From contig JAJONL010000005.1 of the NCBI GenBank assembly GCA_021323395.1, forward strand, positions 1 through 62,262: a DNA stretch of 62,262 nt. The letters are read 5' to 3'. The translations under genes and the position numbers were made by a program. Shown here piece by piece: positions 1 through 62,262 of the stretch. This DNA comes from Nitrospira sp. GTDB taxonomy: Bacteria > Nitrospirota > Nitrospiria > Nitrospirales > Nitrospiraceae. Under the pieces are notes generated by a model that was given only the letters and a program-made list of their open reading frames with translations, had not been told where the DNA came from and searched no databases. Positions within the stretch are counted from its first letter, which is position 1. Each line of letters starts with the position of its first letter.

Positions 1-48
1 GCCTTGCCAAGGCGAGGGTCGCGGGTTCAAATCCCGTTTCCCGCTCCA
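1..48 (+). tRNA. tRNA-Gly(GCC), 3' part only
   Basis: The window opens inside a tRNA gene. The anticodon loop TTGCCAA (4-10) carries anticodon GCC at 6-8 between GCC and GGC stem bases. A T arm follows (GCGGG/CCCGT around TTCAAAT), then acceptor strand TTCCCGC, discriminator T and an encoded CCA at 46-48. The acceptor strand and anticodon match bacterial tRNA-Gly(GCC). The D arm and 5' acceptor strand lie outside the window. Confidence 0.93.
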
Positions 49-864
49 ATTTTATCAAGCACTTGCACAACACTCCCCGACGCTCTCACCCTCATTGTGA
101 TAGTTTTGTGATATCTGAGGGTGAATGCGCTCCAGAATCAACACTCCCTCTCTGAGACTTTCCAGCGAGAGACTGCGTATAGCGTGCGTCCTGGCCGCTG
201 TTGGCCTAGATTAGGCTGCTTCGCAAGACCCCTAGAACCTGTCGGTCGGAATCAATAGATTGCCACTGAAAGTTTGATCTCATCCCGTCGCATCTCGGTG
301 TTCAAACCAAAACGATAGGTCTGGGGGTTACTCAGGCTAATGAGTCTATAGCCGACCCTCATCATCTGAAAACAGCCATCGGGCTCTTCGTTGCATACCC
401 TTCTCCATGCAGAATTGCCTGTCATAAATATGCGGGAGGGCCTGGTTTAATTAGTGGACTCGCCGCAATACATCCCTCTCGGTGCTGGCGCTCGTGCCGG
501 GGGGCAGGTTGGACACCATACTTGGTCTGACTGCGCAACAAGGAAATGATGTTATGACATCATATGTGGCGATGGACGTCGTACTGACATGCTGAGTCCG
601 CCACTAGGTCTCACCTCTGCTGACCTCAGTAGAGGCAGTTCTAGACCGCAACCGGCCGTGCTTCCTATCCAGGCTTGACAGCCAATCTTTGCGACACGTC
701 TTCGTGGCGAGTGTGGGTCAGCTTCATCCTGCGAGAATGGGCGAGTGGGAGCGACCACCTCTCGCTTGATATGTGTCGGCAGTCCGGTGGCATTGGCTTA
801 ACCAGCGCAGTTAGAAATACTGTCGACCTGTACACCAACTGGGTTCCTTTTTCGAGAGGTGATA
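49..864. other. Gene-free stretch downstream of tRNA-Gly
   Basis: About 800 bases with no coding frame that resembles a protein. Two dyads are visible. TCACCCTCA (86-94) pairs with TGAGGGTGA (116-124), and the loop holds two near-copies of TTTGTGATA. ATGATGT (546-552) pairs with ACATCAT (557-563) around four bases. Neither is followed by a T tract. A long non-coding stretch right behind a tRNA 3' end suits a decayed integration site, but no integrase remnant and no second copy of the tRNA end were found in the window. Confidence 0.5.
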
Positions 865-940
865 ATGACGGAGAGCGGGATGGACTGGAATCATCACGAG
901 CTTCGACAGGGCCTCGGAATGTCTCTTAGGGTTTGAGGCG

Positions 941-2353
941 GTGGAGGTCGTTGGAACGCATCTCCTCGCCGCCTTTCACGATGCACTGGAAGTGAGGCAG
1001 CGAGCCGCAGCACATGCATCCGAACTGGGCGCAGGAGAAATCGATGAATTTCGTGTCATCGTCGCGAACACCGTACCGGGTCGTACAACCAAGCGCGATT
1101 GGACCTATGTGCACCGCACTGGCCGGCAGGTTCCGATTCATCTGTCTGTCAGTGCCGTAGCCGATGCCGCGGGTCAAATTTCTGGGTATGTTATGGTGCT
1201 CCAAGAGATCCGTCGGGACGTTCGGTCGGACAAGGTTCTTCAACAACAAGCGCAACTACTCGATCTCGCCAACGATGCGATTCTCATTCGTGATCTGGAG
1301 CGCGACACCATTAGCTACTGGAACAATGGGGCAGCACGACTCTATGGGTGGACCAGCGGGGAAGCCCACGGCGCTTATATTCACGAATTCCTGAAAACTG
1401 TGTTTCCGCAGCCTTTGGCAGAAATCAGAAAGACCTTCTTGGCTACTGGCCACTGGACTGGAGAACTCCTGCATACGACTCGAGATGGAAGCAAGATCAC
1501 GGTTTCCAGTCGGTGGACGCTCCTCAAAAACTCTACTGGCGTGCCGAGCGGCAGTCTCGAGCTGAATACGGATATTACGCAGCAAAAACTGGTTCAAGAA
1601 GCACTCAAGGCTGCGCATGAAGAATTGGAACTCCGCGTCAAAGAGCGCACCACGGATTTGAGTGATGCCAACAAGCGATTGCAAATCCTGTCCCAGCGGC
1701 TGATGGAAGTCCAAGAGTTGGAACGCCGCGCTATTGCCCGGGATTTGCACGATGAGATCGGGCAGGCGCTGACGGCCATAAAACTGAACCTCCGGGAGTT
1801 TGGAGAAACTGTGACGGCAGAGGGGATGGAGAAACAGGTTTCCGACAGTTTGCTGATACTCGATCAAGTGCTGCGGCATATCCGAAATCTGTCGTTGGAT
1901 CTGAGGCCTTCAATGCTTGATGAACTGGGCCTCGTTCCCGCTCTCCGGTGGTATGTGGGGCGGCAGGCAGAACGTGCCGGATGGGCGATTGCGTTTATAG
2001 CCGACGAAATCATGCCGCGACCGTCTCCTGAAGTGGAGATTTCCTGCTTCCGGCTCACCCAGGAGGCCCTCACCAACGTGGCGCGCCATGCGAATGCAAC
2101 GGCAGTGGAGGTTCGTCTCGAAATCGGTCGCGGGCAGCTCAATCTCTTCATCCGCGACAACGGAATCGGGTTTGATCCGGCACTGATCGGCACAGGGGAT
2201 CGTGCCGGGACGAGTGTGGGGCTCTCCGGAATGGGAGAACGGGTGCGCCTGGCCGGAGGATACATTACGATCCATTCAGCTCCTGCTGATGGCACTGAAA
2301 TTCACGCGGCCTTTCCATTGGATCCTAAGTCGGTCGAGACCAAACATGAATGA
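941..2353 (+). CDS. PAS-domain sensor histidine kinase (NarL/DegS type), N-terminus probably damaged
   Basis: Cytoplasmic two-component sensor kinase with no membrane segment. From GTG 941 it has the rest of a PAS domain (about 1-95), a second PAS (about 105-215), a coiled linker, and a HisKA_3 dimerisation helix with phospho-acceptor His270 in RDLHDEIGQ. A HATPase domain ending in a GIG/GLSGMGER pattern follows. The open frame continues upstream to 869 and there encodes the conserved PAS start (GIITSFDRASECLLGF), but has no start codon. An ATG at 865 with a GAGAGGTG ribosome-binding site lies in another frame and would join this PAS if one G of 877-879 were absent. A frameshifted or truncated N-terminus is therefore likely. 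The stop overlaps the next start by eight bases, so the partner is clear; the signal sensed is unknown. Confidence 0.88.
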   Translation: MEVVGTHLLAAFHDALEVRQRAAAHASELGAGEIDEFRVIVANTVPGRTTKRDWTYVHRTGRQVPIHLSVSAVADAAGQISGYVMVLQEIRRDVRSDKVLQQQAQLLDLANDAILIRDLERDTISYWNNGAARLYGWTSGEAHGAYIHEFLKTVFPQPLAEIRKTFLATGHWTGELLHTTRDGSKITVSSRWTLLKNSTGVPSGSLELNTDITQQKLVQEALKAAHEELELRVKERTTDLSDANKRLQILSQRLMEVQELERRAIARDLHDEIGQALTAIKLNLREFGETVTAEGMEKQVSDSLLILDQVLRHIRNLSLDLRPSMLDELGLVPALRWYVGRQAERAGWAIAFIADEIMPRPSPEVEISCFRLTQEALTNVARHANATAVEVRLEIGRGQLNLFIRDNGIGFDPALIGTGDRAGTSVGLSGMGERVRLAGGYITIHSAPADGTEIHAAFPLDPKSVETKHE

Positions 2354-2996
2354 CGCACGGGTATTACTCGTCGAGGATCATACGTTGGTACGAGCAGGCT
2401 TTAGGGTATTGTTGGAGAAAATCCATGGGATTTTAGTAATCGGGGAGGTGAGTGATGGTCTAAGCGCAGTGCGGATGTCGAAAGAACTCGAGCCCGATGT
2501 GGTGTTGATGGATATTGCGATGCCAGGCATGAATGGCCTTGAAGCCACTCGGCGCATCCGGCAGGAATGTCCGCGGACCAAGATTCTGATGCTGTCCATG
2601 TATACGAATGAGGAGTACCTCAAGGAAGCGCTTCGCGCAGGAGCCGCGGGGTATTTGCTCAAAGATGCCGACCGAAACGAATTGGAGTTGGCCATCAAGG
2701 CGGTTTGGCGAGGGGAAATTTATCTCACGCCAAGCATGGCAAAGTTTCCCGTGGATGCCTATTGTCGAAAAGGGGAGGCCCCAACCGGCCCGCTTGCACG
2801 GTTAACCGGCCGCCAGCGGGAAATCCTTCAACTTATCGCGGAAGGATGCTCGACGAAGCAAATCGCACAACGCCTTGTTCTCAGTGTGAAGACCGTTGAA
2901 ACGCACCGGGCGCAGCTCATGGAGCGGCTCGAGATACATGATGTGCCGGGGCTTGTCCGCTTAGCTATCCGCACAGGTCTCGTCCAGCCAAATTAG
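2346..2996 (+). CDS. LuxR/NarL-family response regulator
   Basis: A DNA-binding response regulator of 216 residues. The receiver domain (about 3-120) has the acidic pair near Glu10/Asp11, phospho-acceptor Asp56 in VLMDIAMPG and the conserved Lys of LLKDA. A LuxR-type helix-turn-helix follows (about 150-210, LTGRQREILQLIAEG and SVKTVETHR). The start at 2346 overlaps the kinase stop (ATGAATGA), which shows translational coupling and makes this the cognate regulator. The longer frame from 2202 runs inside the kinase gene and was not used. Targets are unknown. Confidence 0.93.
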   Translation: MNDARVLLVEDHTLVRAGFRVLLEKIHGILVIGEVSDGLSAVRMSKELEPDVVLMDIAMPGMNGLEATRRIRQECPRTKILMLSMYTNEEYLKEALRAGAAGYLLKDADRNELELAIKAVWRGEIYLTPSMAKFPVDAYCRKGEAPTGPLARLTGRQREILQLIAEGCSTKQIAQRLVLSVKTVETHRAQLMERLEIHDVPGLVRLAIRTGLVQPN

Positions 2997-3319
2997 TTCA
3001 TAGACCGCTAGACTGTCTCTCTCCTCAGGTGGAATTGGTCCGTTTCCCAGGATATCCCTGATTCCTCAACTCTGGTCTCTTATGTCACCCTGTCGCCGGC
3101 TTTAAGGGGACAGATGCAGACGGCAGCGCATCGATGACTTTCGCCAAAGACCCAAAGGTAGCTACCGAGCCGAAGGCACGGCGCAATATCTGTATGAGCG
3201 TCGCCATATCCTCAGCATCCTCAGCGTGGCATTAGAGAAGAATTCGCATGATGTGCCTGGCGACGGACAAACAATGTCCGCCCACGGAGGGAACCACCGG
3301 AGGGAACTGAGGGCGGTAG

Positions 3320-3460
3320 ATGAGTCACTACTATGATCGAAACTTCAGTGCGCTGAAGGTAAGAAACAGCCAATTTAAGAAACTAGCCGTCGTATCGGCA
3401 ATTCTTTTTGCCACCGTTCTTATCATCCTTATCCTCGAACTAACCGCGATTAAAAACTGA
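3320..3460 (+). CDS. Small single-pass membrane protein (46 aa)
   Basis: This short frame encodes a basic, polar N-terminal part (about 20 residues), then one strongly hydrophobic helix (about 23-41, from LAVVSAILFATV onward) and a short tail ending TAIKN. An AGGGAACTGAGGGCGGTAG stretch lies just upstream and offers a purine-rich ribosome-binding region. It sits about 160 bases before an SGNH-hydrolase pseudogene. Small membrane proteins often accompany SGNH proteins in surface-polysaccharide loci, so it may be a leftover of such a locus. It matches no family I can name. The 320 bases before it hold no convincing gene. Confidence 0.45.
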   Translation: MSHYYDRNFSALKVRNSQFKKLAVVSAILFATVLIILILELTAIKN

Positions 3461-3616
3461 TCGGTCCATATGAGCGTTTCTGGCAACCCGAGAGTGCGCA
3501 CCAACAACAATACGTGATGGGGACTATGCTTGCCATCCCCCTGTGAGCTTGGCGAGTTGTCCTCTTAGTGAGGTGGCGTCATCTGTGCCCTCGGCTTGAG
3601 CACGGTGATGTGAGTG

Positions 3617-4691
3617 ATGGCGATGCGCAAGCTCCTTCTTGCTGCCTCGGTACTCAGCGTCCTCCTGCTCCTTGTCGCAGGCGTCGTCATCGGGAAGTAG
3701 CAATTCGTACCGTATATTTAGTCCGGGATGGTATCCCCTTCATGGAAACACCCTCGGGCCGAGTCGGAGCCATTGTGCTCGACCCCCGCCTTGGTTGGCG
3801 GGCGACGGACTGGTACACGCAGGATCTCGTAGAAACTACCGCAGGCGTGGCGATATATCCCGTGCACCGTTCGCAAGGCGCACATGGCTTTCGGCAGTAC
3901 GGCAACGTGCAGACTCGCGAGGCAAAACTCCTGGTCATTGGTGACGCCTTTGCGCAAGCGTCGGCCGTCTCGGACGACAAGACGTATCACGCCCTCCTCA
4001 AAAGACGGTTGGGAATCGAAGTGTTTGCGTACGGCGCCGGCGGCTATGGCACCCTACAAGAATATATGATTCTGGACGAGGTAATGGATGTGATTCAGCC
4101 CACCGTCATGTTATGGCAATTTTGTACGAATGACTTTATTACAATGATCATGCATTGGAAATTGCGAGCACAATAAACAACAACGGTTGGACCAGGCCCT
4201 ATTGGGAGCAGGGGCAAATTCACTTACACTCGCCCAAGCCCTTGGGCTTACAGGTACGGGAATGGATAAGCCGTCACAGTCGGTTCCTGTACTTCATGGC
4301 GAGCCGCGCCGATCGATTGCGGGCGCAGACCGCATCCGAATCCGTCGAGCATGCGATCGGACGTGAGGGGTTTGCCCATCCTGGATTCGCTCGTTCTGTC
4401 CAGACCACCGATGAACTCATGGCACGCGTTCGAGCCCGCGCCGGATCCATACCCATCCATGCGTTTAGCTGCGAAAACGAAGAACCGTACAACACGGCCT
4501 TTGAAGGCATTGCCCGGCGTCACGCTATTCAATACTGGACAGACGTTCCAGACGCCGTACATGATGCGCTTCAGGCGGGGGAAGATGTACTTGCATCGGA
4601 TGGCCATTGGAATACCAGGGGGCACGCGCTGGTAGCAGATCGGCTGGCTCGACATCTGCGAGTCACTCCTCCTGTTGTGGCCATGCAGTAG
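3617..4691 (+). pseudogene. SGNH/GDSL hydrolase, pseudogene with two frameshifts
   Basis: Three pieces of one protein lie in three successive frame segments. ATG 3617 starts a signal-anchor (MAMRKLLLAASVLSV onward) that hits TAG at 3698. The body then continues in another frame (ETPSGRVGAIVLDPRLGWR, about 3700-4140) with the SGNH block LLVIGDAF. Near 4140 the frame shifts again: TNDFI is followed, one base out, by NDHALEIASTINNNG, so a single base is missing. The last piece runs to 4691 and keeps the C-terminal DGHWNTRGH block with the Asp and His. The catalytic Ser of the GDS block reads Ala here. Two independent frame breaks plus a lost nucleophile indicate real decay rather than one sequencing error. 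Confidence 0.82.
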
Positions 4692-5155
4692 CGGACGGGA
4701 TGCCTCTTCAGGGTCGGGACTTGCGGACATCCTTCCAGACGGGCAGACCTCGTAAAGAACTTTTCACAGAGTTCGAAGATGTGGATGAACAGAGGCAATG
4801 CCCGCGACAATGCCCCGGATAAGACATCCCTATAGGACAGACGGTGCCCCGTGGGATCAGGATGGGTCTCTTCATGGCGTAGGTATTTCACAAACACCAC
4901 CATCGCTCTTTGGATCTCTCACCAAGCCGTCGTCATCCATGGCTCGCTCATCCTGCGTGCGGCGTCGGCCAATCAGATCGCTTCATTCCGGGGCCTGCCT
5001 CGTAACCTTTCGTCCCGTAGGAAATGGTCCCGCGTTGGATCTTCTAGGCTTGTGCAATGAACGAGACCCTTATGAAAAGCTGGGGTCTATTACGGCGCAT
5101 CTATAGAAGTTGGTCGATCAGCGGCATCGGGAAGTTTAGCAAGGGAGGAATTGGC
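4692..5155. other. Gene-free stretch
   Basis: No frame here resembles a protein and no strong hairpin or promoter was recognised. Together with the pseudogene before it, this looks like degraded former coding DNA. Confidence 0.4.
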
Positions 5156-5314
5156 ATGTTGGCCCCGGAATTTATCATATTCAGTATGCTCTTCATGATC
5201 CCACTCGTCTGGACACTCTTGAAGATACTGGTCAACCATCTGATCGATTCCGAGCCCCCACCTATTAAAGGTCAAGTGGAGGAGCTAAGAGAGCATTGCC
5301 GGGAAGCAGCCTAG
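5156..5314 (+). CDS. Small membrane protein (52 aa)
   Basis: The start at 5156 is preceded by a strong ribosome-binding site (AAGGGAGGAATTGGC), far better than that of the longer in-frame ATG at 5057. The product begins MLAPEFIIFSMLFMIPLVW, has one transmembrane helix of roughly 25 residues and ends in an acidic, soluble tail rich in Glu. It stands alone between the SGNH pseudogene and the convergent transglutaminase gene. Function unknown. If translation began at 5057, a basic 33-residue extension would precede the helix. Confidence 0.5.
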   Translation: MLAPEFIIFSMLFMIPLVWTLLKILVNHLIDSEPPPIKGQVEELREHCREAA

Positions 5315-5553
5315 ACTGTGAGATAGCTCCGCTCATTTCCGGTGTCTGAATGCAGCTGAGCGTGTTGTCCAGGGTGGCACGCCTCGCTCACAGATCATCA
5401 TATCAGGAGGCGATGCCCTATCTGTACAAATCCCGATCAGATTACTGTTTGCGATCCGACTATAGGCGGCGGGATTCTTCGACTTAGGTCGATGGCCCAC
5501 GTCCTGTGTGATGAAGTGTGCCTGGGAGCGTTGGTTCGTCAGATGGGAATATG

Positions 5554-7764
5554 TTATCGCCTCAGCGAAAGATGAACTGGCCGTCTAAGTGTTTGAAGGG
5601 TGTGTAGCAGGCGCTGCGCCGTGATGCATTCTTCTGCCGTGAGAGGCGCTTGCCCAAAGCGAACACGGGTATAAAGACGAGTCAAGGCATCGGCAGCGGG
5701 CCAGGCTTCAGGCCATTGATCGCGAACATGGTGAAGAAATTCCAGGGGTGTGGTGCTGGCCCCCTTCCTGATGCCGTGCTTCGACAATTGGTCAACCATG
5801 CTGGTGTACAGGGTGACGACGACACGCTGATTCATCGAATACGAATCTCCTCCCGAGGATCCCCGTTCATGGCCTCGCAGCATATGCAGGACGAGATAAC
5901 TTGTCATGATCGCCAATATGATAAGAATTGCGGTTCGTGGAACGCTGGACGGGATGAGCGCCTTCAGGAATCGACCGAGGAGGGTGGCTCCGTTCCCTAG
6001 CATGGTGATTAGGGACTCAGACATTTTTGTACGTACAGCCTCTCCACTTTCCCGGATGCCCTGCACGACGCCGAACTGATCGTTTACGCTGTAGTTGATA
6101 AACAAGCTGTCCCATTTGAGACGGACGGAATCCACCACACTGCCGGCCGATCGCCACCACGTTTGACTCGTTGCTTCCGAGGCGGAAGGGGTCGGATCCA
6201 TCGTGATCCATCCTGATTGCGGAAAATAGACTTCAACCCAGGCATGGGCGTCCCGTTGACGAACCGTATAGTAATTTCCAAATTCATTCCATTCCGTGGC
6301 GAGAAATCCGGTGACCAATCGCGCCGGAACTCCGACTGAGCGAAGCAGCATGACCATCGCGGTCGCATAGTGTTCGCAGTACCCTGTTTTCCGAGTCAGG
6401 AGGAAATCTTCCAGCGGATGAGCAGACTGCAGGGAGGGCACATCCAAATTATACCGGTAGCTGGTGAGCAAATGTGCCCGGATCAACTGTACGGTTTCCA
6501 AAATGCTGGTGGCGGGCCGGGTCACTCGGCGCGCTATGTCGATGATCTGAACGTCCAGTGCCGGAACTTGGAGATACTGTTGGACGATAAACTCAGGGTA
6601 CAGGAATGCGGTAGCCACTCGTTCCTCGTCTGATTCCAGGCGGGCTTGGAGAGAGTAGACCGTGTAGTGAAGGCGAGTGTGTGACGGAAAGGGGAGGTGG
6701 AGGGACCCCATTAGATCGGCTTGTACCGAGAGGAAACCTCCCTTGATGGAGAAGGGAGTTGAGATCCCGAAGAGCACGGCCGTATCAAGGGGCTCAAGAA
6801 GAATGTCTTGTCGGATACCTCTCGTCGTTCCATCGAATTTACTGCCGGGCGTTTTGTGGGTAAACGTGCCCTGAGGAAGTTCGGTGAGCATGCGACGGTG
6901 CGACAGGCTATTGCTCCAGGATCTTCCATTGTAGCGATTATAGGCCACCCCGCGGAGATACAGAGGCTCTCGTCTAGGTTTGTCTCCGACTAGCTCCGGC
7001 AACTCTATTCGCATGACGATGTTGGGGTCTTGTTTCACCGGACCGATGGCTCCCAGATCGACGTGCTCCGTAAACCCTGTGGTGCGCAAGCTTTCTCCGT
7101 GATGCTGTTGAAAAAATCCTGCCCCAATACGCGGAATGAAAAAGAAGAATAGAAGGGTGAGGAGCAGTGCGCTGAAGGCCACGGCGTTGGTGAGCCAAAA
7201 AAACCTGACTGTAATGCGAGTGGGCGACGAGGCCGGCCTCCCCTGGCCACACTGTACCGATCGGCCGGCCGAGCCCTCGTCCTGCTCTTTCACGAGGTGA
7301 TAGAGCAGCAGGGTCCACACGCCGGTTACGAGGTAGAGAAAAAAGACGGGCGCATACCAGATTTGTGTGGTCAGTGCGGCAGAGGCGAGAAGGATAATCA
7401 CACTGATCGCGTAGAGATGTAAGACGTCTTGTCGTTGATCGAGGTTCGCGAGTTTGTTGACTAAGAGGAGTACCAAAAAGTGGATGCCGGCCGGAAGCAG
7501 CTCCTGCGATAGCAGCAGGAGGTCGATCCAGAATCCGACGAACGCAAGTAAGAGAAATACGTTCCACGTGATGGCAGAGAGACGGAGACGAATCACGAGC
7601 CCCGAGATCCGCGACGCATGATGTATGCGCAGGAAGGCCAGGGCAAATGTCACACTTGCGAGGCTGAGAAGCCAGATGGGCAGTGCCAATGCGAGTGCGA
7701 GACTCGTGAAGCTGGTGGCGGCCAGCAGAATAGCGCTAAGCCGGAAGGCGTGATTCAGCGGCAT
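5554..7764 (-). CDS. TgpA-like transmembrane transglutaminase (DUF3488-transglutaminase-DUF4129)
   Basis: A membrane protein of 736 residues. About five N-terminal transmembrane helices (DUF3488) are followed by a periplasmic transglutaminase-like domain with a full triad: Cys463 in TGYCEHYA, His507 in DAHAWVEVYF and Asp523 in TMDPTP. One more helix (about 610-630) leads to a C-terminal DUF4129 region. In Pseudomonas, TgpA is an essential periplasmic transglutaminase; the substrate here is unknown. The chosen start (MPLNHAFRLS) follows an AGGGA motif and overlaps the DUF58 gene by 29 bases; a start at 7821 is also open. It is last in the MoxR-DUF58-TgpA operon, the standard order for this family. 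Confidence 0.93.
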   Translation of the reverse strand: MPLNHAFRLSAILLAATSFTSLALALALPIWLLSLASVTFALAFLRIHHASRISGLVIRLRLSAITWNVFLLLAFVGFWIDLLLLSQELLPAGIHFLVLLLVNKLANLDQRQDVLHLYAISVIILLASAALTTQIWYAPVFFLYLVTGVWTLLLYHLVKEQDEGSAGRSVQCGQGRPASSPTRITVRFFWLTNAVAFSALLLTLLFFFFIPRIGAGFFQQHHGESLRTTGFTEHVDLGAIGPVKQDPNIVMRIELPELVGDKPRREPLYLRGVAYNRYNGRSWSNSLSHRRMLTELPQGTFTHKTPGSKFDGTTRGIRQDILLEPLDTAVLFGISTPFSIKGGFLSVQADLMGSLHLPFPSHTRLHYTVYSLQARLESDEERVATAFLYPEFIVQQYLQVPALDVQIIDIARRVTRPATSILETVQLIRAHLLTSYRYNLDVPSLQSAHPLEDFLLTRKTGYCEHYATAMVMLLRSVGVPARLVTGFLATEWNEFGNYYTVRQRDAHAWVEVYFPQSGWITMDPTPSASEATSQTWWRSAGSVVDSVRLKWDSLFINYSVNDQFGVVQGIRESGEAVRTKMSESLITMLGNGATLLGRFLKALIPSSVPRTAILIILAIMTSYLVLHMLRGHERGSSGGDSYSMNQRVVVTLYTSMVDQLSKHGIRKGASTTPLEFLHHVRDQWPEAWPAADALTRLYTRVRFGQAPLTAEECITAQRLLHTLQTLRRPVHLSLRR

Positions 7765-8932
7765 CGAAGAGATCCCTGTGCGACTGTGGAGAAATGACGT
7801 AATCGACGGTTGTCCCCACATCGTGCCTGCCCGGACCAGTCCAAGGTAAGACCAGGATGGTCAGTCCCCCGTGCGATTCCGTCAGCGCCTGTACCTGTTT
7901 CTGCTGAATAACGGCCGTCGACGTCACAGGGCGTCGCTCGCAGAGCGCCAGGGGTTGAAGCAGTTGCAGGAACTGTTCAGGACCGCTGGCCAGGGTCTCC
8001 TCCTGATCGCCGAGTAGCAGACGAACCTGGTATCCCCCTTTCAGAAAGAGGTCAAGCAGCGATGCAACAACTGAAAGTGCCCGTTCGAACGTCCTATCCT
8101 CTTCGACAGGAGCGACAGTCGACATTGCCACCGTCACCCATCGCTGGTCTTCCGTTTCAGTTTCTTTGAGCATCAACTTCGCCGTGCGGGCCGTTGTCAT
8201 CCAGTGAATGGCTCGTGAATCATCGCCTGGTCTGAACTCGCGTAAATTATAAAGCGAGTTTCCTGGTCCGCGCCGAGCCAGGGTGTGGTCCTGTCCCACG
8301 GCGCCCAATTCGTAGAGTCGCAGCTCGGGTAGGGGAATTATCTCCGGACAGACGAGGATGCTGGCTTCAAGGGAATAGAGCGCCGTTTTATGAAACAGCC
8401 CGAAGGGGAACGGCGTGACGACATGTATTCCGTCGAATCGATACCGTCCACGTCGCCGCACCAGCAGTTGGTAGGAGATCAGCGTCGAGGAGCGAGGAGC
8501 GAGATGCGAGAGGTGAATCCCGCGATCGAAATCCTGTCCTGCCACGACGTCGAGCAGCCGGATGGACATGCTCGGGACGTATGACTTGCGATTGGCCACC
8601 CAGAGGGACAGGGTCGCTGGTTCATTCGTAAAGAGATACTCCGGCAGATGTCGATGAAATTCCAATCGCCGCACGCATTGTTCCGAGAGCAGCCCGGAGA
8701 GGACAACCAGGCTCAGCATCATGGCCAGCAGAAGGTAGAACAGGTTGTTGCCGGTGTTGAGGGCGGCGATCGCGACAGCCAGGGTCAGCAACAGAAAGCG
8801 AGTGCCTTCGGTCGTCAGCCGAAGGGCGCGGCGTCGGGTGATCCGCCGGATAGATGCTTGCCAAGTACTCGTCAGCATGGTGAGAATCGCACGGTCGCCG
8901 AGCGCCATTGCGCCTTCCTGCCCATGGCACAT
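7736..8932 (-). CDS. DUF58 domain protein
   Basis: The N-terminus carries two close hydrophobic helices (about 45-85) after a basic segment. The DUF58 core follows, with the diagnostic GDDSRAIHWMTTAR motif, and an MIDAS-less von Willebrand-like tail. DUF58 proteins work with MoxR-type AAA+ ATPases on envelope targets. The gene begins 22 bases after the MoxR stop and overlaps the TgpA start. MALGDR (residue 9) or MLTSTWQ (residue 18) are alternative starts; the conserved part begins after them. Confidence 0.92.
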   Translation of the reverse strand: MCHGQEGAMALGDRAILTMLTSTWQASIRRITRRRALRLTTEGTRFLLLTLAVAIAALNTGNNLFYLLLAMMLSLVVLSGLLSEQCVRRLEFHRHLPEYLFTNEPATLSLWVANRKSYVPSMSIRLLDVVAGQDFDRGIHLSHLAPRSSTLISYQLLVRRRGRYRFDGIHVVTPFPFGLFHKTALYSLEASILVCPEIIPLPELRLYELGAVGQDHTLARRGPGNSLYNLREFRPGDDSRAIHWMTTARTAKLMLKETETEDQRWVTVAMSTVAPVEEDRTFERALSVVASLLDLFLKGGYQVRLLLGDQEETLASGPEQFLQLLQPLALCERRPVTSTAVIQQKQVQALTESHGGLTILVLPWTGPGRHDVGTTVDYVISPQSHRDLFDAAESRLPA

Positions 8933-8954
8933 CCGTCCGGCACCGGTGGAGCAG

Positions 8955-9968
8955 TTACAGGGGGACTGGGACGGTATCGAGAATATGTTGAATGACTTGC
9001 TCAGCCTGATCGAAGCTTTTTGCGCGCACCCCCTGCGATCGGTTCAGCATCACACGGTGAGAAAGAATGGTTGGGGCGAGCTCCTTGATGTCCTCGGGAA
9101 GGCAATAGGTTCGGTCACGCACCAGGGCTAATGCCTTAGCTCCTCGGCACAGGGCCAGTGCCCCTCGAGTACTGACCCCCAGCGACAGCAAGTCATGGCG
9201 CCGTGTAGCCAGTACGATCGCGAGGAGGTACTCCATGAGGCTGTCGTCGAGCCGGACCTTTTCAACTTGGGCCTGGAGATCCAAAATGTGTTGCGCTGTG
9301 AGCACCGCATGAATCTCGTCCGCCGGATGCAACAAGGCAGGCCGATCCAGTACCTTCCTTTCTTCATCGGGCGTAGGATATCCGATGCGAAGTCGCATAA
9401 GGAAGCGATCCAATTGTGACTCAGGCAGCGGGAATGTGCCGTGGTACTCCGCAGGGTTCTGCGTGGCAATAACCATGAATGGTTGGTGTAAGGGATGGGT
9501 GTGGTTATCGACTGAAATCTGCGCTTCACTCATTGCTTCCAGCAAACTGCTTTGCGTCTTGGGAGTCGTGCGATTGATTTCATCGGCTAACACGATGTTG
9601 GCAAAGAGCGGTCCCGGCATGAATTCAAAGGCCTGTTTTTGGCGGTTGAACACTGAGATGCCGACAATATCGGAAGGGAGCAAGTCGCTGGTGAACTGGA
9701 TACGTTTGAAGGAACAATCCAGCGAGCGTGCGAGGCTGTGCGCCAGCGTGGTCTTGCCGACTCCCGGCACGTCTTCGATCAGAAGGTGTCCGCGCGCCAG
9801 CAAGCAGACGATGGCCATCTCAATGACGCGCGCCTTGCCCTTGATGACCAGCGCGATATTGTCCTGCAGTAATTTGATTGATTGAGAAGAATTCACGATG
9901 GGATGTTTCTGACGAAGGCCACGCTCGACATAGGGGGTGTGATGCCCGAAGTCTAACAAAGGGTCCAT
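8955..9968 (-). CDS. MoxR-family AAA+ ATPase
   Basis: A cytoplasmic AAA+ ATPase with Walker A (VPGVGKTT, 67-74), Walker B (VLADE, ending at 130), sensor 1 in ATQNPAEY, and the MoxR arginine region SQLDRFLMRL. The length of 337 residues is normal for the family. MoxR ATPases act as chaperones for DUF58/vWA partners, and the next gene is such a partner. The start at 9968 lacks a strong ribosome-binding site, and the first 25 residues are not conserved in type, so the true start may be slightly internal. Confidence 0.93.
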   Translation of the reverse strand: MDPLLDFGHHTPYVERGLRQKHPIVNSSQSIKLLQDNIALVIKGKARVIEMAIVCLLARGHLLIEDVPGVGKTTLAHSLARSLDCSFKRIQFTSDLLPSDIVGISVFNRQKQAFEFMPGPLFANIVLADEINRTTPKTQSSLLEAMSEAQISVDNHTHPLHQPFMVIATQNPAEYHGTFPLPESQLDRFLMRLRIGYPTPDEERKVLDRPALLHPADEIHAVLTAQHILDLQAQVEKVRLDDSLMEYLLAIVLATRRHDLLSLGVSTRGALALCRGAKALALVRDRTYCLPEDIKELAPTILSHRVMLNRSQGVRAKSFDQAEQVIQHILDTVPVPL

Positions 9969-10042
9969 GGACCGTCAATTTATACGGGTTTTACACGCAT
10001 AGGTGCCGGGTCTGGTCAGCAGACGTTCTCCACGTCGGCGCA

Positions 10043-11371
10043 TTACATCCTGGGAATCAGCTCGGGTACAAGCGTGAGAAACCAAGGTGGGGTTTCCTCC
10101 GCCATATCCCGAAATCGTCTGGCTGTACTGCTCGCCGGGAGGTCTTCAAGGAGGGCACCACGCCGAATCGTCACCTGTTTGAAGCGATAGCCGGCAGGGC
10201 AAAGGGAATCTGCCGGAAGGACGGAAGGAAAGTTCCGGCGTAATGGGGTGAGATCGGACAAATGGCACACTGCCCCATGAGGAAGGGCTGAAAGTTGGTC
10301 AAATGTGTCTCCAAACAGTCCCGGAATATTCTCCTGTGACAAGACGACATTCGGCGGCCTCACGGCGGAATCTTCCATCAGCTGCGACAAGACTTCCCAA
10401 AAGACCTGAGAGTCGACGGCCCCCAACACACAGAGAGTTCCCCTGGTCGCCATCAGCTCGAGCAGGGCAAGCGGACCACGGATATCAAACTTCCACCAGG
10501 GAAAGAGAAGGTTCCTGCCGCCGTGAAGAACTTCGAGCGCGGATTCTTTCCCATAGGTGACTTGTCGGGAGTCTCCTTTGGTGCGCCGTAATTCTTCGGC
10601 AAGGAATGCCGCGGAGAGGCGGGTGGGCTCATAGGCAAACGTGGGATTGGCAGGTGCCCAGCAGGTGACAATGAGGTATCGCGTGGCGAGACGGTGGTCC
10701 CTTATCAGAGGCTCGACGGCAAACATATCTTGATCGCCATAGAAACGAAATTGCACCCTGGGCCTGGATCTTAGGCCGCTCAGGCGAAAGGGGTGGGCAT
10801 GCAACGGTCCACCGAGTTGAGAATCTGGATCCAGCCGATCGAGACAGTGGAGGATGAGCGATCTGTCTTGCGTCGCTAACCGCGGCTCATAGCACCCGAC
10901 GAGTTCCTCCGCGAACGACAGATCGCCTGCTCCCAGGTCCAACACGGAGGCGGGAACTTGTTCTGTCAGAAGATCGAAGGGGTTGGAATGTCGCCGAACG
11001 AATGTGTCGACCACGTCTGCCGTGAGCGCCGGAAGCGGCCACTTCTCCGGCGGTGCCGATCGAACGTCAAAGAGAACGCAGAGAGAACGCAGGGCTTTCG
11101 TGGGAGGAAGGCCTGTCAGTTTCTTGAGTGCGTCACCGAATGAGTGACTGGCCGAGGGTGTATGGATCTGCGACAGAGTGGTCATCAGGTTCCGTTTGAT
11201 CTCATTCGGAAATGTGGAGGTTTCCACGGCTTCAAGGAGCGATGGCAGGGTCGTCGGCCACTGCGTAGGGGTGACGAGTTGACGGGAGGCTTCCCACGAA
11301 ATGGCATCCGAGGACCGGGTGGATGTGACCTGCCGTCGAAAAGTGGCCAGACTATCAGGATCAACGTTCAT
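10043..11371 (-). CDS. Protein of unknown function with a methyltransferase-like motif
   Basis: A soluble protein of 442 residues, 74 bases ahead of moxR in the same direction and probably first in that operon. The segment ASVLDLGAGDLSFAEELV (about 140-158) looks like motif I of class I SAM-dependent methyltransferases, with an acidic stretch following. The later segments (FPWWKFDIRGPLALLELM and VVLSQENIPGLFGDTF) match no family I can name. No signal peptide or membrane helix is visible. The methyltransferase reading rests on one motif only. Confidence 0.7.
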   Translation of the reverse strand: MNVDPDSLATFRRQVTSTRSSDAISWEASRQLVTPTQWPTTLPSLLEAVETSTFPNEIKRNLMTTLSQIHTPSASHSFGDALKKLTGLPPTKALRSLCVLFDVRSAPPEKWPLPALTADVVDTFVRRHSNPFDLLTEQVPASVLDLGAGDLSFAEELVGCYEPRLATQDRSLILHCLDRLDPDSQLGGPLHAHPFRLSGLRSRPRVQFRFYGDQDMFAVEPLIRDHRLATRYLIVTCWAPANPTFAYEPTRLSAAFLAEELRRTKGDSRQVTYGKESALEVLHGGRNLLFPWWKFDIRGPLALLELMATRGTLCVLGAVDSQVFWEVLSQLMEDSAVRPPNVVLSQENIPGLFGDTFDQLSALPHGAVCHLSDLTPLRRNFPSVLPADSLCPAGYRFKQVTIRRGALLEDLPASSTARRFRDMAEETPPWFLTLVPELIPRM

Positions 11372-11494
11372 GAATTGAGTCTGCGCCTAAAGGTTCCTGC
11401 GTGACCTGGAGAGAATGATTCCTCTGCGCGAAAGCAGAGTATCGGGCTCGTCGCAAAGGAGTCAAGAGAGCCATCTTGCGAGCCTCTCGGGCGT

Positions 11495-12523
11495 ATGTTA
11501 GTAGAGCGTATGCGTAACCCACTCAAGATGTGCGGCATGGTTCGCCGACTGGCGCTCCGGCTTTTCTCCATCGTCGGCCTAATGGTGGTCATGTTCGGCT
11601 GTCACTCGAAAGATACTGCGTCGCTGGTAACCCGGGAGGCCTGGGAGCGATGGGAGGCAGGCCAAGTGCTGGATGCCCGGACCGGCCTGTCGGTCCCCAT
11701 GGATAGCTGGTTGGAAAGCCTCGCTTCGTATGACACGATTTATCTAGGGGAAGAACATCACAACCCCTTCCATATTGCCGCAGCGTTGACGGTGCTTCGG
11801 TCTCTAATGGCTCAGGGGCGCCGACCAGTGCTCGCAATGGAGATGTTCGGATGGGATGGCCAGGCAGCCTTGGATCATTATCCTGGTTTGAAGCCGACGG
11901 TTCGCGAGGAATTTCTCGAGCGAGTGTCGTGGAAGCAGAATTGGGGAGGCCCATTCGAAGATTATGAACCGTTGGTGCAGTTTGCCAAAGAACACGAGCT
12001 TCCTTTAATAGCGATGAATCCTCCGAAGGCGTTGATTAGGCAGATCGTGAAACAAGGTCTGGTTCAGGTCAAGGAGCAGGCCGAATGGCGACGGTGGGGC
12101 ATGGAGGGTGAGACGATTGTCGATGACCCTGCCTATCGGTCTCGGATCGTATCTCAACTTCAGGCTTGCCATGGAGGTGGATCGCCGGATGATTATCAGA
12201 CCATGTATGAGGCGTCCATGGTGAGGGACGAGGCTATGGCGAAGACCCTGGTCATCGCCCTGAGGCGAATACGCAGAGAAGGAAGCCCTATGCAGGGCCC
12301 GGTGGTTAGTTATACAGGAGGCGGCCATGTGCAATATGGGCTGCCGGTACCGAATCGTGTGGCTCGGCGGTTGCCGGAGGGATTGAAGCAGGTGACGGTC
12401 TATATGGCCACGTTCGAGGGCGGACGAACGGTGGATTTCTGGCAAGCTATGAAAGAAGGGATTGCCGACTATGTGTGGCTGACACCACAGGGCTCTCAAG
12501 GACCCACTCGACGGTGCCGTTAA
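11495..12523 (+). CDS. ChaN-family (haem-binding-like) lipoprotein
   Basis: A hydrophobic N-terminus ends in a lipobox-like VMFGC, so this is a predicted lipoprotein. The ChaN_like domain (about 60-330) shows the usual blocks: YLGEEHHNPFHIAAALTVL, PVLAMEMFGWDGQ, an ELPLIAMNPP segment and SYTGGGHVQYGLPVPNRV. In Campylobacter, ChaN binds a pair of haems and is linked to iron uptake; that role is inferred here. The start is uncertain among several Met codons, with MVRRLALRL at 11537 a good alternative. No iron-uptake gene lies next to it. Confidence 0.87.
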   Translation: MLVERMRNPLKMCGMVRRLALRLFSIVGLMVVMFGCHSKDTASLVTREAWERWEAGQVLDARTGLSVPMDSWLESLASYDTIYLGEEHHNPFHIAAALTVLRSLMAQGRRPVLAMEMFGWDGQAALDHYPGLKPTVREEFLERVSWKQNWGGPFEDYEPLVQFAKEHELPLIAMNPPKALIRQIVKQGLVQVKEQAEWRRWGMEGETIVDDPAYRSRIVSQLQACHGGGSPDDYQTMYEASMVRDEAMAKTLVIALRRIRREGSPMQGPVVSYTGGGHVQYGLPVPNRVARRLPEGLKQVTVYMATFEGGRTVDFWQAMKEGIADYVWLTPQGSQGPTRRCR

Positions 12524-12664
12524 GACCACCCAGCTTCCGACGTGAAAAATTCGGCTCTATGAATGATGCAGTCAGAATCCCCTCGCCTGCGGGATAGATG
12601 CCTGGCGAAGTCTGACATACACTCGGGCCTCGTCGGACAAGTGGACGTGGAAGGTGGGGATTCA

Positions 12665-13603
12665 ATGGCACTGAGGCGATCACTGGTCAGGCTGCAGCAA
12701 CGACTTCACAGTACTCACCATTTCATAGGTGGTCTTATGAAGGGGAGAATCGCGTGTTCGGCCGATCGCCTCAGTTTACTGGAGCCGGCAATGATCAGCT
12801 CGGTCGTGGAGCCTAATGCCTTTCAACTAGGTAAGCAATATCAGGCCGAGCGTCGCGTTCAGATGGTGGACGCGTCGGACACAGAATTGACCTCTTCGGT
12901 CATGGGCAATTCGGGGCTGTATGAACAAGCCATTCGACTGACTCAGGGATATTTAGAAGCCAAATGTTCCTGTACGTTATCTGAACAGCCGATTTGCCGG
13001 CATGGAGTGGCGGCGCTTCTTGAATACCAGCGTTGGTCAAAGCCACGAATCGTTCCCAAGCCGAGAGCGGTCACCCCTCGTTTTGAAGAAGAAAAGACAG
13101 GGGCGGGCCTCGCCCCTTCCGGTGACGTGAAGCTGAGCGAACTGACGCAATTCACAGCGTGGATGCAACAAGTGGTTCATGCGATTCAGACCGACCAGCC
13201 GGTTCCTGACCAGCCCACGATGGGCGCGGGTGTGGTGTCTACATGGACCCAAATAATCAGGCAGTTGGATGAGCGGAGGCGGGCTGGCGAGGTGGTGCAG
13301 GCCCGTCTTGATCTAGATGTTCGAGACCGAGATGCGATGGTTGCCCGATTGACTCAAGATCTGGACTCGTCTGTAAAGGAATCGAAATCCCTACAATTGA
13401 TATGCAAAGATCTTCAGCGGGAAGTGGAGCAACAGAAATCGGCTGTGAACAAGACCAGTGACCTCTCTCGCCAGATTGAGCAGTTTGATGTTGAAGTAAA
13501 GGCCATTGCGAGTCTTTTAACTGATAAGAGCCGCCGATTGGAAAACCTGGCCGATACTTGTCGGGATGTTGCAACGATGTTGAAATCTTTGAATAATCGT
13601 TAA
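12665..13603 (+). CDS. SWIM zinc-finger protein with C-terminal coiled coil
   Basis: No whole-protein family was recognised. Residues 101-113 form a SWIM-type zinc site (CxCx7CxH: Cys101, Cys103, Cys111, His113) preceded by the usual GYLEAK strand and followed by GVAALLEY. A polar linker leads to a long heptad-rich helix region (about 195-312) predicted to be a coiled coil. The start at 12665 has AAGGTGGGG just upstream; the frame is open back to 12563. SWIM domains bind DNA or protein in SWI2/SNF2 and MuDR proteins, but no ATPase or transposase domain is present here. It follows the ChaN gene by 141 bases and may share its transcript. Confidence 0.72.
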   Translation: MALRRSLVRLQQRLHSTHHFIGGLMKGRIACSADRLSLLEPAMISSVVEPNAFQLGKQYQAERRVQMVDASDTELTSSVMGNSGLYEQAIRLTQGYLEAKCSCTLSEQPICRHGVAALLEYQRWSKPRIVPKPRAVTPRFEEEKTGAGLAPSGDVKLSELTQFTAWMQQVVHAIQTDQPVPDQPTMGAGVVSTWTQIIRQLDERRRAGEVVQARLDLDVRDRDAMVARLTQDLDSSVKESKSLQLICKDLQREVEQQKSAVNKTSDLSRQIEQFDVEVKAIASLLTDKSRRLENLADTCRDVATMLKSLNNR

Positions 13604-13747
13604 GAACGTCGCAACGCGGGCCCTGTTAAAAATTTCCGAAACTGTCCGGGTTTTTTCAACAGTTCCAAGCACACCCCTTGCGTCCCCCAGCGTTTTTTCA
13701 GTACAATGCCTCCTTCTTTTAAGCTTCCGTGAATACAGGAGGAAATC

Positions 13748-13924
13748 ATGAATAAACTGATCGCAGGACTCGCGAGTGGACTTCTGACATTGCAGACGAC
13801 TGCTGCATTCGCCAACGTGAGTGAAGGACCGCCGGATTATAGCGGGATCACGGGGCTGTATTACACATTGATCGCTATTGTCTTGGCTTACGGAGTCTAC
13901 GACACATTCTTTAGTAAGAATTAG
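13748..13924 (+). CDS. Small exported or membrane protein (58 aa)
   Basis: An ideal ribosome-binding site (AGGAGGAAATC) precedes the ATG. The product has a signal-peptide-like N-terminus (MNKLIAGLASGLLTLQTTAAFA, likely cleaved after Ala22), a short polar stretch (NVSEGPPDYSGITG), one transmembrane helix (about 37-51) and a YDTFFSKN tail. A TACAAT at 13702-13707 is a plausible -10 element with TTGCGT 18 bases before it. Function unknown; the shape resembles small subunits attached to membrane complexes. Confidence 0.65.
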   Translation: MNKLIAGLASGLLTLQTTAAFANVSEGPPDYSGITGLYYTLIAIVLAYGVYDTFFSKN

Positions 13925-13938
13925 CCCCGCGCAGTTGC

Positions 13939-14787
13939 TCACTTATTGCGTGAAGTGTCGCTCCTACCCGAGGAGGAGGGTGTGGTGTTCCTCGCCTTCC
14001 TTTTCGTATCGGGAGAGGCGTCCTTCCTTTGATCGAGGAGGGGAAGCAGGATTTTTAGTACATTGTCTGCCACAATGCGATACCCTTCTCCGGTCGGATG
14101 AATGCCATCAGCCTGATTGAGCGACTTATCTCCTCCTACTCCTTCAAGAAGAAACGGGACCAGCGGAAGCGCATGGGTCGTGGCCAGTTCCCGATACATC
14201 GCTTCGAATCGTTCCGTGTATTCCCTGCCATAGTTGGGGGGGAGTTTCATCCCGACTAGAAGTACTGGTACACGCGCTTCTTTGAATCGACTGATGATGG
14301 TGTCCAGGTGAGAGCGCGTTTCTGGAAGGCTTAAACCCCGTAATCCATCGTTCCCTCCTAATTCCAGTATTACCATGTAAGGTTTGGCGGCGAGGATCCA
14401 CGCGACTCGACGCAGGCCGCCAGCCGTAGTTTCCCCGCTGACTCCGGCATTGACGACCTGATACGAATGCCCCAGGGCATCGAGCCGCCTTTGCAGCTGC
14501 GTAGGGTAGGATTGTGCTGGGGAAACTCCAAGGCCGGCGGTCAAACTATCGCCAAAGGCAACAATTCGAAGTCGATCGTAGGAGGGGGTGGTCGTTGTGA
14601 GCGAATCCGGTTCATGGTGAGATAACTCGTCGGTCGATGAGTGAGAAGCGGAGGCAGCAGCGGGTTCCGGAGTAGAGGTAGATGAAGTGGATTGCTCGCA
14701 TCCAAGCACTCCGATCAATACGGCGGCCAACATGCATGTCGTCCTCACAGGGACAGCAGGTCGGAACGGCTTCAAACAGTTCGTCAT
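13939..14787 (-). CDS. tesA: TesA-like GDSL esterase / lysophospholipase, lipoprotein
   Basis: SGNH hydrolase with all blocks: AFGDSLTAG with nucleophile Ser81, an oxyanion Gly in NAGVSGETT, GGNDG, and the DGIHPTGEGY block with Asp and His. The N-terminus ends in a lipobox (LIGVLGC, Cys30) followed by a Ser/Thr/Pro-rich linker, so it is probably anchored on the periplasmic side. The C-terminal 25 residues are basic and low in complexity. It is transcribed away from ybbA-ybbP with 56 bases between starts, the same arrangement as E. coli tesA-ybbAP, where TesA acts with the ABC complex on hydrophobic compounds. Confidence 0.92.
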   Translation of the reverse strand: MTNCLKPFRPAVPVRTTCMLAAVLIGVLGCEQSTSSTSTPEPAAASASHSSTDELSHHEPDSLTTTTPSYDRLRIVAFGDSLTAGLGVSPAQSYPTQLQRRLDALGHSYQVVNAGVSGETTAGGLRRVAWILAAKPYMVILELGGNDGLRGLSLPETRSHLDTIISRFKEARVPVLLVGMKLPPNYGREYTERFEAMYRELATTHALPLVPFLLEGVGGDKSLNQADGIHPTGEGYRIVADNVLKILLPLLDQRKDASPDTKRKARNTTPSSSGRSDTSRNK

Positions 14788-14843
14788 CTGTACAGTATAA
14801 TAAAAATCTATCGAGAGCGTTTCGCTACCCGATTCATATTGAA

Positions 14844-15548
14844 ATGATTGCCGTTCAACATCTTACAATGCAACTCACGGCTGCCGGTCAGAAGGTCACA
14901 ATTCTCAATGACCTTTCCTTTGATATTCCAGATAAACAAAAGGTCGCGATTGTAGGGCCCTCGGGCAGCGGCAAATCAACGCTGCTTGGTCTGATCGCTG
15001 GTCTGGATTGCCCTACCTCCGGCACCATTTGGCTCAACGGTGTGGAAATTACAAGGTTGCGCGAACAGGCGATGGCACGCTTGCGCCTTGCCAATGTCGG
15101 GTACATCTTTCAGTCGTTTTATCTCATCCCGACCTTGACGGCATTGGAGAATGTGGCGGTCCCTCTCGAACTCTCAGGGGATGGGGGGGGGCGACAACGA
15201 GCTCACGAACTACTGCATGCCGTGGGGCTCGGGCACCGTATCTCGCATTATCCTGTCCAGCTCTCGGGTGGCGAACAACAACGGGTGGCCGTCGCGCGCG
15301 CCTTCGCCTGTCGTCCACCAATCCTTCTGGCCGACGAGCCCACCGGTAATTTGGATTCGAATACCGGACAACAGATTATCGATCTGATTCTTGCCATGCA
15401 TCGAGACGTGGGGACGACGCTCGTTCTCGTCACCCACGATCACAACTTGGCTGCTTCCATGGAACGCGTGATCACTCTCCGGGATGGCCGGATCGCGTCC
15501 GACGAACTGTCTTACCTTCAGCATAGGATCTCCGACCACGATCGATGA
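14844..15548 (+). CDS. ybbA: ABC transporter ATP-binding protein, YbbA (LolD-like)
   Basis: A standalone ATPase of 234 residues with Walker A (GPSGSGKSTLL), a Q-loop (YIFQSFYLIP), signature LSGGEQQRVAVARA, Walker B with ILLADEPTGNLD, and a switch His (LVTHDH). The NLD after Walker B is typical of the MacB/LolD/YbbA type VII family. The start at ATG 14844 (MIAVQHLTMQL) was chosen over the longer frame from 14682, which would run into the divergent tesA. The stop overlaps the permease start (ATGA). Confidence 0.93.
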   Translation: MIAVQHLTMQLTAAGQKVTILNDLSFDIPDKQKVAIVGPSGSGKSTLLGLIAGLDCPTSGTIWLNGVEITRLREQAMARLRLANVGYIFQSFYLIPTLTALENVAVPLELSGDGGGRQRAHELLHAVGLGHRISHYPVQLSGGEQQRVAVARAFACRPPILLADEPTGNLDSNTGQQIIDLILAMHRDVGTTLVLVTHDHNLAASMERVITLRDGRIASDELSYLQHRISDHDR

Positions 15549-18214
15549 TGCCTTTTTGGCTTACCATGGCCTCGCGTGAATTGCGATCGGCTTGGCGGCA
15601 CTTTCTGTATTTCCAGGCCTGTATCGCGCTGGGCGTGGGGGCGGTCGTTGGAGTGTCGCTTTTTTCATCGAATGTCGAACAGGCGGTCTTAAGAGAGGCT
15701 CGAGGATTGCTTGGTGGAGATCTGGAGATTCGACTCTCCCGGCCATTGAGCGCACCGGGCATCGCTCTGCTGCAAGGCCTCGAAGCGCGAGGCGTGTATA
15801 GAACCCACGTGAGTGAGCTGGTTGCGATGGCCTCACCGGGTGATCCGTCATTTCAAGGCGAAGCAGCGAAGACTCAATTGGTGGAGTTGAAGGCTGTCGA
15901 CTCACGATATCCATTATACGGCGTCGTGCGACTTGACCCTGATCGACCTCTTATGGAGCTTCTGAGCGCGGACGCGAACAGCTGCCATGAGGCCTGCCTT
16001 GGCGCAGTCGTTCAGGAATCTTTGTTGATCCGTCTTGGGCTCGTCGTGGGTGACCCAATTAAGATTGGGCAGGCCTCGTTCCGAATCACGGGGGTGATTC
16101 ATATCGAACCGGACCGAATGGCTAATATGTTCAGTTTGGGGCCGAGGGTGCTGATTTCTCAGGAGGGACTGGCGGCGGCCGATCTCGTCAAACCCGGGAG
16201 TCGTCTTCGTGAGCGGCATCTCCTGAAGCTGCCGGAGTCCATGGCTATTTCCCCGCTGCTCCATGAGCTTCGGGACCGGCTGGTTAGTGAGTCGGCACAG
16301 GTTTCGTCTTATCGTGAGGCTCAGCCCCAGCTCAAACAATTTCTTGATCAGTTGACCCGGTATTTGGGGCTCGTGGGCTTGACGGCGCTCTTTGTCGGTG
16401 GGATTGGCGTGGCCCTGTCGATTCAAGCGTTTGTTCGGGAGAAGTTTCAATCTATCGCCATTTTGAAGGCCTTGGGTGCCGAGTCCAGAACCATTATTCT
16501 GTCATATCTTGGGCAGGCCATAGCCTTGGGGATCGTCGGCAGCAGTGTGGGCGTTGGAATTGGAATCGCTTTACAGGTGATTCTTCCGCAGGCCGTGTCG
16601 ACATTGCTGGCAACTGACCTGCTTCAGCAGGTTGAATTTTCGTCGCTCCTCTCACCTGCGGCGGTTGCTCCCCTTGTGAAAGGGCTCGGACTGGGCATCC
16701 TGACCACGCTGTTGTTCAGCCTCTGGCCATTGCTGACGATTCGGGAGATCAAGCCCGCGGCTATCTTCCGGCGCGAGATCGACGTGGACAGTAGGCTTCC
16801 TCTGCCAGGCCACACCTCGCTGTGGCGACGTGCGATCGGGCCGCTGACAGCAGATCCGGTTCGAACAGCGACAGCTGCCGGGATCGGTCTGGGCTTGGCG
16901 GGCCTTTCGATATGGCAGGCCGGGTCACTGACCATCGGAGGTCTCTTCATCGGTGGCTTACTGGTCGCCGTTGTGACCATGGTCCTTGCGGCGAATGCGC
17001 TTCTCTTCGCCATGCGCTCTCTGCCCATGCCACGTGCCCTTTCTGTGCGTCAGGCACTCGGCAACATCCAGCGTCCCGGGGGACAAACTCTAGGGGTCAT
17101 GCTTTCGATTGGCATTGGGGTCATGGTCATTCTGGTCATCGCCTTGCTCGAGCATGCGTTGGTTCGCCAAGTCGGTGATAATCGACCGACCGATTCGCCC
17201 ACCTTCTTTTTTATCGATATCCAGCCTGACCAAGCGCGAGGATTTGTGGAGTTGGTCCATCAACGCACGGGAGATCTGAAGACGCAGTTGACTCCCCTCG
17301 TTCGTTCGCGATTGCTTGCCATCAATGGTCGGAAGGTACAAGTTGAGCCGGAGCAGGAGGAGCAACCCAATCAGACACGAGAAGCAAAGCGAAAGAATTG
17401 GTATGCGAGCCGCGAGTATGTACTGACGTTTCTTGAGGAGCTGCCCAAGGACAATACGATCGTCAAAGGCTCCTGGTGGAGGCCGGGGCAGGTTTTCGAG
17501 CGGCCGCAAGTGTCGGTCGAGGAGGATGCTGCGAAAGGCTTGGGCGTTGACCTCGGTGCCGTTCTGGAACTCAATGTGCAGGGAGTGGCCATTCAGGCTG
17601 AGGTGGCGAGCATCCGAAAAGTCGAATGGGGAAACTTTTCGACCAATTTTTACATGATCTTTTCTCCGGGATCATTAGAGGGGGCGCCGATGACCTATGT
17701 GGCGACCGCGCACATAGCCCCCCAGGACGAGGTGGCGCTTCAGTCGGCGGTCGTGGCCGCTTTTCCCAATGTAACCGCCATCAACATCGGCGAGGTGCTA
17801 CATGCCTTTACGCGAGTACTGGATCGGCTGTCCCTGGCTATTCGGGCCGTCGCATTATTTTGTCTGCTCGCGGGAGCGCTTGTCATGGCGGCTGCCTTGG
17901 CGGCGACTCGCTATCGCCGCCTGTACGAGGCGGTGATTCTCAAAGCCTTGGGTGCGACACGCGGGCTGATTGCCCGGTCATTTGCGGCAGAATATGCGTT
18001 GCTGGGTTGTGTGGCCGGCGTGATCGGCCTCGTTTTGGCAAGCGCGTTTTCGTGGGTGATACTGCGCTCTATTTTAGAGCTGCCCTGGTCGCTGGAGCCG
18101 TCGTTGTTGGCGCTGGGGTTGGCCTGTACCGTCCTCCTCACGCTCCTGGTTGGCTTCCTCAGCACCTACCGCATTCTCGGCCAGCCTCCGTTGACCGTTC
18201 TCCGACACGAATAA
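15545..18214 (+). CDS. ybbP: ABC transporter permease, YbbP
   Basis: A large permease of 889 residues. It begins with one helix and a MacB-type periplasmic domain (about 40-265), then three helices of a first FtsX domain (about 275-410). A central group of helices (about 440-545) is followed by a second periplasmic region (about 560-755) and a final FtsX triplet (about 770-880). This two-module layout is that of YbbP. With ybbA and tesA it should form an envelope machine that extracts hydrophobic molecules and hydrolyses them. The start overlaps ybbA by four bases. Confidence 0.93.
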   Translation: MMPFWLTMASRELRSAWRHFLYFQACIALGVGAVVGVSLFSSNVEQAVLREARGLLGGDLEIRLSRPLSAPGIALLQGLEARGVYRTHVSELVAMASPGDPSFQGEAAKTQLVELKAVDSRYPLYGVVRLDPDRPLMELLSADANSCHEACLGAVVQESLLIRLGLVVGDPIKIGQASFRITGVIHIEPDRMANMFSLGPRVLISQEGLAAADLVKPGSRLRERHLLKLPESMAISPLLHELRDRLVSESAQVSSYREAQPQLKQFLDQLTRYLGLVGLTALFVGGIGVALSIQAFVREKFQSIAILKALGAESRTIILSYLGQAIALGIVGSSVGVGIGIALQVILPQAVSTLLATDLLQQVEFSSLLSPAAVAPLVKGLGLGILTTLLFSLWPLLTIREIKPAAIFRREIDVDSRLPLPGHTSLWRRAIGPLTADPVRTATAAGIGLGLAGLSIWQAGSLTIGGLFIGGLLVAVVTMVLAANALLFAMRSLPMPRALSVRQALGNIQRPGGQTLGVMLSIGIGVMVILVIALLEHALVRQVGDNRPTDSPTFFFIDIQPDQARGFVELVHQRTGDLKTQLTPLVRSRLLAINGRKVQVEPEQEEQPNQTREAKRKNWYASREYVLTFLEELPKDNTIVKGSWWRPGQVFERPQVSVEEDAAKGLGVDLGAVLELNVQGVAIQAEVASIRKVEWGNFSTNFYMIFSPGSLEGAPMTYVATAHIAPQDEVALQSAVVAAFPNVTAINIGEVLHAFTRVLDRLSLAIRAVALFCLLAGALVMAAALAATRYRRLYEAVILKALGATRGLIARSFAAEYALLGCVAGVIGLVLASAFSWVILRSILELPWSLEPSLLALGLACTVLLTLLVGFLSTYRILGQPPLTVLRHE

Positions 18215-18332
18215 TGGGAGGACGATTCTTTCTCCATGGAGCACCGTCTTTGAAAGGCGAACCGTGTTCGTGGAAGGCTCGGAGACGAGGTCATAATTAT
18301 GGCTGGTTGTTGAAATGATGGCTAAGCTTTTG

Positions 18333-20924
18333 CTAAGACGTTGCGCGAGCCAGCACCTCTCGAATCGCGTCACGATCGCGCTCGCGAAACACCACAGCGA
18401 TGTGCAGTTGCTCCAGGTACTGCTCGAGTGTCTTTCCGCCGAGGTCTATCTTTCGTGATGTGAAGAAGGTTCTCACGTCCCGCTCCAACTCAGGGGTCGA
18501 GAGCCCCACGATGCCACCACACATGCGCCGCAGGCCACTTTTGGGGAACAGCCGGTCCATGCGCGCCCAATTGGTCTTCACAAACTCCCAGGCTTTTTCA
18601 CGGATGTACACATTATGAAGCAGGGCGCTGACAAGAAAGGGGGCGTCTTGAGTGCGAATTTCGTCGGTCAGGGTTTTGGCTAAGGTTTGCTCTAAGAGTT
18701 CCGGCGTTCGAAACGTCGCGAGGGAAAAAAGATAGCGTCGCTCCTCTTGTGGGGTCGAGGCTTTGCGGAAGCGCTCGAGAAATTCGTCATAGCGAGTATG
18801 ATCGCCCGTATATGCGAGGATGGCAACCAGGGCCGGAACCACGTTGGGATCAATATTCCGGGTTTGCTGCCGGAGGGCCGCATAGGCCGCGGCTGCCTGA
18901 GATTGAATCCCCTGGTCGCGGCCCAAGGTGCCCAAGACTCGTATGAGGTCTCCGCGCAATTCTTTCACGAGTTCACGCTCATCGGGGCGCGGGACCCAGC
19001 CAAGTTCCTGAAATGCCGGCGCCACCCGATCTTGTATGAAGGCGGCCAGCAGCGGTCGGTCTTGTTCTGTGAGCAGGTGATTCATCGTGGAAAATGATCC
19101 GAGTATCACCGCCCAAACATGGGGATCTTTTTCGTTACGGAAGTGTTCGGTCAAGGCTACATAGTCTGCGGGCGACACCATGCCGGCAATGGTGGACGCC
19201 CACGTGTCGTTCAGCAGATTGAATCGCTCGACTGGTGCCAGGGCGTGCAGGCCGGTCTGTTGCAGTTTGGCGAGTAAGTCGGTGCTGTACCGAACGCGGT
19301 AAAACCCGTGTCCTTCCTCATTCGCCAGCACAGAGGTCCAATCCTTGGGTAGAGGAATACGGTTCTCTCGGTCGCTCAGCAGCAACCGTCGAGTTTCGGT
19401 GCCTTCTGTTGTGGTGATGCGCAACTGTATCGGAATGTGCCAACACTGCGCGTCTGGCCCGGGCGAGGTCGTCGATGCATCCTTCGCGTATGCGAAGCGA
19501 TGCTGAGTCAGCTTCAACATGGAAGGGGAATCGACCTCCAGCGTTACCAAGGGGTAACCCGGCGAAAAGATCCACTCGTTCATGAGCGCAGGGACATCCT
19601 GTTTTGCTGCGTGACCCAGCGAGACCCACAAGTCGGTCGTTTCCGCGTTTCCATAGGCATGGGTGGTGAGGTAGTGGCGAACGCCGTCTCGAAAGACCGT
19701 CGAGCCGATATGCTGCTCCAGCATGCGCAGGACGGAGGCCCCTTTTTCGTAGGTCAGTACGTCGAACATCGCTTCGGCTTCCTTGGGAGCGCGGACGGGG
19801 AATTCAATCGGCCTGGTGCTGACGAGCCCATCCACCGATAGGGCGGCGGCGCGAGACATTCCAAAGGCGGTCCAGCGTTCCCACTCCGGCTTCCATGCGT
19901 CGACGACCAGCATTTCCATAAAGGTCGCGAAGGCCTCATTCAGCCAGAGCCCATTCCACCAAGCCATCGTGACTAGATCGCCGAACCACATATGGGCATT
20001 CTCATGGGCCACCACGTCGGCGATACGTCCCTGTTCCGCATGGGTCGCGGTTCGCTGATCGAGCAGCAGGGCGGTTTCACGAAACGTAATCGCGCCGAGG
20101 TTTTCCATCGCTCCCGAGGCGAAATCGGGAATGGCGATCAGATCCAGTTTATCGCCAGGATAGGGGATGCCGTAATAGTCGGCCAGGAAGTTGAGAGAGT
20201 ACACGGCAATCTCGTGACCGAACGGCGTGAGATGTTGCTTGCCCGGAACCGACCAGAGACGCACCGGTGTGCCTTGCGCCATGATCGGCGCGGTCGATTC
20301 CAGTCGTCCCACGATGAAGGCCACCAGATAGGTGGACATCTTCATGGATTCCGCAAATCGAAGGACGCGTTTACCGCCTTCTTGTCGATCATCGACGATG
20401 CGGGTATTTGAGATGGCCGTCATGGTTGGGTCGATCGCGAGGGTAACGGCAAAGACCGCTTTGAACTGGGGCTCGTCCCAGCAAGGAAAAGCACGCCTGG
20501 CATCCGTGGCTTCAAATTGTGTCGCCGCCAAGTGGTGCGCGACGCCCTGCTCATCTTTGTAGCTGCTGCGATAGAAGCCGCGCAATTTGTCATTCAACGT
20601 TCCGCGAAACGCCATGGTCAGCTTCCATTTACCCGATGGGATACTCGAGGAAAAGCTGATACGGCATCGCTGGAGTTCTTCGTCCATGAGCACGGTTCCC
20701 GTGCGTGGCGACTCCGCTTCTCCGGATAATATGGCGGACGAGATGTCCAACTCCGTGGCATTGAGCAAGATCTCAGCCGTGGGTTCGACCACCGTCAGCG
20801 TCACGACCTCATGTCCTGTGAACGAATGGGCAGAGAGATCCGGCTCAATCCGCAGGTCGTAGTGAGTGGGAATGACATGGCGTGGGAGTCGATAGGGATC
20901 TTGAGGTGTCGTTGTTGATGGCAT
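18333..20924 (-). CDS. pepN: M1-family aminopeptidase
   Basis: Zinc aminopeptidase of about 863 residues. It has an N-terminal beta-saddle domain, the exopeptidase motif GAMENLGAITF, and HENAH (His307, Glu308, His311) with the third ligand Glu330 in LNEAFATFME. An ERAP1-like helical C-terminal domain ends it, so it resembles the ERAP/puromycin-sensitive type more than E. coli PepN. The start used (MPSTTTPQDPYRLPRH) fits the family; AAAAAGAG lies just before it. The frame stays open to 21110, whose ATG overlaps the rpiA stop (ATGA) and would add 62 residues with a hydrophobic helix, possibly a membrane anchor. Last gene of the sugar-phosphate operon. Confidence 0.92.
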   Translation of the reverse strand: MPSTTTPQDPYRLPRHVIPTHYDLRIEPDLSAHSFTGHEVVTLTVVEPTAEILLNATELDISSAILSGEAESPRTGTVLMDEELQRCRISFSSSIPSGKWKLTMAFRGTLNDKLRGFYRSSYKDEQGVAHHLAATQFEATDARRAFPCWDEPQFKAVFAVTLAIDPTMTAISNTRIVDDRQEGGKRVLRFAESMKMSTYLVAFIVGRLESTAPIMAQGTPVRLWSVPGKQHLTPFGHEIAVYSLNFLADYYGIPYPGDKLDLIAIPDFASGAMENLGAITFRETALLLDQRTATHAEQGRIADVVAHENAHMWFGDLVTMAWWNGLWLNEAFATFMEMLVVDAWKPEWERWTAFGMSRAAALSVDGLVSTRPIEFPVRAPKEAEAMFDVLTYEKGASVLRMLEQHIGSTVFRDGVRHYLTTHAYGNAETTDLWVSLGHAAKQDVPALMNEWIFSPGYPLVTLEVDSPSMLKLTQHRFAYAKDASTTSPGPDAQCWHIPIQLRITTTEGTETRRLLLSDRENRIPLPKDWTSVLANEEGHGFYRVRYSTDLLAKLQQTGLHALAPVERFNLLNDTWASTIAGMVSPADYVALTEHFRNEKDPHVWAVILGSFSTMNHLLTEQDRPLLAAFIQDRVAPAFQELGWVPRPDERELVKELRGDLIRVLGTLGRDQGIQSQAAAAYAALRQQTRNIDPNVVPALVAILAYTGDHTRYDEFLERFRKASTPQEERRYLFSLATFRTPELLEQTLAKTLTDEIRTQDAPFLVSALLHNVYIREKAWEFVKTNWARMDRLFPKSGLRRMCGGIVGLSTPELERDVRTFFTSRKIDLGGKTLEQYLEQLHIAVVFRERDRDAIREVLARATS

Positions 20925-21106
20925 GATGCTCTTTTTGGGTCGTCCAGGGTTGGTGATCAGTGTTGCGCGGCTCCAGGCTGCAGGTGTGATGAAGGCCGAT
21001 TCCGTAATGGCCCACAGACCGAGCCACAGAGCAGCCTTGGTGATGAAGGCGGTGGCAAGAAGCGTAATCTGCCGGCGCGACAACGGAGGGCCGGGGCGCT
21101 CGCCAC

Positions 21107-21808
21107 TCATGACTCCGGGGCAGCGGTGACGTCGACGCCTTGTGCATGGCCGACGATCAAGATGCTGGTTCGTCCGATAAACAAACCGGTTTCCACGATG
21201 CCGGGAATTTGATTGAGTTCTATCTCAAGCCTGGCCGGGTCGTCAATCTTCGACATGTGCAGGTCAAGGATTACATGGCCGGCCTCGGTCTGAAAGACGG
21301 CGCCGGATCGCTCGCGCAGGACAGCGGCTCCTCCGGACACGCGCTCGATGTGGCGCGCGGTGCTGCCCCATCCGAAGGAAACGACTTCGATCGGCAGGGG
21401 AAAGCTGCCGCCCAGCGCCGGGACCAGTTTCGTATGGTCCACCATGACGACAAACCGTTTCGCGGCAGCCGCCACGATTTTTTCTTTGAGCAGGGCGCCT
21501 CCGCCCCCCTTTACCAGATTGAAGTGCGGATCGACTTGATCAGCTCCATCGATGGCGACATCGATCGTCCAGGCACTGTGGGATTCGATGAGGGGAATGC
21601 CGGATTGCCTCGCAAGGGCGGCGGTATCGTGGGAGGTCGGTACGGCTTGGATTTTCAGTCCCGCTTGCACGCGTTCACCAAGCGCCACAATCAAGTGTTT
21701 CGCGGTCGTACCGGTACCGAGCCCGACGACCATGCCGGCGGTGACGTAGTCGGTGGCTCGCAGCGCCGCCTGCCGCTTCTGAGAGTCGAGATCGGATACT
21801 GGTGTCAT
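21107..21808 (-). CDS. rpiA: Ribose-5-phosphate isomerase A
   Basis: Interconverts ribose-5-phosphate and ribulose-5-phosphate in the non-oxidative pentose phosphate pathway. The 233-residue protein shows the phosphate loop GLGTGTTAKH, the catalytic region DGADQVDPHFNLVKGGGGALL, KRFVVMVDHTKLV with the conserved Lys, and a C-terminal GIVETGLFIGRT. The start overlaps the glucokinase stop by four bases (ATGA), and the stop overlaps a possible upstream start of the aminopeptidase. Confidence 0.96.
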   Translation of the reverse strand: MTPVSDLDSQKRQAALRATDYVTAGMVVGLGTGTTAKHLIVALGERVQAGLKIQAVPTSHDTAALARQSGIPLIESHSAWTIDVAIDGADQVDPHFNLVKGGGGALLKEKIVAAAAKRFVVMVDHTKLVPALGGSFPLPIEVVSFGWGSTARHIERVSGGAAVLRERSGAVFQTEAGHVILDLHMSKIDDPARLEIELNQIPGIVETGLFIGRTSILIVGHAQGVDVTAAPES

Positions 21809-22884
21809 GATGGAACAGGTAGTGCCAGCCGCGCTGCCACCGATGCCGCGCCGAGAAGAGCGGTTTTGTCGTTGGTTACGACCTTCACGGGAATCTGATT
21901 CATCAGGCGTTTGTAGCGGCCCTTGTTCGTGAAACCGCGCATGAACGAGCCGTCTTGCAGCTTCTTAAGTAATTTGGGCGCTATACCCCCGGCCACATAC
22001 ACCCCGTCCAACGTCAGACCCTTGAGTGCCAAATTGCCGGCCTCGGCGCCATAGATCGATGCGAACATATCCAGAGCCTGACTGGCGATTTCAGCTTGAC
22101 CATTGAGTCCAGCCTGAGCGATCTCGGCGGCCGGATCGCCCACCTTGATTTTTTCGGCGAGCCAGGTCGGCTCATTTTTCTTGGTGTCACGCAGATATTC
22201 ATAGACGGCATGCAGGCCCGGGCCGGAGACAATGCGCTCATAGCTGACGTGGAGATAGCTCCCGCGCAAATGGCGAAGCAGTTCGATTTCGCTGTCACTG
22301 TTCGGCGCAAAGTCCGTATGTCCGCCTTCCGAAGGCATGGGGCGATAGCGGGTTCCATCCCAATAGAGAATGCATTCGCCGAGTCCGGTCCCGGCGGCGA
22401 TGAGGGCCAACGCCTGTTTTTTCTTGGGTGGCGTGCCGGCATTGAGGATGACCACTTCCTCAGGACCCAAAAGAAGAAGACCGTGAGCAGTCGCTTCGAG
22501 ATCGTTGAGCAACTGCACGTGGGCAATGTCGAATCGCTGTGCAAGCTCACTTCCATCGATGACCCAGGGAAGATTAGTCGTGCGGCACCGGTTATCGATG
22601 ACTGGGCCGGCCACCCCGAAACAGGCCGCGGTGAGTGTAATGGGAGCAGGAGGCAGCTCCGGTTGCGGCGAAGTCTCGGCATCACCGTCGTCGACTTCAT
22701 CGGGCAGTTTGTCCTGAGAAGTTTTGGGTGGCAACGTGCCGAGGAACTCTTCGACAATTTCATCCAAGGCCTGATAGTCAGCGCTGTGAAAACTGTCGGT
22801 ATGCACCGGTTCGATACGATCGGTGGTCCATTCGTACAGCGCCAGATTGGTCTTCGTTCCACCGATATCGCCTGCCAAAATCAT
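21805..22884 (-). CDS. glk: Glucokinase
   Basis: ATP-dependent glucose phosphorylation. The product (359 residues) opens with the phosphate-binding ILAGDIGGTKTNLALYEW, has the LLNDLEATAHGL and AAGTGLGECIL blocks of bacterial Glk (COG0837 type), and VYVAGGIAPKLL with the C-terminal GRYKRLM. An insertion of about 25 acidic residues (PDEVDDGDAETSPQPE) near 70-90 is unusual. The start at 22884 has GAGGATTGC just upstream; the longer start at 22908 would overlap pgl. Confidence 0.94.
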   Translation of the reverse strand: MILAGDIGGTKTNLALYEWTTDRIEPVHTDSFHSADYQALDEIVEEFLGTLPPKTSQDKLPDEVDDGDAETSPQPELPPAPITLTAACFGVAGPVIDNRCRTTNLPWVIDGSELAQRFDIAHVQLLNDLEATAHGLLLLGPEEVVILNAGTPPKKKQALALIAAGTGLGECILYWDGTRYRPMPSEGGHTDFAPNSDSEIELLRHLRGSYLHVSYERIVSGPGLHAVYEYLRDTKKNEPTWLAEKIKVGDPAAEIAQAGLNGQAEIASQALDMFASIYGAEAGNLALKGLTLDGVYVAGGIAPKLLKKLQDGSFMRGFTNKGRYKRLMNQIPVKVVTNDKTALLGAASVAARLALPVPS

Positions 22885-22891
22885 GCAATCC

Positions 22892-23665
22892 TCATCGCGA
22901 TGGCTCATCTTTCGCGGATACAGATAACTCGGATGCGGCGGTTCGATCCAAATACCATAACAATCGTCCGCGTTCCGGCCGAATTAATTCTGCGGGATAA
23001 CGGACTGGGTCCGTTGGTTGCCGTTCAAGTACCTGTTGTACGATGTGCGATTTGTTGAGACCGGTGACGAGGAACAGTATCACAGTTGCATGATTGATCA
23101 CACCTAGGGTCAGGGTCAGACGTGACCGGGTGCCCTGGGGGGCGAGGCTGGGGACCACCCACCGTATCTGTTCATGCAGGGAAGCCGTTCCGGGAAACAG
23201 TGATGCAGTGTGGCCGTCGCTCCCCATTCCGAGGAGGACGAGATCCAGCACCGGCCATTGTCCTGGTGCGGTGGCGGTCAGACGACGAAGAGTGTCTTCA
23301 TATTGTGCCGCCGCGGTTTCGGGCTGGTCTTCTCCTCGCATACGATGGATCTGCGTGGGTGAGATGTTTAACGGAGTGAACAGCGCCTCGTTGGCCATGG
23401 CGAAGTTGCTGTCAGGGTGTGATGGCGGAACGCAGCGCTCATCACCGAACAGGAACTGTACCTTGCTCCAATCCAACCGTCCCGCATAGCTCGGGCTCGT
23501 CAGAATTGAGTAAAGCGTTTTCGGGGTGGCGCCTCCCGACAGCACCGCCAGAAAACGATTGGATGTCGCAATCGCCTGTTCAGCGGAGCTCAGGAACAAG
23601 TCCGCGGCTTTCGAAGCGAGGTCCTGCGGATCTGAAAAAATGTGGATTTCCGGAACGGGCGACAT
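22892..23665 (-). CDS. pgl: 6-phosphogluconolactonase
   Basis: Hydrolyses 6-phosphogluconolactone in the oxidative pentose phosphate pathway. The 257-residue protein has the DevB/SOL family marks: FLAVLSGGATPKTLYSIL, FLFGDERCVPPSHPDSNF, LVLLGMGSDGHTASLFPG and a C-terminal SRLTLTLGVINHA. It starts one base after the pgi stop and ends seven bases before glk. No zwf or gnd gene is in the window, so the oxidative branch must be completed elsewhere. Confidence 0.96.
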   Translation of the reverse strand: MSPVPEIHIFSDPQDLASKAADLFLSSAEQAIATSNRFLAVLSGGATPKTLYSILTSPSYAGRLDWSKVQFLFGDERCVPPSHPDSNFAMANEALFTPLNISPTQIHRMRGEDQPETAAAQYEDTLRRLTATAPGQWPVLDLVLLGMGSDGHTASLFPGTASLHEQIRWVVPSLAPQGTRSRLTLTLGVINHATVILFLVTGLNKSHIVQQVLERQPTDPVRYPAELIRPERGRLLWYLDRTAASELSVSAKDEPSR

Positions 23666-23666
23666 G

Positions 23667-25370
23667 TCAACGGTGGGCGCGATGTTTGAGGGTGGGCCGC
23701 TTCTTCGCGACGGGCTTACGGCTGCCGGCTTTGGTCGGAGTGAGCAGGGCGACGAGGCTACGAACCGTACTCACGGGATCTCGGCCCAGCGTGATGTGGG
23801 AAGCCGGACGGTGGTGACTTTGGAGAGATTGCAGATCGCCGATGGCTTGGGCCTGTGCCAGCGTGCCGAAGGTATAGAATTTCCCGGGAACCGGCAGATC
23901 GGGTTTCATCGTATCAATCAATTCGAGAAAGAGGCCGCTGTTTGGGCCCCCCTTGTGTAACTGCCCCGTCGAATGCAGGTAACGGGGACCATACCCTGCC
24001 GTCGTGGCAAGGTGATGTCGCACCATGATGGCCTTTCGCAGGGCTCGCAGGGCGGCCTCCATTTGGGGAGAGGGTGTGGTATAGGCCAGGATAGATAAAT
24101 AGCGATTCGGCGCGGCCTGTTCGAGCAATTGAGTCAAGGCCTGCTTCGGAGTGGACGCCGGCAGCGGAGGCAAGTTGCCCTTGATTTCCACTTCTTTCAG
24201 GACGCGTCCGGTATTATCTTTGCTCTCCTGTACATTCGGTTGATCGAAGGGATGGATGCCGAGTATGTGTCCTGCAATGGCCGTGGCGAATTCCCAACGG
24301 AAAAACTCGCCGCCGAGATCGTAACGATCTGCCAGGTCCAGGCGAAGGACGGGATGGCCGGCGCGTTGTAGGGCCGTGACGGATCGATCCAGCGATGTGT
24401 TGCGATCGCCTTTCAGCCGAAGATGCACGAACACTCGATCCGTTCCGTAAAATTTGGGGGCCGCGAGGGGCTCGCCTGCAATCGGGACGAGGCCTGTCCC
24501 TTCCTTGCCGGTACTTTCCGCAAGTAGTTGTTCCACCCACAGTCCGAACGAACTCATGGACGGCGATGTGATAAGGGTCAGCTTATCCCGTCCCGCTTGA
24601 ACCATGGTTCCCATCATGGCGCCGAGTGCTGCCCCCGGATTGTCTTTCACCGGTGATGTCTTTCGGCAGGCTTCTCGCATCGCCAGGGCTCTCGTGAGGA
24701 GTTTGTCGATGTCCAGTCCAAGCAGGGCGGCGGGAATTAAACCAAAATACGATAGGACGGAATATCGTCCGCCGATGTCTGGAGGATTGATGAAGGTGCG
24801 CCAGAAGCCGCGCTCACGCGCGAGTTGCTCAAGTCCGGTCCCAGGATCGGTGATTGCCACAAACTGGGCCCCACCTCGATTCCCTTTCGTCTGCCGTACG
24901 ATTTCCCAAAAGTGGGCGAAGAGGGACATGACCTCGATGGTGCCGCCGGATTTGCTCGCGACTAGGAATAGAGTTCTTGCGGGATGAATGGTCGTAGTGA
25001 CATGGCGCACCCACCCGGGCACGGTCGAATCCAGCACCCACAGCCGAGGAAAGCCTTTTGAAGAACCAAACGTACAGCGAAGGACTTCGGGCCCTAAGCT
25101 GCTCCCTCCCATTCCCAGAAGCACCACGTCGGTCGTGGAGGCTTCGCGGGCGGCTTGGGTAAACGAGCGGAGGTCGGCCAGCCCATCGTGCATGTGGTCG
25201 AGAACGGTCAGCCAGCCAAGCCGGTTTTCAATCTCCGTGGGATCAGATTTCCAAAGTGTGTGGTCTCTTGTCCATAGTCGTTCGATCGCATGGCTGTTTG
25301 CCAGGTCGTCGAGCGTCTGGCTGATATTGTCGTTGTCCAATAACTGCGGTTTCCTGGGGCCTGTTCGCAT
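23667..25370 (-). CDS. pgi: Glucose-6-phosphate isomerase
   Basis: Interconverts glucose-6-phosphate and fructose-6-phosphate. The protein of 567 residues contains DVVLLGMGGSSLGPEVLR, LFLVASKSGGTIE and GGRYSVLSYFGLIPAAL, the SIS-fold substrate loops. It is closest in look to the isomerase half of the fused transaldolase/glucose-6-phosphate isomerase proteins; no transaldolase part is attached here. The C-terminus is a basic tail (SRKPVAKKRPTLKHRAHR). First gene of the pgi-pgl-glk-rpiA-pepN operon, with a 183-base gap behind it. Confidence 0.94.
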   Translation of the reverse strand: MRTGPRKPQLLDNDNISQTLDDLANSHAIERLWTRDHTLWKSDPTEIENRLGWLTVLDHMHDGLADLRSFTQAAREASTTDVVLLGMGGSSLGPEVLRCTFGSSKGFPRLWVLDSTVPGWVRHVTTTIHPARTLFLVASKSGGTIEVMSLFAHFWEIVRQTKGNRGGAQFVAITDPGTGLEQLARERGFWRTFINPPDIGGRYSVLSYFGLIPAALLGLDIDKLLTRALAMREACRKTSPVKDNPGAALGAMMGTMVQAGRDKLTLITSPSMSSFGLWVEQLLAESTGKEGTGLVPIAGEPLAAPKFYGTDRVFVHLRLKGDRNTSLDRSVTALQRAGHPVLRLDLADRYDLGGEFFRWEFATAIAGHILGIHPFDQPNVQESKDNTGRVLKEVEIKGNLPPLPASTPKQALTQLLEQAAPNRYLSILAYTTPSPQMEAALRALRKAIMVRHHLATTAGYGPRYLHSTGQLHKGGPNSGLFLELIDTMKPDLPVPGKFYTFGTLAQAQAIGDLQSLQSHHRPASHITLGRDPVSTVRSLVALLTPTKAGSRKPVAKKRPTLKHRAHR

Positions 25371-25553
25371 AGCACGCTCTCTTCCATAGGTGGAGGAACG
25401 AATCGATGCAAGATGTCCGGTTTGTATCTTAGGTTCGCGTATTCAAAAACGCAAACGGGGAGATCGCCGTGCGCGCGCTCGGTCATGGATGAGGAGATGA
25501 AGAAATGGTTGGAGCAGACAACTGCGTCGGAAGATGGCAGAGCGCGGGAGTTG

Positions 25554-26705
25554 CTAGGTTTCTTCCTCCTGATCGTCTAGATCGGCCAATACCAGAGAAA
25601 CGGAATTGTGTGATTCCAAAGCGCCGACGATCGTGACCGGCGTCCCTACGGACACCTGATCAAAGAGCCTGGCAATCTGTGGATTATCCAGGAGGATGCT
25701 CCCAAACGGTTGATCCGTGATGCCCTGGGCTATGCCATGCAGCTGGATCAGGCCTGGCATGGGTTGGCTCCGTGGAATCAACCCCGCCTTTTGCGCTGCT
25801 TCGAAGCGTCGGCGGTCGTCAGCATTGGGATAATCGAGAATAAGTGCGCGGAAGTAAGGCGTTTGTCCAGACCCGCGCTTGCGATGAATGCGATATTCAC
25901 CTTCAGGAGTGGCACCGTCTCCATAATGCTGCTTGGCCCGAATTCCTCTCGAGCCCAATCGGATTGGATAGGTCAACACCTTTCGACCGTTCTTATAGAG
26001 CGAGAGAACTCGGTCGGCCTTACTGATCACAATCGATTGCGCCCGGTGAGTTCGGGACCATTCGATGGTGCGTTGGGCAGATTCTCTCCAGGCTGCAATG
26101 AGATCGTCATCCGCGTAGCGGCCCAATTCATTGGTGAGCAATGCGGTTTGCGTGAGAAGGATTTTGCCGGCTCGGTCTGATGTTTGGACTGCCTGCTCAA
26201 ACTGCCCCTGTTCCAGGAACAGGCGGGCTTGTTTCACGAGCAGTTCCGTTTCTACGGGATGTTCGCCGAGGACCACACGACTTCCAATATCACCCACGCG
26301 GGTGTTCAGTAGTCGCAGCCGTTGCTCGACCTTCGCCAGCTTTGCCTCGACGGAAGTCCGCTGTGCCTGAAGGCGTGTGTTGACGTCTGCAACGAGCCGG
26401 GTCCCTAAGGTCTGAAGTGATTCCAACTCGTTCTCCAGCTCATTGTCTTCCCAGGGCCATCGAACGATATTTTCTTCAGATTGCACACGAGCCCGCAGCG
26501 CCATCCATTGACGGTTGAATTTCGAGTATCCTTCGGGACTGATGTCTGAGGCTCGTAACGTCACCAGGTCCCGGTCAAGGCTTTCAATGGCCTCAACCAG
26601 CTCGTCCGGGACGGTTTCGACGCACCCACCTAGGCCCATCGACAGCAGTCCGACAAGCACTAGACTCGGGAGGGTGCGATGGATGTGGTTTAAGGGCCGG
26701 CTCAT
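25554..26705 (-). CDS. YkuD (L,D-transpeptidase) domain lipoprotein lacking the catalytic Cys
   Basis: Predicted lipoprotein (lipobox GLGGC, Cys28). A helical, partly coiled-coil region (about 30-215) is followed by a YkuD domain (about 220-365) that begins SIVISKADRVLSLYKNG. The family motif HGx14-17SxGC should give a Cys. Here the His is present (LIQLHGIAQG), but the motif reads QPFGSILLDNPQIARL with Ser in the Cys position. The codon is AGC on the coding strand. L,D-transpeptidases form an acyl-enzyme on that Cys, so this protein is probably inactive or uses other chemistry. It may be a cell-wall binding or scaffold relative. Confidence 0.88.
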   Translation of the reverse strand: MSRPLNHIHRTLPSLVLVGLLSMGLGGCVETVPDELVEAIESLDRDLVTLRASDISPEGYSKFNRQWMALRARVQSEENIVRWPWEDNELENELESLQTLGTRLVADVNTRLQAQRTSVEAKLAKVEQRLRLLNTRVGDIGSRVVLGEHPVETELLVKQARLFLEQGQFEQAVQTSDRAGKILLTQTALLTNELGRYADDDLIAAWRESAQRTIEWSRTHRAQSIVISKADRVLSLYKNGRKVLTYPIRLGSRGIRAKQHYGDGATPEGEYRIHRKRGSGQTPYFRALILDYPNADDRRRFEAAQKAGLIPRSQPMPGLIQLHGIAQGITDQPFGSILLDNPQIARLFDQVSVGTPVTIVGALESHNSVSLVLADLDDQEEET

Positions 26706-26986
26706 AAATCTTATTGTATCTTCCAGCCTTGCATTTCCGCGAGTTCTTCCCGACTTTTGCTCACCTCAGCAGCAGCCTGACGACTGCTTTTTCCAGGAGT
26801 GGCGATTGCCAGCTCATCTCTTGGTTTGTTCATAGCGGCTATGGCGGCAAACTACCGCTAAGAATCCATATACTGCCAAAGCAATGTAAGTGCCAGTCAT
26901 GCGTTTTGTAAGACCTGCTGAATTTCCTTTCGGGAATCGTTGCTTATGTAATAAAGATGCATGCATGGAGGAATCTTCCTTCTGTG

Positions 26987-27007
26987 GCGTGTTTGTTACA
27001 AACACGC
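26987..27007. repeat. Perfect 21-base palindrome
   Basis: GCGTGTTTGT and ACAAACACGC are exact reverse complements around a single T. It lies about 130 bases before the -35 element of rpmH. It could be an operator or a binding site for a replication or segregation protein. It is not a terminator, since no T tract follows. Role unknown. Confidence 0.6.
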
Positions 27008-27133
27008 AAGAGTGCCTCAAGAAATTTATCGGTAGCCTGGGGTCCCCTCGCGCCAAGGGCCCCATACGACATCTGTGCGGCCGACGGAGTGGTCATCGGC
27101 TATTTGTTCGGCGAAGTCGAGGCCCTGGATTGA

Positions 27134-27162
27134 TTGACACCTTTCTTTCCCGCCCCTATAAT
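27134..27162 (+). promoter_or_regulatory. Consensus sigma-70 promoter for rpmH
   Basis: TTGACA at 27134-27139 and TATAAT at 27157-27162 match the sigma-70 consensus in every position and are 17 bases apart, the optimal spacing. The rpmH start codon lies 44 bases beyond the -10 element. Confidence 0.88.
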
Positions 27163-27205
27163 GCGACCTCTTCATTGAAATTGATCTCTCGAGAAGGAGT
27201 GCGCA

Positions 27206-27343
27206 ATGTCGTTCACTTTTAAGCAGCCCTCGAATCTCAAGCGCAAGCGAGAACATGGATTTCGGAAGCGCATGAGCACAAAGAACGGCCGAAAAGTCAT
27301 CGCCCGTCGTAGGGCCAAGGGTCGCGCCCGTCTCACCGTTTGA
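27206..27343 (+). CDS. rpmH: 50S ribosomal protein L34
   Basis: A basic 45-residue protein with the standard L34 sequence pattern ([19 protein letters not shown] and [12 protein letters not shown]). It has a good ribosome-binding site (GAGAAGGAGTGCGCA). It leads the rpmH-rnpA-yidD-yidC-mnmE cluster. About 200 non-coding bases separate it from rnpA. Confidence 0.97.
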
Positions 27344-27543
27344 TTCTTCCCTGCCGCTACGCCATCTGCATGTAGCCAAGCATCCAGGTCGTGGATGGTG
27401 GCCTGAGGCTCGACCATCCTATTGCCCTGAGAGTAAGGGGCGATATGACACGACAGGGCACGGATTGAACTTAATCACGCGTCATCCAGCAGTCTCTATG
27501 CTGTTGGGATAGGCGGGCTCTACGACAGACAGGCGAGTTGTTC

Positions 27544-27912
27544 ATGGCGCAGGGACAAGGACCGGTGCCGTTTTTTTTGAAGCGCAGCCGTGATATTCAG
27601 CATATCAAGAAGGCGGGACGGCGCGTGTCGACCGGGTGGTTCAATCTCCAGTTTTGTCCGGATATGTTTCCCGATGTCATGCTGGGCATCGTGATCGGAC
27701 GACGGTTTGGCACAGCGGTTCGCCGGAATCGGGCAAAGCGCCTCTTTCGAGAGTTGAGCCGTTCGGTGCGTCCGGCCTTGATGCCAGGGTATGGATTACT
27801 GGTCTTTCCAAAACGAGAATGTCTGACGTTGCCCTTTGCGGAGTTGGAAAACATATGGCGAAGCACCTTGCGAAAACGGCAGTTGGCCCATTTTGGGGAG
27901 CCCGCCTTATAA
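27544..27912 (+). CDS. rnpA: Ribonuclease P protein component
   Basis: Basic protein subunit that helps RNase P RNA trim tRNA 5' ends. It has the [18 protein letters not shown] start and the signature region [19 protein letters not shown], which includes the conserved RNR motif. About 122 residues from ATG 27544; a TTG at 27538 is the alternative. Its last 58 bases overlap yidD in another frame. Confidence 0.95.
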
Positions 27913-28118
27913 GGCGGGGATGCATCGTTTTATTGATGCTCTACCGGGCCTGCCTCTCACCTTTGTTGGGACCGGCCTGCCGATTTTATCCCACCTGTTC
28001 CGTCTATGCGCAGGAGGCCATAGACCGATACGGAGTGATCAGGGGTCTAATGATGGCAGGGCGGCGCTTGCTAAAATGCCATCCCTTCCACCCTGGCGGT
28101 GTCGACCTAGTACGGTAA
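27855..28118 (+). CDS. yidD: Membrane protein insertion efficiency factor YidD
   Basis: Small protein (87 residues) that assists YidC. The family core is clear: [31 protein letters not shown] and [11 protein letters not shown], including its three conserved Cys. The start at ATG 27855 lies inside rnpA, an overlap of 58 bases that is common for this pair. It ends 46 bases before yidC. Confidence 0.94.
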
Positions 28119-28164
28119 CAGACGTGGCCCTAACCGCTCAGGCTCTTCTCAACACGTAGGCTCC

Positions 28165-29913
28165 ATGGAAAAACGCATCATCGTGTTCCTCATCGTGTCA
28201 CTGGCCGTGATCATCGGCTATGACTTTCTGCTCAAGGGCATGGGTCTGATGCCTCCGCCTGAGCCTACGCAAGAAGCTGCCCGTACTGATCGCGAGGCCC
28301 CCGCCGACAAGGCTACGGCTCCCCAAGCAATTCCCACCAATTCCGCCGGCGTCGCAACCGATTCTCCTATTGAACTCACTTCTCCTCCGGCTGTAACTCA
28401 GAGCGAGAAAGGGCTGGCGGGCGAGGAACAGACGATCGAGGTCGATACGGAACTGTTTCGCGCCAAGTTCAGCAATCGCGGCGCGGTGCTCAAATCCTGG
28501 GAGCTGAAGCGATACAGCACTGCCGGTGAGCAGGGCGGACAGCCGGTGCAGCTCGTCTACAGTGGTGGAAGGTTCAAAGGCCCCCTGAGCCTGGTTACTA
28601 GCGATCAGACGGTGACTACCGATCTTGGAACCGCTCTCTACCATGTGACCCAGGACGTCCCACAGCTCGACACCGCGCATCCTGTCGGCCATGTCACTTT
28701 TCGGTATCATGATGTCCAGAAGAAGATTGATGTTGAAAAGCAATTCACCTTTCACCACGACAGTTACGTGGTGGACATTGCTATTCGAACGCAAGGGCTG
28801 ACTGCGCCGGTCGATGTCACGCTCGGCACGAACTTCGGCATTGTGGAATGGGGCGAAGGATTCATCGGCCTCATGGGGTCAGCCTCACTGGTCGATGACA
28901 AGGTCCTGAAGGAGACGCCTGAAGGCGAAGCTGAGCGTAAGGGCGACGTGAAGTGGTCGGCCATCCAAGACAAGTACTTCCTCAGTGTCTTGATGCCTCA
29001 GAAGGCCGCCGCAGCTCTCGCGAAGAAGGAAGGGGACAAGTTGGTATCAGCGGGTGTCCGCTTCGCAACGCCGGCGAATGGGTCGACCATGGCGATGCAG
29101 CTCTATGCCGGCCCCAAGGAATACGACACGCTCAAATTATTGAATGTAGGGTTGGAAGATACGATCGACTTCGGTTGGTTTGTGTTCGGGAGTTGGGGGT
29201 TAGTCAAGGCCGTCGCCAAACCCATCTTTTACGTGTTGCGCTTTCTTTACGAATTTACACACAACTATGGGATTACGATCATTCTCTTAACCCTATCGAT
29301 CAAGTTGATGTTCGTCCCCCTCCAGTACAAGAGCTACAAGTCCATGAAACAGATGCAGGTCATCCAGCCCAAAGTGTTGGCCCTGCAGACGAAGTTCAAG
29401 GATGATCGCGAGCGCCTGAACAAGGAACTGATCAAGCTCTACAAGGACCACAAGGTGAATCCGGTCGGGGGGTGCCTGCCGATGGTGCTACAGATGCCGG
29501 TCTTTGTGGCGCTGTTCAATATTTTGTATATGACGATCGATCTGCGGCAAGCACCATTCATGCTCTGGATCACGGACTTGTCCGTGCAAGACCCCTATTA
29601 CGTCCTTCCAATCGTTATGGGCGCCACGATGGTTATTCAGCAGAAGATTACTCCAACGACAATGGACCCGACGCAAGCGAAGATCATGTTGTTCCTGCCC
29701 GTGTTCATGACCTTCCTGTTCGTGAACTTCCCTGCGGGATTGGTTCTCTACTGGTTGACCAACAACGTCCTCACGATCACGCAGCAGGTAGTGACAGAGC
29801 GGCTCTTTGCCAAGAAATGGCAGGTTGCTGCGGCGCAAGGTGATGTCGCGCTCATTGACGAACCGAAAGAGCAGAAGAGTAACGGCAAGCGGCGAAACAG
29901 TCCGGCCGAGTAA
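28165..29913 (+). CDS. yidC: Membrane protein insertase YidC
   Basis: Inner-membrane insertase (582 residues). One N-terminal helix (about 5-21) is followed by a low-complexity Pro/Ala/Glu stretch and a large periplasmic beta domain (about 90-340). The five-helix insertase core (about 355-560) has the family marks LTLSIKLMFVPLQYKSYKS and NPVGGCLPMVLQMPVFVALF. The tail is basic, suited to ribosome contact. The length fits the Gram-negative type of YidC. Confidence 0.97.
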   Translation: MEKRIIVFLIVSLAVIIGYDFLLKGMGLMPPPEPTQEAARTDREAPADKATAPQAIPTNSAGVATDSPIELTSPPAVTQSEKGLAGEEQTIEVDTELFRAKFSNRGAVLKSWELKRYSTAGEQGGQPVQLVYSGGRFKGPLSLVTSDQTVTTDLGTALYHVTQDVPQLDTAHPVGHVTFRYHDVQKKIDVEKQFTFHHDSYVVDIAIRTQGLTAPVDVTLGTNFGIVEWGEGFIGLMGSASLVDDKVLKETPEGEAERKGDVKWSAIQDKYFLSVLMPQKAAAALAKKEGDKLVSAGVRFATPANGSTMAMQLYAGPKEYDTLKLLNVGLEDTIDFGWFVFGSWGLVKAVAKPIFYVLRFLYEFTHNYGITIILLTLSIKLMFVPLQYKSYKSMKQMQVIQPKVLALQTKFKDDRERLNKELIKLYKDHKVNPVGGCLPMVLQMPVFVALFNILYMTIDLRQAPFMLWITDLSVQDPYYVLPIVMGATMVIQQKITPTTMDPTQAKIMLFLPVFMTFLFVNFPAGLVLYWLTNNVLTITQQVVTERLFAKKWQVAAAQGDVALIDEPKEQKSNGKRRNSPAE

Positions 29914-29932
29914 TCTCCACCATGGGTGCGTC

Positions 29933-31363
29933 ATGCATGGCGCGCTAGACGATACGATCTGTGCCATCGCCACTCCTCCCGGCGAAGGGGGGATCGGGGT
30001 GGTTCGGGTCAGCGGGCTCCGTGCCCTCGACTTCGCCTCTCACGTCGTGCGGCTCCGATCGGGCAAATCTCTTCAAGATCTTCGAGCCCATACGATGGCG
30101 CTGGCGGATGTCTGTTCACAAGCCGCGGCTCCCCTTTTGCCGGTCGAGCCTGTCTCGCCTGCGCATTCATTCATTGATGAGGCGCTGGTGGTCGTGATGA
30201 AAAAGCCGCATTCTTTCACGGGAGAGGATGTAGTGGAGGTTCAATGCCACGGCGGCCCGGTCATTCTCGATCAGCTGTGCCGTGCCTTGATGTCCGTGGG
30301 GGCCAGACTGGCCGAGCCTGGAGAATTCACCAAGCGCGCGTTTCTGAACGGCCGATTGGATCTTGCGCAGGCGGAGGCGGTGCTTGATACGATTCGGGCC
30401 AAGACGGCACGCAGTCTGACGATTGCGCAGTCGCAGCGGCGGGGCGAATTGTCACAAGAAGTGGAGACGACGCGCTCCGCCTTGGTGGTGGCCCTGGCGC
30501 ATGTTGAGGCGGCGCTGGATTTTGCAGAAGAGGACATTGCGTTTGTGCGGCAAGATGAACTCATGCGCTTGCTGAATGAGACCTGCGACAGACTGCAGCG
30601 ATTGGTTCAGTCAGGCCACGAAGGCCGCATCTGGAGAGAAGGGGCTGCCGTGGCGATCCTTGGGCGTCCGAATGTCGGCAAATCCAGTCTCATGAACGCC
30701 CTGCTTAAAAGTGATCGAGCCATTGTCACGCCGGTTCCGGGCACCACGCGTGACATGCTGGAAGAGGTCATCAGTATCAGCGGCATTCCGGTACGATTGT
30801 TCGATACCGCCGGCATAAGGCCAACCGACGATCCGGTAGAAGTCGAGGGAATTCGCCGCAGCCAGCAGGCATGGGAGGAGGCGGATCTCGCCCTCATTCT
30901 GTTAGACGGATCGCAACCATTATCGGAGGTCGATCGAGTTCTGCTATCTCGTCCAGAGGCGGCGCAGGCCTTGCTGGTCATCAATAAATGCGATCTGCCG
31001 CGGATGCTGCCGAAGGAAGCACTCCAGCGTGCCTCTTCAACCAACGCGGGTGTCATCGACATTTCGGCGAAAATGCAGATGGGGCTGGACGCGTTGCGGG
31101 AGGCCATTCGCAACCGACTGACGCCGGAGAGGTTGGAGTCGCGGGACAGTGTGCTCGTGACCAATCTCCGCCACGCCGCTGCGCTTGACCGTGCTTTGCA
31201 GGCGGTCGAGCAGGCCCGGCACTCTGTTGAGGGTGGTCGCGAGGGAGAATTGATTGCGATGGACCTTCGCATTGCAGCAGATGCCTTAGGAGAAATTACG
31301 GGTATCATCACCACCGATGAAATTCTTGAACGCATCTTCTCAGAATTTTGCATTGGGAAATGA
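29933..31363 (+). CDS. mnmE: tRNA modification GTPase MnmE
   Basis: Works with MnmG to modify U34 of certain tRNAs. The 476-residue protein has the tetrahydrofolate-binding N-domain (DTICAIATPPGEGGIGVVRVSG), a helical domain, an inserted G domain (GRPNVGKSS, DTAGIR, NKCD) and the required C-terminal FCIGK. The start at ATG 29933 is 19 bases after yidC; the frame is open further back inside yidC. mnmG follows 12 bases downstream. Confidence 0.97.
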   Translation: MHGALDDTICAIATPPGEGGIGVVRVSGLRALDFASHVVRLRSGKSLQDLRAHTMALADVCSQAAAPLLPVEPVSPAHSFIDEALVVVMKKPHSFTGEDVVEVQCHGGPVILDQLCRALMSVGARLAEPGEFTKRAFLNGRLDLAQAEAVLDTIRAKTARSLTIAQSQRRGELSQEVETTRSALVVALAHVEAALDFAEEDIAFVRQDELMRLLNETCDRLQRLVQSGHEGRIWREGAAVAILGRPNVGKSSLMNALLKSDRAIVTPVPGTTRDMLEEVISISGIPVRLFDTAGIRPTDDPVEVEGIRRSQQAWEEADLALILLDGSQPLSEVDRVLLSRPEAAQALLVINKCDLPRMLPKEALQRASSTNAGVIDISAKMQMGLDALREAIRNRLTPERLESRDSVLVTNLRHAAALDRALQAVEQARHSVEGGREGELIAMDLRIAADALGEITGIITTDEILERIFSEFCIGK

Positions 31364-31375
31364 AGGGCTTTAGCC

Positions 31376-33253
31376 ATGAGTGAGCAATGTGATGTCATCG
31401 TCGTGGGTGGAGGGCATGCCGGCTGCGAAGCGGCTCTGGCGGCGGCTCGCATGGGGGCACGCACGCTCTTGCTTACCATGGATATCGATCGCATTGCCCA
31501 GATGTCTTGCAATCCGGCCATCGGCGGCATCGCGAAGGGTCACTTAGTGAAAGAAATCGATGCCCTGGGTGGCGAAATGGGGCGGAATACGGACCAAGCC
31601 GGGATTCAATTTCGGATGATCAATACCAGCAAGGGACCCGCCGTTCGCGCCTTGCGCGCGCAGTGTGACAAGAAGATTTACCGGGAGGTTATGCAACGGA
31701 CCCTTCGTGCACAGCCTGGCCTAGATATCATGTGTGGCACGGTCGACCGTATCCTGACGCAGGCTGGAGTCGTAACCGGCGTCGTGACCGATGCTGGGCG
31801 ACACATTCAAGCCGGGGCCGTCGTGCTCACCTCAGGAACATTTCTGAAGGGTCTGATTCATATCGGTCTGAACCACTTTCCGGCCGGACGCGCCGGAGAA
31901 GCCTCCGCAGAGCACCTCTCGGATTGCATGCGCGATTTTGGGTTTGAGGTCGGGAGGCTCAAGACGGGGACACCGCCCCGGCTCGAGCGCGATTCGATCG
32001 ATTTTTCCGTCATGATCCCGCAACCAGGCGATGACCCCCCACCGCCATTCTCTTATCGAACCAAGCAGATCCCCTTGCAACAAATATCCTGCCACTTGAC
32101 TCATACGAATCAGCAAACACATGAAATAATAACAAAAAATATAGATAGATCGCCCTTGTACAGTGGAATCATTGATTCCGTCGGGCCTCGCTATTGTCCC
32201 TCCATCGAAGATAAAGTCGTTCGATTTGCCGACAAAGATCGGCACCAGATTTTTATCGAGCCCGAAGGATTAGATACGAATGAATTTTACCCCAATGGAA
32301 TCTCCACCAGTTTGCCCGTCGATGTGCAGGCAGCCATTCTGAAGACGATTCCAGGTCTTGAACAGGCGACGATCCTGAAACCAGGCTATGCAGTTGAATA
32401 TGATTTCTTCCCTCCGCGGCAATTGCATAACAGTCTCGAAACCAAGTTGGTTGAAGGGCTCTACCATGCCGGTCAGATCAATGGGACGTCCGGTTATGAA
32501 GAGGCTGGTGCCCAAGGCATTATGGCAGGTATCAATGCCGCTCTGAAACTGCGCGGAGATCAGCCGCTGGTCCTGGACCGTTCACAGGCTTATATCGGTG
32601 TGTTGATTGATGATTTGATCACCAAGGATGCCAGAGAGCCTTATCGGATGTTTACCTCGCGAGCGGAGTATCGTCTGTTGCTCCGTCATGACAACGCAGA
32701 CCTGCGGCTAACCGATATTGGGCATAAGATTGGTTTGGTGCCTGATGAAATACACCGCAAGCTCGCGGCAAAGCGTGCTGCCATTGATCGTGAGGTCCAA
32801 CGACTTAAAGACACAAGGCCTAAGGTTACACCAGAAATAATGCGATTGATCGAGGACCAGCAAGTAGGAACAGTGGCTCCCACGCAAACTCTCGCCGAGA
32901 TTTTGAGACGTCAGGACCTCACCTATGAGAAAATTGTCTTTGTATTCGGAGGCGCTGATATCGATGATCCGGAGATTGCGGATGCTGTCCAGCTTGAAGT
33001 GAAGTACGAAGGGTATATCAAGCGGCAGCTCAACCAAATTCAACGCTCGCAGAAGTTGGAGCATCGGACCATACCGGCTCTCTTCGATTATGACGGCATC
33101 CCCGGCTTTTCGAGCGAGGTGCGAGAGAAGCTCAAGCGAGTAAAGCCGGCTTCCGTCGGTCAGGCTTCGCGTATTTCGGGGGTGACGCCTGCTGCCATCT
33201 CCCTACTGCTTGTGGCAATTGAACGTCATCGACGGCAAGCCATTTTGCAGTAG
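31376..33253 (+). CDS. mnmG: tRNA uridine 5-carboxymethylaminomethyl modification enzyme MnmG
   Basis: FAD-dependent partner of MnmE (625 residues). It shows the dinucleotide loop [19 protein letters not shown], the GidA signatures GPKY-like [16 protein letters not shown] and [16 protein letters not shown], and the C-terminal helical domain that contacts MnmE and tRNA. A hairpin with no T tract (33284-33312) lies after the stop. Confidence 0.97.
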
Positions 33254-33339
33254 CCCGTAATTTTGTCCGCATTTGACTCCGTCGCACTGCTTCTTCTTGC
33301 TGGAAGAAGTGCCTTGACCATCATGACTGATTAACGTAA

Positions 33340-33999
33340 TTGTTCCACGTGGAACATCAATTAAATCACCTGGAAGAACTCCTCGTGCAATCCGCGGCTG
33401 ACCTTTCCATTTCGATTCCTCATACGGCCATTCCTCTTTTTATGAGGTATCTGGCTGAGCTAAATAAATGGAATCAGGTGATCAATCTCACGGCTATTCA
33501 GGATGCAAAGGAAGTCATAATAAAGCATTTTGTTGATTCATTAGCCGGCATCAAAGTCATTGATATTAAGCAGGAAAGCGAAATATTGGATGTGGGGGCC
33601 GGTGCCGGGTTTCCGGCTATTCCTCTCAAAATAGCGTGGCCTCATTTGTCAATTGAATTATTGGAACCCAGCGAGAAGAAGGGTTCGTTCTTACGATTTG
33701 TGATTGGGGCACTCGATATTCGACAAGCCAGAGTCGCCACAATGAAATTGGAGAACTATGCGGGGAGATCGGGAGTTGAAAGGCTGTTCGATTACATTGT
33801 GGTGAGAGCCTTTAAGGTGGATGCATTGGGTGCGATGCTTGAAAGTCTGCTCAAAGATGGTGGTAAGGTGATTTTGTTCAGGGCCGCGAAAGTCGAGCGA
33901 AATTTTAAGCTCGCTAGTCTTGCTTTGATCCAGGAAGTCGAGTATGAGCTTCCATCCGGTTATGGTCATCGAACGCTGTCTGTCTTTTCCAGGTCCTAG
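33340..33999 (+). CDS. rsmG: 16S rRNA (guanine-N7) methyltransferase RsmG
   Basis: Methylates G527 of 16S rRNA. The 219-residue protein has ILDVGAGAGFPAIPLKI as SAM motif I and the conserved LNLT-like NLTAIQD and VRAF regions. The start region is unusual: a parS site (33341-33356) overlaps it, so a TTG start at 33340 gives MFHVEH, encoded by parS itself. GTG 33349 is an alternative, also inside parS. Such parS-derived N-termini are known in other rsmG genes. Confidence 0.94.
   Translation: MFHVEHQLNHLEELLVQSAADLSISIPHTAIPLFMRYLAELNKWNQVINLTAIQDAKEVIIKHFVDSLAGIKVIDIKQESEILDVGAGAGFPAIPLKIAWPHLSIELLEPSEKKGSFLRFVIGALDIRQARVATMKLENYAGRSGVERLFDYIVVRAFKVDALGAMLESLLKDGGKVILFRAAKVERNFKLASLALIQEVEYELPSGYGHRTLSVFSRS
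33341..33356. promoter_or_regulatory. parS centromere site 1
   Basis: TGTTCCACGTGGAACA, a perfect 16-base palindrome matching the bacterial parS consensus (TGTTNCACGTGNAACA). It is the loading site for the ParB encoded 1.5 kb downstream. It overlaps the start of rsmG. Confidence 0.96.
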
Positions 34000-34008
34000 C
34001 ACAGGGTT

Positions 34009-34024
34009 TGTTCCACGTGGAACA
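34009..34024. promoter_or_regulatory. parS centromere site 2
   Basis: A second exact copy of TGTTCCACGTGGAACA, 668 bases from the first, between rsmG and parA. ParB bound here could also affect parAB transcription. Confidence 0.96.
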
Positions 34025-34069
34025 GTCAGCCCGACTGCAAGCTAGTTACGGGAAAAATTGAGGAACTGA

Positions 34070-34846
34070 ATGGCTCGGATTATCGCTGTAGCAAATCAGA
34101 AAGGTGGGGTGGGAAAGACCACGACCTCGGTAAATTTGGCGGCAGCGCTTGCGATCGAAGGGGAATCGGTCCTGCTCATCGATATCGATCCCCAAGGGAA
34201 CGCGACGAGTGGTCTGGGTGTAGACCCCATGTCACTTGGACGAACACTCTACAATGCCTTGATCAGCGGGGACAATATCGACTCCATCACGATGCAGACC
34301 GCCGTTACTGGCCTTTCACTGGTTCCCTCGAACTCCCATCTCGCCGGAGCCGAGGTGGACTTGGTGAACATGGAACTGCGCGAGCAACGTCTTAAGGAGG
34401 CTTTAGGGGGTGTGGTCGAGAGGTACGGCACGATTTTATTGGACTGCCCCCCAGCCCTTGGGCTTCTGACCATTAATGCGATGGTTGCCGCGCATTCCGT
34501 CCTCATTCCGGTACAGTGTGAATATTATGCGATGGAAGGACTCGGTCGTCTCATGGAGAGCATTCATCGGCTCAAACAATCTCTCAATCCGGGTTTGGAG
34601 ATAGAGGGAATTGTGCTCACGATGTACGATGCTCGGAACTCGCTGGCTCGTCAGGTGGTCGAGCAAATCCGAGGGCATTTCAAGGACAATGTGTATCAAA
34701 CGATGATTCCGCGCAATGTGACGTTAGCCGAGGCGCCGAGTTATGGCCGTCCGGCGTTGCTTTATAACGTCGCCTCAGCCGGAGCCCAGGCTTATCTTTC
34801 ATTAGCTAAGGAGTTCGTGGTCCATGGAGAAAAAAGCCCTCGGTAG
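34070..34846 (+). CDS. parA: Chromosome partitioning ATPase ParA (Soj)
   Basis: Walker-type ATPase of 258 residues that moves ParB-parS complexes over the nucleoid. It has the deviant Walker A KGGVGKTTTSVNLA (with the signature Lys), A' IDIDPQGN and Walker B LLDCPPALG. It has no N-terminal DNA-binding extension, as in chromosomal type Ib ParA. Its stop overlaps parB by 23 bases. Confidence 0.97.
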   Translation: MARIIAVANQKGGVGKTTTSVNLAAALAIEGESVLLIDIDPQGNATSGLGVDPMSLGRTLYNALISGDNIDSITMQTAVTGLSLVPSNSHLAGAEVDLVNMELREQRLKEALGGVVERYGTILLDCPPALGLLTINAMVAAHSVLIPVQCEYYAMEGLGRLMESIHRLKQSLNPGLEIEGIVLTMYDARNSLARQVVEQIRGHFKDNVYQTMIPRNVTLAEAPSYGRPALLYNVASAGAQAYLSLAKEFVVHGEKSPR

Positions 34847-35672
34847 AGGACTCGACGCATTGTTGCCGACCGGCAAAACCACCGTGGAGCCGGAACGTGG
34901 TGATGTGCAGGAATTAAAGCTTGAATCAATCGTTCCGAACCGGTTTCAGCCCCGCCAACAATTCTCTGAGGTCGAACTGGCAGAATTAACTGCTTCTTTA
35001 AAGCAAAATGGACTACTCCAACCTATATTAGTACGTCGCAAAGGCGACGGTATTTTTGAGCTCATTGCTGGTGAGAGGCGCTTGAGAGCTGCTAAGTTGG
35101 CGGGAATGCAGAAGATTCCTGCGCTTGTCCGAAATGTATCAGACCAGGAGTCCATGGTGCTGGCCTTGGTGGAAAACCTTCAGCGGGATGACCTCAATCC
35201 CATGGAGACCGCGCGAGCCTATCATCGCATGCTGAATGAGTTCGGTCTCACGCAGGATGCGATTGCGCAAAAAGTAGCCTGCGATCGATCGTCGGTCGCG
35301 AACCTGTTGCGATTGATGTCGCTTCCCCATGAAGTGCAGCAGATGGTCGAGTCTGATCAGATTTCCACGGGGCATGCCAAGGTCATTCTGGGACTGATGA
35401 CACCGACGGCCCAGGTAAATCTGGCTCAGCAGATCATCAAAGATCAATTGTCTGTTCGTGAGGCTGAACGGCTCGTTCAGGTCCATGCTGAAGCGCGGAA
35501 GCCGGGCATGCGACCCACGCGCGTCCCATTACGATCTGACCTTGAGGAGCGACTGCAGAAGCGTCTTGGGACCAGGGTCGATGTTCAAAAGCGGCGGCGT
35601 GGCGGCAAAATCGTCATTCATTATTTTTCGCCGGAAGAGTTGGACGGCCTGGTCGAGCGACTCCTCAACTAG
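34824..35672 (+). CDS. parB: Chromosome partitioning protein ParB (Spo0J)
   Basis: CTP-dependent clamp that loads at parS (282 residues). It starts KKALGRGLDALLP, has the CTP-binding ParB/Srx motifs (GERRLRAAKLAG and VENLQRDDLNPMETARAY), a helix-turn-helix (about 140-190, TQDAIAQKVACDRSSVANLLRL) and a C-terminal dimer domain. The two parS sites upstream are its expected targets. Confidence 0.97.
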   Translation: MEKKALGRGLDALLPTGKTTVEPERGDVQELKLESIVPNRFQPRQQFSEVELAELTASLKQNGLLQPILVRRKGDGIFELIAGERRLRAAKLAGMQKIPALVRNVSDQESMVLALVENLQRDDLNPMETARAYHRMLNEFGLTQDAIAQKVACDRSSVANLLRLMSLPHEVQQMVESDQISTGHAKVILGLMTPTAQVNLAQQIIKDQLSVREAERLVQVHAEARKPGMRPTRVPLRSDLEERLQKRLGTRVDVQKRRRGGKIVIHYFSPEELDGLVERLLN

Positions 35673-35825
35673 CTGAAGATGAAATTGAGAGAAGATTTTT
35701 CCTGCTCGCCCAGAGTAGAATGCCGACTTGTTTTTTATTGATGGGATGGAATCTTTCCGGTAGGTGATCGAGATCCTCCCGGTCCGTTTATGTGAGTTGT
35801 GGTAACCCAAGGGGAGGTGTGAAGG

Positions 35826-36308
35826 ATGTGGATTAAGGAAAAGCAGGACGGGAAACGTCCGACAGGACAAGGCGAAGGAGCTGACATGGAGAATCTGGAG
35901 GCGGCGGCACCGCGTGAAGGAAACGAAGAGATCAATGCCTTTGTCGGAAAGGGCGTCAGCTTTAAAGGCGTTATTTCTTACAACGGAACCGTGCGAATCG
36001 ATGGCAATCTGGATGGCGAAATCCATACGGAGGGCGTGTTGTTGGTCGGTGAGGATGCAGTCCTGACTGCAAAGATCACCGCCGGTACCGTCGTATGCAA
36101 AGGAAAAATTACGGGAGACATCAGTGCACGCGAAAAGGTGAAGCTGCGGGCGCCTGCTGTCGTGAATGCCGGGGTAAAGGCCCCGTTGATCTCTATGGAA
36201 GAAGGCGTCGTCTTTAACGGGACGCTGGAAATGAGTCAGTCTGCGACGCGCGAGCCGCAAGGGCAGGGCGCAACGCGGGGGCAAAGCGTGAAGTTGGTTG
36301 GCGGCTAA
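35826..36308 (+). CDS. Bactofilin (copy 1)
   Basis: A polymerising cytoskeletal protein of 160 residues. The central domain (about 40-135) is a run of short beta-helix turns typical of bactofilins: FVGKGVSFKGVISYNGTVRIDGNLDG, then VLLVGEDAVLTAKITAG. The ends are polar and disordered. A GGGAGGTGTGAAGG ribosome-binding site precedes ATG 35826. It follows parB by 153 bases; in Myxococcus bactofilins scaffold ParABS, so a similar partnership is possible. Confidence 0.93.
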   Translation: MWIKEKQDGKRPTGQGEGADMENLEAAAPREGNEEINAFVGKGVSFKGVISYNGTVRIDGNLDGEIHTEGVLLVGEDAVLTAKITAGTVVCKGKITGDISAREKVKLRAPAVVNAGVKAPLISMEEGVVFNGTLEMSQSATREPQGQGATRGQSVKLVGG

Positions 36309-36431
36309 CCGCCTCAGGGTTGAAGTCAGCAGATAAGGACGCACTCTGCTTGTTCGCATACAGAGGCGGGGTGAGGTGTCATTCAGCCGTGTCCGGACCG
36401 GCACAGCCGCTGTGTGAGAAGGAGGTCGCCG

Positions 36432-36887
36432 ATGTGGGGGGAGACAAAAAAGCAGCCCGTGGCGGAAGACGATAAGTTTACCTTTCTTGGAAAGGGCACG
36501 AGCTTCAAAGGGATTGTCACCTTTGATGGCACCGTCAGAATTGATGGTCGCGTCGAAGGAGAAGTACATACGGGTGGGGCGGTCATCATCGGGGAAAGCG
36601 CCATTATCAAAGGCGTGATCGCCGCCGGTTCCGTCGCCATCAGCGGGCGGGTCAAGGGTTCGGTGACCGCGCATCAGAAAGTGGAGCTTCAAAAGCCCGG
36701 CATTCTCATCGGAGACATACAAAGCCCGGTGATCGTGATCGAGGAAGGCGCTCATTTTCACGGCATGAGTAACATGGGCGCGGAGAAATGGGTTGAGGAT
36801 GAGGGCTCGGAATTCGGCTCGCCGCAGGATCCCGGGGTGCATGACCTCGTGGCCCATCGCGGCAAAGCCAAAACTCACGAACCATAA
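36432..36887 (+). CDS. Bactofilin (copy 2)
   Basis: A paralogue of the preceding bactofilin. The core (about 15-115) repeats the same pattern (FLGKGTSFKGIVTFDGTVRIDGRVEG, VIIGESAIIKGVIAAG). The C-terminal tail differs and is richer in charged residues. The start at 36432 has GGAGG eight bases upstream; the frame is open six codons further. Tandem copies often co-polymerise. It ends 33 bases before mnmA. Confidence 0.93.
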   Translation: MWGETKKQPVAEDDKFTFLGKGTSFKGIVTFDGTVRIDGRVEGEVHTGGAVIIGESAIIKGVIAAGSVAISGRVKGSVTAHQKVELQKPGILIGDIQSPVIVIEEGAHFHGMSNMGAEKWVEDEGSEFGSPQDPGVHDLVAHRGKAKTHEP

Positions 36888-36920
36888 CCGCTCGGTCGGT
36901 CCTTCTCCCCGGCACGTTCT

Positions 36921-38003
36921 ATGACACGTCAAACAGTATTGCTCGGCATGAGCGGCGGAGTAGATAGTTCCGTTGCGGCCTCTCTTCTGGTGCGGCAGGG
37001 ATATGAGGTCCATGGCGTCACGCTCCAGGTGTGGGAACATGAGGATGATCAGGTGGCCGCCTCCAAGCGCTGGGAGGAGCGTGGTTGTTGCAAGATTGGT
37101 ATCGCAAAGTTTGTTGCCCAGCGCCTGAATATTCCATACGAAGTCGTTGACCGGCGCGAGGCTTTCCGGCAAGGCGTGATCGAGGATTTTGTGGCTGGGT
37201 ATGAAGCCGGCACGACGCCGAACCCCTGCGTACGATGCAACGAGCGTGTGAAGCTCCGGTCTCTGTCTGCTTTGGCAGAAGAACGGGGAATGGATTATGT
37301 GGCGACGGGCCACTACGCCCGCGTTCAGCAGGTGGGAGGCCAGTGGTCACTGCATCGCGCTCTGGATCAGCGCAAGGATCAAAGTTATTTTCTGTATCGA
37401 CTCAATCCGGACTGGTTGCCGCGATTGCTGTTTCCGGTGGGACACATGCAAAAACGTGACGTCTGGCAAGAGGCTGAATCACTTGGATTGCCGGTGGAAG
37501 AACTCAAGGAAAGCCAAGAAATCTGTTTTGTGAGCCACGGAGACTACCGCACCTTCATCGAGCAGGAGCGGCCGGAAGTCAAACAGCCCGGCTCATTCGT
37601 CGGCGTGGATGGTGAAGTCCTCGGACGGCACGAAGGCATCGCCTTTTATACACCCGGTCAGCGCCGCGGATTGGGCATTGCGGTGGGCCAGAGGCTCTAT
37701 GTGCAGAAAGTCATCCCGGAATCGAGCCAAGTCGTCCTCTGTACAGAAGATCAACTGACACAGACAGAATGTTCTGTGGGTGATCTCAGGGCCATTGACC
37801 CGGTGATCGGCCAGCAGGCGGTTGTGGCTGAAGTGAAGGTACGTTATGCCACGCCTCCTTCGACCGCTACCCTCGTGCCCTCGGGGCGCGGGGTGCTTCA
37901 CGTTCGGTTTCATCAGCCGCAACGAGCGCTCAGCCCCGGCCAGTCCGCCGTGTTTTACGATGGTGATCGAGTGCTCGGCGGCGGCATCATCCAACGCAGT
38001 TAA
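36921..38003 (+). CDS. mnmA: tRNA-specific 2-thiouridylase MnmA
   Basis: Adds sulphur to position 2 of U34 in tRNA-Lys, Glu and Gln. The 360-residue protein has the PP-loop LGMSGGVDSSVAA, the first catalytic Cys in TPNPCVRCNERVK, a tRNA-binding helical middle, and the second Cys in ESQEICFVSHGDY. With mnmE and mnmG upstream, three enzymes that act on wobble U34 are within 8 kb. Confidence 0.96.
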   Translation: MTRQTVLLGMSGGVDSSVAASLLVRQGYEVHGVTLQVWEHEDDQVAASKRWEERGCCKIGIAKFVAQRLNIPYEVVDRREAFRQGVIEDFVAGYEAGTTPNPCVRCNERVKLRSLSALAEERGMDYVATGHYARVQQVGGQWSLHRALDQRKDQSYFLYRLNPDWLPRLLFPVGHMQKRDVWQEAESLGLPVEELKESQEICFVSHGDYRTFIEQERPEVKQPGSFVGVDGEVLGRHEGIAFYTPGQRRGLGIAVGQRLYVQKVIPESSQVVLCTEDQLTQTECSVGDLRAIDPVIGQQAVVAEVKVRYATPPSTATLVPSGRGVLHVRFHQPQRALSPGQSAVFYDGDRVLGGGIIQRS

Positions 38004-38052
38004 CCATCCACAGATGTGTTTCCTTTTAATGACCATGCCCATTTGAGTCGGA

Positions 38053-38131
38053 CATGGGAGAGAGTTCCACTGCGCGCGTCCAACGAGGCCTTCCGAGGCG
38101 CGCGTTGCGCGAGCAAGAAGCCTCTCCCATG
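38053..38131. repeat. Palindromic repeat, copy A (before atpH)
   Basis: CATGGGAGAG (38053-38062) pairs with CTCTCCCATG (38122-38131) and encloses a GC-rich core (about 38070-38115: TGCGCGCGTCCAACGAGG, then GCGCGTTGCGCGAGCAA). The core is almost the reverse complement of a second copy at 42799-42866. It could form a long RNA or DNA hairpin between mnmA and the atp genes and may attenuate read-through. Confidence 0.8.
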
Positions 38132-38151
38132 TTTGACTCTCCCTCCCCTCC

Positions 38152-38181
38152 TTGACAGTGCCCGCGTCTGGATGCTAACTT
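38152..38181 (+). promoter_or_regulatory. Possible promoter for the atpHAGDC genes
   Basis: TTGACA at 38152-38157 is an exact -35 box. TAACTT at 38176-38181, 18 bases on, is a weak -10. They lie about 80 bases before the atpH start and after the palindromic repeat, as expected for a promoter that separates atp from mnmA. Confidence 0.4.
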
Positions 38182-38259
38182 GGCGCGCTTTTTGTCGTGC
38201 CCACCGCACGCAAGCTTCCCGCTTGATCAAAACACGGTTCACCGTAGCGGATAGTCATT

Positions 38260-38799
38260 GTGATTAAGACAGCTGTCGCACGTCGATACGCAAAAGCTCT
38301 GTTCGAACTTCTCGATGGCCCCAGCATCGAGCCTGCTCGCGTCGCATTGCATGGACTGGGGGAGGCCTTTGCCCAGTCGGCTGCGTTGCGCCATGCCATA
38401 GCCTCACCCGTCTTCCCAGAAGAGACCAAGTTGGGGGTGCTGATCGAATTAGCAACCCGTTTCGGATGCCCACCGATCGGCAAGAAATTTTTGGATCAAT
38501 TGGTGAAGAAAAATCGTGTCAGTTTCCTGCCGGACATCGCCGAGGCCTTCGCGAAGCTCGTGGATGCATCGAAGGGAACGCAACAAGTCTCGGTGTCATC
38601 CGCTGATGCGTTGCCTGCTCCCGAACAGGATCGAATCACCACTCGATTGCGCGACCTTTTGAAGCGCGACGTCGATGTCACATTCCATACCGCACCCGAA
38701 CATGTCGCCGGCCTCCATATCCGCCTGGGCAGTACCGTCGTAGACAGCACGGTCCGGGGCCGGCTGAACGCCATGCAGCGTGTGTTGACCAAGGAGTAG
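38260..38799 (+). CDS. atpH: ATP synthase F1 subunit delta
   Basis: Stalk subunit linking F1 to the F0 b subunits (179 residues). It has the N-terminal helical bundle ([13 protein letters not shown]) and the C-terminal signature region with [16 protein letters not shown]. The start codon is GTG 38260 ([10 protein letters not shown]). It is followed two bases later by atpA. The F0 genes (a, b, c) are not adjacent and must lie elsewhere. Confidence 0.94.
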
Positions 38800-38801
38800 C
38801 C

Positions 38802-40319
38802 ATGCAGATCAAGGCAGAAGAGATCAGCTCCATCATCAAAGAGAAGATCAAAGGCTTCGACCAACAGGTCGACGTCAGCCAAACCGGCTCAGTCATCCAG
38901 GTCGGAGACGGAATTGCCAAGGTCTACGGATTAGACGGCGCCATGGCCGGTGAGATGCTGGAATTTCCCGGCGGCCTGTACGGGATTGCGCTGAACCTTG
39001 AAGAAGACAATGTCGGCGCCGTCTTGATGGGCGACGATGTCGGCATTAAAGAGGGTGATCCCGTCAAGCGGACCGGCCGCATCGCGGAAATTCCGGTCGG
39101 TGAAGCCTTGATCGGACGGGTCGTGAATGCCATCGGGCAGCCGATCGATGGCAAGGGCCCGATCAACTCGCCCCATTCGTCCCGCATCGAAATGGTTGCG
39201 CCCGGTGTGAATACTCGCCAATCGGTGCGTGAGCCGCTACAAACCGGCATCAAGGCCATCGATGCCATGATCCCGATCGGTCGTGGTCAGCGCGAGCTGA
39301 TCATCGGTGACCGCCAAACCGGCAAGACCGCGATCGCCGTCGATACCATCATCAATCAAAAGGGCCTCGGTGTATTCTGCATCTACGTCGCCGTCGGCCA
39401 GAAGCGCTCGACCGTCGCCCGCGTGGTGAAGACGCTGGAAGAGAATCATGCAATGGAATACAGCATGGTGGTCGCGGCGACCGCCAGCGATCCTGCGCCG
39501 ATGCAGTTCTTGGCGCCGTTTTCGGGTGCGGCGATCGGTGAATATTTCCGTGACAACGGCAAACATGCTCTCATTGTGTACGATGACCTGTCGAAGCACG
39601 CTGTGGCCTATCGCCAGCTCTCCCTGTTGCTTCGCCGTCCGCCTGGCCGGGAAGCCTATCCGGGCGATGTATTTTATCTGCACTCCCGGCTGTTGGAGCG
39701 CGCTGCGAAGCTGAGCGATCAGCTCGGCGGGGGAAGTTTGACTGCCCTTCCGATCATCGAGACGCAAGCCGGTGACGTGTCAGCCTACATTCCAACCAAC
39801 GTGATCTCCATCACGGATGGCCAGATCTATCTGGGAAGCGACCTGTTCTATTCGGGTATTCGTCCCGCCATCAACGTCGGTCTGTCCGTGTCTCGCGTGG
39901 GTGGTTCGGCGCAGATCAAGACTATGAAGCAGGTCGCAGGAACCTTGCGGTTGGATCTCGCGCAGTATCGTGAAATGGCGGCATTCTCCCAGTTCGGCAG
40001 CGAACTCGACAAGGCCACGCAGATGCAGCTTGCCCGTGGTGTGCGCATGGTGGAGTTGCTCAAGCAAGGGCAGTACAAGCCGATGCCCGTGGCTGATCAG
40101 GTCCTGTCGATCTACGCAGGCGTCAACGGGTTCTTGGACGATGTGCCGGTAGACAAGGTCCTGGCGTTCGAGGCGGACCTGCTCCATTACGTCGCGCAGA
40201 ACCATCAAGACATGCGAAAAGACCTTGCCACCGTCGGAAAAATCGACGACAAGGTAGGCGGGAAACTCAAAGAGATCATCGCGACGTTCAAGCAGAAAAT
40301 GGGCTACGGAGCAAAATAG
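38802..40319 (+). CDS. atpA: ATP synthase F1 subunit alpha
   Basis: Nucleotide-binding, non-catalytic subunit (505 residues, normal length). It has Walker [16 protein letters not shown], the alpha signature with [17 protein letters not shown], and the arginine finger in that segment. It is followed by a 65-base gap holding two tandem GCTGAGC units. Confidence 0.97.
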
Positions 40320-40384
40320 CGATCAGCCTTCAGTGATCAGCATTGAGCTGAGCGCTGAGCGCCGACTGCTGTGAGCATACAAGA

Positions 40385-41272
40385 ATGCCGAGCTTGCAAT
40401 CTCTCAGGCGGAAAATTGCCGCCTTCAAAAATACCCAGAAGATTACGAAAGCCATGAAAATGGTTGCGGCGGCGAAGCTCAAGCGCTCGCAAGACCGCAT
40501 TTTGGCTGCGAGGCCCTATGCCCACAAGATGCGAGGCGTGTTGCGCAATCTCAGCCAACGCGTGAATCGCAGCGCTCATCCCCTGTTGCAAAAGCGCGCG
40601 GGGAGAAAAGTAGAAATTCTCGTGGTGACGAGTGACCGCGGGCTCTGTGGGGGCTTCAACGGTAACATCGTTCGAAAAAGCGCCGAATTCGTCCGGCAGT
40701 GCGAAGCGCAGGGACTGTCGGTCAACCTCAGCATCATCGGACGGAAAGGGCGTGACTATTTCAGGCGGCGTTCCTGGGCGATTCGGCAGGAATGGACGGG
40801 AGTGTTTGACAAGCTGAGCTTCGAGCATGCGATCGATATCGGCGGCGACCTCACGGAAAACTTCGTGAAGGGCACATTCGATGAACTGTATGTGGTCTAC
40901 AACGAATTCAAGTCTGCGATCCAGCAGCGGGTAATCGTCGAAAAGTTGTTCCCCATTGATACCGATGTGGAATTCGGATCCGACCAGAACCTGCCTCACG
41001 ACTCTGTCCTCGGCGGAAGTTATCTGGTCGAGCCGGATGAGGGCGAGCTTCTGAGTGCCCTGGTTCCGAAGCATTTTCAGATTCAGGCCTATCGCATCCT
41101 GCTGGAATCCGCGGCGGCGGAACATGGGGCGCGCATGGCAGCGATGGACGGCGCAACCCGCAATGCCGGCCAGCTCATTAAAAAAGTGACCTTGTACTAC
41201 AACAAGACCCGCCAGGCAGCGATTACGAAAGAACTCATGGACATCGTCGGCGGCGCTGAGGCCCTGAAATGA
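40385..41272 (+). CDS. atpG: ATP synthase F1 subunit gamma
   Basis: Central rotor shaft (295 residues). Both ends are the conserved coiled-coil helices: LQSLRRKIAAFKNTQKITKAMKMVAAAKL at the N-terminus and a C-terminal helix with NAGQLIKKVTLYYNKTRQAAITKEL. The middle Rossmann-like part begins VTSDRGLCGGFNGN. Confidence 0.96.
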   Translation: MPSLQSLRRKIAAFKNTQKITKAMKMVAAAKLKRSQDRILAARPYAHKMRGVLRNLSQRVNRSAHPLLQKRAGRKVEILVVTSDRGLCGGFNGNIVRKSAEFVRQCEAQGLSVNLSIIGRKGRDYFRRRSWAIRQEWTGVFDKLSFEHAIDIGGDLTENFVKGTFDELYVVYNEFKSAIQQRVIVEKLFPIDTDVEFGSDQNLPHDSVLGGSYLVEPDEGELLSALVPKHFQIQAYRILLESAAAEHGARMAAMDGATRNAGQLIKKVTLYYNKTRQAAITKELMDIVGGAEALK

Positions 41273-41304
41273 AATGTGGACTGAGGAATGCTGTATTGCG
41301 GTGA

Positions 41305-42783
<1,479 letters not shown>

Positions 42784-42798
42784 GAGAGTGGGCTCCGA

Positions 42799-42866
42799 GC
42801 GTCCTCTTTGCTCGCGCAACGCGCGGTCTCCGAAGACCCTCGTTGGACCCGCGCAGGAGAGGACGC
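42799..42866. repeat. Palindromic repeat, copy B (between atpD and atpC)
   Basis: GCGTCCTCT (42799-42807) pairs with AGAGGACGC (42858-42866). The enclosed core (TTGCTCGCGCAACGCGCGG, later CTCGTTGGACCCGCGCAG) is nearly the reverse complement of the core at 38053-38131. The outer stems of the two copies differ in sequence but each is self-complementary, as in REP-like elements or structured RNA. It sits between atpD and atpC and could adjust their relative expression. Confidence 0.8.
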
Positions 42867-42907
42867 ATCGTTTCCCTCTCCATGGGATAAGGGAGTAGTA
42901 GAAGAAG

Positions 42908-43327
42908 ATGGCGGGGAAGATTTTATTAGAAGTGGTGACGCCGGAGAAGTTGCTCCTGAGCCAAGAGGTCGAGGAGGTCATTGCCCCTGGGAGCGAGGGA
43001 GAATTCGGTGTGTTGCCCGGACACTGCCATTTTCTATCCAGCCTGCGTATCGGAGAGCTACGGTATAAGAGCCAAGAGGTGTGGCGGTACATGTCGATCC
43101 TCTGGGGCTACGCCGAGGTGACGCCGACCAAAGTCACTGTCATGGCTGAAGTCGCGGAGAAGGCGGAAGATATCGATGTGGGGCGCGCCCAGCAAGCCGT
43201 TGAACTGGCCGAACAACGTCTCCTGGCCGGTGGTCTTCCATCGGAAGTGAAAGACGCTCAGATCAGTCTCGAAAAGGCCCGTCTGCGTAAAAAGATCGCC
43301 GATCGCGCCAAACACGGCCATTCGTAA
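42908..43327 (+). CDS. atpC: ATP synthase F1 subunit epsilon
   Basis: Regulatory subunit at the foot of the rotor (139 residues). The N-terminal beta sandwich (ILLEVVTPEKLLLSQEVEEVIAPGSEGEFGVLPGH) is followed by a C-terminal helical hairpin (about 90-139). It is set off from atpD by 124 bases that contain repeat copy B. Confidence 0.95.
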   Translation: MAGKILLEVVTPEKLLLSQEVEEVIAPGSEGEFGVLPGHCHFLSSLRIGELRYKSQEVWRYMSILWGYAEVTPTKVTVMAEVAEKAEDIDVGRAQQAVELAEQRLLAGGLPSEVKDAQISLEKARLRKKIADRAKHGHS

Positions 43328-43655
43328 GGCAAGCCGTTCCTGAGCGCGGCACTTCCCGAAGGGTTCAGTTACGATGAAGTGCCGCTCCAGGCACCAGGCC
43401 AGCAGCAAGTCCTTCTCGTTCTCGCTCCCTCCTTAGCAGTCGGAAATCATACCGCTCACATTGCTCATAGCCTGATAAGGTGTCCCCTTTCTGAAGCCAT
43501 CTGATTTCGGACAAGGGAACAGTCGGCGATTCCTCTGCTCCGCCCATTCAGGGATACCGAGAATCCAGCCGATGCGGACTCTTGATCAATTCTATCTTGC
43601 GGTCCGATTCTGGGAACCGCAAGATGCAGCCACTGATCACATCACCGGCACAAGA
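43328..43655. other. Convergent intergenic region after atpC
   Basis: No gene seen. It separates the plus-strand atp genes from the minus-strand haem protein and presumably contains the ends of both transcripts, but no hairpin with a T tract was recognised. Confidence 0.4.
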
Positions 43656-44252
43656 TTATTGTTTTACTGGAATGCTGATCACAATCGCTCCCATGACGTC
43701 ATTGATCTTGAAGTCGCGTTTGGGGCTATCTTGATGCGCATTGTGGCAGCCGATGCAGGCCTGTGTCACCGCAAGGTCCGGATAGATGGCCTGGAAGTAA
43801 CTGGCCCCTCCTTCCTTCACGAAACCGGTATGGGGCTTGGTGGGATGAGTGAGAACAGCACCTAGACCTGTTTTTTCAAATTCACTGGCAGCGACATTCC
43901 GTTTGTTGATCGGCCAGAGGCTGATCAATCGATACTGGATGCCGATGCCTTTTTTTGCCATGGCACGGCCAGACTCCATGAGGAATTGAGCCGGGAGAGG
44001 CAGCGTATTTTTCTGCTCCCAGTTTTCCGAAGCCACGACCACCCCCTTGGCCTGCAGCCGCTCCACGACGTGCCTGGTGTACACGTCACGGTCCGCCTCG
44101 ATTACGGCATGCACGTAATCCGCCACCATCTCTATGGGCAGACTCACAGCGTTCCCTTCCGGGGCCGCACTACTCGGCCGGAGTAAGTCGACAATTCCCA
44201 ACCCGAATAGCAGCAAGAGAATGCCCCACAGCAACTTTTTGGAGGATGTCAT
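43656..44252 (-). CDS. Tll0287-like (DUF3365) single-haem protein, copy 1
   Basis: Exported protein of 198 residues. A hydrophobic N-terminal helix (about 6-24) serves as signal or anchor. The Tll0287-like domain (about 40-195) includes EMVADYVHAVIEADRDVYTRH, LPLPAQFLMESGRAMA, RLISLWPINKRN, and a single c-type haem site CIGCH (166-170) followed by NAHQDSPKRDFKINDVMGAIVISIP. The fold is PAS-like with bound haem; some homologues are sensor domains. No kinase is attached here. A paralogue lies 3.9 kb away on the other side of the Anbu cluster, on the same strand. Confidence 0.9.
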   Translation of the reverse strand: MTSSKKLLWGILLLLFGLGIVDLLRPSSAAPEGNAVSLPIEMVADYVHAVIEADRDVYTRHVVERLQAKGVVVASENWEQKNTLPLPAQFLMESGRAMAKKGIGIQYRLISLWPINKRNVAASEFEKTGLGAVLTHPTKPHTGFVKEGGASYFQAIYPDLAVTQACIGCHNAHQDSPKRDFKINDVMGAIVISIPVKQ

Positions 44253-44818
44253 AGAAACCTCCTTGTTGTCCTCGTGGACACGTCGGTGTGTTTCGCCGCG
44301 TCTCCTTAAGGGGGTGAACTGCAGAGTAGTTAAGTGGTCCGATAACCGCGGACACGAATTGAGTGACTTGTTGAAGCGGAAGGTTGAAACCGCCGATCTC
44401 AGGTGAGATATGGACAGGGTGAGGTGGTTGAATCAGGCGGCGGTCGAGGCTATTGACGCAGCGTAAGACGGGCACATCGTAAGAAGGTACCGAAGACATC
44501 GCCCGGTTCCTCCATGCCGTATGATGCGGCGTGCCCACCAGATCATACGTGACTCATCATACGCTCCGCACTGGAAGCTGTCCAATGATCTGGTGACAGT
44601 CGGCAAAAAGAACCGACCTGTTCAGTGAAAATACGGCCATTCCGAAACGTCATACCATAGGCCGGTTCGTCCAGACGCACATGCCGAGTGATGGCACCGA
44701 TGCGGCTGTCAAACGAATGGAGTGTCCGAGCGACTGTGGGGAGGCCTGGTGGCGTTCGAGAGAAAGGGACCGCGAGAAAGATTGAAGGGGCCACCGCTGG
44801 GCAACCGGTAGGCAGGAA
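44253..44818. other. Gene-free stretch
   Basis: About 560 bases between copy 1 of the haem protein and the Anbu gene. One minus-strand frame (44543-44794, GTG start, no ribosome-binding site) is open, but its product matches nothing I know. No hairpin with a T tract was seen. Confidence 0.4.
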
Positions 44819-45589
44819 TCAAGGCGCCGTATTGTCTGCTCGCCGTGGGGAGGAACGGCTTGTGTGGGGGAGAGCATCCAACAGGCGCTCCACCCAAGAC
44901 GAGGGGAGCTTTTCTACTGCATCATAAATGCGCGATTGCCACCAGGAAGAAATGTCGGCAAGGTCTTCCTTTTGGAAACGGTGTTTGAGTATGTCGAAGG
45001 TGTCATGCCGGTACAGCACCACATCAAGCGGATATTCGACGCTGGTGGAACTGGTGCGCGTGGCATCAAAGGCCAGGAAACCGACTTTGAGGGCGAGATC
45101 CATGCTGGTGTGATACCGAAGCACCCGATCGAGGAGCGGTTTCCCATAGCCGGACTCGCCGATGATGCAGTAGGGGGTTCCTTCACTCACTTCCACCCAA
45201 TTTCCCTGCGGATAGATCAAATACAGCTTATGTGCGAGGTCGTTCTCCAATTGTCCGCCGACCAAAGCATGGAGATTGAAGATCAGTCCCGCATTGTATA
45301 AGGCGTTTTTATCCTCATCGGCGACACGGCGGATTTGTGCGGCAAACACATTAACCGCCTTGAACAATTTGTCGAAACTCTGATCACTTTCACTAATGGC
45401 TTCATCGAAATAGGTGACGGCCTTGTCTCGCACCGATCGTAATCCGGATGTCATGAGGAACATCGAGTGGCGGCCATGTTGATGGATTGAGACCTTCCCT
45501 GCCGTGATGAATTCCACCCCGGTCGTCACCCGAGTGTCGGCGATCCCGACCAACCCATCCTCCACTTTCATCCCCAAGCAAAACGTCAT
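44819..45589 (-). CDS. Anbu (proteasome-type Ntn-hydrolase, ancestral beta subunit)
   Basis: Cytoplasmic proteasome-related protein of 256 residues. After removal of Met the N-terminal Thr2 (MTFCLGMK) would be the nucleophile, with Asp18 (IADTR) and Lys32 in the expected region. Anbu proteins assemble into open helical or ring forms; peptidase activity has been hard to show. The start at 45589 was chosen because GGAGGGACA precedes it and because it exposes the Thr. The longer frame from 45667 would bury that residue. The start overlaps the alpha-E stop (ATGA), so the two are coupled. Confidence 0.92.
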   Translation of the reverse strand: MTFCLGMKVEDGLVGIADTRVTTGVEFITAGKVSIHQHGRHSMFLMTSGLRSVRDKAVTYFDEAISESDQSFDKLFKAVNVFAAQIRRVADEDKNALYNAGLIFNLHALVGGQLENDLAHKLYLIYPQGNWVEVSEGTPYCIIGESGYGKPLLDRVLRYHTSMDLALKVGFLAFDATRTSSTSVEYPLDVVLYRHDTFDILKHRFQKEDLADISSWWQSRIYDAVEKLPSSWVERLLDALPHTSRSSPRRADNTAP

Positions 45590-46566
45590 TGTCCCTCCGG
45601 TATGGACTGTGTGCCGTGCACGCGGCGAGGAGCAAAGAAGGTTTCGAAAATAGCTTCGCCCACCCAATTGAGCCTGGTTTGAAAGTCATCCACAAATTCA
45701 TGCAGGCCTCGCGTGACGCAGTCTTCAATGTCGACGAAGTCCAGCTCGGCGCGCAGTCGTCCCAACCGCTTTTCCGCCATATTTTGATAGGATCCCCGTT
45801 CGGAACCGCTAATGGCATGGAGTGAGTCCTCTGACTTGATCAGACAATAACGGATCGCCCTGGGAAACGTGGGATCCAAGATGAGGAAGGCGGCCACGTC
45901 ATCCGGCGCGATGCGCCCGTAACGTTTGTAATACATCTCCAAGGCGCTTGCGGACTTCAGCAGGTCCGACCACTGGATCATATCGAATGGGGTGCCGACT
46001 TCATCGGCGGTCGGTAAGAGGATGAAATATTTTACATCGAGGATGCGGGAGGTTTTGTCGGCCCGTTCGAGGAGGCGGCCGAGTCGTGCAAAGTGCCAAC
46101 CTTCTCCATGCGACATCGTGGCGTCGGTGATTCCCCATAGCAGGTGGCTCGCGGCCTTCACCTCCCCGAGAAAGGCATGGAGGCTATGGCTGGACATGCC
46201 GCCTGTGACTGCGTCCCTGACCATCAAGTAAAAGCGGTTCACCTGTTCCCACATTTCGCTGGAAATGATTTCCCTCACGGATCGTGCATTTTCCCGGGCC
46301 TCCAAGAGGCAGGAAAGGATCGAATTCGCGTTCTCATGGTCGGCCACGAGAAAATGCAGCACGTTGTCTTTGGTCGCTTTTCCATACCGCGCGACAAAGG
46401 CCTCATGGTCACCCGTGGTCGCCACGAGCGGCTGCCACTGTTCGATAGTGCCGCGGGGCAGATCGAGTGAGAGGTTCAAATTGACTTCGATAAAACGCGC
46501 GTAATTTTCAGCCCGCTCAACATACCGATTGAGCCAATAAATGGAACTCGCCACTCTGCTCAGCAT
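45586..46566 (-). CDS. Alpha-E domain protein
   Basis: An all-helical protein of about 326 residues of the COG2307 (DUF403) family. The family N-terminus MLSRVASSIYWLNRYVERAENYARF defines the start at 46566; upstream residues in the open frame from 46674 are not family-like. Other helices carry the usual acidic pattern (SEMWEQVNRFYLMV, ERADKTSRILDVKYF). Alpha-E proteins are co-encoded with ATP-grasp and Anbu proteins in a predicted peptide-synthesis or modification system whose product is unknown. Confidence 0.92.
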   Translation of the reverse strand: MLSRVASSIYWLNRYVERAENYARFIEVNLNLSLDLPRGTIEQWQPLVATTGDHEAFVARYGKATKDNVLHFLVADHENANSILSCLLEARENARSVREIISSEMWEQVNRFYLMVRDAVTGGMSSHSLHAFLGEVKAASHLLWGITDATMSHGEGWHFARLGRLLERADKTSRILDVKYFILLPTADEVGTPFDMIQWSDLLKSASALEMYYKRYGRIAPDDVAAFLILDPTFPRAIRYCLIKSEDSLHAISGSERGSYQNMAEKRLGRLRAELDFVDIEDCVTRGLHEFVDDFQTRLNWVGEAIFETFFAPRRVHGTQSIPEGQ

Positions 46567-46639
46567 CGCGTTGTCCGAATACGTCGTGTGCAGAGGCGCC
46601 GCCCAGCCGTTCGAGTCGAGGCGATTGCGGCGGTAGATC

Positions 46640-48064
46640 TCATGACAACACCCACGTATCTTTATTCCCGCCACCTTGTGACGAATTGACTACCAGAGAT
46701 CCTTTTCGCAAGGCCACGCGGGTCATGCCGCCAGGCAAGACATAGACATCCTTCCCCTGCAAGACGTACGGGCGTAAATCGACATGCCGTCCTTCGATAT
46801 GGTCCTCCACCAGCGTCGGGGCTCTGGAGAGCGCCAGCGTGGGTTGGGCGATGTAATTACGCGGGTCGGCCTGGATGCGATGGGCGCACGCTTCTCTCTC
46901 TTGTTGAGAGGCCTGCGGTCCGATCATCATGCCGTATCCGCCGGCCTCGTTGGTGGCCTTGACGACCAGTTGATCGAGATGTTCCAGCACATAGTCTCGA
47001 TCTCGGCGTTCCCAGCAAACATACGTGGGCACGTTGGGAAGCACCGGCTCCTCTGCCAGGTAGTAGTTGATGATTTTGGGAACATAGGCATAGATCGCCT
47101 TATCATCGGAGACGCCGGTGCCGGGCGCATTGGCCAGCGCCACCCGACCGTTTCTATAGGCTTCCATGACACCAGGAATGCCCAGCAGCGAATCAGGACG
47201 GAAGACCAACGGATCCAAATACTCGTCGTTGATTCGTCGATAGATCACGTCCACCCGTTGAGACCCCTTGGTGGTGCGCATGTGAACCGAACCATCGATG
47301 ACGGCCAAATCTCCGGCTTCGACGAGTTCGATCCCCATTTTCTGGGCCAAGAGCGAATGCTCATAATACGCGGCGTTATAAATGCCCGGCGTCAAAATCA
47401 CGATCGTCGGATCCGGGAAGTCTGACAGGGACCTGAGGGTTTCCAGTAGGCGGCTCGGGTACTCGTCGACCGGCCTGACGCGATAGGCTTCGAACAACTC
47501 CGGAAACGTCCGCTTCATGACCTGGCGGGCCTCCAGCACGTAGGCGACTCCCGACGGACAACGATTGTTGTCCTCGAGAATGTAGAATTGCCCGTCACTG
47601 ATGCGTACCAGATCGATCCCAGCGATGTGGCACCATATGCCCCGAGGCGGATTCAGTCCCATGCAAGCCTGTTGAAAACCCTTGCCGGAGTAAATCAATT
47701 CGCCGGGAATCACTCCGTCCTTGAGAATATTTTGGGCATGATATATATCGTCCAGAAAACAATTCAACGCGCGAATACGTTGCTGGAGGCCGGATTCGAT
47801 ATGGCTCCAATCCAACGCGGTGACGATCCGGGGTACGATATCGAATGGAAAAATCTTCTCCTGCTCGGCGTCGCTGCCATAGACGCCGAATGTCATGCCC
47901 ATGTTAAGAATGACATGCTCAGCCGCTTGCTGGCGCTTCCGGAGTTCCCCATCGGGAAGAGAGGCGAACTTCCTCAACAGTAGTGCGCTGCCTCGCCGAG
48001 GACGGCCGATCCCTTCATACAGCTCGTCGTAGAATTCGCCTGGGTCGTAGGTTGAAAACGTCAT
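46640..48064 (-). CDS. Circularly permuted ATP-grasp protein (type 2)
   Basis: A 474-residue member of COG2308 (DUF404/DUF407). Diagnostic segments are FDIVPRIVTALDWSHIESGL, RALNCFLDDIYHAQNIL, GVAYVLEARQVMKRTFPELF, YRRINDEYLDPLVF, and GGMTRVALRKGSLVVNSSQGG near the end. ATP-grasp enzymes usually form amide or ester bonds between a carboxylate and an amine using ATP; the substrate here is unknown. First gene of the ATP-grasp/alpha-E/Anbu operon. The transglutaminase often found with this set is absent nearby. Confidence 0.93.
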   Translation of the reverse strand: MTFSTYDPGEFYDELYEGIGRPRRGSALLLRKFASLPDGELRKRQQAAEHVILNMGMTFGVYGSDAEQEKIFPFDIVPRIVTALDWSHIESGLQQRIRALNCFLDDIYHAQNILKDGVIPGELIYSGKGFQQACMGLNPPRGIWCHIAGIDLVRISDGQFYILEDNNRCPSGVAYVLEARQVMKRTFPELFEAYRVRPVDEYPSRLLETLRSLSDFPDPTIVILTPGIYNAAYYEHSLLAQKMGIELVEAGDLAVIDGSVHMRTTKGSQRVDVIYRRINDEYLDPLVFRPDSLLGIPGVMEAYRNGRVALANAPGTGVSDDKAIYAYVPKIINYYLAEEPVLPNVPTYVCWERRDRDYVLEHLDQLVVKATNEAGGYGMMIGPQASQQEREACAHRIQADPRNYIAQPTLALSRAPTLVEDHIEGRHVDLRPYVLQGKDVYVLPGGMTRVALRKGSLVVNSSQGGGNKDTWVLS

Positions 48065-48140
48065 CTGGAGTCTCAGCCGCCTTGACCGTTCAATCGAATG
48101 GCCCCGCGCGGAGCGCCGCCCCCTCCAGCTCTGGAGTGAA

Positions 48141-48719
48141 CTATTCCTGCTTCAGCGGCATCTCGATCACTAATCCACCCATCACTTCGCCGACCTTGAA
48201 GTCTTTTTTAGGGCTCCGCGGATGAGCATTATGGCACTGCACGCAGGCCTGCGTCACGGCGCGGTCGGCATAGACGGCTTGGAAGTAGGGCTGTTCGCCG
48301 ATCTGAATGGTGCTCGTAGCGGACCGTTCGGGATGTTGCCGCACGGCTTCCAGGTTGCCTCGTTCCGAGTCGTTCGCCGGTGCGTTCTGGGGATTGATCG
48401 GCCACAGGCTCATGAGACGGTAACGAATCTTCGTTCCGGTCAAGGTCGCCAATTCACTGGCCTCCCGAAGAAACTGCGCCGGCAAGGGCAACGTGGTCTT
48501 GTCCTTCCGCCAGGTTTCCGACGCGGGCAGCCCCCCTTGCTTTTGCATCCGCTCGACTACGTGGATGGTGTAAAAAGTCCGCTCCGCCTCGATGATGGCG
48601 TGGAGGTAGTCTGCAACCACCTCAGGTGGGATTCCCGGCAAGTCCCCTGCGCGGCCTGGCGTTGCGAGTCCGGCCACCACTGTCATGCACAATGCGACTA
48701 TCGGGACCATCCGTCTCAT
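48141..48719 (-). CDS. Tll0287-like (DUF3365) single-haem protein, copy 2
   Basis: Paralogue of 43656-44252, 192 residues. It has a cleavable signal peptide (about 1-24, ending GRAGD) and the same domain order: EVVADYLHAIIEAERTFYTIH, LPLPAQFLREASELA, RLMSLWPINP, haem site CVQCH (159-163), then NAHPRSPKKDFKVGEVMGGLVIEMP. The start at 48719 has GGAGAAGGAGG upstream. It lies 76 bases upstream of the ATP-grasp gene on the same strand, so it may lead that operon. Confidence 0.9.
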   Translation of the reverse strand: MRRMVPIVALCMTVVAGLATPGRAGDLPGIPPEVVADYLHAIIEAERTFYTIHVVERMQKQGGLPASETWRKDKTTLPLPAQFLREASELATLTGTKIRYRLMSLWPINPQNAPANDSERGNLEAVRQHPERSATSTIQIGEQPYFQAVYADRAVTQACVQCHNAHPRSPKKDFKVGEVMGGLVIEMPLKQE

Positions 48720-48857
48720 GGCTGCGCCTCCTTCTCCTGAGTCGACTCGGACCCGCCTGACCTGCCCCTTCAGCATAGGCCGATTTCCATTGGGAGGCAA
48801 TCAAGCCATGGGGTCGAATTGCATTCGATCCACGTGCTGCAGTAGCGTGAGCAGCTC

Positions 48858-49856
48858 GTGCAAACCGAATTCCTCATTACAGCCGGGGAACAGCCGAAGC
48901 GGCTGGATGTATTTCTCGTCCATCGCGAGCCGAAGCTCTCACGTGCGGCGGTACAGCGCATGATTACGGCCGGCTGGGTACGGGTCAATGATCAGCTCGC
49001 GAAGCCGAGTCAGCGAATTAAACCGGGAGACGTGATCCGGTTTGACAGTCCTCAGCCCGCTCTCTTACGGCTCCTCGGACAGCCCAGGTCATTGGAGATT
49101 TTGTTCGAGGATCGTGCTTGTCTGGTCCTGAATAAACCCGCCGGCATCGTCGTCCATCCGGCGCCGGGCCATTGGTCGAATACGCTGTTCAATGCGCTGC
49201 TTGATCATTGTGCTCGCTTGAGCGAGCCGGCCACGCCAGGACTGGTGCATCGGTTGGACAAAGACACGTCAGGCGTCATGGTGATCGCCAAAACCGAGGA
49301 GGCCCATCGTGGTCTGGCGAGACAGTTCGAAAGTCATTCCATTGCCCGACTTTATGAAGCCCTGGTCTGGGGTGTCCCAAGGCCATCCGACGGTCGGATC
49401 GAATGTCCGATCGGTCCTGATCGACAGGACGCCAAACGGACTTCCACGCGCACGCTCCAACCGAAGGCCGCGGCCACGGAGTATCATGTCCAAGAGGCAT
49501 TCGATGCGGTTGCTGCCCGCCTGTTGCTGCGTCCTCAGACCGGCCGGACGCACCAGATACGGACCCATCTCCAGACGATCGGCCATCCAATCCTGGGCGA
49601 TAGGATCTATGGGGGAGAACGAGTCGGGGTCATCGAGGGTTCTGCCATCTCCCGGGTCATGCTGCATGCGCGCATGCTGGGATTTATCCATCCCATAACC
49701 CAAGCATATAGTGAATTTACGATTGCCGCCCCGGCGGATTTCAATGCCGTGCGTCATATACTCGTGAACGGAATGACGAAACCGATGGGGAGAGTCGATT
49801 ACAGCGAGAGCCCTGAGATATGTTGGTCGAGGTGGTCACGTTGGACGAGAAAGTAG
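48858..49856 (+). CDS. RluA-family pseudouridine synthase (copy 1)
   Basis: Converts uridine to pseudouridine in large-subunit rRNA or tRNA. It has an N-terminal S4 RNA-binding domain (about 12-65), then the catalytic domain with HRLDKDTSGVMVIAK (catalytic Asp) and the TGRTHQIRTHL motif. The likely start is GTG 48858. The last 58 bases overlap the convergent PilZ gene. A paralogue lies 800 bases downstream; which one is the true RluD cannot be told by eye. Confidence 0.94.
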   Translation: MQTEFLITAGEQPKRLDVFLVHREPKLSRAAVQRMITAGWVRVNDQLAKPSQRIKPGDVIRFDSPQPALLRLLGQPRSLEILFEDRACLVLNKPAGIVVHPAPGHWSNTLFNALLDHCARLSEPATPGLVHRLDKDTSGVMVIAKTEEAHRGLARQFESHSIARLYEALVWGVPRPSDGRIECPIGPDRQDAKRTSTRTLQPKAAATEYHVQEAFDAVAARLLLRPQTGRTHQIRTHLQTIGHPILGDRIYGGERVGVIEGSAISRVMLHARMLGFIHPITQAYSEFTIAAPADFNAVRHILVNGMTKPMGRVDYSESPEICWSRWSRWTRK

Positions 49857-50281
49857 GGGAACCGACCGAAGGTCAAATGGCAGCCGACCATGTAACGTTG
49901 ATGGGTGGTACCGACCGGAAGGTGCGTCATCCAGCGCACTTCAAACAGGGTCACCGCACGCTGTCGCAGGGCGGGGTTCCGCATGGCCACAAGTTGTCCG
50001 TCCTGGGGTTTCCGATCGAGCAGGAGCAAAATCCCATCCGCGCTGAGGTTCAACGAATAGGCCTCGCCGGGAGGAGAGGTCGCCTCTTGATCCTGCCCGT
50101 CCATGAGTTCGTAGGTACAGCGAGTCCTGATGGCAAACCGCACATCGATGCGGCGATCATGTTGCGCCATTGGCATCGGTTGACCAAGCAGCTTGTCCAC
50201 AGCCACCTGAGGGGGAGAGAGTTGCGGCGTGGCTTTGCCGATCAGCGATCTGAGGATTCTGTGGATAAAGTCTGGGCCCAT
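49799..50281 (-). CDS. PilZ domain protein
   Basis: Likely c-di-GMP receptor of 160 residues. The PilZ domain spans about 42-145: RRIDVRFAIRTRCTYEL at the front (an arginine-rich start akin to the RxxxR motif), then the SLNLSADGILLLL segment, which is close to the D/NxSxxG motif, and the FEVRWMTHLPVGT...YMVGCHLTFGRFP strand. The N-terminal 40 residues have no clear fold. A diguanylate cyclase is encoded at 59242-60171. Confidence 0.82.
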   Translation of the reverse strand: MGPDFIHRILRSLIGKATPQLSPPQVAVDKLLGQPMPMAQHDRRIDVRFAIRTRCTYELMDGQDQEATSPPGEAYSLNLSADGILLLLDRKPQDGQLVAMRNPALRQRAVTLFEVRWMTHLPVGTTHQRYMVGCHLTFGRFPYFLVQRDHLDQHISGLSL

Positions 50282-50662
50282 ACGAGGATCACAATCCGCA
50301 AATGGTTCGAAGCGAAACCATACTTTAAAGAAGCAATTCAGGTGCCTGGGTCGGGAGAAATCATTGGACTAGCTAAGGGGATGATTTGTTGTCGGAGGGA
50401 GGTTTCGACAGGACAACTCAGCAGGGCTGCGCGTCAAATCGGCGCATGCAATTCATCGCAGTTTTGACGGAAATCAACAAGGCGGGCTATGGCCTGTAGC
50501 CCTATGGGAGGAGCGACTCTGTGCCCGTACATGTGGATGGCCTGTGGGTGAGTTGGGGGTGACATGTGCAGAGCAGCGCATGAAACCGGCAGATCTTGTT
50601 TTTGTGCGCACCTTGTGGCAGCCTGCGGGGCTACATGCCGATATTCTTGAAGCAATCCCAAC
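50282..50662. other. Divergent intergenic region, PilZ and second RluA gene
   Basis: About 380 bases with no convincing gene. It must contain promoters for both flanking genes. A 7-base dyad (CGTCAAA near 50433 and TTTGACG near 50464) was seen but has no clear role. Confidence 0.4.
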
Positions 50663-51694
50663 GTGCATAGAGTGACCACGACGCCGGTCGAGTTCGTCGT
50701 CACGGCAGGAGAATCCGCCAAACGAATCGACCTGTTCCTCGCCAACCGTGATCCGACGTTTTCTCGCTCGGCTCTGCAACGATTGATCGATGAGGGCTGC
50801 ATCCGGATCAACGGCCGTACCGTCCGGCCGAGCCAAAAAATCCGACCAGGAGATCGCATTAGGCTCGAGGTGCCGCGGCCGGAGCCGCTTGACCTTCTGC
50901 CCGAGGCGATTCCATTTGAGATTCTCTACGAAGATGCAGACTTGTTGGTACTGAATAAACCTGCCGGGCTGGTTGTCCATCCGGCGCCCGGCAATTGGTC
51001 GGGGACGCTCGTAAATGCACTGCTGCATCACTTTGCGAACTCCGGCGTCACACCATCACATATCGGCGGCAAGGAACGCCCGGGTCTTGTCCATCGCCTG
51101 GACAAGGAAACTTCCGGGGTCATGGTCATCGCCAAAACAGATCAGGCGCACCGGGCCCTCGCCGCTCAGTTCAAGTTACACACGATCAACCGCCGGTATG
51201 AGGCGTTGGTCTGGGGCGTGCCGAAGAAAGGACATGGTCTCATCGACTTGGCTATCGGGCGCGATACGAAAGAACGGAAGAAGTTTTCGTCTCGAACAAC
51301 CAAACCAAAGCCCTCCGCCACGGACTATCAGGTGGAGCAACGATATGGGAAAGTTGCCGCCAGAGTGAAGCTTGCACCCAGAACAGGACGGACCCATCAA
51401 CTGCGGGTCCATCTGGCATCCCTTGAGCATCCGATCCTGGGTGACAAGACCTATGGAGGAATGAAAGTCATGGCCGTCGGTGGGATTGCGATCCCGCGGG
51501 TGATGCTGCATGCCCGTGTCCTGGGATTCGCGCATCCGAACGGCGGCAAGTCCCATTTGTTTGAGGTTCCCTGTCCACACGATATGCAACAGGTGCAAGA
51601 CCTGCTCTGTGCCGCCACCGATTCCGGGCAAATCGCCGCGCGCCACGAGAATATATGTGTCGACGATGTCGGCGGTGATGGTCGAAAAGTGTGA
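50663..51694 (+). CDS. RluA-family pseudouridine synthase (copy 2, RluD-like)
   Basis: Same architecture as the first copy: S4 domain (about 14-65) and a catalytic domain with HRLDKETSGVMVIAKT and TGRTHQLRVHL. The protein is 343 residues, with a C-terminal extension (GQIAARHENICVDDVGG) not seen in copy 1. The start is GTG 50663; another GTG nine bases on is possible. A 14-residue insert (SGVTPSHIGGKERP) precedes the catalytic motif, a common RluD-group feature. Confidence 0.93.
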   Translation: MHRVTTTPVEFVVTAGESAKRIDLFLANRDPTFSRSALQRLIDEGCIRINGRTVRPSQKIRPGDRIRLEVPRPEPLDLLPEAIPFEILYEDADLLVLNKPAGLVVHPAPGNWSGTLVNALLHHFANSGVTPSHIGGKERPGLVHRLDKETSGVMVIAKTDQAHRALAAQFKLHTINRRYEALVWGVPKKGHGLIDLAIGRDTKERKKFSSRTTKPKPSATDYQVEQRYGKVAARVKLAPRTGRTHQLRVHLASLEHPILGDKTYGGMKVMAVGGIAIPRVMLHARVLGFAHPNGGKSHLFEVPCPHDMQQVQDLLCAATDSGQIAARHENICVDDVGGDGRKV

Positions 51695-51707
51695 GGAGAA
51701 ACGGACC

Positions 51708-52130
51708 ATGCAAACCAGCGCAGTTCTCGACCTGTTAGGCGAATTGCTCGCACAGCTGAAGACGTATGCTTCCAAACTTCCGGCGGTGGTGCATCTTACG
51801 TCGGTGCCGAGCGGCATCAAGCCAAAACCAGAAGCCGTCGAGATTTTCGAACAAGCGCTGTCACGATTTCGCGAACAAAGCGGCCGGTCCCGCTTCAAGG
51901 GACTGCAGGATTATCTGATCGAATCGCTGGAAGCATTCGAAGTGGGCAATGTCTTGGGGACGGTTCAACCGCTCTTGGCTGTCCTCGATCAGATCGACCG
52001 CATGCAGCGAGATAAGGACGTGAGCATGAGTCCAGCCGAGGAAAAGCGGATGGGCGAGTACCGCGCGGCGCTCATCAAGATTCTGCCGGGCAGCCAACCG
52101 GAGTTGGAAGGAGCAGGGCGCGGGATGTAG
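51708..52130 (+). CDS. Helical protein of unknown function (140 aa)
   Basis: Predicted soluble, all-helical protein beginning MQTSAVLDLLGELLAQLKTY. A GTGAGGAGAAACGG ribosome-binding site lies before ATG 51708. It follows the second RluA gene by 13 bases, so it is probably co-transcribed. No family recognised. Its stop is one base from the stop of the convergent zinc-ribbon gene. Confidence 0.75.
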   Translation: MQTSAVLDLLGELLAQLKTYASKLPAVVHLTSVPSGIKPKPEAVEIFEQALSRFREQSGRSRFKGLQDYLIESLEAFEVGNVLGTVQPLLAVLDQIDRMQRDKDVSMSPAEEKRMGEYRAALIKILPGSQPELEGAGRGM

Positions 52131-52131
52131 T

Positions 52132-52311
52132 TCAATGCCCCATTTTTGGTCCGGCAGCGTTTTCGCCGGCCGTCACCAGCCGAAAGCGGACTGTCGACCC
52201 ACAGTGTGGACATTTGGCACGGACCGTATCTTCGTCGATGACCTCATAGTGGTCTTGCTTGAGCCACATCAATTGAAAACACTTCGGACAGCTTCGCACT
52301 TGCGTTCCCAT
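52132..52311 (-). CDS. Small zinc-ribbon protein (59 aa)
   Basis: Two CxxC knuckles (Cys8/Cys11 in CPKC and Cys34/Cys37 in CPHC) about 22 residues apart make a classic zinc ribbon. The segment between them is charged and ends TVRAK. An AGAGGAAG ribosome-binding site precedes the ATG on the minus strand. Such small ribbons are often nucleic-acid or protein binders; the role here is unknown. The gene is divergent from the GNAT gene (63 bases between starts). Confidence 0.78.
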   Translation of the reverse strand: MGTQVRSCPKCFQLMWLKQDHYEVIDEDTVRAKCPHCGSTVRFRLVTAGENAAGPKMGH

Positions 52312-52374
52312 GGTCTTCCTCTTACACTACGGTTTGCCGACGGACTCTGTTCGGAGGGATTAATTTAGTATAAG

Positions 52375-52815
52375 ATGCCTGCCGCTCTCAATACCGACGA
52401 ACAGGCGATCGCCTTCTCCGATCGCACCGATTTCGACGCCGCACAACTGCTTCATCTTTATCGCCAGGCTGCCTGGGCAAAGCATCGAGACCTTGAACAG
52501 ACCCGCGCGATGCTGTCCAACACCGATGTCGTCATCTCCGCCTGGGACGGCGCGCGCCTCGTGGCCTTCGGCCGCGTGCTGACAGACTACGTGTACCGGG
52601 CCACGATCTGGGACGTGATCGTCGATCGGGACTATCAAGGGCGCACTATAGGCAGCGAAATTGTCCGAAGGATTCTCGACCATCCCACCCTTCAGCAAGT
52701 CGAGCTGTTCTGGTTGTGCACGCGCATGCCGGGCTTCTATGAACGGCTGGGGTTCAGCGCGAAAGAGCAAACCGGCATGGTCTGGTCTCGCAAGAAGTCG
52801 AAACCGTCGCGTTGA
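52375..52815 (+). CDS. GNAT-family N-acetyltransferase
   Basis: A single acetyltransferase domain of 146 residues with the acetyl-CoA loop in DRDYQGRTIGSEIVRRIL (motif A) and a C-terminal CTRMPGFYERLGF strand (motif B). The substrate is unknown. It ends 80 bases before the convergent metal permease gene. Confidence 0.9.
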   Translation: MPAALNTDEQAIAFSDRTDFDAAQLLHLYRQAAWAKHRDLEQTRAMLSNTDVVISAWDGARLVAFGRVLTDYVYRATIWDVIVDRDYQGRTIGSEIVRRILDHPTLQQVELFWLCTRMPGFYERLGFSAKEQTGMVWSRKKSKPSR

Positions 52816-52895
52816 ACGTCGACTGTGTTCCTGCCCGCCGTTTTTTCTTCCAGTTGGCCGATCGGTATCACGCCATGTCAGCCGTTGTGCACGCC

Positions 52896-53717
52896 TCATT
52901 GCGCTTGAATGCGATGCAGCCGTTTGGGAGAGCAACAAACGGCAAGAAAGAACAGGCTTGTCGCCAGCAAGACAATCGACGGACCGGAGGGAAGGTCGAA
53001 CGCATAAGAGAGCAGCACGCCGCTCACGGCGCAGAATGTGCCGATCAGCATGGAGTAAAGCGTCATCTGAGTGAGGCTGTGCGTGAGCTGATAGGCGGTG
53101 GAAGCCGGGATCAGTATCATGGCAAAGACCAGAATGGCTCCCACGGTTTTCAAGGAAATCACCACAGTGAGTGCCACGAGGGTCAGCAGCAGATAGAAGA
53201 TCTGTCGCGCGGGGACGCCGGACGCGGCGGCCATTTCCTGATCGAACGCAATGAAGTAGAGCTCTTTGGAGAGCAGGAGAATGGTCCCCAGCACCGCCAC
53301 GCTCAAGCCCACGATGGTCAACAATTCCTCGCTTGTGACGGACAGGACGCTGCCGAACAGGTAGCCGTACACTTCCGGATTGTAGCTCTTCATGAGGCCG
53401 AGAAAGAGAATCGCCAATGCCATCGTGGCCGTGTAGAGGATGCCGATGGACACATCCAGTTTCATCCGGCCCTTTTCTTCAACCCAGCCGGTGATCCAGA
53501 CCGTGGCCAATCCGAACACAATCGCGAGGCTGAGGGGCGGAAGACCGACGAGATAGGCGAGGGTGACGCCGGCAAACGCGGCATGGGCGGTACCGGCCCC
53601 TGCGAAGGCCAATCCGCGCAGCACCACAAACACGCCGATGACAGAACAGACCGCGCCCACCAGCGCCGCAGCCAGAAGTGAGCGTTGCATGAAGTCGTAC
53701 GCGAGCAGCTCAAGCAT
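52896..53717 (-). CDS. znuB: Zinc/manganese ABC transporter permease (ZnuB-like)
   Basis: An inner-membrane protein of about 273 residues with some eight hydrophobic helices, ABC-3 family. Marks include GVFVVLRGLAFAGAGTAHAAFAGVTLAY and FIAFDQEMAAASGVPARQI. The start at 53717 (MLELLAYDFMQRS) fits the family; a GTG at 53756 is also open, and neither has a clear ribosome-binding site. Last of the znuA-znuC-znuB order. Confidence 0.92.
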   Translation of the reverse strand: MLELLAYDFMQRSLLAAALVGAVCSVIGVFVVLRGLAFAGAGTAHAAFAGVTLAYLVGLPPLSLAIVFGLATVWITGWVEEKGRMKLDVSIGILYTATMALAILFLGLMKSYNPEVYGYLFGSVLSVTSEELLTIVGLSVAVLGTILLLSKELYFIAFDQEMAAASGVPARQIFYLLLTLVALTVVISLKTVGAILVFAMILIPASTAYQLTHSLTQMTLYSMLIGTFCAVSGVLLSYAFDLPSGPSIVLLATSLFFLAVCCSPKRLHRIQAQ

Positions 53718-53808
53718 ATTCGTAAAGGAGGCGGGAGGGGTAAGGGGATTTGGCACGTTTCTCAGGCATGGCTGATCGCCTCACTCCTTACGCTTCACCC
53801 CTCACCAT

Positions 53809-54588
53809 TCAATGATGATGGTAATCCTCGACGATGACGAAGTCTTTGTCGGTGATGACCAGATCCTTTCCATACACCTGGCTCAGAATCTCCGGCTTCA
53901 GGACTTCCTGCGGAGGTCCCTCGGCGAACAGTTTCGTCTTGAGCAGGACCAGGCGATCCACCCGCGAGCGAATCATGTTGATGTCGTGCGTGATCATCAG
54001 AATCGTGAGCTTCAGCTCTCGATGCAGCTGTTGGATCAATTCGACGACGCTATGTTGAGCCGTGAGATCCAGCCCCGTCGTCGGTTCATCCAAGAGCAGG
54101 ATCCGAGGTTGTTGAGCCAAGGCCCGCGCGATGAAGACGCGTTGTTGTTGCCCGCCGGATAGGGCACCCAATGCGGAGGCTCGGTGATGATCCATCCCGA
54201 CCTGCGCCAGCGCCCCGCGGGCGATGTCCCAATCTTTTCGTGACGGACGACGAAACAGCCCGAGCGCGCCATACCGTCCCATCATGACCGCTTCCAACAC
54301 AGTGACGGGAAAGTTACGGTCAAGCATGCCTTTTTGGGGGAGATAGCCGATGAGGGCCCGGTGGTGACAACGGAGTTCTTGGCAGGCGCAGTCGAGGACC
54401 CGAAGCGTGCCTCGGAGAGGCGCCATCAAACCGAGCACGGCGCGGCAGAGGGTGGTCTTGCCGGAGCCGTTGGGGCCGATCACGCCGACGAACTCAGATT
54501 CGGGAATGCTCAAGGACACGTCTTCCAGCGCGATGATGCCGGGAAAACCGAAGGTCGCGTGATCGAAGCGAATAATGGGGTGGGTCAT
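53809..54588 (-). CDS. znuC: Zinc/manganese ABC transporter ATPase (ZnuC-like)
   Basis: A 259-residue ATPase with Walker A GPNGSGKTTLCRAVLG, signature LSGGQQQRVFIARALA, Walker B LLLDEPTTGLD and switch His (MITHDINM). The C-terminus ends in a His run (EDYHHH), which might bind the transported metal; this is an inference. Pairs with the permease and the binding protein on either side. Confidence 0.94.
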   Translation of the reverse strand: MTHPIIRFDHATFGFPGIIALEDVSLSIPESEFVGVIGPNGSGKTTLCRAVLGLMAPLRGTLRVLDCACQELRCHHRALIGYLPQKGMLDRNFPVTVLEAVMMGRYGALGLFRRPSRKDWDIARGALAQVGMDHHRASALGALSGGQQQRVFIARALAQQPRILLLDEPTTGLDLTAQHSVVELIQQLHRELKLTILMITHDINMIRSRVDRLVLLKTKLFAEGPPQEVLKPEILSQVYGKDLVITDKDFVIVEDYHHH

Positions 54589-54649
54589 GCGCGGCGGCGT
54601 TCGTTGAAGATGCTGGTTCGTCGGTCGCTGTCCGGTTTGGAGCGGGCGG

Positions 54650-55606
54650 TTAGGTGCGCTCCAGCGCCTGGGTCAATTGGAGCACATTATAACGGAGCAT
54701 GTCGAGGTAGGTCTCGGTCCCGGGGAGGCCGCCGGGCAAGGTGGTGAGAACGGCGATGCGCGCGCCGGTCTCTCGGGCCAGGAGCTGCGGAACTTTCTGA
54801 TTCAGCTGCACCTCCGAGATGATGACTCGGATGTGATCCCGTTTGATGGTTTCGATCAACCTATGCAGGTGGCGCGCCGACGGTTCTCCTCCCGGCTGCA
54901 GAAGAATCGTGCCCGCCACCTGGAGGTCATACCGTCGAGCAAAATAGGGCCAGGCAGGGTGGTGAACGATGACCGTCCGACTCGGCACGTTTTGAAGTCG
55001 GGCCAGCGATTCTTGGTGAACGCGGGTCAAGGACTGCAGATAGGCCGCCGTATTGGCTCGATAGTTCGTCGCATGGGCAGGGTCTGCAATAGTCATGGCA
55101 TCGGAGATATGTTGCACCATCGTGGCAGCAGCTTCAGGGTCGAGCCACACATGGGGATTACCCGCTGCGTGGTGGTGTGTTTCTTCCGCGGAGTCAGCGC
55201 GATCCGGGATCAACTCGATTCCCCGTGAGGTGGTCACCACTTGTAACGAAGCATTGCCGGCGTTCTTGACCAGTGAAGATACCCAGACCTCGAGTCCGGC
55301 GCCGACTTCCAATAAGAGGGTGGCCTTCCGAACCGCGACCAAGTCACTCGGTTTGGGTGAGTAGGTATGCTCGCTCTCATAGCCGGTCATAAGCGACGTG
55401 ACCTGTACATGCGACCCACCGATCTGTTGCGCCCAGTCCTTCAGGACGGGAAGCGTCACGACCACGTTGAGTGGTTCGGCAGCCGAGGCAATGGGGACCA
55501 CGTCGGAAAGGCTCCAATGAAACGGTCCCGCAGCGAGTGTGAAGAGGGTGAACACGAGCAGGCGCAACATCCGGCGGACGGTAGCACTCGATTCTCTCAA
55601 AGTCAA
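54650..55606 (-). CDS. znuA: Zinc/manganese ABC transporter substrate-binding protein (ZnuA-like)
   Basis: Periplasmic cluster A-I binding protein (318 residues). A signal peptide ends near residue 43 (IASAAEP). Metal ligands are suggested by His in ESEHTYSPKP, His in GNPHVWLDP and His in VHHPAWPYF. A short His-rich loop (THHHAAGN) precedes the second, a zinc-type feature. No Zur-like operator was recognised upstream. Start may be at MLRLLV, 12 residues in. Confidence 0.92.
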   Translation of the reverse strand: MTLRESSATVRRMLRLLVFTLFTLAAGPFHWSLSDVVPIASAAEPLNVVVTLPVLKDWAQQIGGSHVQVTSLMTGYESEHTYSPKPSDLVAVRKATLLLEVGAGLEVWVSSLVKNAGNASLQVVTTSRGIELIPDRADSAEETHHHAAGNPHVWLDPEAAATMVQHISDAMTIADPAHATNYRANTAAYLQSLTRVHQESLARLQNVPSRTVIVHHPAWPYFARRYDLQVAGTILLQPGGEPSARHLHRLIETIKRDHIRVIISEVQLNQKVPQLLARETGARIAVLTTLPGGLPGTETYLDMLRYNVLQLTQALERT

Positions 55607-55730
55607 CGCGAGGAATCGCGGGAACGGTGTTCTGGCGTGGTATATGCGCTTGACCGATCGGCGGGGTTTCGATTAGCGTAGCGCACCGAGCACAGACGAA
55701 TCTATCGAGCCTGTTGATGGAGGGAGCGGG

Positions 55731-56915
55731 ATGAAGGTTGTCGGTTTGATGTCCGGCACATCGGCAGACGCGGTGGACGCGGCGCTGGTCCGTATCGTCC
55801 GGCGCGGTCGGACTCCACGGATCACGACCTTGGCCTTTGCGTCAGTGCCATACCCGCGATCCTTACAGCAAAGAATTGTGGAGCTGTCGCTGCATGGGCA
55901 GGTGGCCCAGGTCTGCCATATGAATGTGTTGTTGGGAGAATTGTTCGCAAACGCAGCCCTCCGCGTCATTCAGAAAGCGGGATATCGTTCGACCGATATT
56001 GATCTGATTGGATCGCATGGACAGACGATTCACCATCTGCCGAACGGAATTCGTGAGCCGGGCGTCGGCCTGGTCCGATCCACGCTTCAAATCGGCGAGC
56101 CGAGTGTCATCGCGGAACGCACCGGCATCACCACCATCGCGAATTTCAGGCCGCGCGATATGGCGGCGGGTGGTGAGGGAGCCCCACTCGTGCCCTATGC
56201 CCATGCGGCGGCGTTTAGTCATGCTCGACGGGGGCGCCTGGTGGTGAATATCGGCGGGATCAGCAACGTCACCTATCTCCCGCCAGGGAGGGGAGTTGGA
56301 GAGCTGCAGGCTTTCGACACCGGCCCCGGCAACATGGTAATGGATGCGATCGTGAGAGAGCTGACGAAGGGAACGCGCTCCTATGATGCCGGCGGGCGAC
56401 TGGCAACAAAGGGGACCGTGAGCCGTCGGATGCTCGCTGAATTGATGGCCCATCCGTTCCTGGCGCGACGCCCTCCCAAGTCAACCGGTCGTGAAGAATT
56501 CGGCGCGCCGTTCGTCCGGCGACTATTAACGAAACAGCGCAGAGCAGGCCTATCTACCGAGGATCTTCTGGCGACCTGCGCGGCCTGGACGGCGGAGGCG
56601 ATCGGCTTGTCGCGACGCTGGGTTGCCGGTGACGTTGATGAGGTGATCGCGGGTGGCGGCGGTGTGCGCAATCGTGCCATCATGACCTACCTTCGTCAGG
56701 TATTCGCGCCCGCACCACTCAGGGCGTTTGACGATTGCGGATGGAGCAGCAAGGCCTTTGAAGCGACGGCGTTCGCTCTGCTGGCCTTTCAGACCTATCA
56801 TGGGCAATGCACGAACGTGCCGCGGGTGACCGGAGCCCGCCACCCTGTTCTCCTTGGCGTGGTGGTGCCTGGTTGTCCTGGCTCTCGGATGACATGGCCG
56901 CGCGTCACTCGCTGA
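55731..56915 (+). CDS. anmK: Anhydro-N-acetylmuramic acid kinase
   Basis: Cell-wall recycling enzyme that phosphorylates and opens anhydroMurNAc (394 residues). It has the family N-terminus VGLMSGTSADAVDAALV, where AnmK usually has SLDG, the catalytic region with IGSHGQTIHH, and NIGGISNVTYLP and FDTGPGNMVMDA. The C-terminal part has IAGGGGVRNRAIM. The AnmK product is used by MurQ; no murQ is in the window. Confidence 0.94.
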   Translation: MKVVGLMSGTSADAVDAALVRIVRRGRTPRITTLAFASVPYPRSLQQRIVELSLHGQVAQVCHMNVLLGELFANAALRVIQKAGYRSTDIDLIGSHGQTIHHLPNGIREPGVGLVRSTLQIGEPSVIAERTGITTIANFRPRDMAAGGEGAPLVPYAHAAAFSHARRGRLVVNIGGISNVTYLPPGRGVGELQAFDTGPGNMVMDAIVRELTKGTRSYDAGGRLATKGTVSRRMLAELMAHPFLARRPPKSTGREEFGAPFVRRLLTKQRRAGLSTEDLLATCAAWTAEAIGLSRRWVAGDVDEVIAGGGGVRNRAIMTYLRQVFAPAPLRAFDDCGWSSKAFEATAFALLAFQTYHGQCTNVPRVTGARHPVLLGVVVPGCPGSRMTWPRVTR

Positions 56916-56929
56916 TCTGATCGGCTGGT

Positions 56930-57445
56930 ATGGAATTACTCTATCCCATTCTCGGTATAGGAGCGCTGGTCTTCCTGGGGAGCCTAGCCTGGGAATTTGG
57001 TCGAAGACGTTCAGGTGCCGCTGCTCTGGGCGACCCTGCCGCCGCCATGACTTTTGTTTCCAAGCCGTTGCTGACGGACCAGGAAGCTCAGTTGTACAAC
57101 TTGCTGCGGCTCGCGGTGGAAGATCGCTACCTCTTGTTCACACAGATACCGCTATGGAGTCTGTTGGATTTGCGACTCCCTTCCGGGACGCCGCCGGTTG
57201 GCACCTTGCGGGAACTCGCGTTGAAACAGGCCACCTTCGTGCTCGTGCATCCTGGTAGCCGATTGGTTGAAAAGGTGGTGCAAGTTGAACGGCCCATCTC
57301 AGATGATGTGCCTGAGGCATCGCACGTCCGGCTGTTTGAGTCCGCACTGCGTGCGGCTGGTGTTCAGCTGGTAAGGTTGAGCCCGGTCCATGTCTATACG
57401 GTTCCCGGCCTCATCAACGTGTTGGATCTCGCGGAACCGGAATGA
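56930..57445 (+). CDS. DUF2726 domain protein
   Basis: A membrane-anchored protein of 171 residues: one N-terminal helix (about 4-24), then a DUF2726 domain (about 45-165, KPLLTDQEAQLYNLLRLAV). DUF2726 resembles restriction-like nuclease folds, but a clear catalytic Asp/Glu-Lys set is not visible here. It starts 14 bases after anmK and is probably in the same operon. Confidence 0.78.
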   Translation: MELLYPILGIGALVFLGSLAWEFGRRRSGAAALGDPAAAMTFVSKPLLTDQEAQLYNLLRLAVEDRYLLFTQIPLWSLLDLRLPSGTPPVGTLRELALKQATFVLVHPGSRLVEKVVQVERPISDDVPEASHVRLFESALRAAGVQLVRLSPVHVYTVPGLINVLDLAEPE

Positions 57446-57507
57446 CCCGGGGATTCAGTCGTGAGTAGGGTGCCCTGTTCCTATGACGGGCCGAGGGGTA
57501 CCCAGGA

Positions 57508-58023
57508 TTAACTTGGCTCGGTCGCAACCGGTTCGCTCTTCGCCGCTGAAGCCTCCAGCGCTTTGCGGGCCACCTCGGCTTCCGCGCTGTCGGGGTGTTG
57601 ATCCATCACGCGTTCGTACATCATCTGGGCCTTTTCGCGATCGCCCTGTCTTGTATAGATCTGTCCGATCTTGAGGGTGGACGCGGCAAGCTTCTGGCTT
57701 AGCGGATAATAGGAGATGACGTTGTAAAACGATCCGAGGGCGTTCTTGAAATGCCCCATGCGGTATTGGCATTCCCCCATCCAATATTGGGCATTGGCTG
57801 AGAGAGACGATTGACCATGCAATTCCAGAAAAAACCGAAACCCTGCGAGGGCGGCGGCGTAGTCTTTGTGCCGGAATTCTTCCATCACTCGATCGTATAA
57901 CCGACGAGAGGCATCCGGCGGTTGGGGTGGGGTTGCGAACAGGTCGGGAACGAGTGCGAGATCGCCAAGCAGTACGGTCATGAGGAGAACACTTCGCAAA
58001 GGGCCTGAATAAAAATGAGCCAT
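57508..58023 (-). CDS. TPR-repeat periplasmic protein (CpoB/YbgF C-terminus-like)
   Basis: Exported protein of 171 residues. A signal peptide (about 1-31) is followed by three tetratricopeptide repeats (about 43-150) with the pattern NAQYWMGECQYRMGHFKNAL and TLKIGQIYTRQGDREKAQMMY. These repeats resemble the C-terminal domain of CpoB, which works with the Tol-Pal system, but no tol or pal gene is nearby. ATG 58023 with AAAGGACGG upstream was chosen over a longer frame. Confidence 0.85.
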   Translation of the reverse strand: MAHFYSGPLRSVLLMTVLLGDLALVPDLFATPPQPPDASRRLYDRVMEEFRHKDYAAALAGFRFFLELHGQSSLSANAQYWMGECQYRMGHFKNALGSFYNVISYYPLSQKLAASTLKIGQIYTRQGDREKAQMMYERVMDQHPDSAEAEVARKALEASAAKSEPVATEPS

Positions 58024-58327
58024 CGCTGTGCCGTCCTTTCTCTGAGTGCTCGCAAACCAGAATCGTCTGTGCGCACAGCGATATGAAAGAAGCGAACCAG
58101 GCCGCAGGTGGGTCCAACCCCCTGTGAAATTGGCTGTTTCACGGAAGACTGCGTGCAGGCCGGTGGCGCAAGCACACAGCATTGTACGGAATGGTCCCTC
58201 TATGGTGCCGGGAGGGGGAGGGGTTGACAGATTGCCTTTTTTCGCTTGTAAGCGGTTAATGCTCAGGCCGTCCTGATACACGGTATGACTACACAAGATC
58301 TCTATTAGAGAGCTCCAGAGGATCAAC
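58024..58327. other. Divergent promoter region
   Basis: No gene. TTGACA at 58224-58229 is an exact -35 box on the plus strand, and a loose -10 (TGTAAG) follows after 17 bases. It could drive the beta-helix gene, about 75 bases further on. Confidence 0.35.
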
Positions 58328-59161
58328 ATGGAACGACAGTATGACCCGGGATCTGCCGATGGACGGAGGGAGCCGCTTACTGACCCGCCGCCCAATCCCA
58401 AAGGAGGCCGAACGTTAGTTGTGGATGCGCGGGATCCCCATGCCTACATCCGACCCAGCGCCGCCCTGAAGGAAGCAGGCGAGGCTGATCAGGTGTTCGT
58501 CCGTCCCGGCTTGTACGAAGACAAGGTGTTTATCGCGGACCGTCCGGTGGTTCTGATCGGCGCCGGACGCGATCACGTACAAATTTACAACCGCCGCGGA
58601 GGACCGCTCTACCTGCAGCGGGTGCCGTCAGGCGTCATCAGCGGAATCACCTTTCGGTATGTAGGCAGTGATCAGCATTCTGCGATGAATGTGCTGGATT
58701 CTGTCTGCACGATTACGCAATGTCGGGCGACGGAAGGTTTGCTCTCCGGGGTCGTGATTTATGGGCCTGAGGCTCGCGTGACATTCATCGATAATGAGGT
58801 CTGTTACAACCGCGAGTCGGGAATTTTCGTCTTTGCTGGCGCGCAACCGCGCGTGGCGGAGAATGTGTGTTATGGCAATCATCACTTTGGGTTGGCCGTG
58901 CGAGATCCCGGAAGCCATCCGGAATGTGTTCGTAATGTGTGCCACAGCAACATGTTGAGCGGGATTCTCCTATTCCACCATGCGGAAGCGTTGCTGCTCG
59001 ACAATACCTGCCGAGACAATCAACATTGGGGACTCGTGATGACGCCGGACACACATCCGACCCCCACTCGTGAGGATTTGGTGACGTCCAATGTATTGCT
59101 GCCGAATCCTCGCGGATCGCTCGTCGTCACGGAGCAGCCACTCGCGGATATTGGGCGGTAG
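58328..59161 (+). CDS. Right-handed parallel beta-helix protein (NosD/pectate-lyase fold)
   Basis: A 277-residue repeat protein made of about nine beta-helix coils. Coils are recognisable from recurring NxV/C-type turns: ENVCYGNHHFGLAV, RNVCHSNMLSGILLF and LDNTCRDNQHWGLVM. No signal peptide is visible, so it may be cytoplasmic. The N-terminal region (DPHAYIRPSAALKEAGEADQVFVRPGLYEDKV) fits the usual cap. An AGAGGATCAAC ribosome-binding site precedes the ATG. Function unknown. Confidence 0.85.
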   Translation: MERQYDPGSADGRREPLTDPPPNPKGGRTLVVDARDPHAYIRPSAALKEAGEADQVFVRPGLYEDKVFIADRPVVLIGAGRDHVQIYNRRGGPLYLQRVPSGVISGITFRYVGSDQHSAMNVLDSVCTITQCRATEGLLSGVVIYGPEARVTFIDNEVCYNRESGIFVFAGAQPRVAENVCYGNHHFGLAVRDPGSHPECVRNVCHSNMLSGILLFHHAEALLLDNTCRDNQHWGLVMTPDTHPTPTREDLVTSNVLLPNPRGSLVVTEQPLADIGR

Positions 59162-59241
59162 GTGCGTCCCAGGCATGTGCGATTCTTCGGGAGCGTTGCT
59201 GACATGCTATGGACGTCAATTATGGAAACGAAGCGAGCCGA

Positions 59242-60171
59242 TCAACGTTGAGTAGGGCGCGAGGGAAGCGGAGGATCGGCGGGCGAATGAAACTGAAACC
59301 GGCTGCCACCAAGGTGCTTAGCGGCATACATGGCTTTATCGGCATGCCGTAAAAGCTCGTCGATATCCTGATCATCCAGTGGATAAAGAGTGATGCCGAT
59401 ACTCGCGCCGATCGAGACCCGATGGGCTCCAAGCTCAAAAGGCGTCCCGATAGACTCCACAATTCGATTCGCCACGACTGCCACATCCGCCTCGCCGGAA
59501 ATCCCCTCAAGGACGGCGGTGAATTCGTCGCCTCCCATACGAGCGACCGTATCCACTTCACGTACGCATTCGGTGAGCCGCTCGGCCACGGCTTTCAGCA
59601 GCTGATCTCCAACATCGTGCCCCAATGAGTCATTGACGGTCTTGAAACGATCGAGATCGAGAAGCATGATTGCCAGGGGTTGATCTTTCCGTTTGCTGCG
59701 CGCCATGGCATGGACCAGTCGATCGCGAAAGAGAGTGCGATTGATCATGCCCGTCAGCTGATCGTATTGGGCCAAGTAGGTGAGTCGTTCCTGCGCCCGT
59801 TTGCGCTCGATGGCATAAAGGATCGACCGTGCCAGAAAGTCCTCTCCACCTTGCCCCTTTACCAGATAATCCTGTGCTCCGTGCTGGAGCGCCTGTAATG
59901 CAAGCGGATGATCGTCGTGCCCGCTCAGCACGACAACCGGCACGCCCGGGCTGGTGGCCAGCACCTGGGTGACCGTGCTCAGTCCCTGAGTATCAGGGAG
60001 GGACAGGTCCAGGAGTACTACGTCAAATCGGCCACGGCTGAGTTTGGCCAGACCGTCCGCCAGTAGAGGAGCATGGGAGATGTCGAATTGATCCAGTCTC
60101 CATTCGGCAAGGAGATCTTGCGTGAGCTGAGCATCGACGGGGTTGTCTTCGACCAGAAGCACTTTAATCAT
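59242..60171 (-). CDS. Response regulator with GGDEF domain (diguanylate cyclase)
   Basis: A receiver domain (about 1-125) has phospho-acceptor Asp55 in VLLDLSLPD. A GGDEF domain follows (about 135-300) with an intact RMGGDEF active site and an RxxD inhibitory site (REVD) five residues before it. It should make c-di-GMP when phosphorylated, with product inhibition. The PilZ protein at 49799-50281 is a possible reader. No kinase is adjacent, so the phosphodonor is unknown. Confidence 0.95.
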   Translation of the reverse strand: MIKVLLVEDNPVDAQLTQDLLAEWRLDQFDISHAPLLADGLAKLSRGRFDVVLLDLSLPDTQGLSTVTQVLATSPGVPVVVLSGHDDHPLALQALQHGAQDYLVKGQGGEDFLARSILYAIERKRAQERLTYLAQYDQLTGMINRTLFRDRLVHAMARSKRKDQPLAIMLLDLDRFKTVNDSLGHDVGDQLLKAVAERLTECVREVDTVARMGGDEFTAVLEGISGEADVAVVANRIVESIGTPFELGAHRVSIGASIGITLYPLDDQDIDELLRHADKAMYAAKHLGGSRFQFHSPADPPLPSRPTQR

Positions 60172-60660
60172 GCGCGGCAGTGGAAAAAATTGAGAAACGC
60201 TGAGCCTAGTGTACCGTCCTCAAGGGGAAGGGTGAATGAGGTTGAATCAAGAAGCAAGGCCGGTGATCCAAGGTAGATTGCTCATAGGTGCTTGACGGCG
60301 AATATACGTCAGAGATACGCCGTCGGAATCGCCCCGCGCCATGGAAGTTCCATATAAGCGCGAGCTTGGAAGGGATTTTAGCACGTCGCCTCGAACCTAC
60401 AAGCAATAGTATCTTCCATTAATAGCCTTGCGACCATCATGGTACGCCGCAAGGACAAAGAACAGACGGAGCATCGAACAGGCCTGTTCATGCTTCAGGA
60501 AAAGCGGCCGTTGCCGCCGTCCGTCCATCATCACGTGGGAAAATAATCGTGCTCGCGAAGGCAGGTTGTGAGCGCTTTGAATTATCCCTCGGCTACCGGC
60601 AGGATTATTTAGATTGCCCTACAGGGAGGCCTGGCCATACGGTCCAGGCGCAGGACATGG
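60172..60660. other. Gene-free stretch
   Basis: About 490 bases. The only open frame of note (60440-60547, 35 codons, very basic) has no ribosome-binding site. It must hold the promoter of the diguanylate cyclase gene, but no clear elements were seen. Confidence 0.4.
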
Positions 60661-61173
60661 TCATCGCATTTCGGCGATTTGAGCGAAGATCGGCTGTTGA
60701 GTCATGGCGTCACGAAGGATTTTAATCACCGCGACTGAAGCGAACTCGCCGGTGTCTACAAGGTCGCGATATTGTCGTTGTGCCATCGCGAAAAAAGCCG
60801 GGTGATGTCGAGCAGGAACTCCCATCAGCGTGGCTAACGCCGCCAGATGTTCCCCACCCCCTCTGGCCATATCATCGGAAATGGCTTCAAAGGTGCTGGC
60901 CACGAACAGGTTTGTTTGATTCGTCGCCATAACCTTGCCGTCATTGGTGCAGCCAGAGGTTCCAAAACTGATTCCAAAAGTCTGACTGCCAAAGGTGCCG
61001 TTGGTGGTCGCCATCATAACTTGGGGGGCGATGTTTTTCGGACTTTTATAATCGGCCCAAGCCAGCTTTCCCAACCCGCATCCAGGGCCATTATCCGGAT
61101 TGGCTGCGAAGCCCACAGTGCACAAAAGGCATACTAAAAGTCCTGTGAATCCACTAAACAGGCGTCGCATCAT
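60661..61173 (-). CDS. DUF3015 family exported protein
   Basis: An exported protein of about 170 residues with a signal peptide (about 1-24, GFAANPDNGPGCGLG) followed by the DUF3015 domain. The pattern GTFGSQTFGISFGTSGC is typical of the family, as are two Cys, near the start and after TSG. The start at 61173 (MMRRLFSG) has AAGGGGAC upstream. The family has no known function. Confidence 0.85.
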   Translation of the reverse strand: MMRRLFSGFTGLLVCLLCTVGFAANPDNGPGCGLGKLAWADYKSPKNIAPQVMMATTNGTFGSQTFGISFGTSGCTNDGKVMATNQTNLFVASTFEAISDDMARGGGEHLAALATLMGVPARHHPAFFAMAQRQYRDLVDTGEFASVAVIKILRDAMTQQPIFAQIAEMR

Positions 61174-61550
61174 GGATGTCCCCTTCTGGTTCAATCACCG
61201 CTTGTTCGCGGCAACATCATGGAAGACAGGTCGCAGTTACCCTAACTTAATCGTCTTTTTAAGCCTGTCAAACAGAATTCCCATTTGCTCATAGTTTGCC
61301 CTGTGGATCATCAATGGGGATCCTCTTGTTGCTGCAGGGGGTACTTGCAACAACATCAAAAAAGCTCAGGAACAAAGCAGTCGGAGGGTGTGAGATGTGA
61401 TCGTCTTCAATCACGCTAGGATTTGGTCAATGCAGAATAAAAGGGTCGATGCAGAATGAAGAAGTGATGGTTTAGCGCCGCACTTGTGCTCTGTGGGCCC
61501 GCCGACTTCGCCTTCCATGTTCCGGAATACGCGCGTAAGACGCCGTGAGA
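61174..61550. other. Gene-free stretch
   Basis: About 375 bases between two minus-strand genes. TTGTTGC (61326-61332) pairs with GCAACAA (61347-61353), but no T tract follows on either strand. No gene seen. Confidence 0.4.
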
Positions 61551-61703
61551 TTACATGCGGCCAGTTAATGCCAGGATCAACACGATGAGCAAGATGAGCC
61601 CAACGCCCCCTGAGGGGTAATAGCCCCATCCGCTGCTATACGGCCAGGTGGGAAGAGCCCCGACCAGCAACAAGATCAGAATGATCAGCAGGACTGTATT
61701 CAT
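61551..61703 (-). CDS. DUF3309 family small membrane protein (50 aa)
   Basis: Two hydrophobic helices (MNTVLLIILILLLVGALPTW at the front and GLILLIVLILALTG at the end) flank a WPYSSGWGYYPSGG turn. This is the standard pattern of the DUF3309 family, small membrane proteins of unknown role. A strong AAAGGTGGATC ribosome-binding site precedes the ATG. It is divergent from the lipoprotein gene that runs off the window. Confidence 0.88.
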   Translation of the reverse strand: MNTVLLIILILLLVGALPTWPYSSGWGYYPSGGVGLILLIVLILALTGRM

Positions 61704-61765
61704 GATCCACCTTTTTGAAAAATGCGCCACTATCCAGGTTACAGGCCTAACAGGGCGCCGATAGA

Positions 61766-61783
61766 ACTAGGTCCATACCTAGT
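61766..61783. promoter_or_regulatory. Possible operator: perfect dyad
   Basis: ACTAGGT and ACCTAGT are exact reverse complements around CCAT. It sits in the 229-base divergent region between the DUF3309 gene and the partial lipoprotein gene. A related half-site, CCTAGGTCC, lies near 61855. The placement suits a shared regulator; none is identified. Confidence 0.4.
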
Positions 61784-61932
61784 GGGAGTTGGCTAGACCA
61801 CCCTTCACCGTAGGATTTATAAACGGAGAGCCTGCTTTCTCAGGGGCGGCGTTCCTAGGTCCGGGGAATTCAGATCAGCAGAGCAAGCCGCAAGAAGATC
61901 CTCCACCCAAGTCAGCGCGTAGGAGGAATACG

Positions 61933-62262
61933 ATGGCGCCACAAGTGTTTCGCTATCTCATTCTGGGGCTCCTCCTCATGATGGGAGTAGGAAGTTGCAC
62001 GGCCTGGAGATCGAGCTCCTCGGCCAACTTGCCGAGCAGCGCATTCTTCTCCATCGATGCCGCTCAATTGTCATCCTTGCAGGCAATTGGCCAGGCGCAG
62101 GACGCCCGTATGAAAAATTGCCATAAGGGCACAGCCTGTGAGGAGGCGTACTATACCAGAGGGTTGGTCGCCCTCTTTGAGAACCGTGCCGACGCGATTA
62201 CGGTGTTTCAAGAATTGCATACCGCTATGCCTGATAGCCGTTACGATGTCGCGACGAGTAAT
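61933..62262 (+). CDS. Lipoprotein of unknown function, 3' end outside the window
   Basis: A partial gene with 110 codons visible. AGGAGGAATACG precedes the ATG. The signal peptide ends in a lipobox-like GVGSC (Cys22). The region after it (about 45-110) is helical and TPR-like (YYTRGLVALFENRADAITVFQELH). The frame stays open to the last base. No family can be named from this fragment. Confidence 0.75.
   Translation, partial: MAPQVFRYLILGLLLMMGVGSCTAWRSSSSANLPSSAFFSIDAAQLSSLQAIGQAQDARMKNCHKGTACEEAYYTRGLVALFENRADAITVFQELHTAMPDSRYDVATSN

Follow-up and report, generated by a model that had tools for sequence, protein, structure and literature searches.

The gene examined here raises the question why a bacterium should keep an enzyme domain whose nucleophile has been exchanged. 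It lies in a stretch of 62,262 nucleotides from Nitrospira sp. (contig JAJONL010000005.1, referred to as the window) and was termed YKUD1. A preceding sequence-only reading had described its product as a YkuD-domain lipoprotein with serine in place of the catalytic cysteine, which was confirmed: the protein possesses a lipobox with Cys28, its domain scored 54.9 bits with the Pfam profile PF03734 (cut-off 23.4, E 2e-14), and the site of the catalytic cysteine is occupied by Ser336 (codon AGC). The active-site histidine is retained, as had also been stated (Table 1). The lipobox cysteine was found in all 150 aligned orthologues and is followed in YKUD1 by valine at position +2, which by the enterobacterial sorting rule would place the lipoprotein in the outer membrane. 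The predicted helical N-terminal region is conserved across the serine and cysteine clades. AlphaFold models built on shallow alignments revealed a mean pLDDT of 52.5 for the full-length protein (19 close sequences; YkuD part mostly <50) and 40.8 for the YkuD domain alone, values too low for a structural comparison. In the window's genome (3.5 Mb, 99.7% complete), four D,D-transpeptidase matches were detected, and the search for a second L,D-transpeptidase gave neither a further YkuD match nor a VanW match.

Table 1. Positions of YKUD1, its sequence elements and the flanking genes in the window
Feature	Position	Strand	Remark
YKUD1	25554..26705	minus	383-aa lipoprotein, YkuD domain without Cys; sole YkuD match in its genome
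Lipobox LGGC, Cys28 (predicted lipid anchor site)	26622..26624	minus	sequence
N-terminal region, residues 29-215, predicted helical	26061..26621	minus	helices at low-to-fair AlphaFold confidence
YkuD domain, residues 224-359	25629..26036	minus	Pfam PF03734 profile match
Lys258, aligned with DpaA Lys83	25932..25934	minus	alignment
His323, conserved active-site His	25737..25739	minus	motif IQLHG
Ser336, codon AGC, at catalytic Cys position	25698..25700	minus	motif DQPFGSILL
Short spacer between YKUD1 and pgi; site of YKUD2 and gene 3 in other genera	25371..25553		
pgi, phosphoglucose isomerase (PF00342), conserved downstream flank	23667..25370	minus	
Ribosomal protein L34 gene, divergent, conserved upstream flank	27206-27343	plus	
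RNase P protein gene, divergent, conserved upstream flank	27538-27912	plus	

Matches to the YKUD1 protein were present in 158 of the 175 genomes of the family. The nucleophile site was aligned for 150 of these orthologues, the other eight being split or broken copies; the alignment of G106 does not reach the site and was left out of the counts. Cysteine occupies the site in 118 of the 150. Of the 28 orthologues in the window's genus, 27 have serine and one (G025) has glycine; the single genome of the sister genus g25 also has serine, so that the clade formed by both genera comprises 28 serine and one glycine sequence. Outside this clade, serine was found in G180 (genus g30) and glycine in G065 (genus g21). 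All serine codons at the site are AGC or AGT, one base away from TGC or TGT. Serine is likewise present at 18 named loci with 81-91% identity, which group the genus with Candidatus Nitrospira defluvii and overlap with the clade set (for example, FP929003.1 agrees with G023 in its coordinates). Since all 29 aligned orthologues of the two genera are devoid of the cysteine, Ser336 is neither a sequencing error nor a chance match. The sequence-only reading had asked for conservation of the serine among orthologues, and this held, with one exception, for the genus and its sister genus, whereas cysteine occurs in other genera; serine is thus the derived state of one clade (plus the separate genome G180). 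The cysteine-type orthologues, which that reading had named as a possible refutation, leave the evidence for a retained function in the serine clade standing. A substitute cysteine at another position, which had been named as a possible objection, is excluded by the sequences, as no cysteine follows the lipobox in any of the 29 clade members. At the motif level, cysteine-type orthologues read GC[VI]M, the window protein GSIL and the L,D-transpeptidase YKUD2 (see below) THGCIR; YKUD1 therefore lacks both the cysteine and the subsequent arginine (GCIR) that mark a transpeptidase.

A YkuD match was found in 28 of the 29 genomes of the genus, and in 15 of these 28, including the window's and some drafts, YKUD1 is the only one. 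In most of the other 13, another YkuD protein is encoded, recognisable by the motif PASHGC. With the longer motif HGRDLPG[FY]PASHGC[IV], this protein has a scattered distribution (11 of the 28 genomes; L038, L043-L047, L049-L053) and is absent from the window's genome. A short cysteine-type YkuD protein of 190-196 aa (WTRGCIAV), weakly similar to YKUD1, was detected in G006 and G011 (L054, L055).

In other genera, YKUD1 is directly followed by YKUD2, whose product of about 213 aa contains the L,D-transpeptidase motif THGCIR; among solved structures, the YKUD2 profile matched the L,D-transpeptidase 4LZH and YkuD of B. subtilis. Behind YKUD2 lies a third gene (gene 3) for a protein of about 212 aa that begins with a signal-like sequence. 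Its product matched no Pfam or NCBIfam family, and its alignment contains no HG...GC motif. Comparisons by hhalign gave probabilities of 89% for gene 3 versus YKUD2, 0.2% for gene 3 versus YKUD1 and 58% for YKUD1 versus YKUD2; because two real YkuD families reach 58% against each other, the value for gene 3 can be taken as suggestive of a YkuD relative and not as more. Gene 3 was located at L113 (complement, between 1319 and 2116) and also at L114, L126, L164, L068 and L281-L290. At the family loci that were mapped, the three genes are flanked on one side by the divergent genes for RNase P and L34 and on the other by pgi or different sugar-phosphate genes. Genome-wide, YKUD2 was detected in 117 and gene 3 in 116 of the 175 genomes of the family, and neither gave a match in any of the 29 genomes of the window's genus. 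In the phylum sample, 63 of 198 genomes matched the YKUD1 profile. Ten full-length orthologues from outside the order all have the cysteine and an adjoining YKUD2, and gene 3 is present at nine of these loci (31-85 bits), the tenth stretch stopping just past YKUD2; the family's flanking genes were absent from the fetched stretches. G057, which belongs to another family of the order, contains two cysteine-type YKUD1 copies about 9 kb apart (L070:4252-6316 and 13769-14977), only one of which adjoins YKUD2. G109 gave no YKUD1 match and contains, at about 11980-12902 of contig C28, gene 3 together with the C-terminal portion of YKUD2.

The state of the nucleophile was compared with the presence of YKUD2, which was counted as present if the fetched stretch itself gave a strong match; direct adjacency was mapped for some of the loci. 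All 111 scorable orthologues with an intact YKUD2 have cysteine, and none of the 31 non-cysteine orthologues (29 serine, two glycine) has a YKUD2 match on its stretch. Five cysteine-type orthologues are without YKUD2 there: in G163, G182 and G070 the partner is absent genome-wide, in G193 it lies on another contig, and in G101 the stretch ends at a contig edge. Two further cysteine-type orthologues are accompanied by a YKUD2 fragment (G170, truncated; G115, split over two contigs), and the split YKUD1 copies of G099 and G117 have cysteine together with YKUD2 and gene 3. In a quick tree (LG+G4 search, with long branches for G065 and G070), three losses of the cysteine, all in YKUD2-less lineages, and four losses of the partner were counted. 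As the YKUD2-less branches, stems included, account for 14.8% of the tree length, the chance that three losses placed at random all hit them is, as a rough estimate, about 0.003; an independent-pairs test of cysteine state against YKUD2 comprised three pairs and had no power (p 0.5). A Fisher test of partner against residue at the level of single sequences was set aside, as it takes no account of relatedness. These data suggest that loss of the cysteine is tied to lineages without YKUD2, i.e. to an orphaned YKUD1. Relatives consisting of the domain only (176-206 aa, no N-terminal region) occur in ten genomes of other phylum groups. Five were fetched (L291-L295); cysteine was found in 3/3 read, and no close YKUD2 lies alongside (weak match in one). 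Hence, the dependency is specific to the cassette and not shared by YkuD proteins in general.

The consequences of partner loss are graded in genus g30. Between YKUD1 and pgi, G180, the genome with serine, still contains two fragments of YKUD2, which represent residues 1-66, as well as remnants of gene 3. Its closest relatives, G163 and G182, possess neither gene and have retained the cysteine, and so has G170, in which both genes are truncated. G171 has the cysteine as well, together with an in-frame loss of 27 residues around the Lys258 loop and a mere remnant of YKUD2. A complete YkuD domain can no longer be recognised in G162, G164, G167, G168 and G176, and four of these five copies contain stops. 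YKUD1 is absent from 16 of the 24 genomes searched (10 of them g30), where either gene could have gone first. From these broken, domain-less or absent copies it can be deduced that an orphaned YKUD1 often decays in g30. Many of the assemblies are fragmented, so that single broken copies (G170, G171, G180) may hold assembly errors; the clade-wide results do not depend on them.

Selection on the serine clade was assessed by pairwise Nei-Gojobori medians calculated with an own script, the pairs not being independent of one another. For the YkuD domain, the median dN/dS was 0.045 in the window's genus (139 pairs), 0.069 in partner-bearing g30 (54 pairs), 0.098 in g6 (576 pairs) and 0.183 in the orphan trio G180/G163/G182 of g30 (3 pairs only). 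The median ratio of dN to that of pgi was 0.54 in the genus, 0.60 in partner-bearing g30, 0.82 in g6 and 1.08 in the trio. The raw dN/dS values might suggest that the serine clade is more constrained than the cysteine groups; this was rejected, since relative to pgi the constraint is about equal. G025, which has glycine at the site, differs from G015 in the YkuD domain by a dN of 0.019 at a dS of 0.55, and this low dN indicates constraint even without a nucleophile side chain. The catalytic residue is thus lost while purifying selection continues, as is characteristic of a pseudoenzyme. Strong purifying selection without a nucleophile makes a non-catalytic or altered function, as the sequence-only reading had proposed, the best reading.

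Its further statement that the domain is otherwise well conserved applies to the fold core and not to the active-site loops. Among positions conserved to at least 95% in the cysteine group, 11 of 23 in the loops, the cysteine included, were switched in the serine clade, compared to 2 of 63 outside them (1/37 in the rest of the domain, 1/26 in the N-terminal region). In the same loops, 0-2 of 22-23 positions were switched in each of six control clades, of which two are nested. The loops were bounded after conservation had been seen, guided by the loops L1-L3 of the DpaA paper, and the figure of 11/23 is therefore partly post hoc. Invariant in all 29 clade sequences are Lys258, the GDGATPEG loop, His323, Gly324 and Gly335; Lys258 and His323 are also present in 117/117 sequences of the cysteine group. 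Changes within the pocket include Q261Y and F284Y, which align with Gln86 and Tyr109 of DpaA.

With moderate confidence, we regard YKUD1 as a former cysteine-dependent peptidoglycan hydrolase of the DpaA/YafK type that was retained as an outer-membrane pseudoenzyme after YKUD2 had been lost. The first match to DpaA among solved structures, the presence of Lys258 and the missing arginine make it likely that the ancestral protein was a hydrolase acting against YKUD2 or on the same stem peptides. It would have worked together with the L,D-transpeptidase YKUD2, plausibly by undoing or trimming its products; a carboxypeptidase is the alternative to a DpaA-like hydrolase. YKUD2 and gene 3 would then have been lost in the ancestry of the window's clade, leaving the hydrolase without substrate or partner, whereupon the cysteine may have changed to serine and the loops may have been rewritten on the stem of the clade, with the lipoprotein being retained. 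Apart from a missing substrate, the disappearance of a complex between YKUD1 and the products of YKUD2 and gene 3 would account for the dependency equally well. Catalysis is presumably absent today, to judge from the residue change, the natural glycine variant G025 and, by analogy, the inactive C390S mutant of LdtJ. The protein probably still binds the wall or another protein: the intact Lys258 and GDGATPEG loop point to the holding of stem peptides as a likely role, and the pseudo-active site, carried by a lipid anchor in the outer membrane and a helical stalk, would most likely engage either a stem peptide or a partner protein, with no turnover, as a tether or regulator. On the other hand, Q261Y and F284Y alter pocket positions of importance in DpaA, so that the ability to bind stem peptides may have been lost. 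Further points against the pseudoenzyme as we propose it are the cysteine kept without YKUD2 in G163, G182 and G070 and without a close YKUD2 in the domain-only relatives, and the conservation of serine in 28 of the 29 clade sequences, more often than a dispensable position would require.

The latter observation, together with the concerted rewriting of the surrounding loops, would also fit a Ser336 that serves as the active nucleophile of a rebuilt active site, in a serine-dependent amidase, carboxypeptidase or beta-lactam-reactive enzyme. A precedent might be seen in the YafK protein Lpg1514, which according to the excerpted text of PMC13400389 hydrolyses beta-lactams in a serine-dependent manner; however, as described there, the working residue is Ser132, elsewhere in the pocket and off the cysteine position. 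Moreover, G025 is constrained with glycine at the site, and the available part of PMC12548408 reports that a cysteine-to-serine exchange inactivated LdtJ, so that we consider an active Ser336 unlikely. It is also rather improbable that the YkuD domain is a mere structural cap and that the selected function resides in the N-terminal helical region and the lipid anchor. The N-terminal region is indeed little altered (1/26 switches), but within the genus its dN/dS of 0.080 exceeds that of the YkuD domain (0.045), and the framework of the pocket is invariant.

Very little, finally, can be said for a slowly decaying relic on its way to the pseudogenes seen in g30. It is true that the orphaned gene of that genus is often broken or absent and that dN/dS is raised among G180, G163 and G182 (3 pairs), but the 28 copies of the window's genus and the one of the sister genus are full-length open frames, which already contradicts decay, and their YkuD domain evolves at a dN/dS of 0.045 with a dN about half that of pgi.

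A more far-reaching idea, which we offer tentatively and think rather doubtful as a whole, is that the three genes constitute an undescribed envelope cassette comprising a lipid-anchored DpaA-like eraser, an L,D-transpeptidase as writer and a secreted third protein, whose orphaned eraser became a non-covalent binder of the wall or of a partner. This cassette would occur in Nitrospiraceae and in certain further groups of the phylum, its third protein may be a degenerate YkuD protein, and successive stages of its breakdown would be preserved in living genomes. In the open-licence literature covered (titles and abstract openings), neither a YkuD pseudoenzyme in Nitrospira nor such a cassette is described. 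The stages would run from the intact cassette over remnants with cysteine and no cassette with cysteine to loss of the cysteine, followed by loss of the domain or retention of the protein without cysteine, a series that makes the fate of an eraser after loss of its writer testable. If this is true, one Nitrospira clade has switched from covalent to non-covalent envelope tethering and harbours a naturally evolved YkuD pseudoenzyme, present throughout the clade, the origin of which can be related to the loss of its partner enzyme. Since YKUD1 is the sole YkuD protein in 15 of 28 genomes, neither YkuD-made 3-3 crosslinks nor YkuD-attached wall proteins are predicted there.

Among known systems, DpaA (LdtF/YafK) of E. 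coli is the closest, its entry PDB 8IKR ranking first among the solved structures matched by the YKUD1 profile (E 1.1e-6). The equivalent of its Lys83 in loop L1, described in the excerpted text of PMC10653827 as mDAP-binding and required for activity, is invariant in YKUD1 (Lys258). Both are without the arginine behind the nucleophile, which the available part of PMC8263019 gives as absent in DpaA, and YKUD1, too, is predicted to be a periplasmic wall protein. Unlike YKUD1, which has Ser336 at the corresponding position, DpaA uses Cys143 and frees Lpp from peptidoglycan, as stated in PMC8263019 and PMC10653827. YKUD1 differs furthermore in being lipid-anchored and in containing a helical region that spans about 190 residues, and it scored 26.5 bits with the DpaA/YafK equivalog NF040599 (cut-off 365), a cysteine-type orthologue reaching 32.5. 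The second solved match (E 3.4e-4) is Csd6, the L,D-carboxypeptidase of Helicobacter pylori (PDB 4XZZ/4Y4V). YKUD1 and Csd6 share the hydrolase-type YkuD fold, but Csd6 is an active cysteine enzyme and the match is weaker. Csd6 is not known to carry a lipid anchor. Lpg1514 of Legionella pneumophila is likewise a YafK-like lipoprotein and, unlike YKUD1, keeps its cysteine (Cys174) according to the same excerpt of PMC13400389. The C390S variant of LdtJ from Acinetobacter baumannii contains the same exchange in a YkuD enzyme, but it is a laboratory mutant of a transpeptidase; in the available part of PMC12548408, its authors suggest that LdtJ has non-enzymatic roles.
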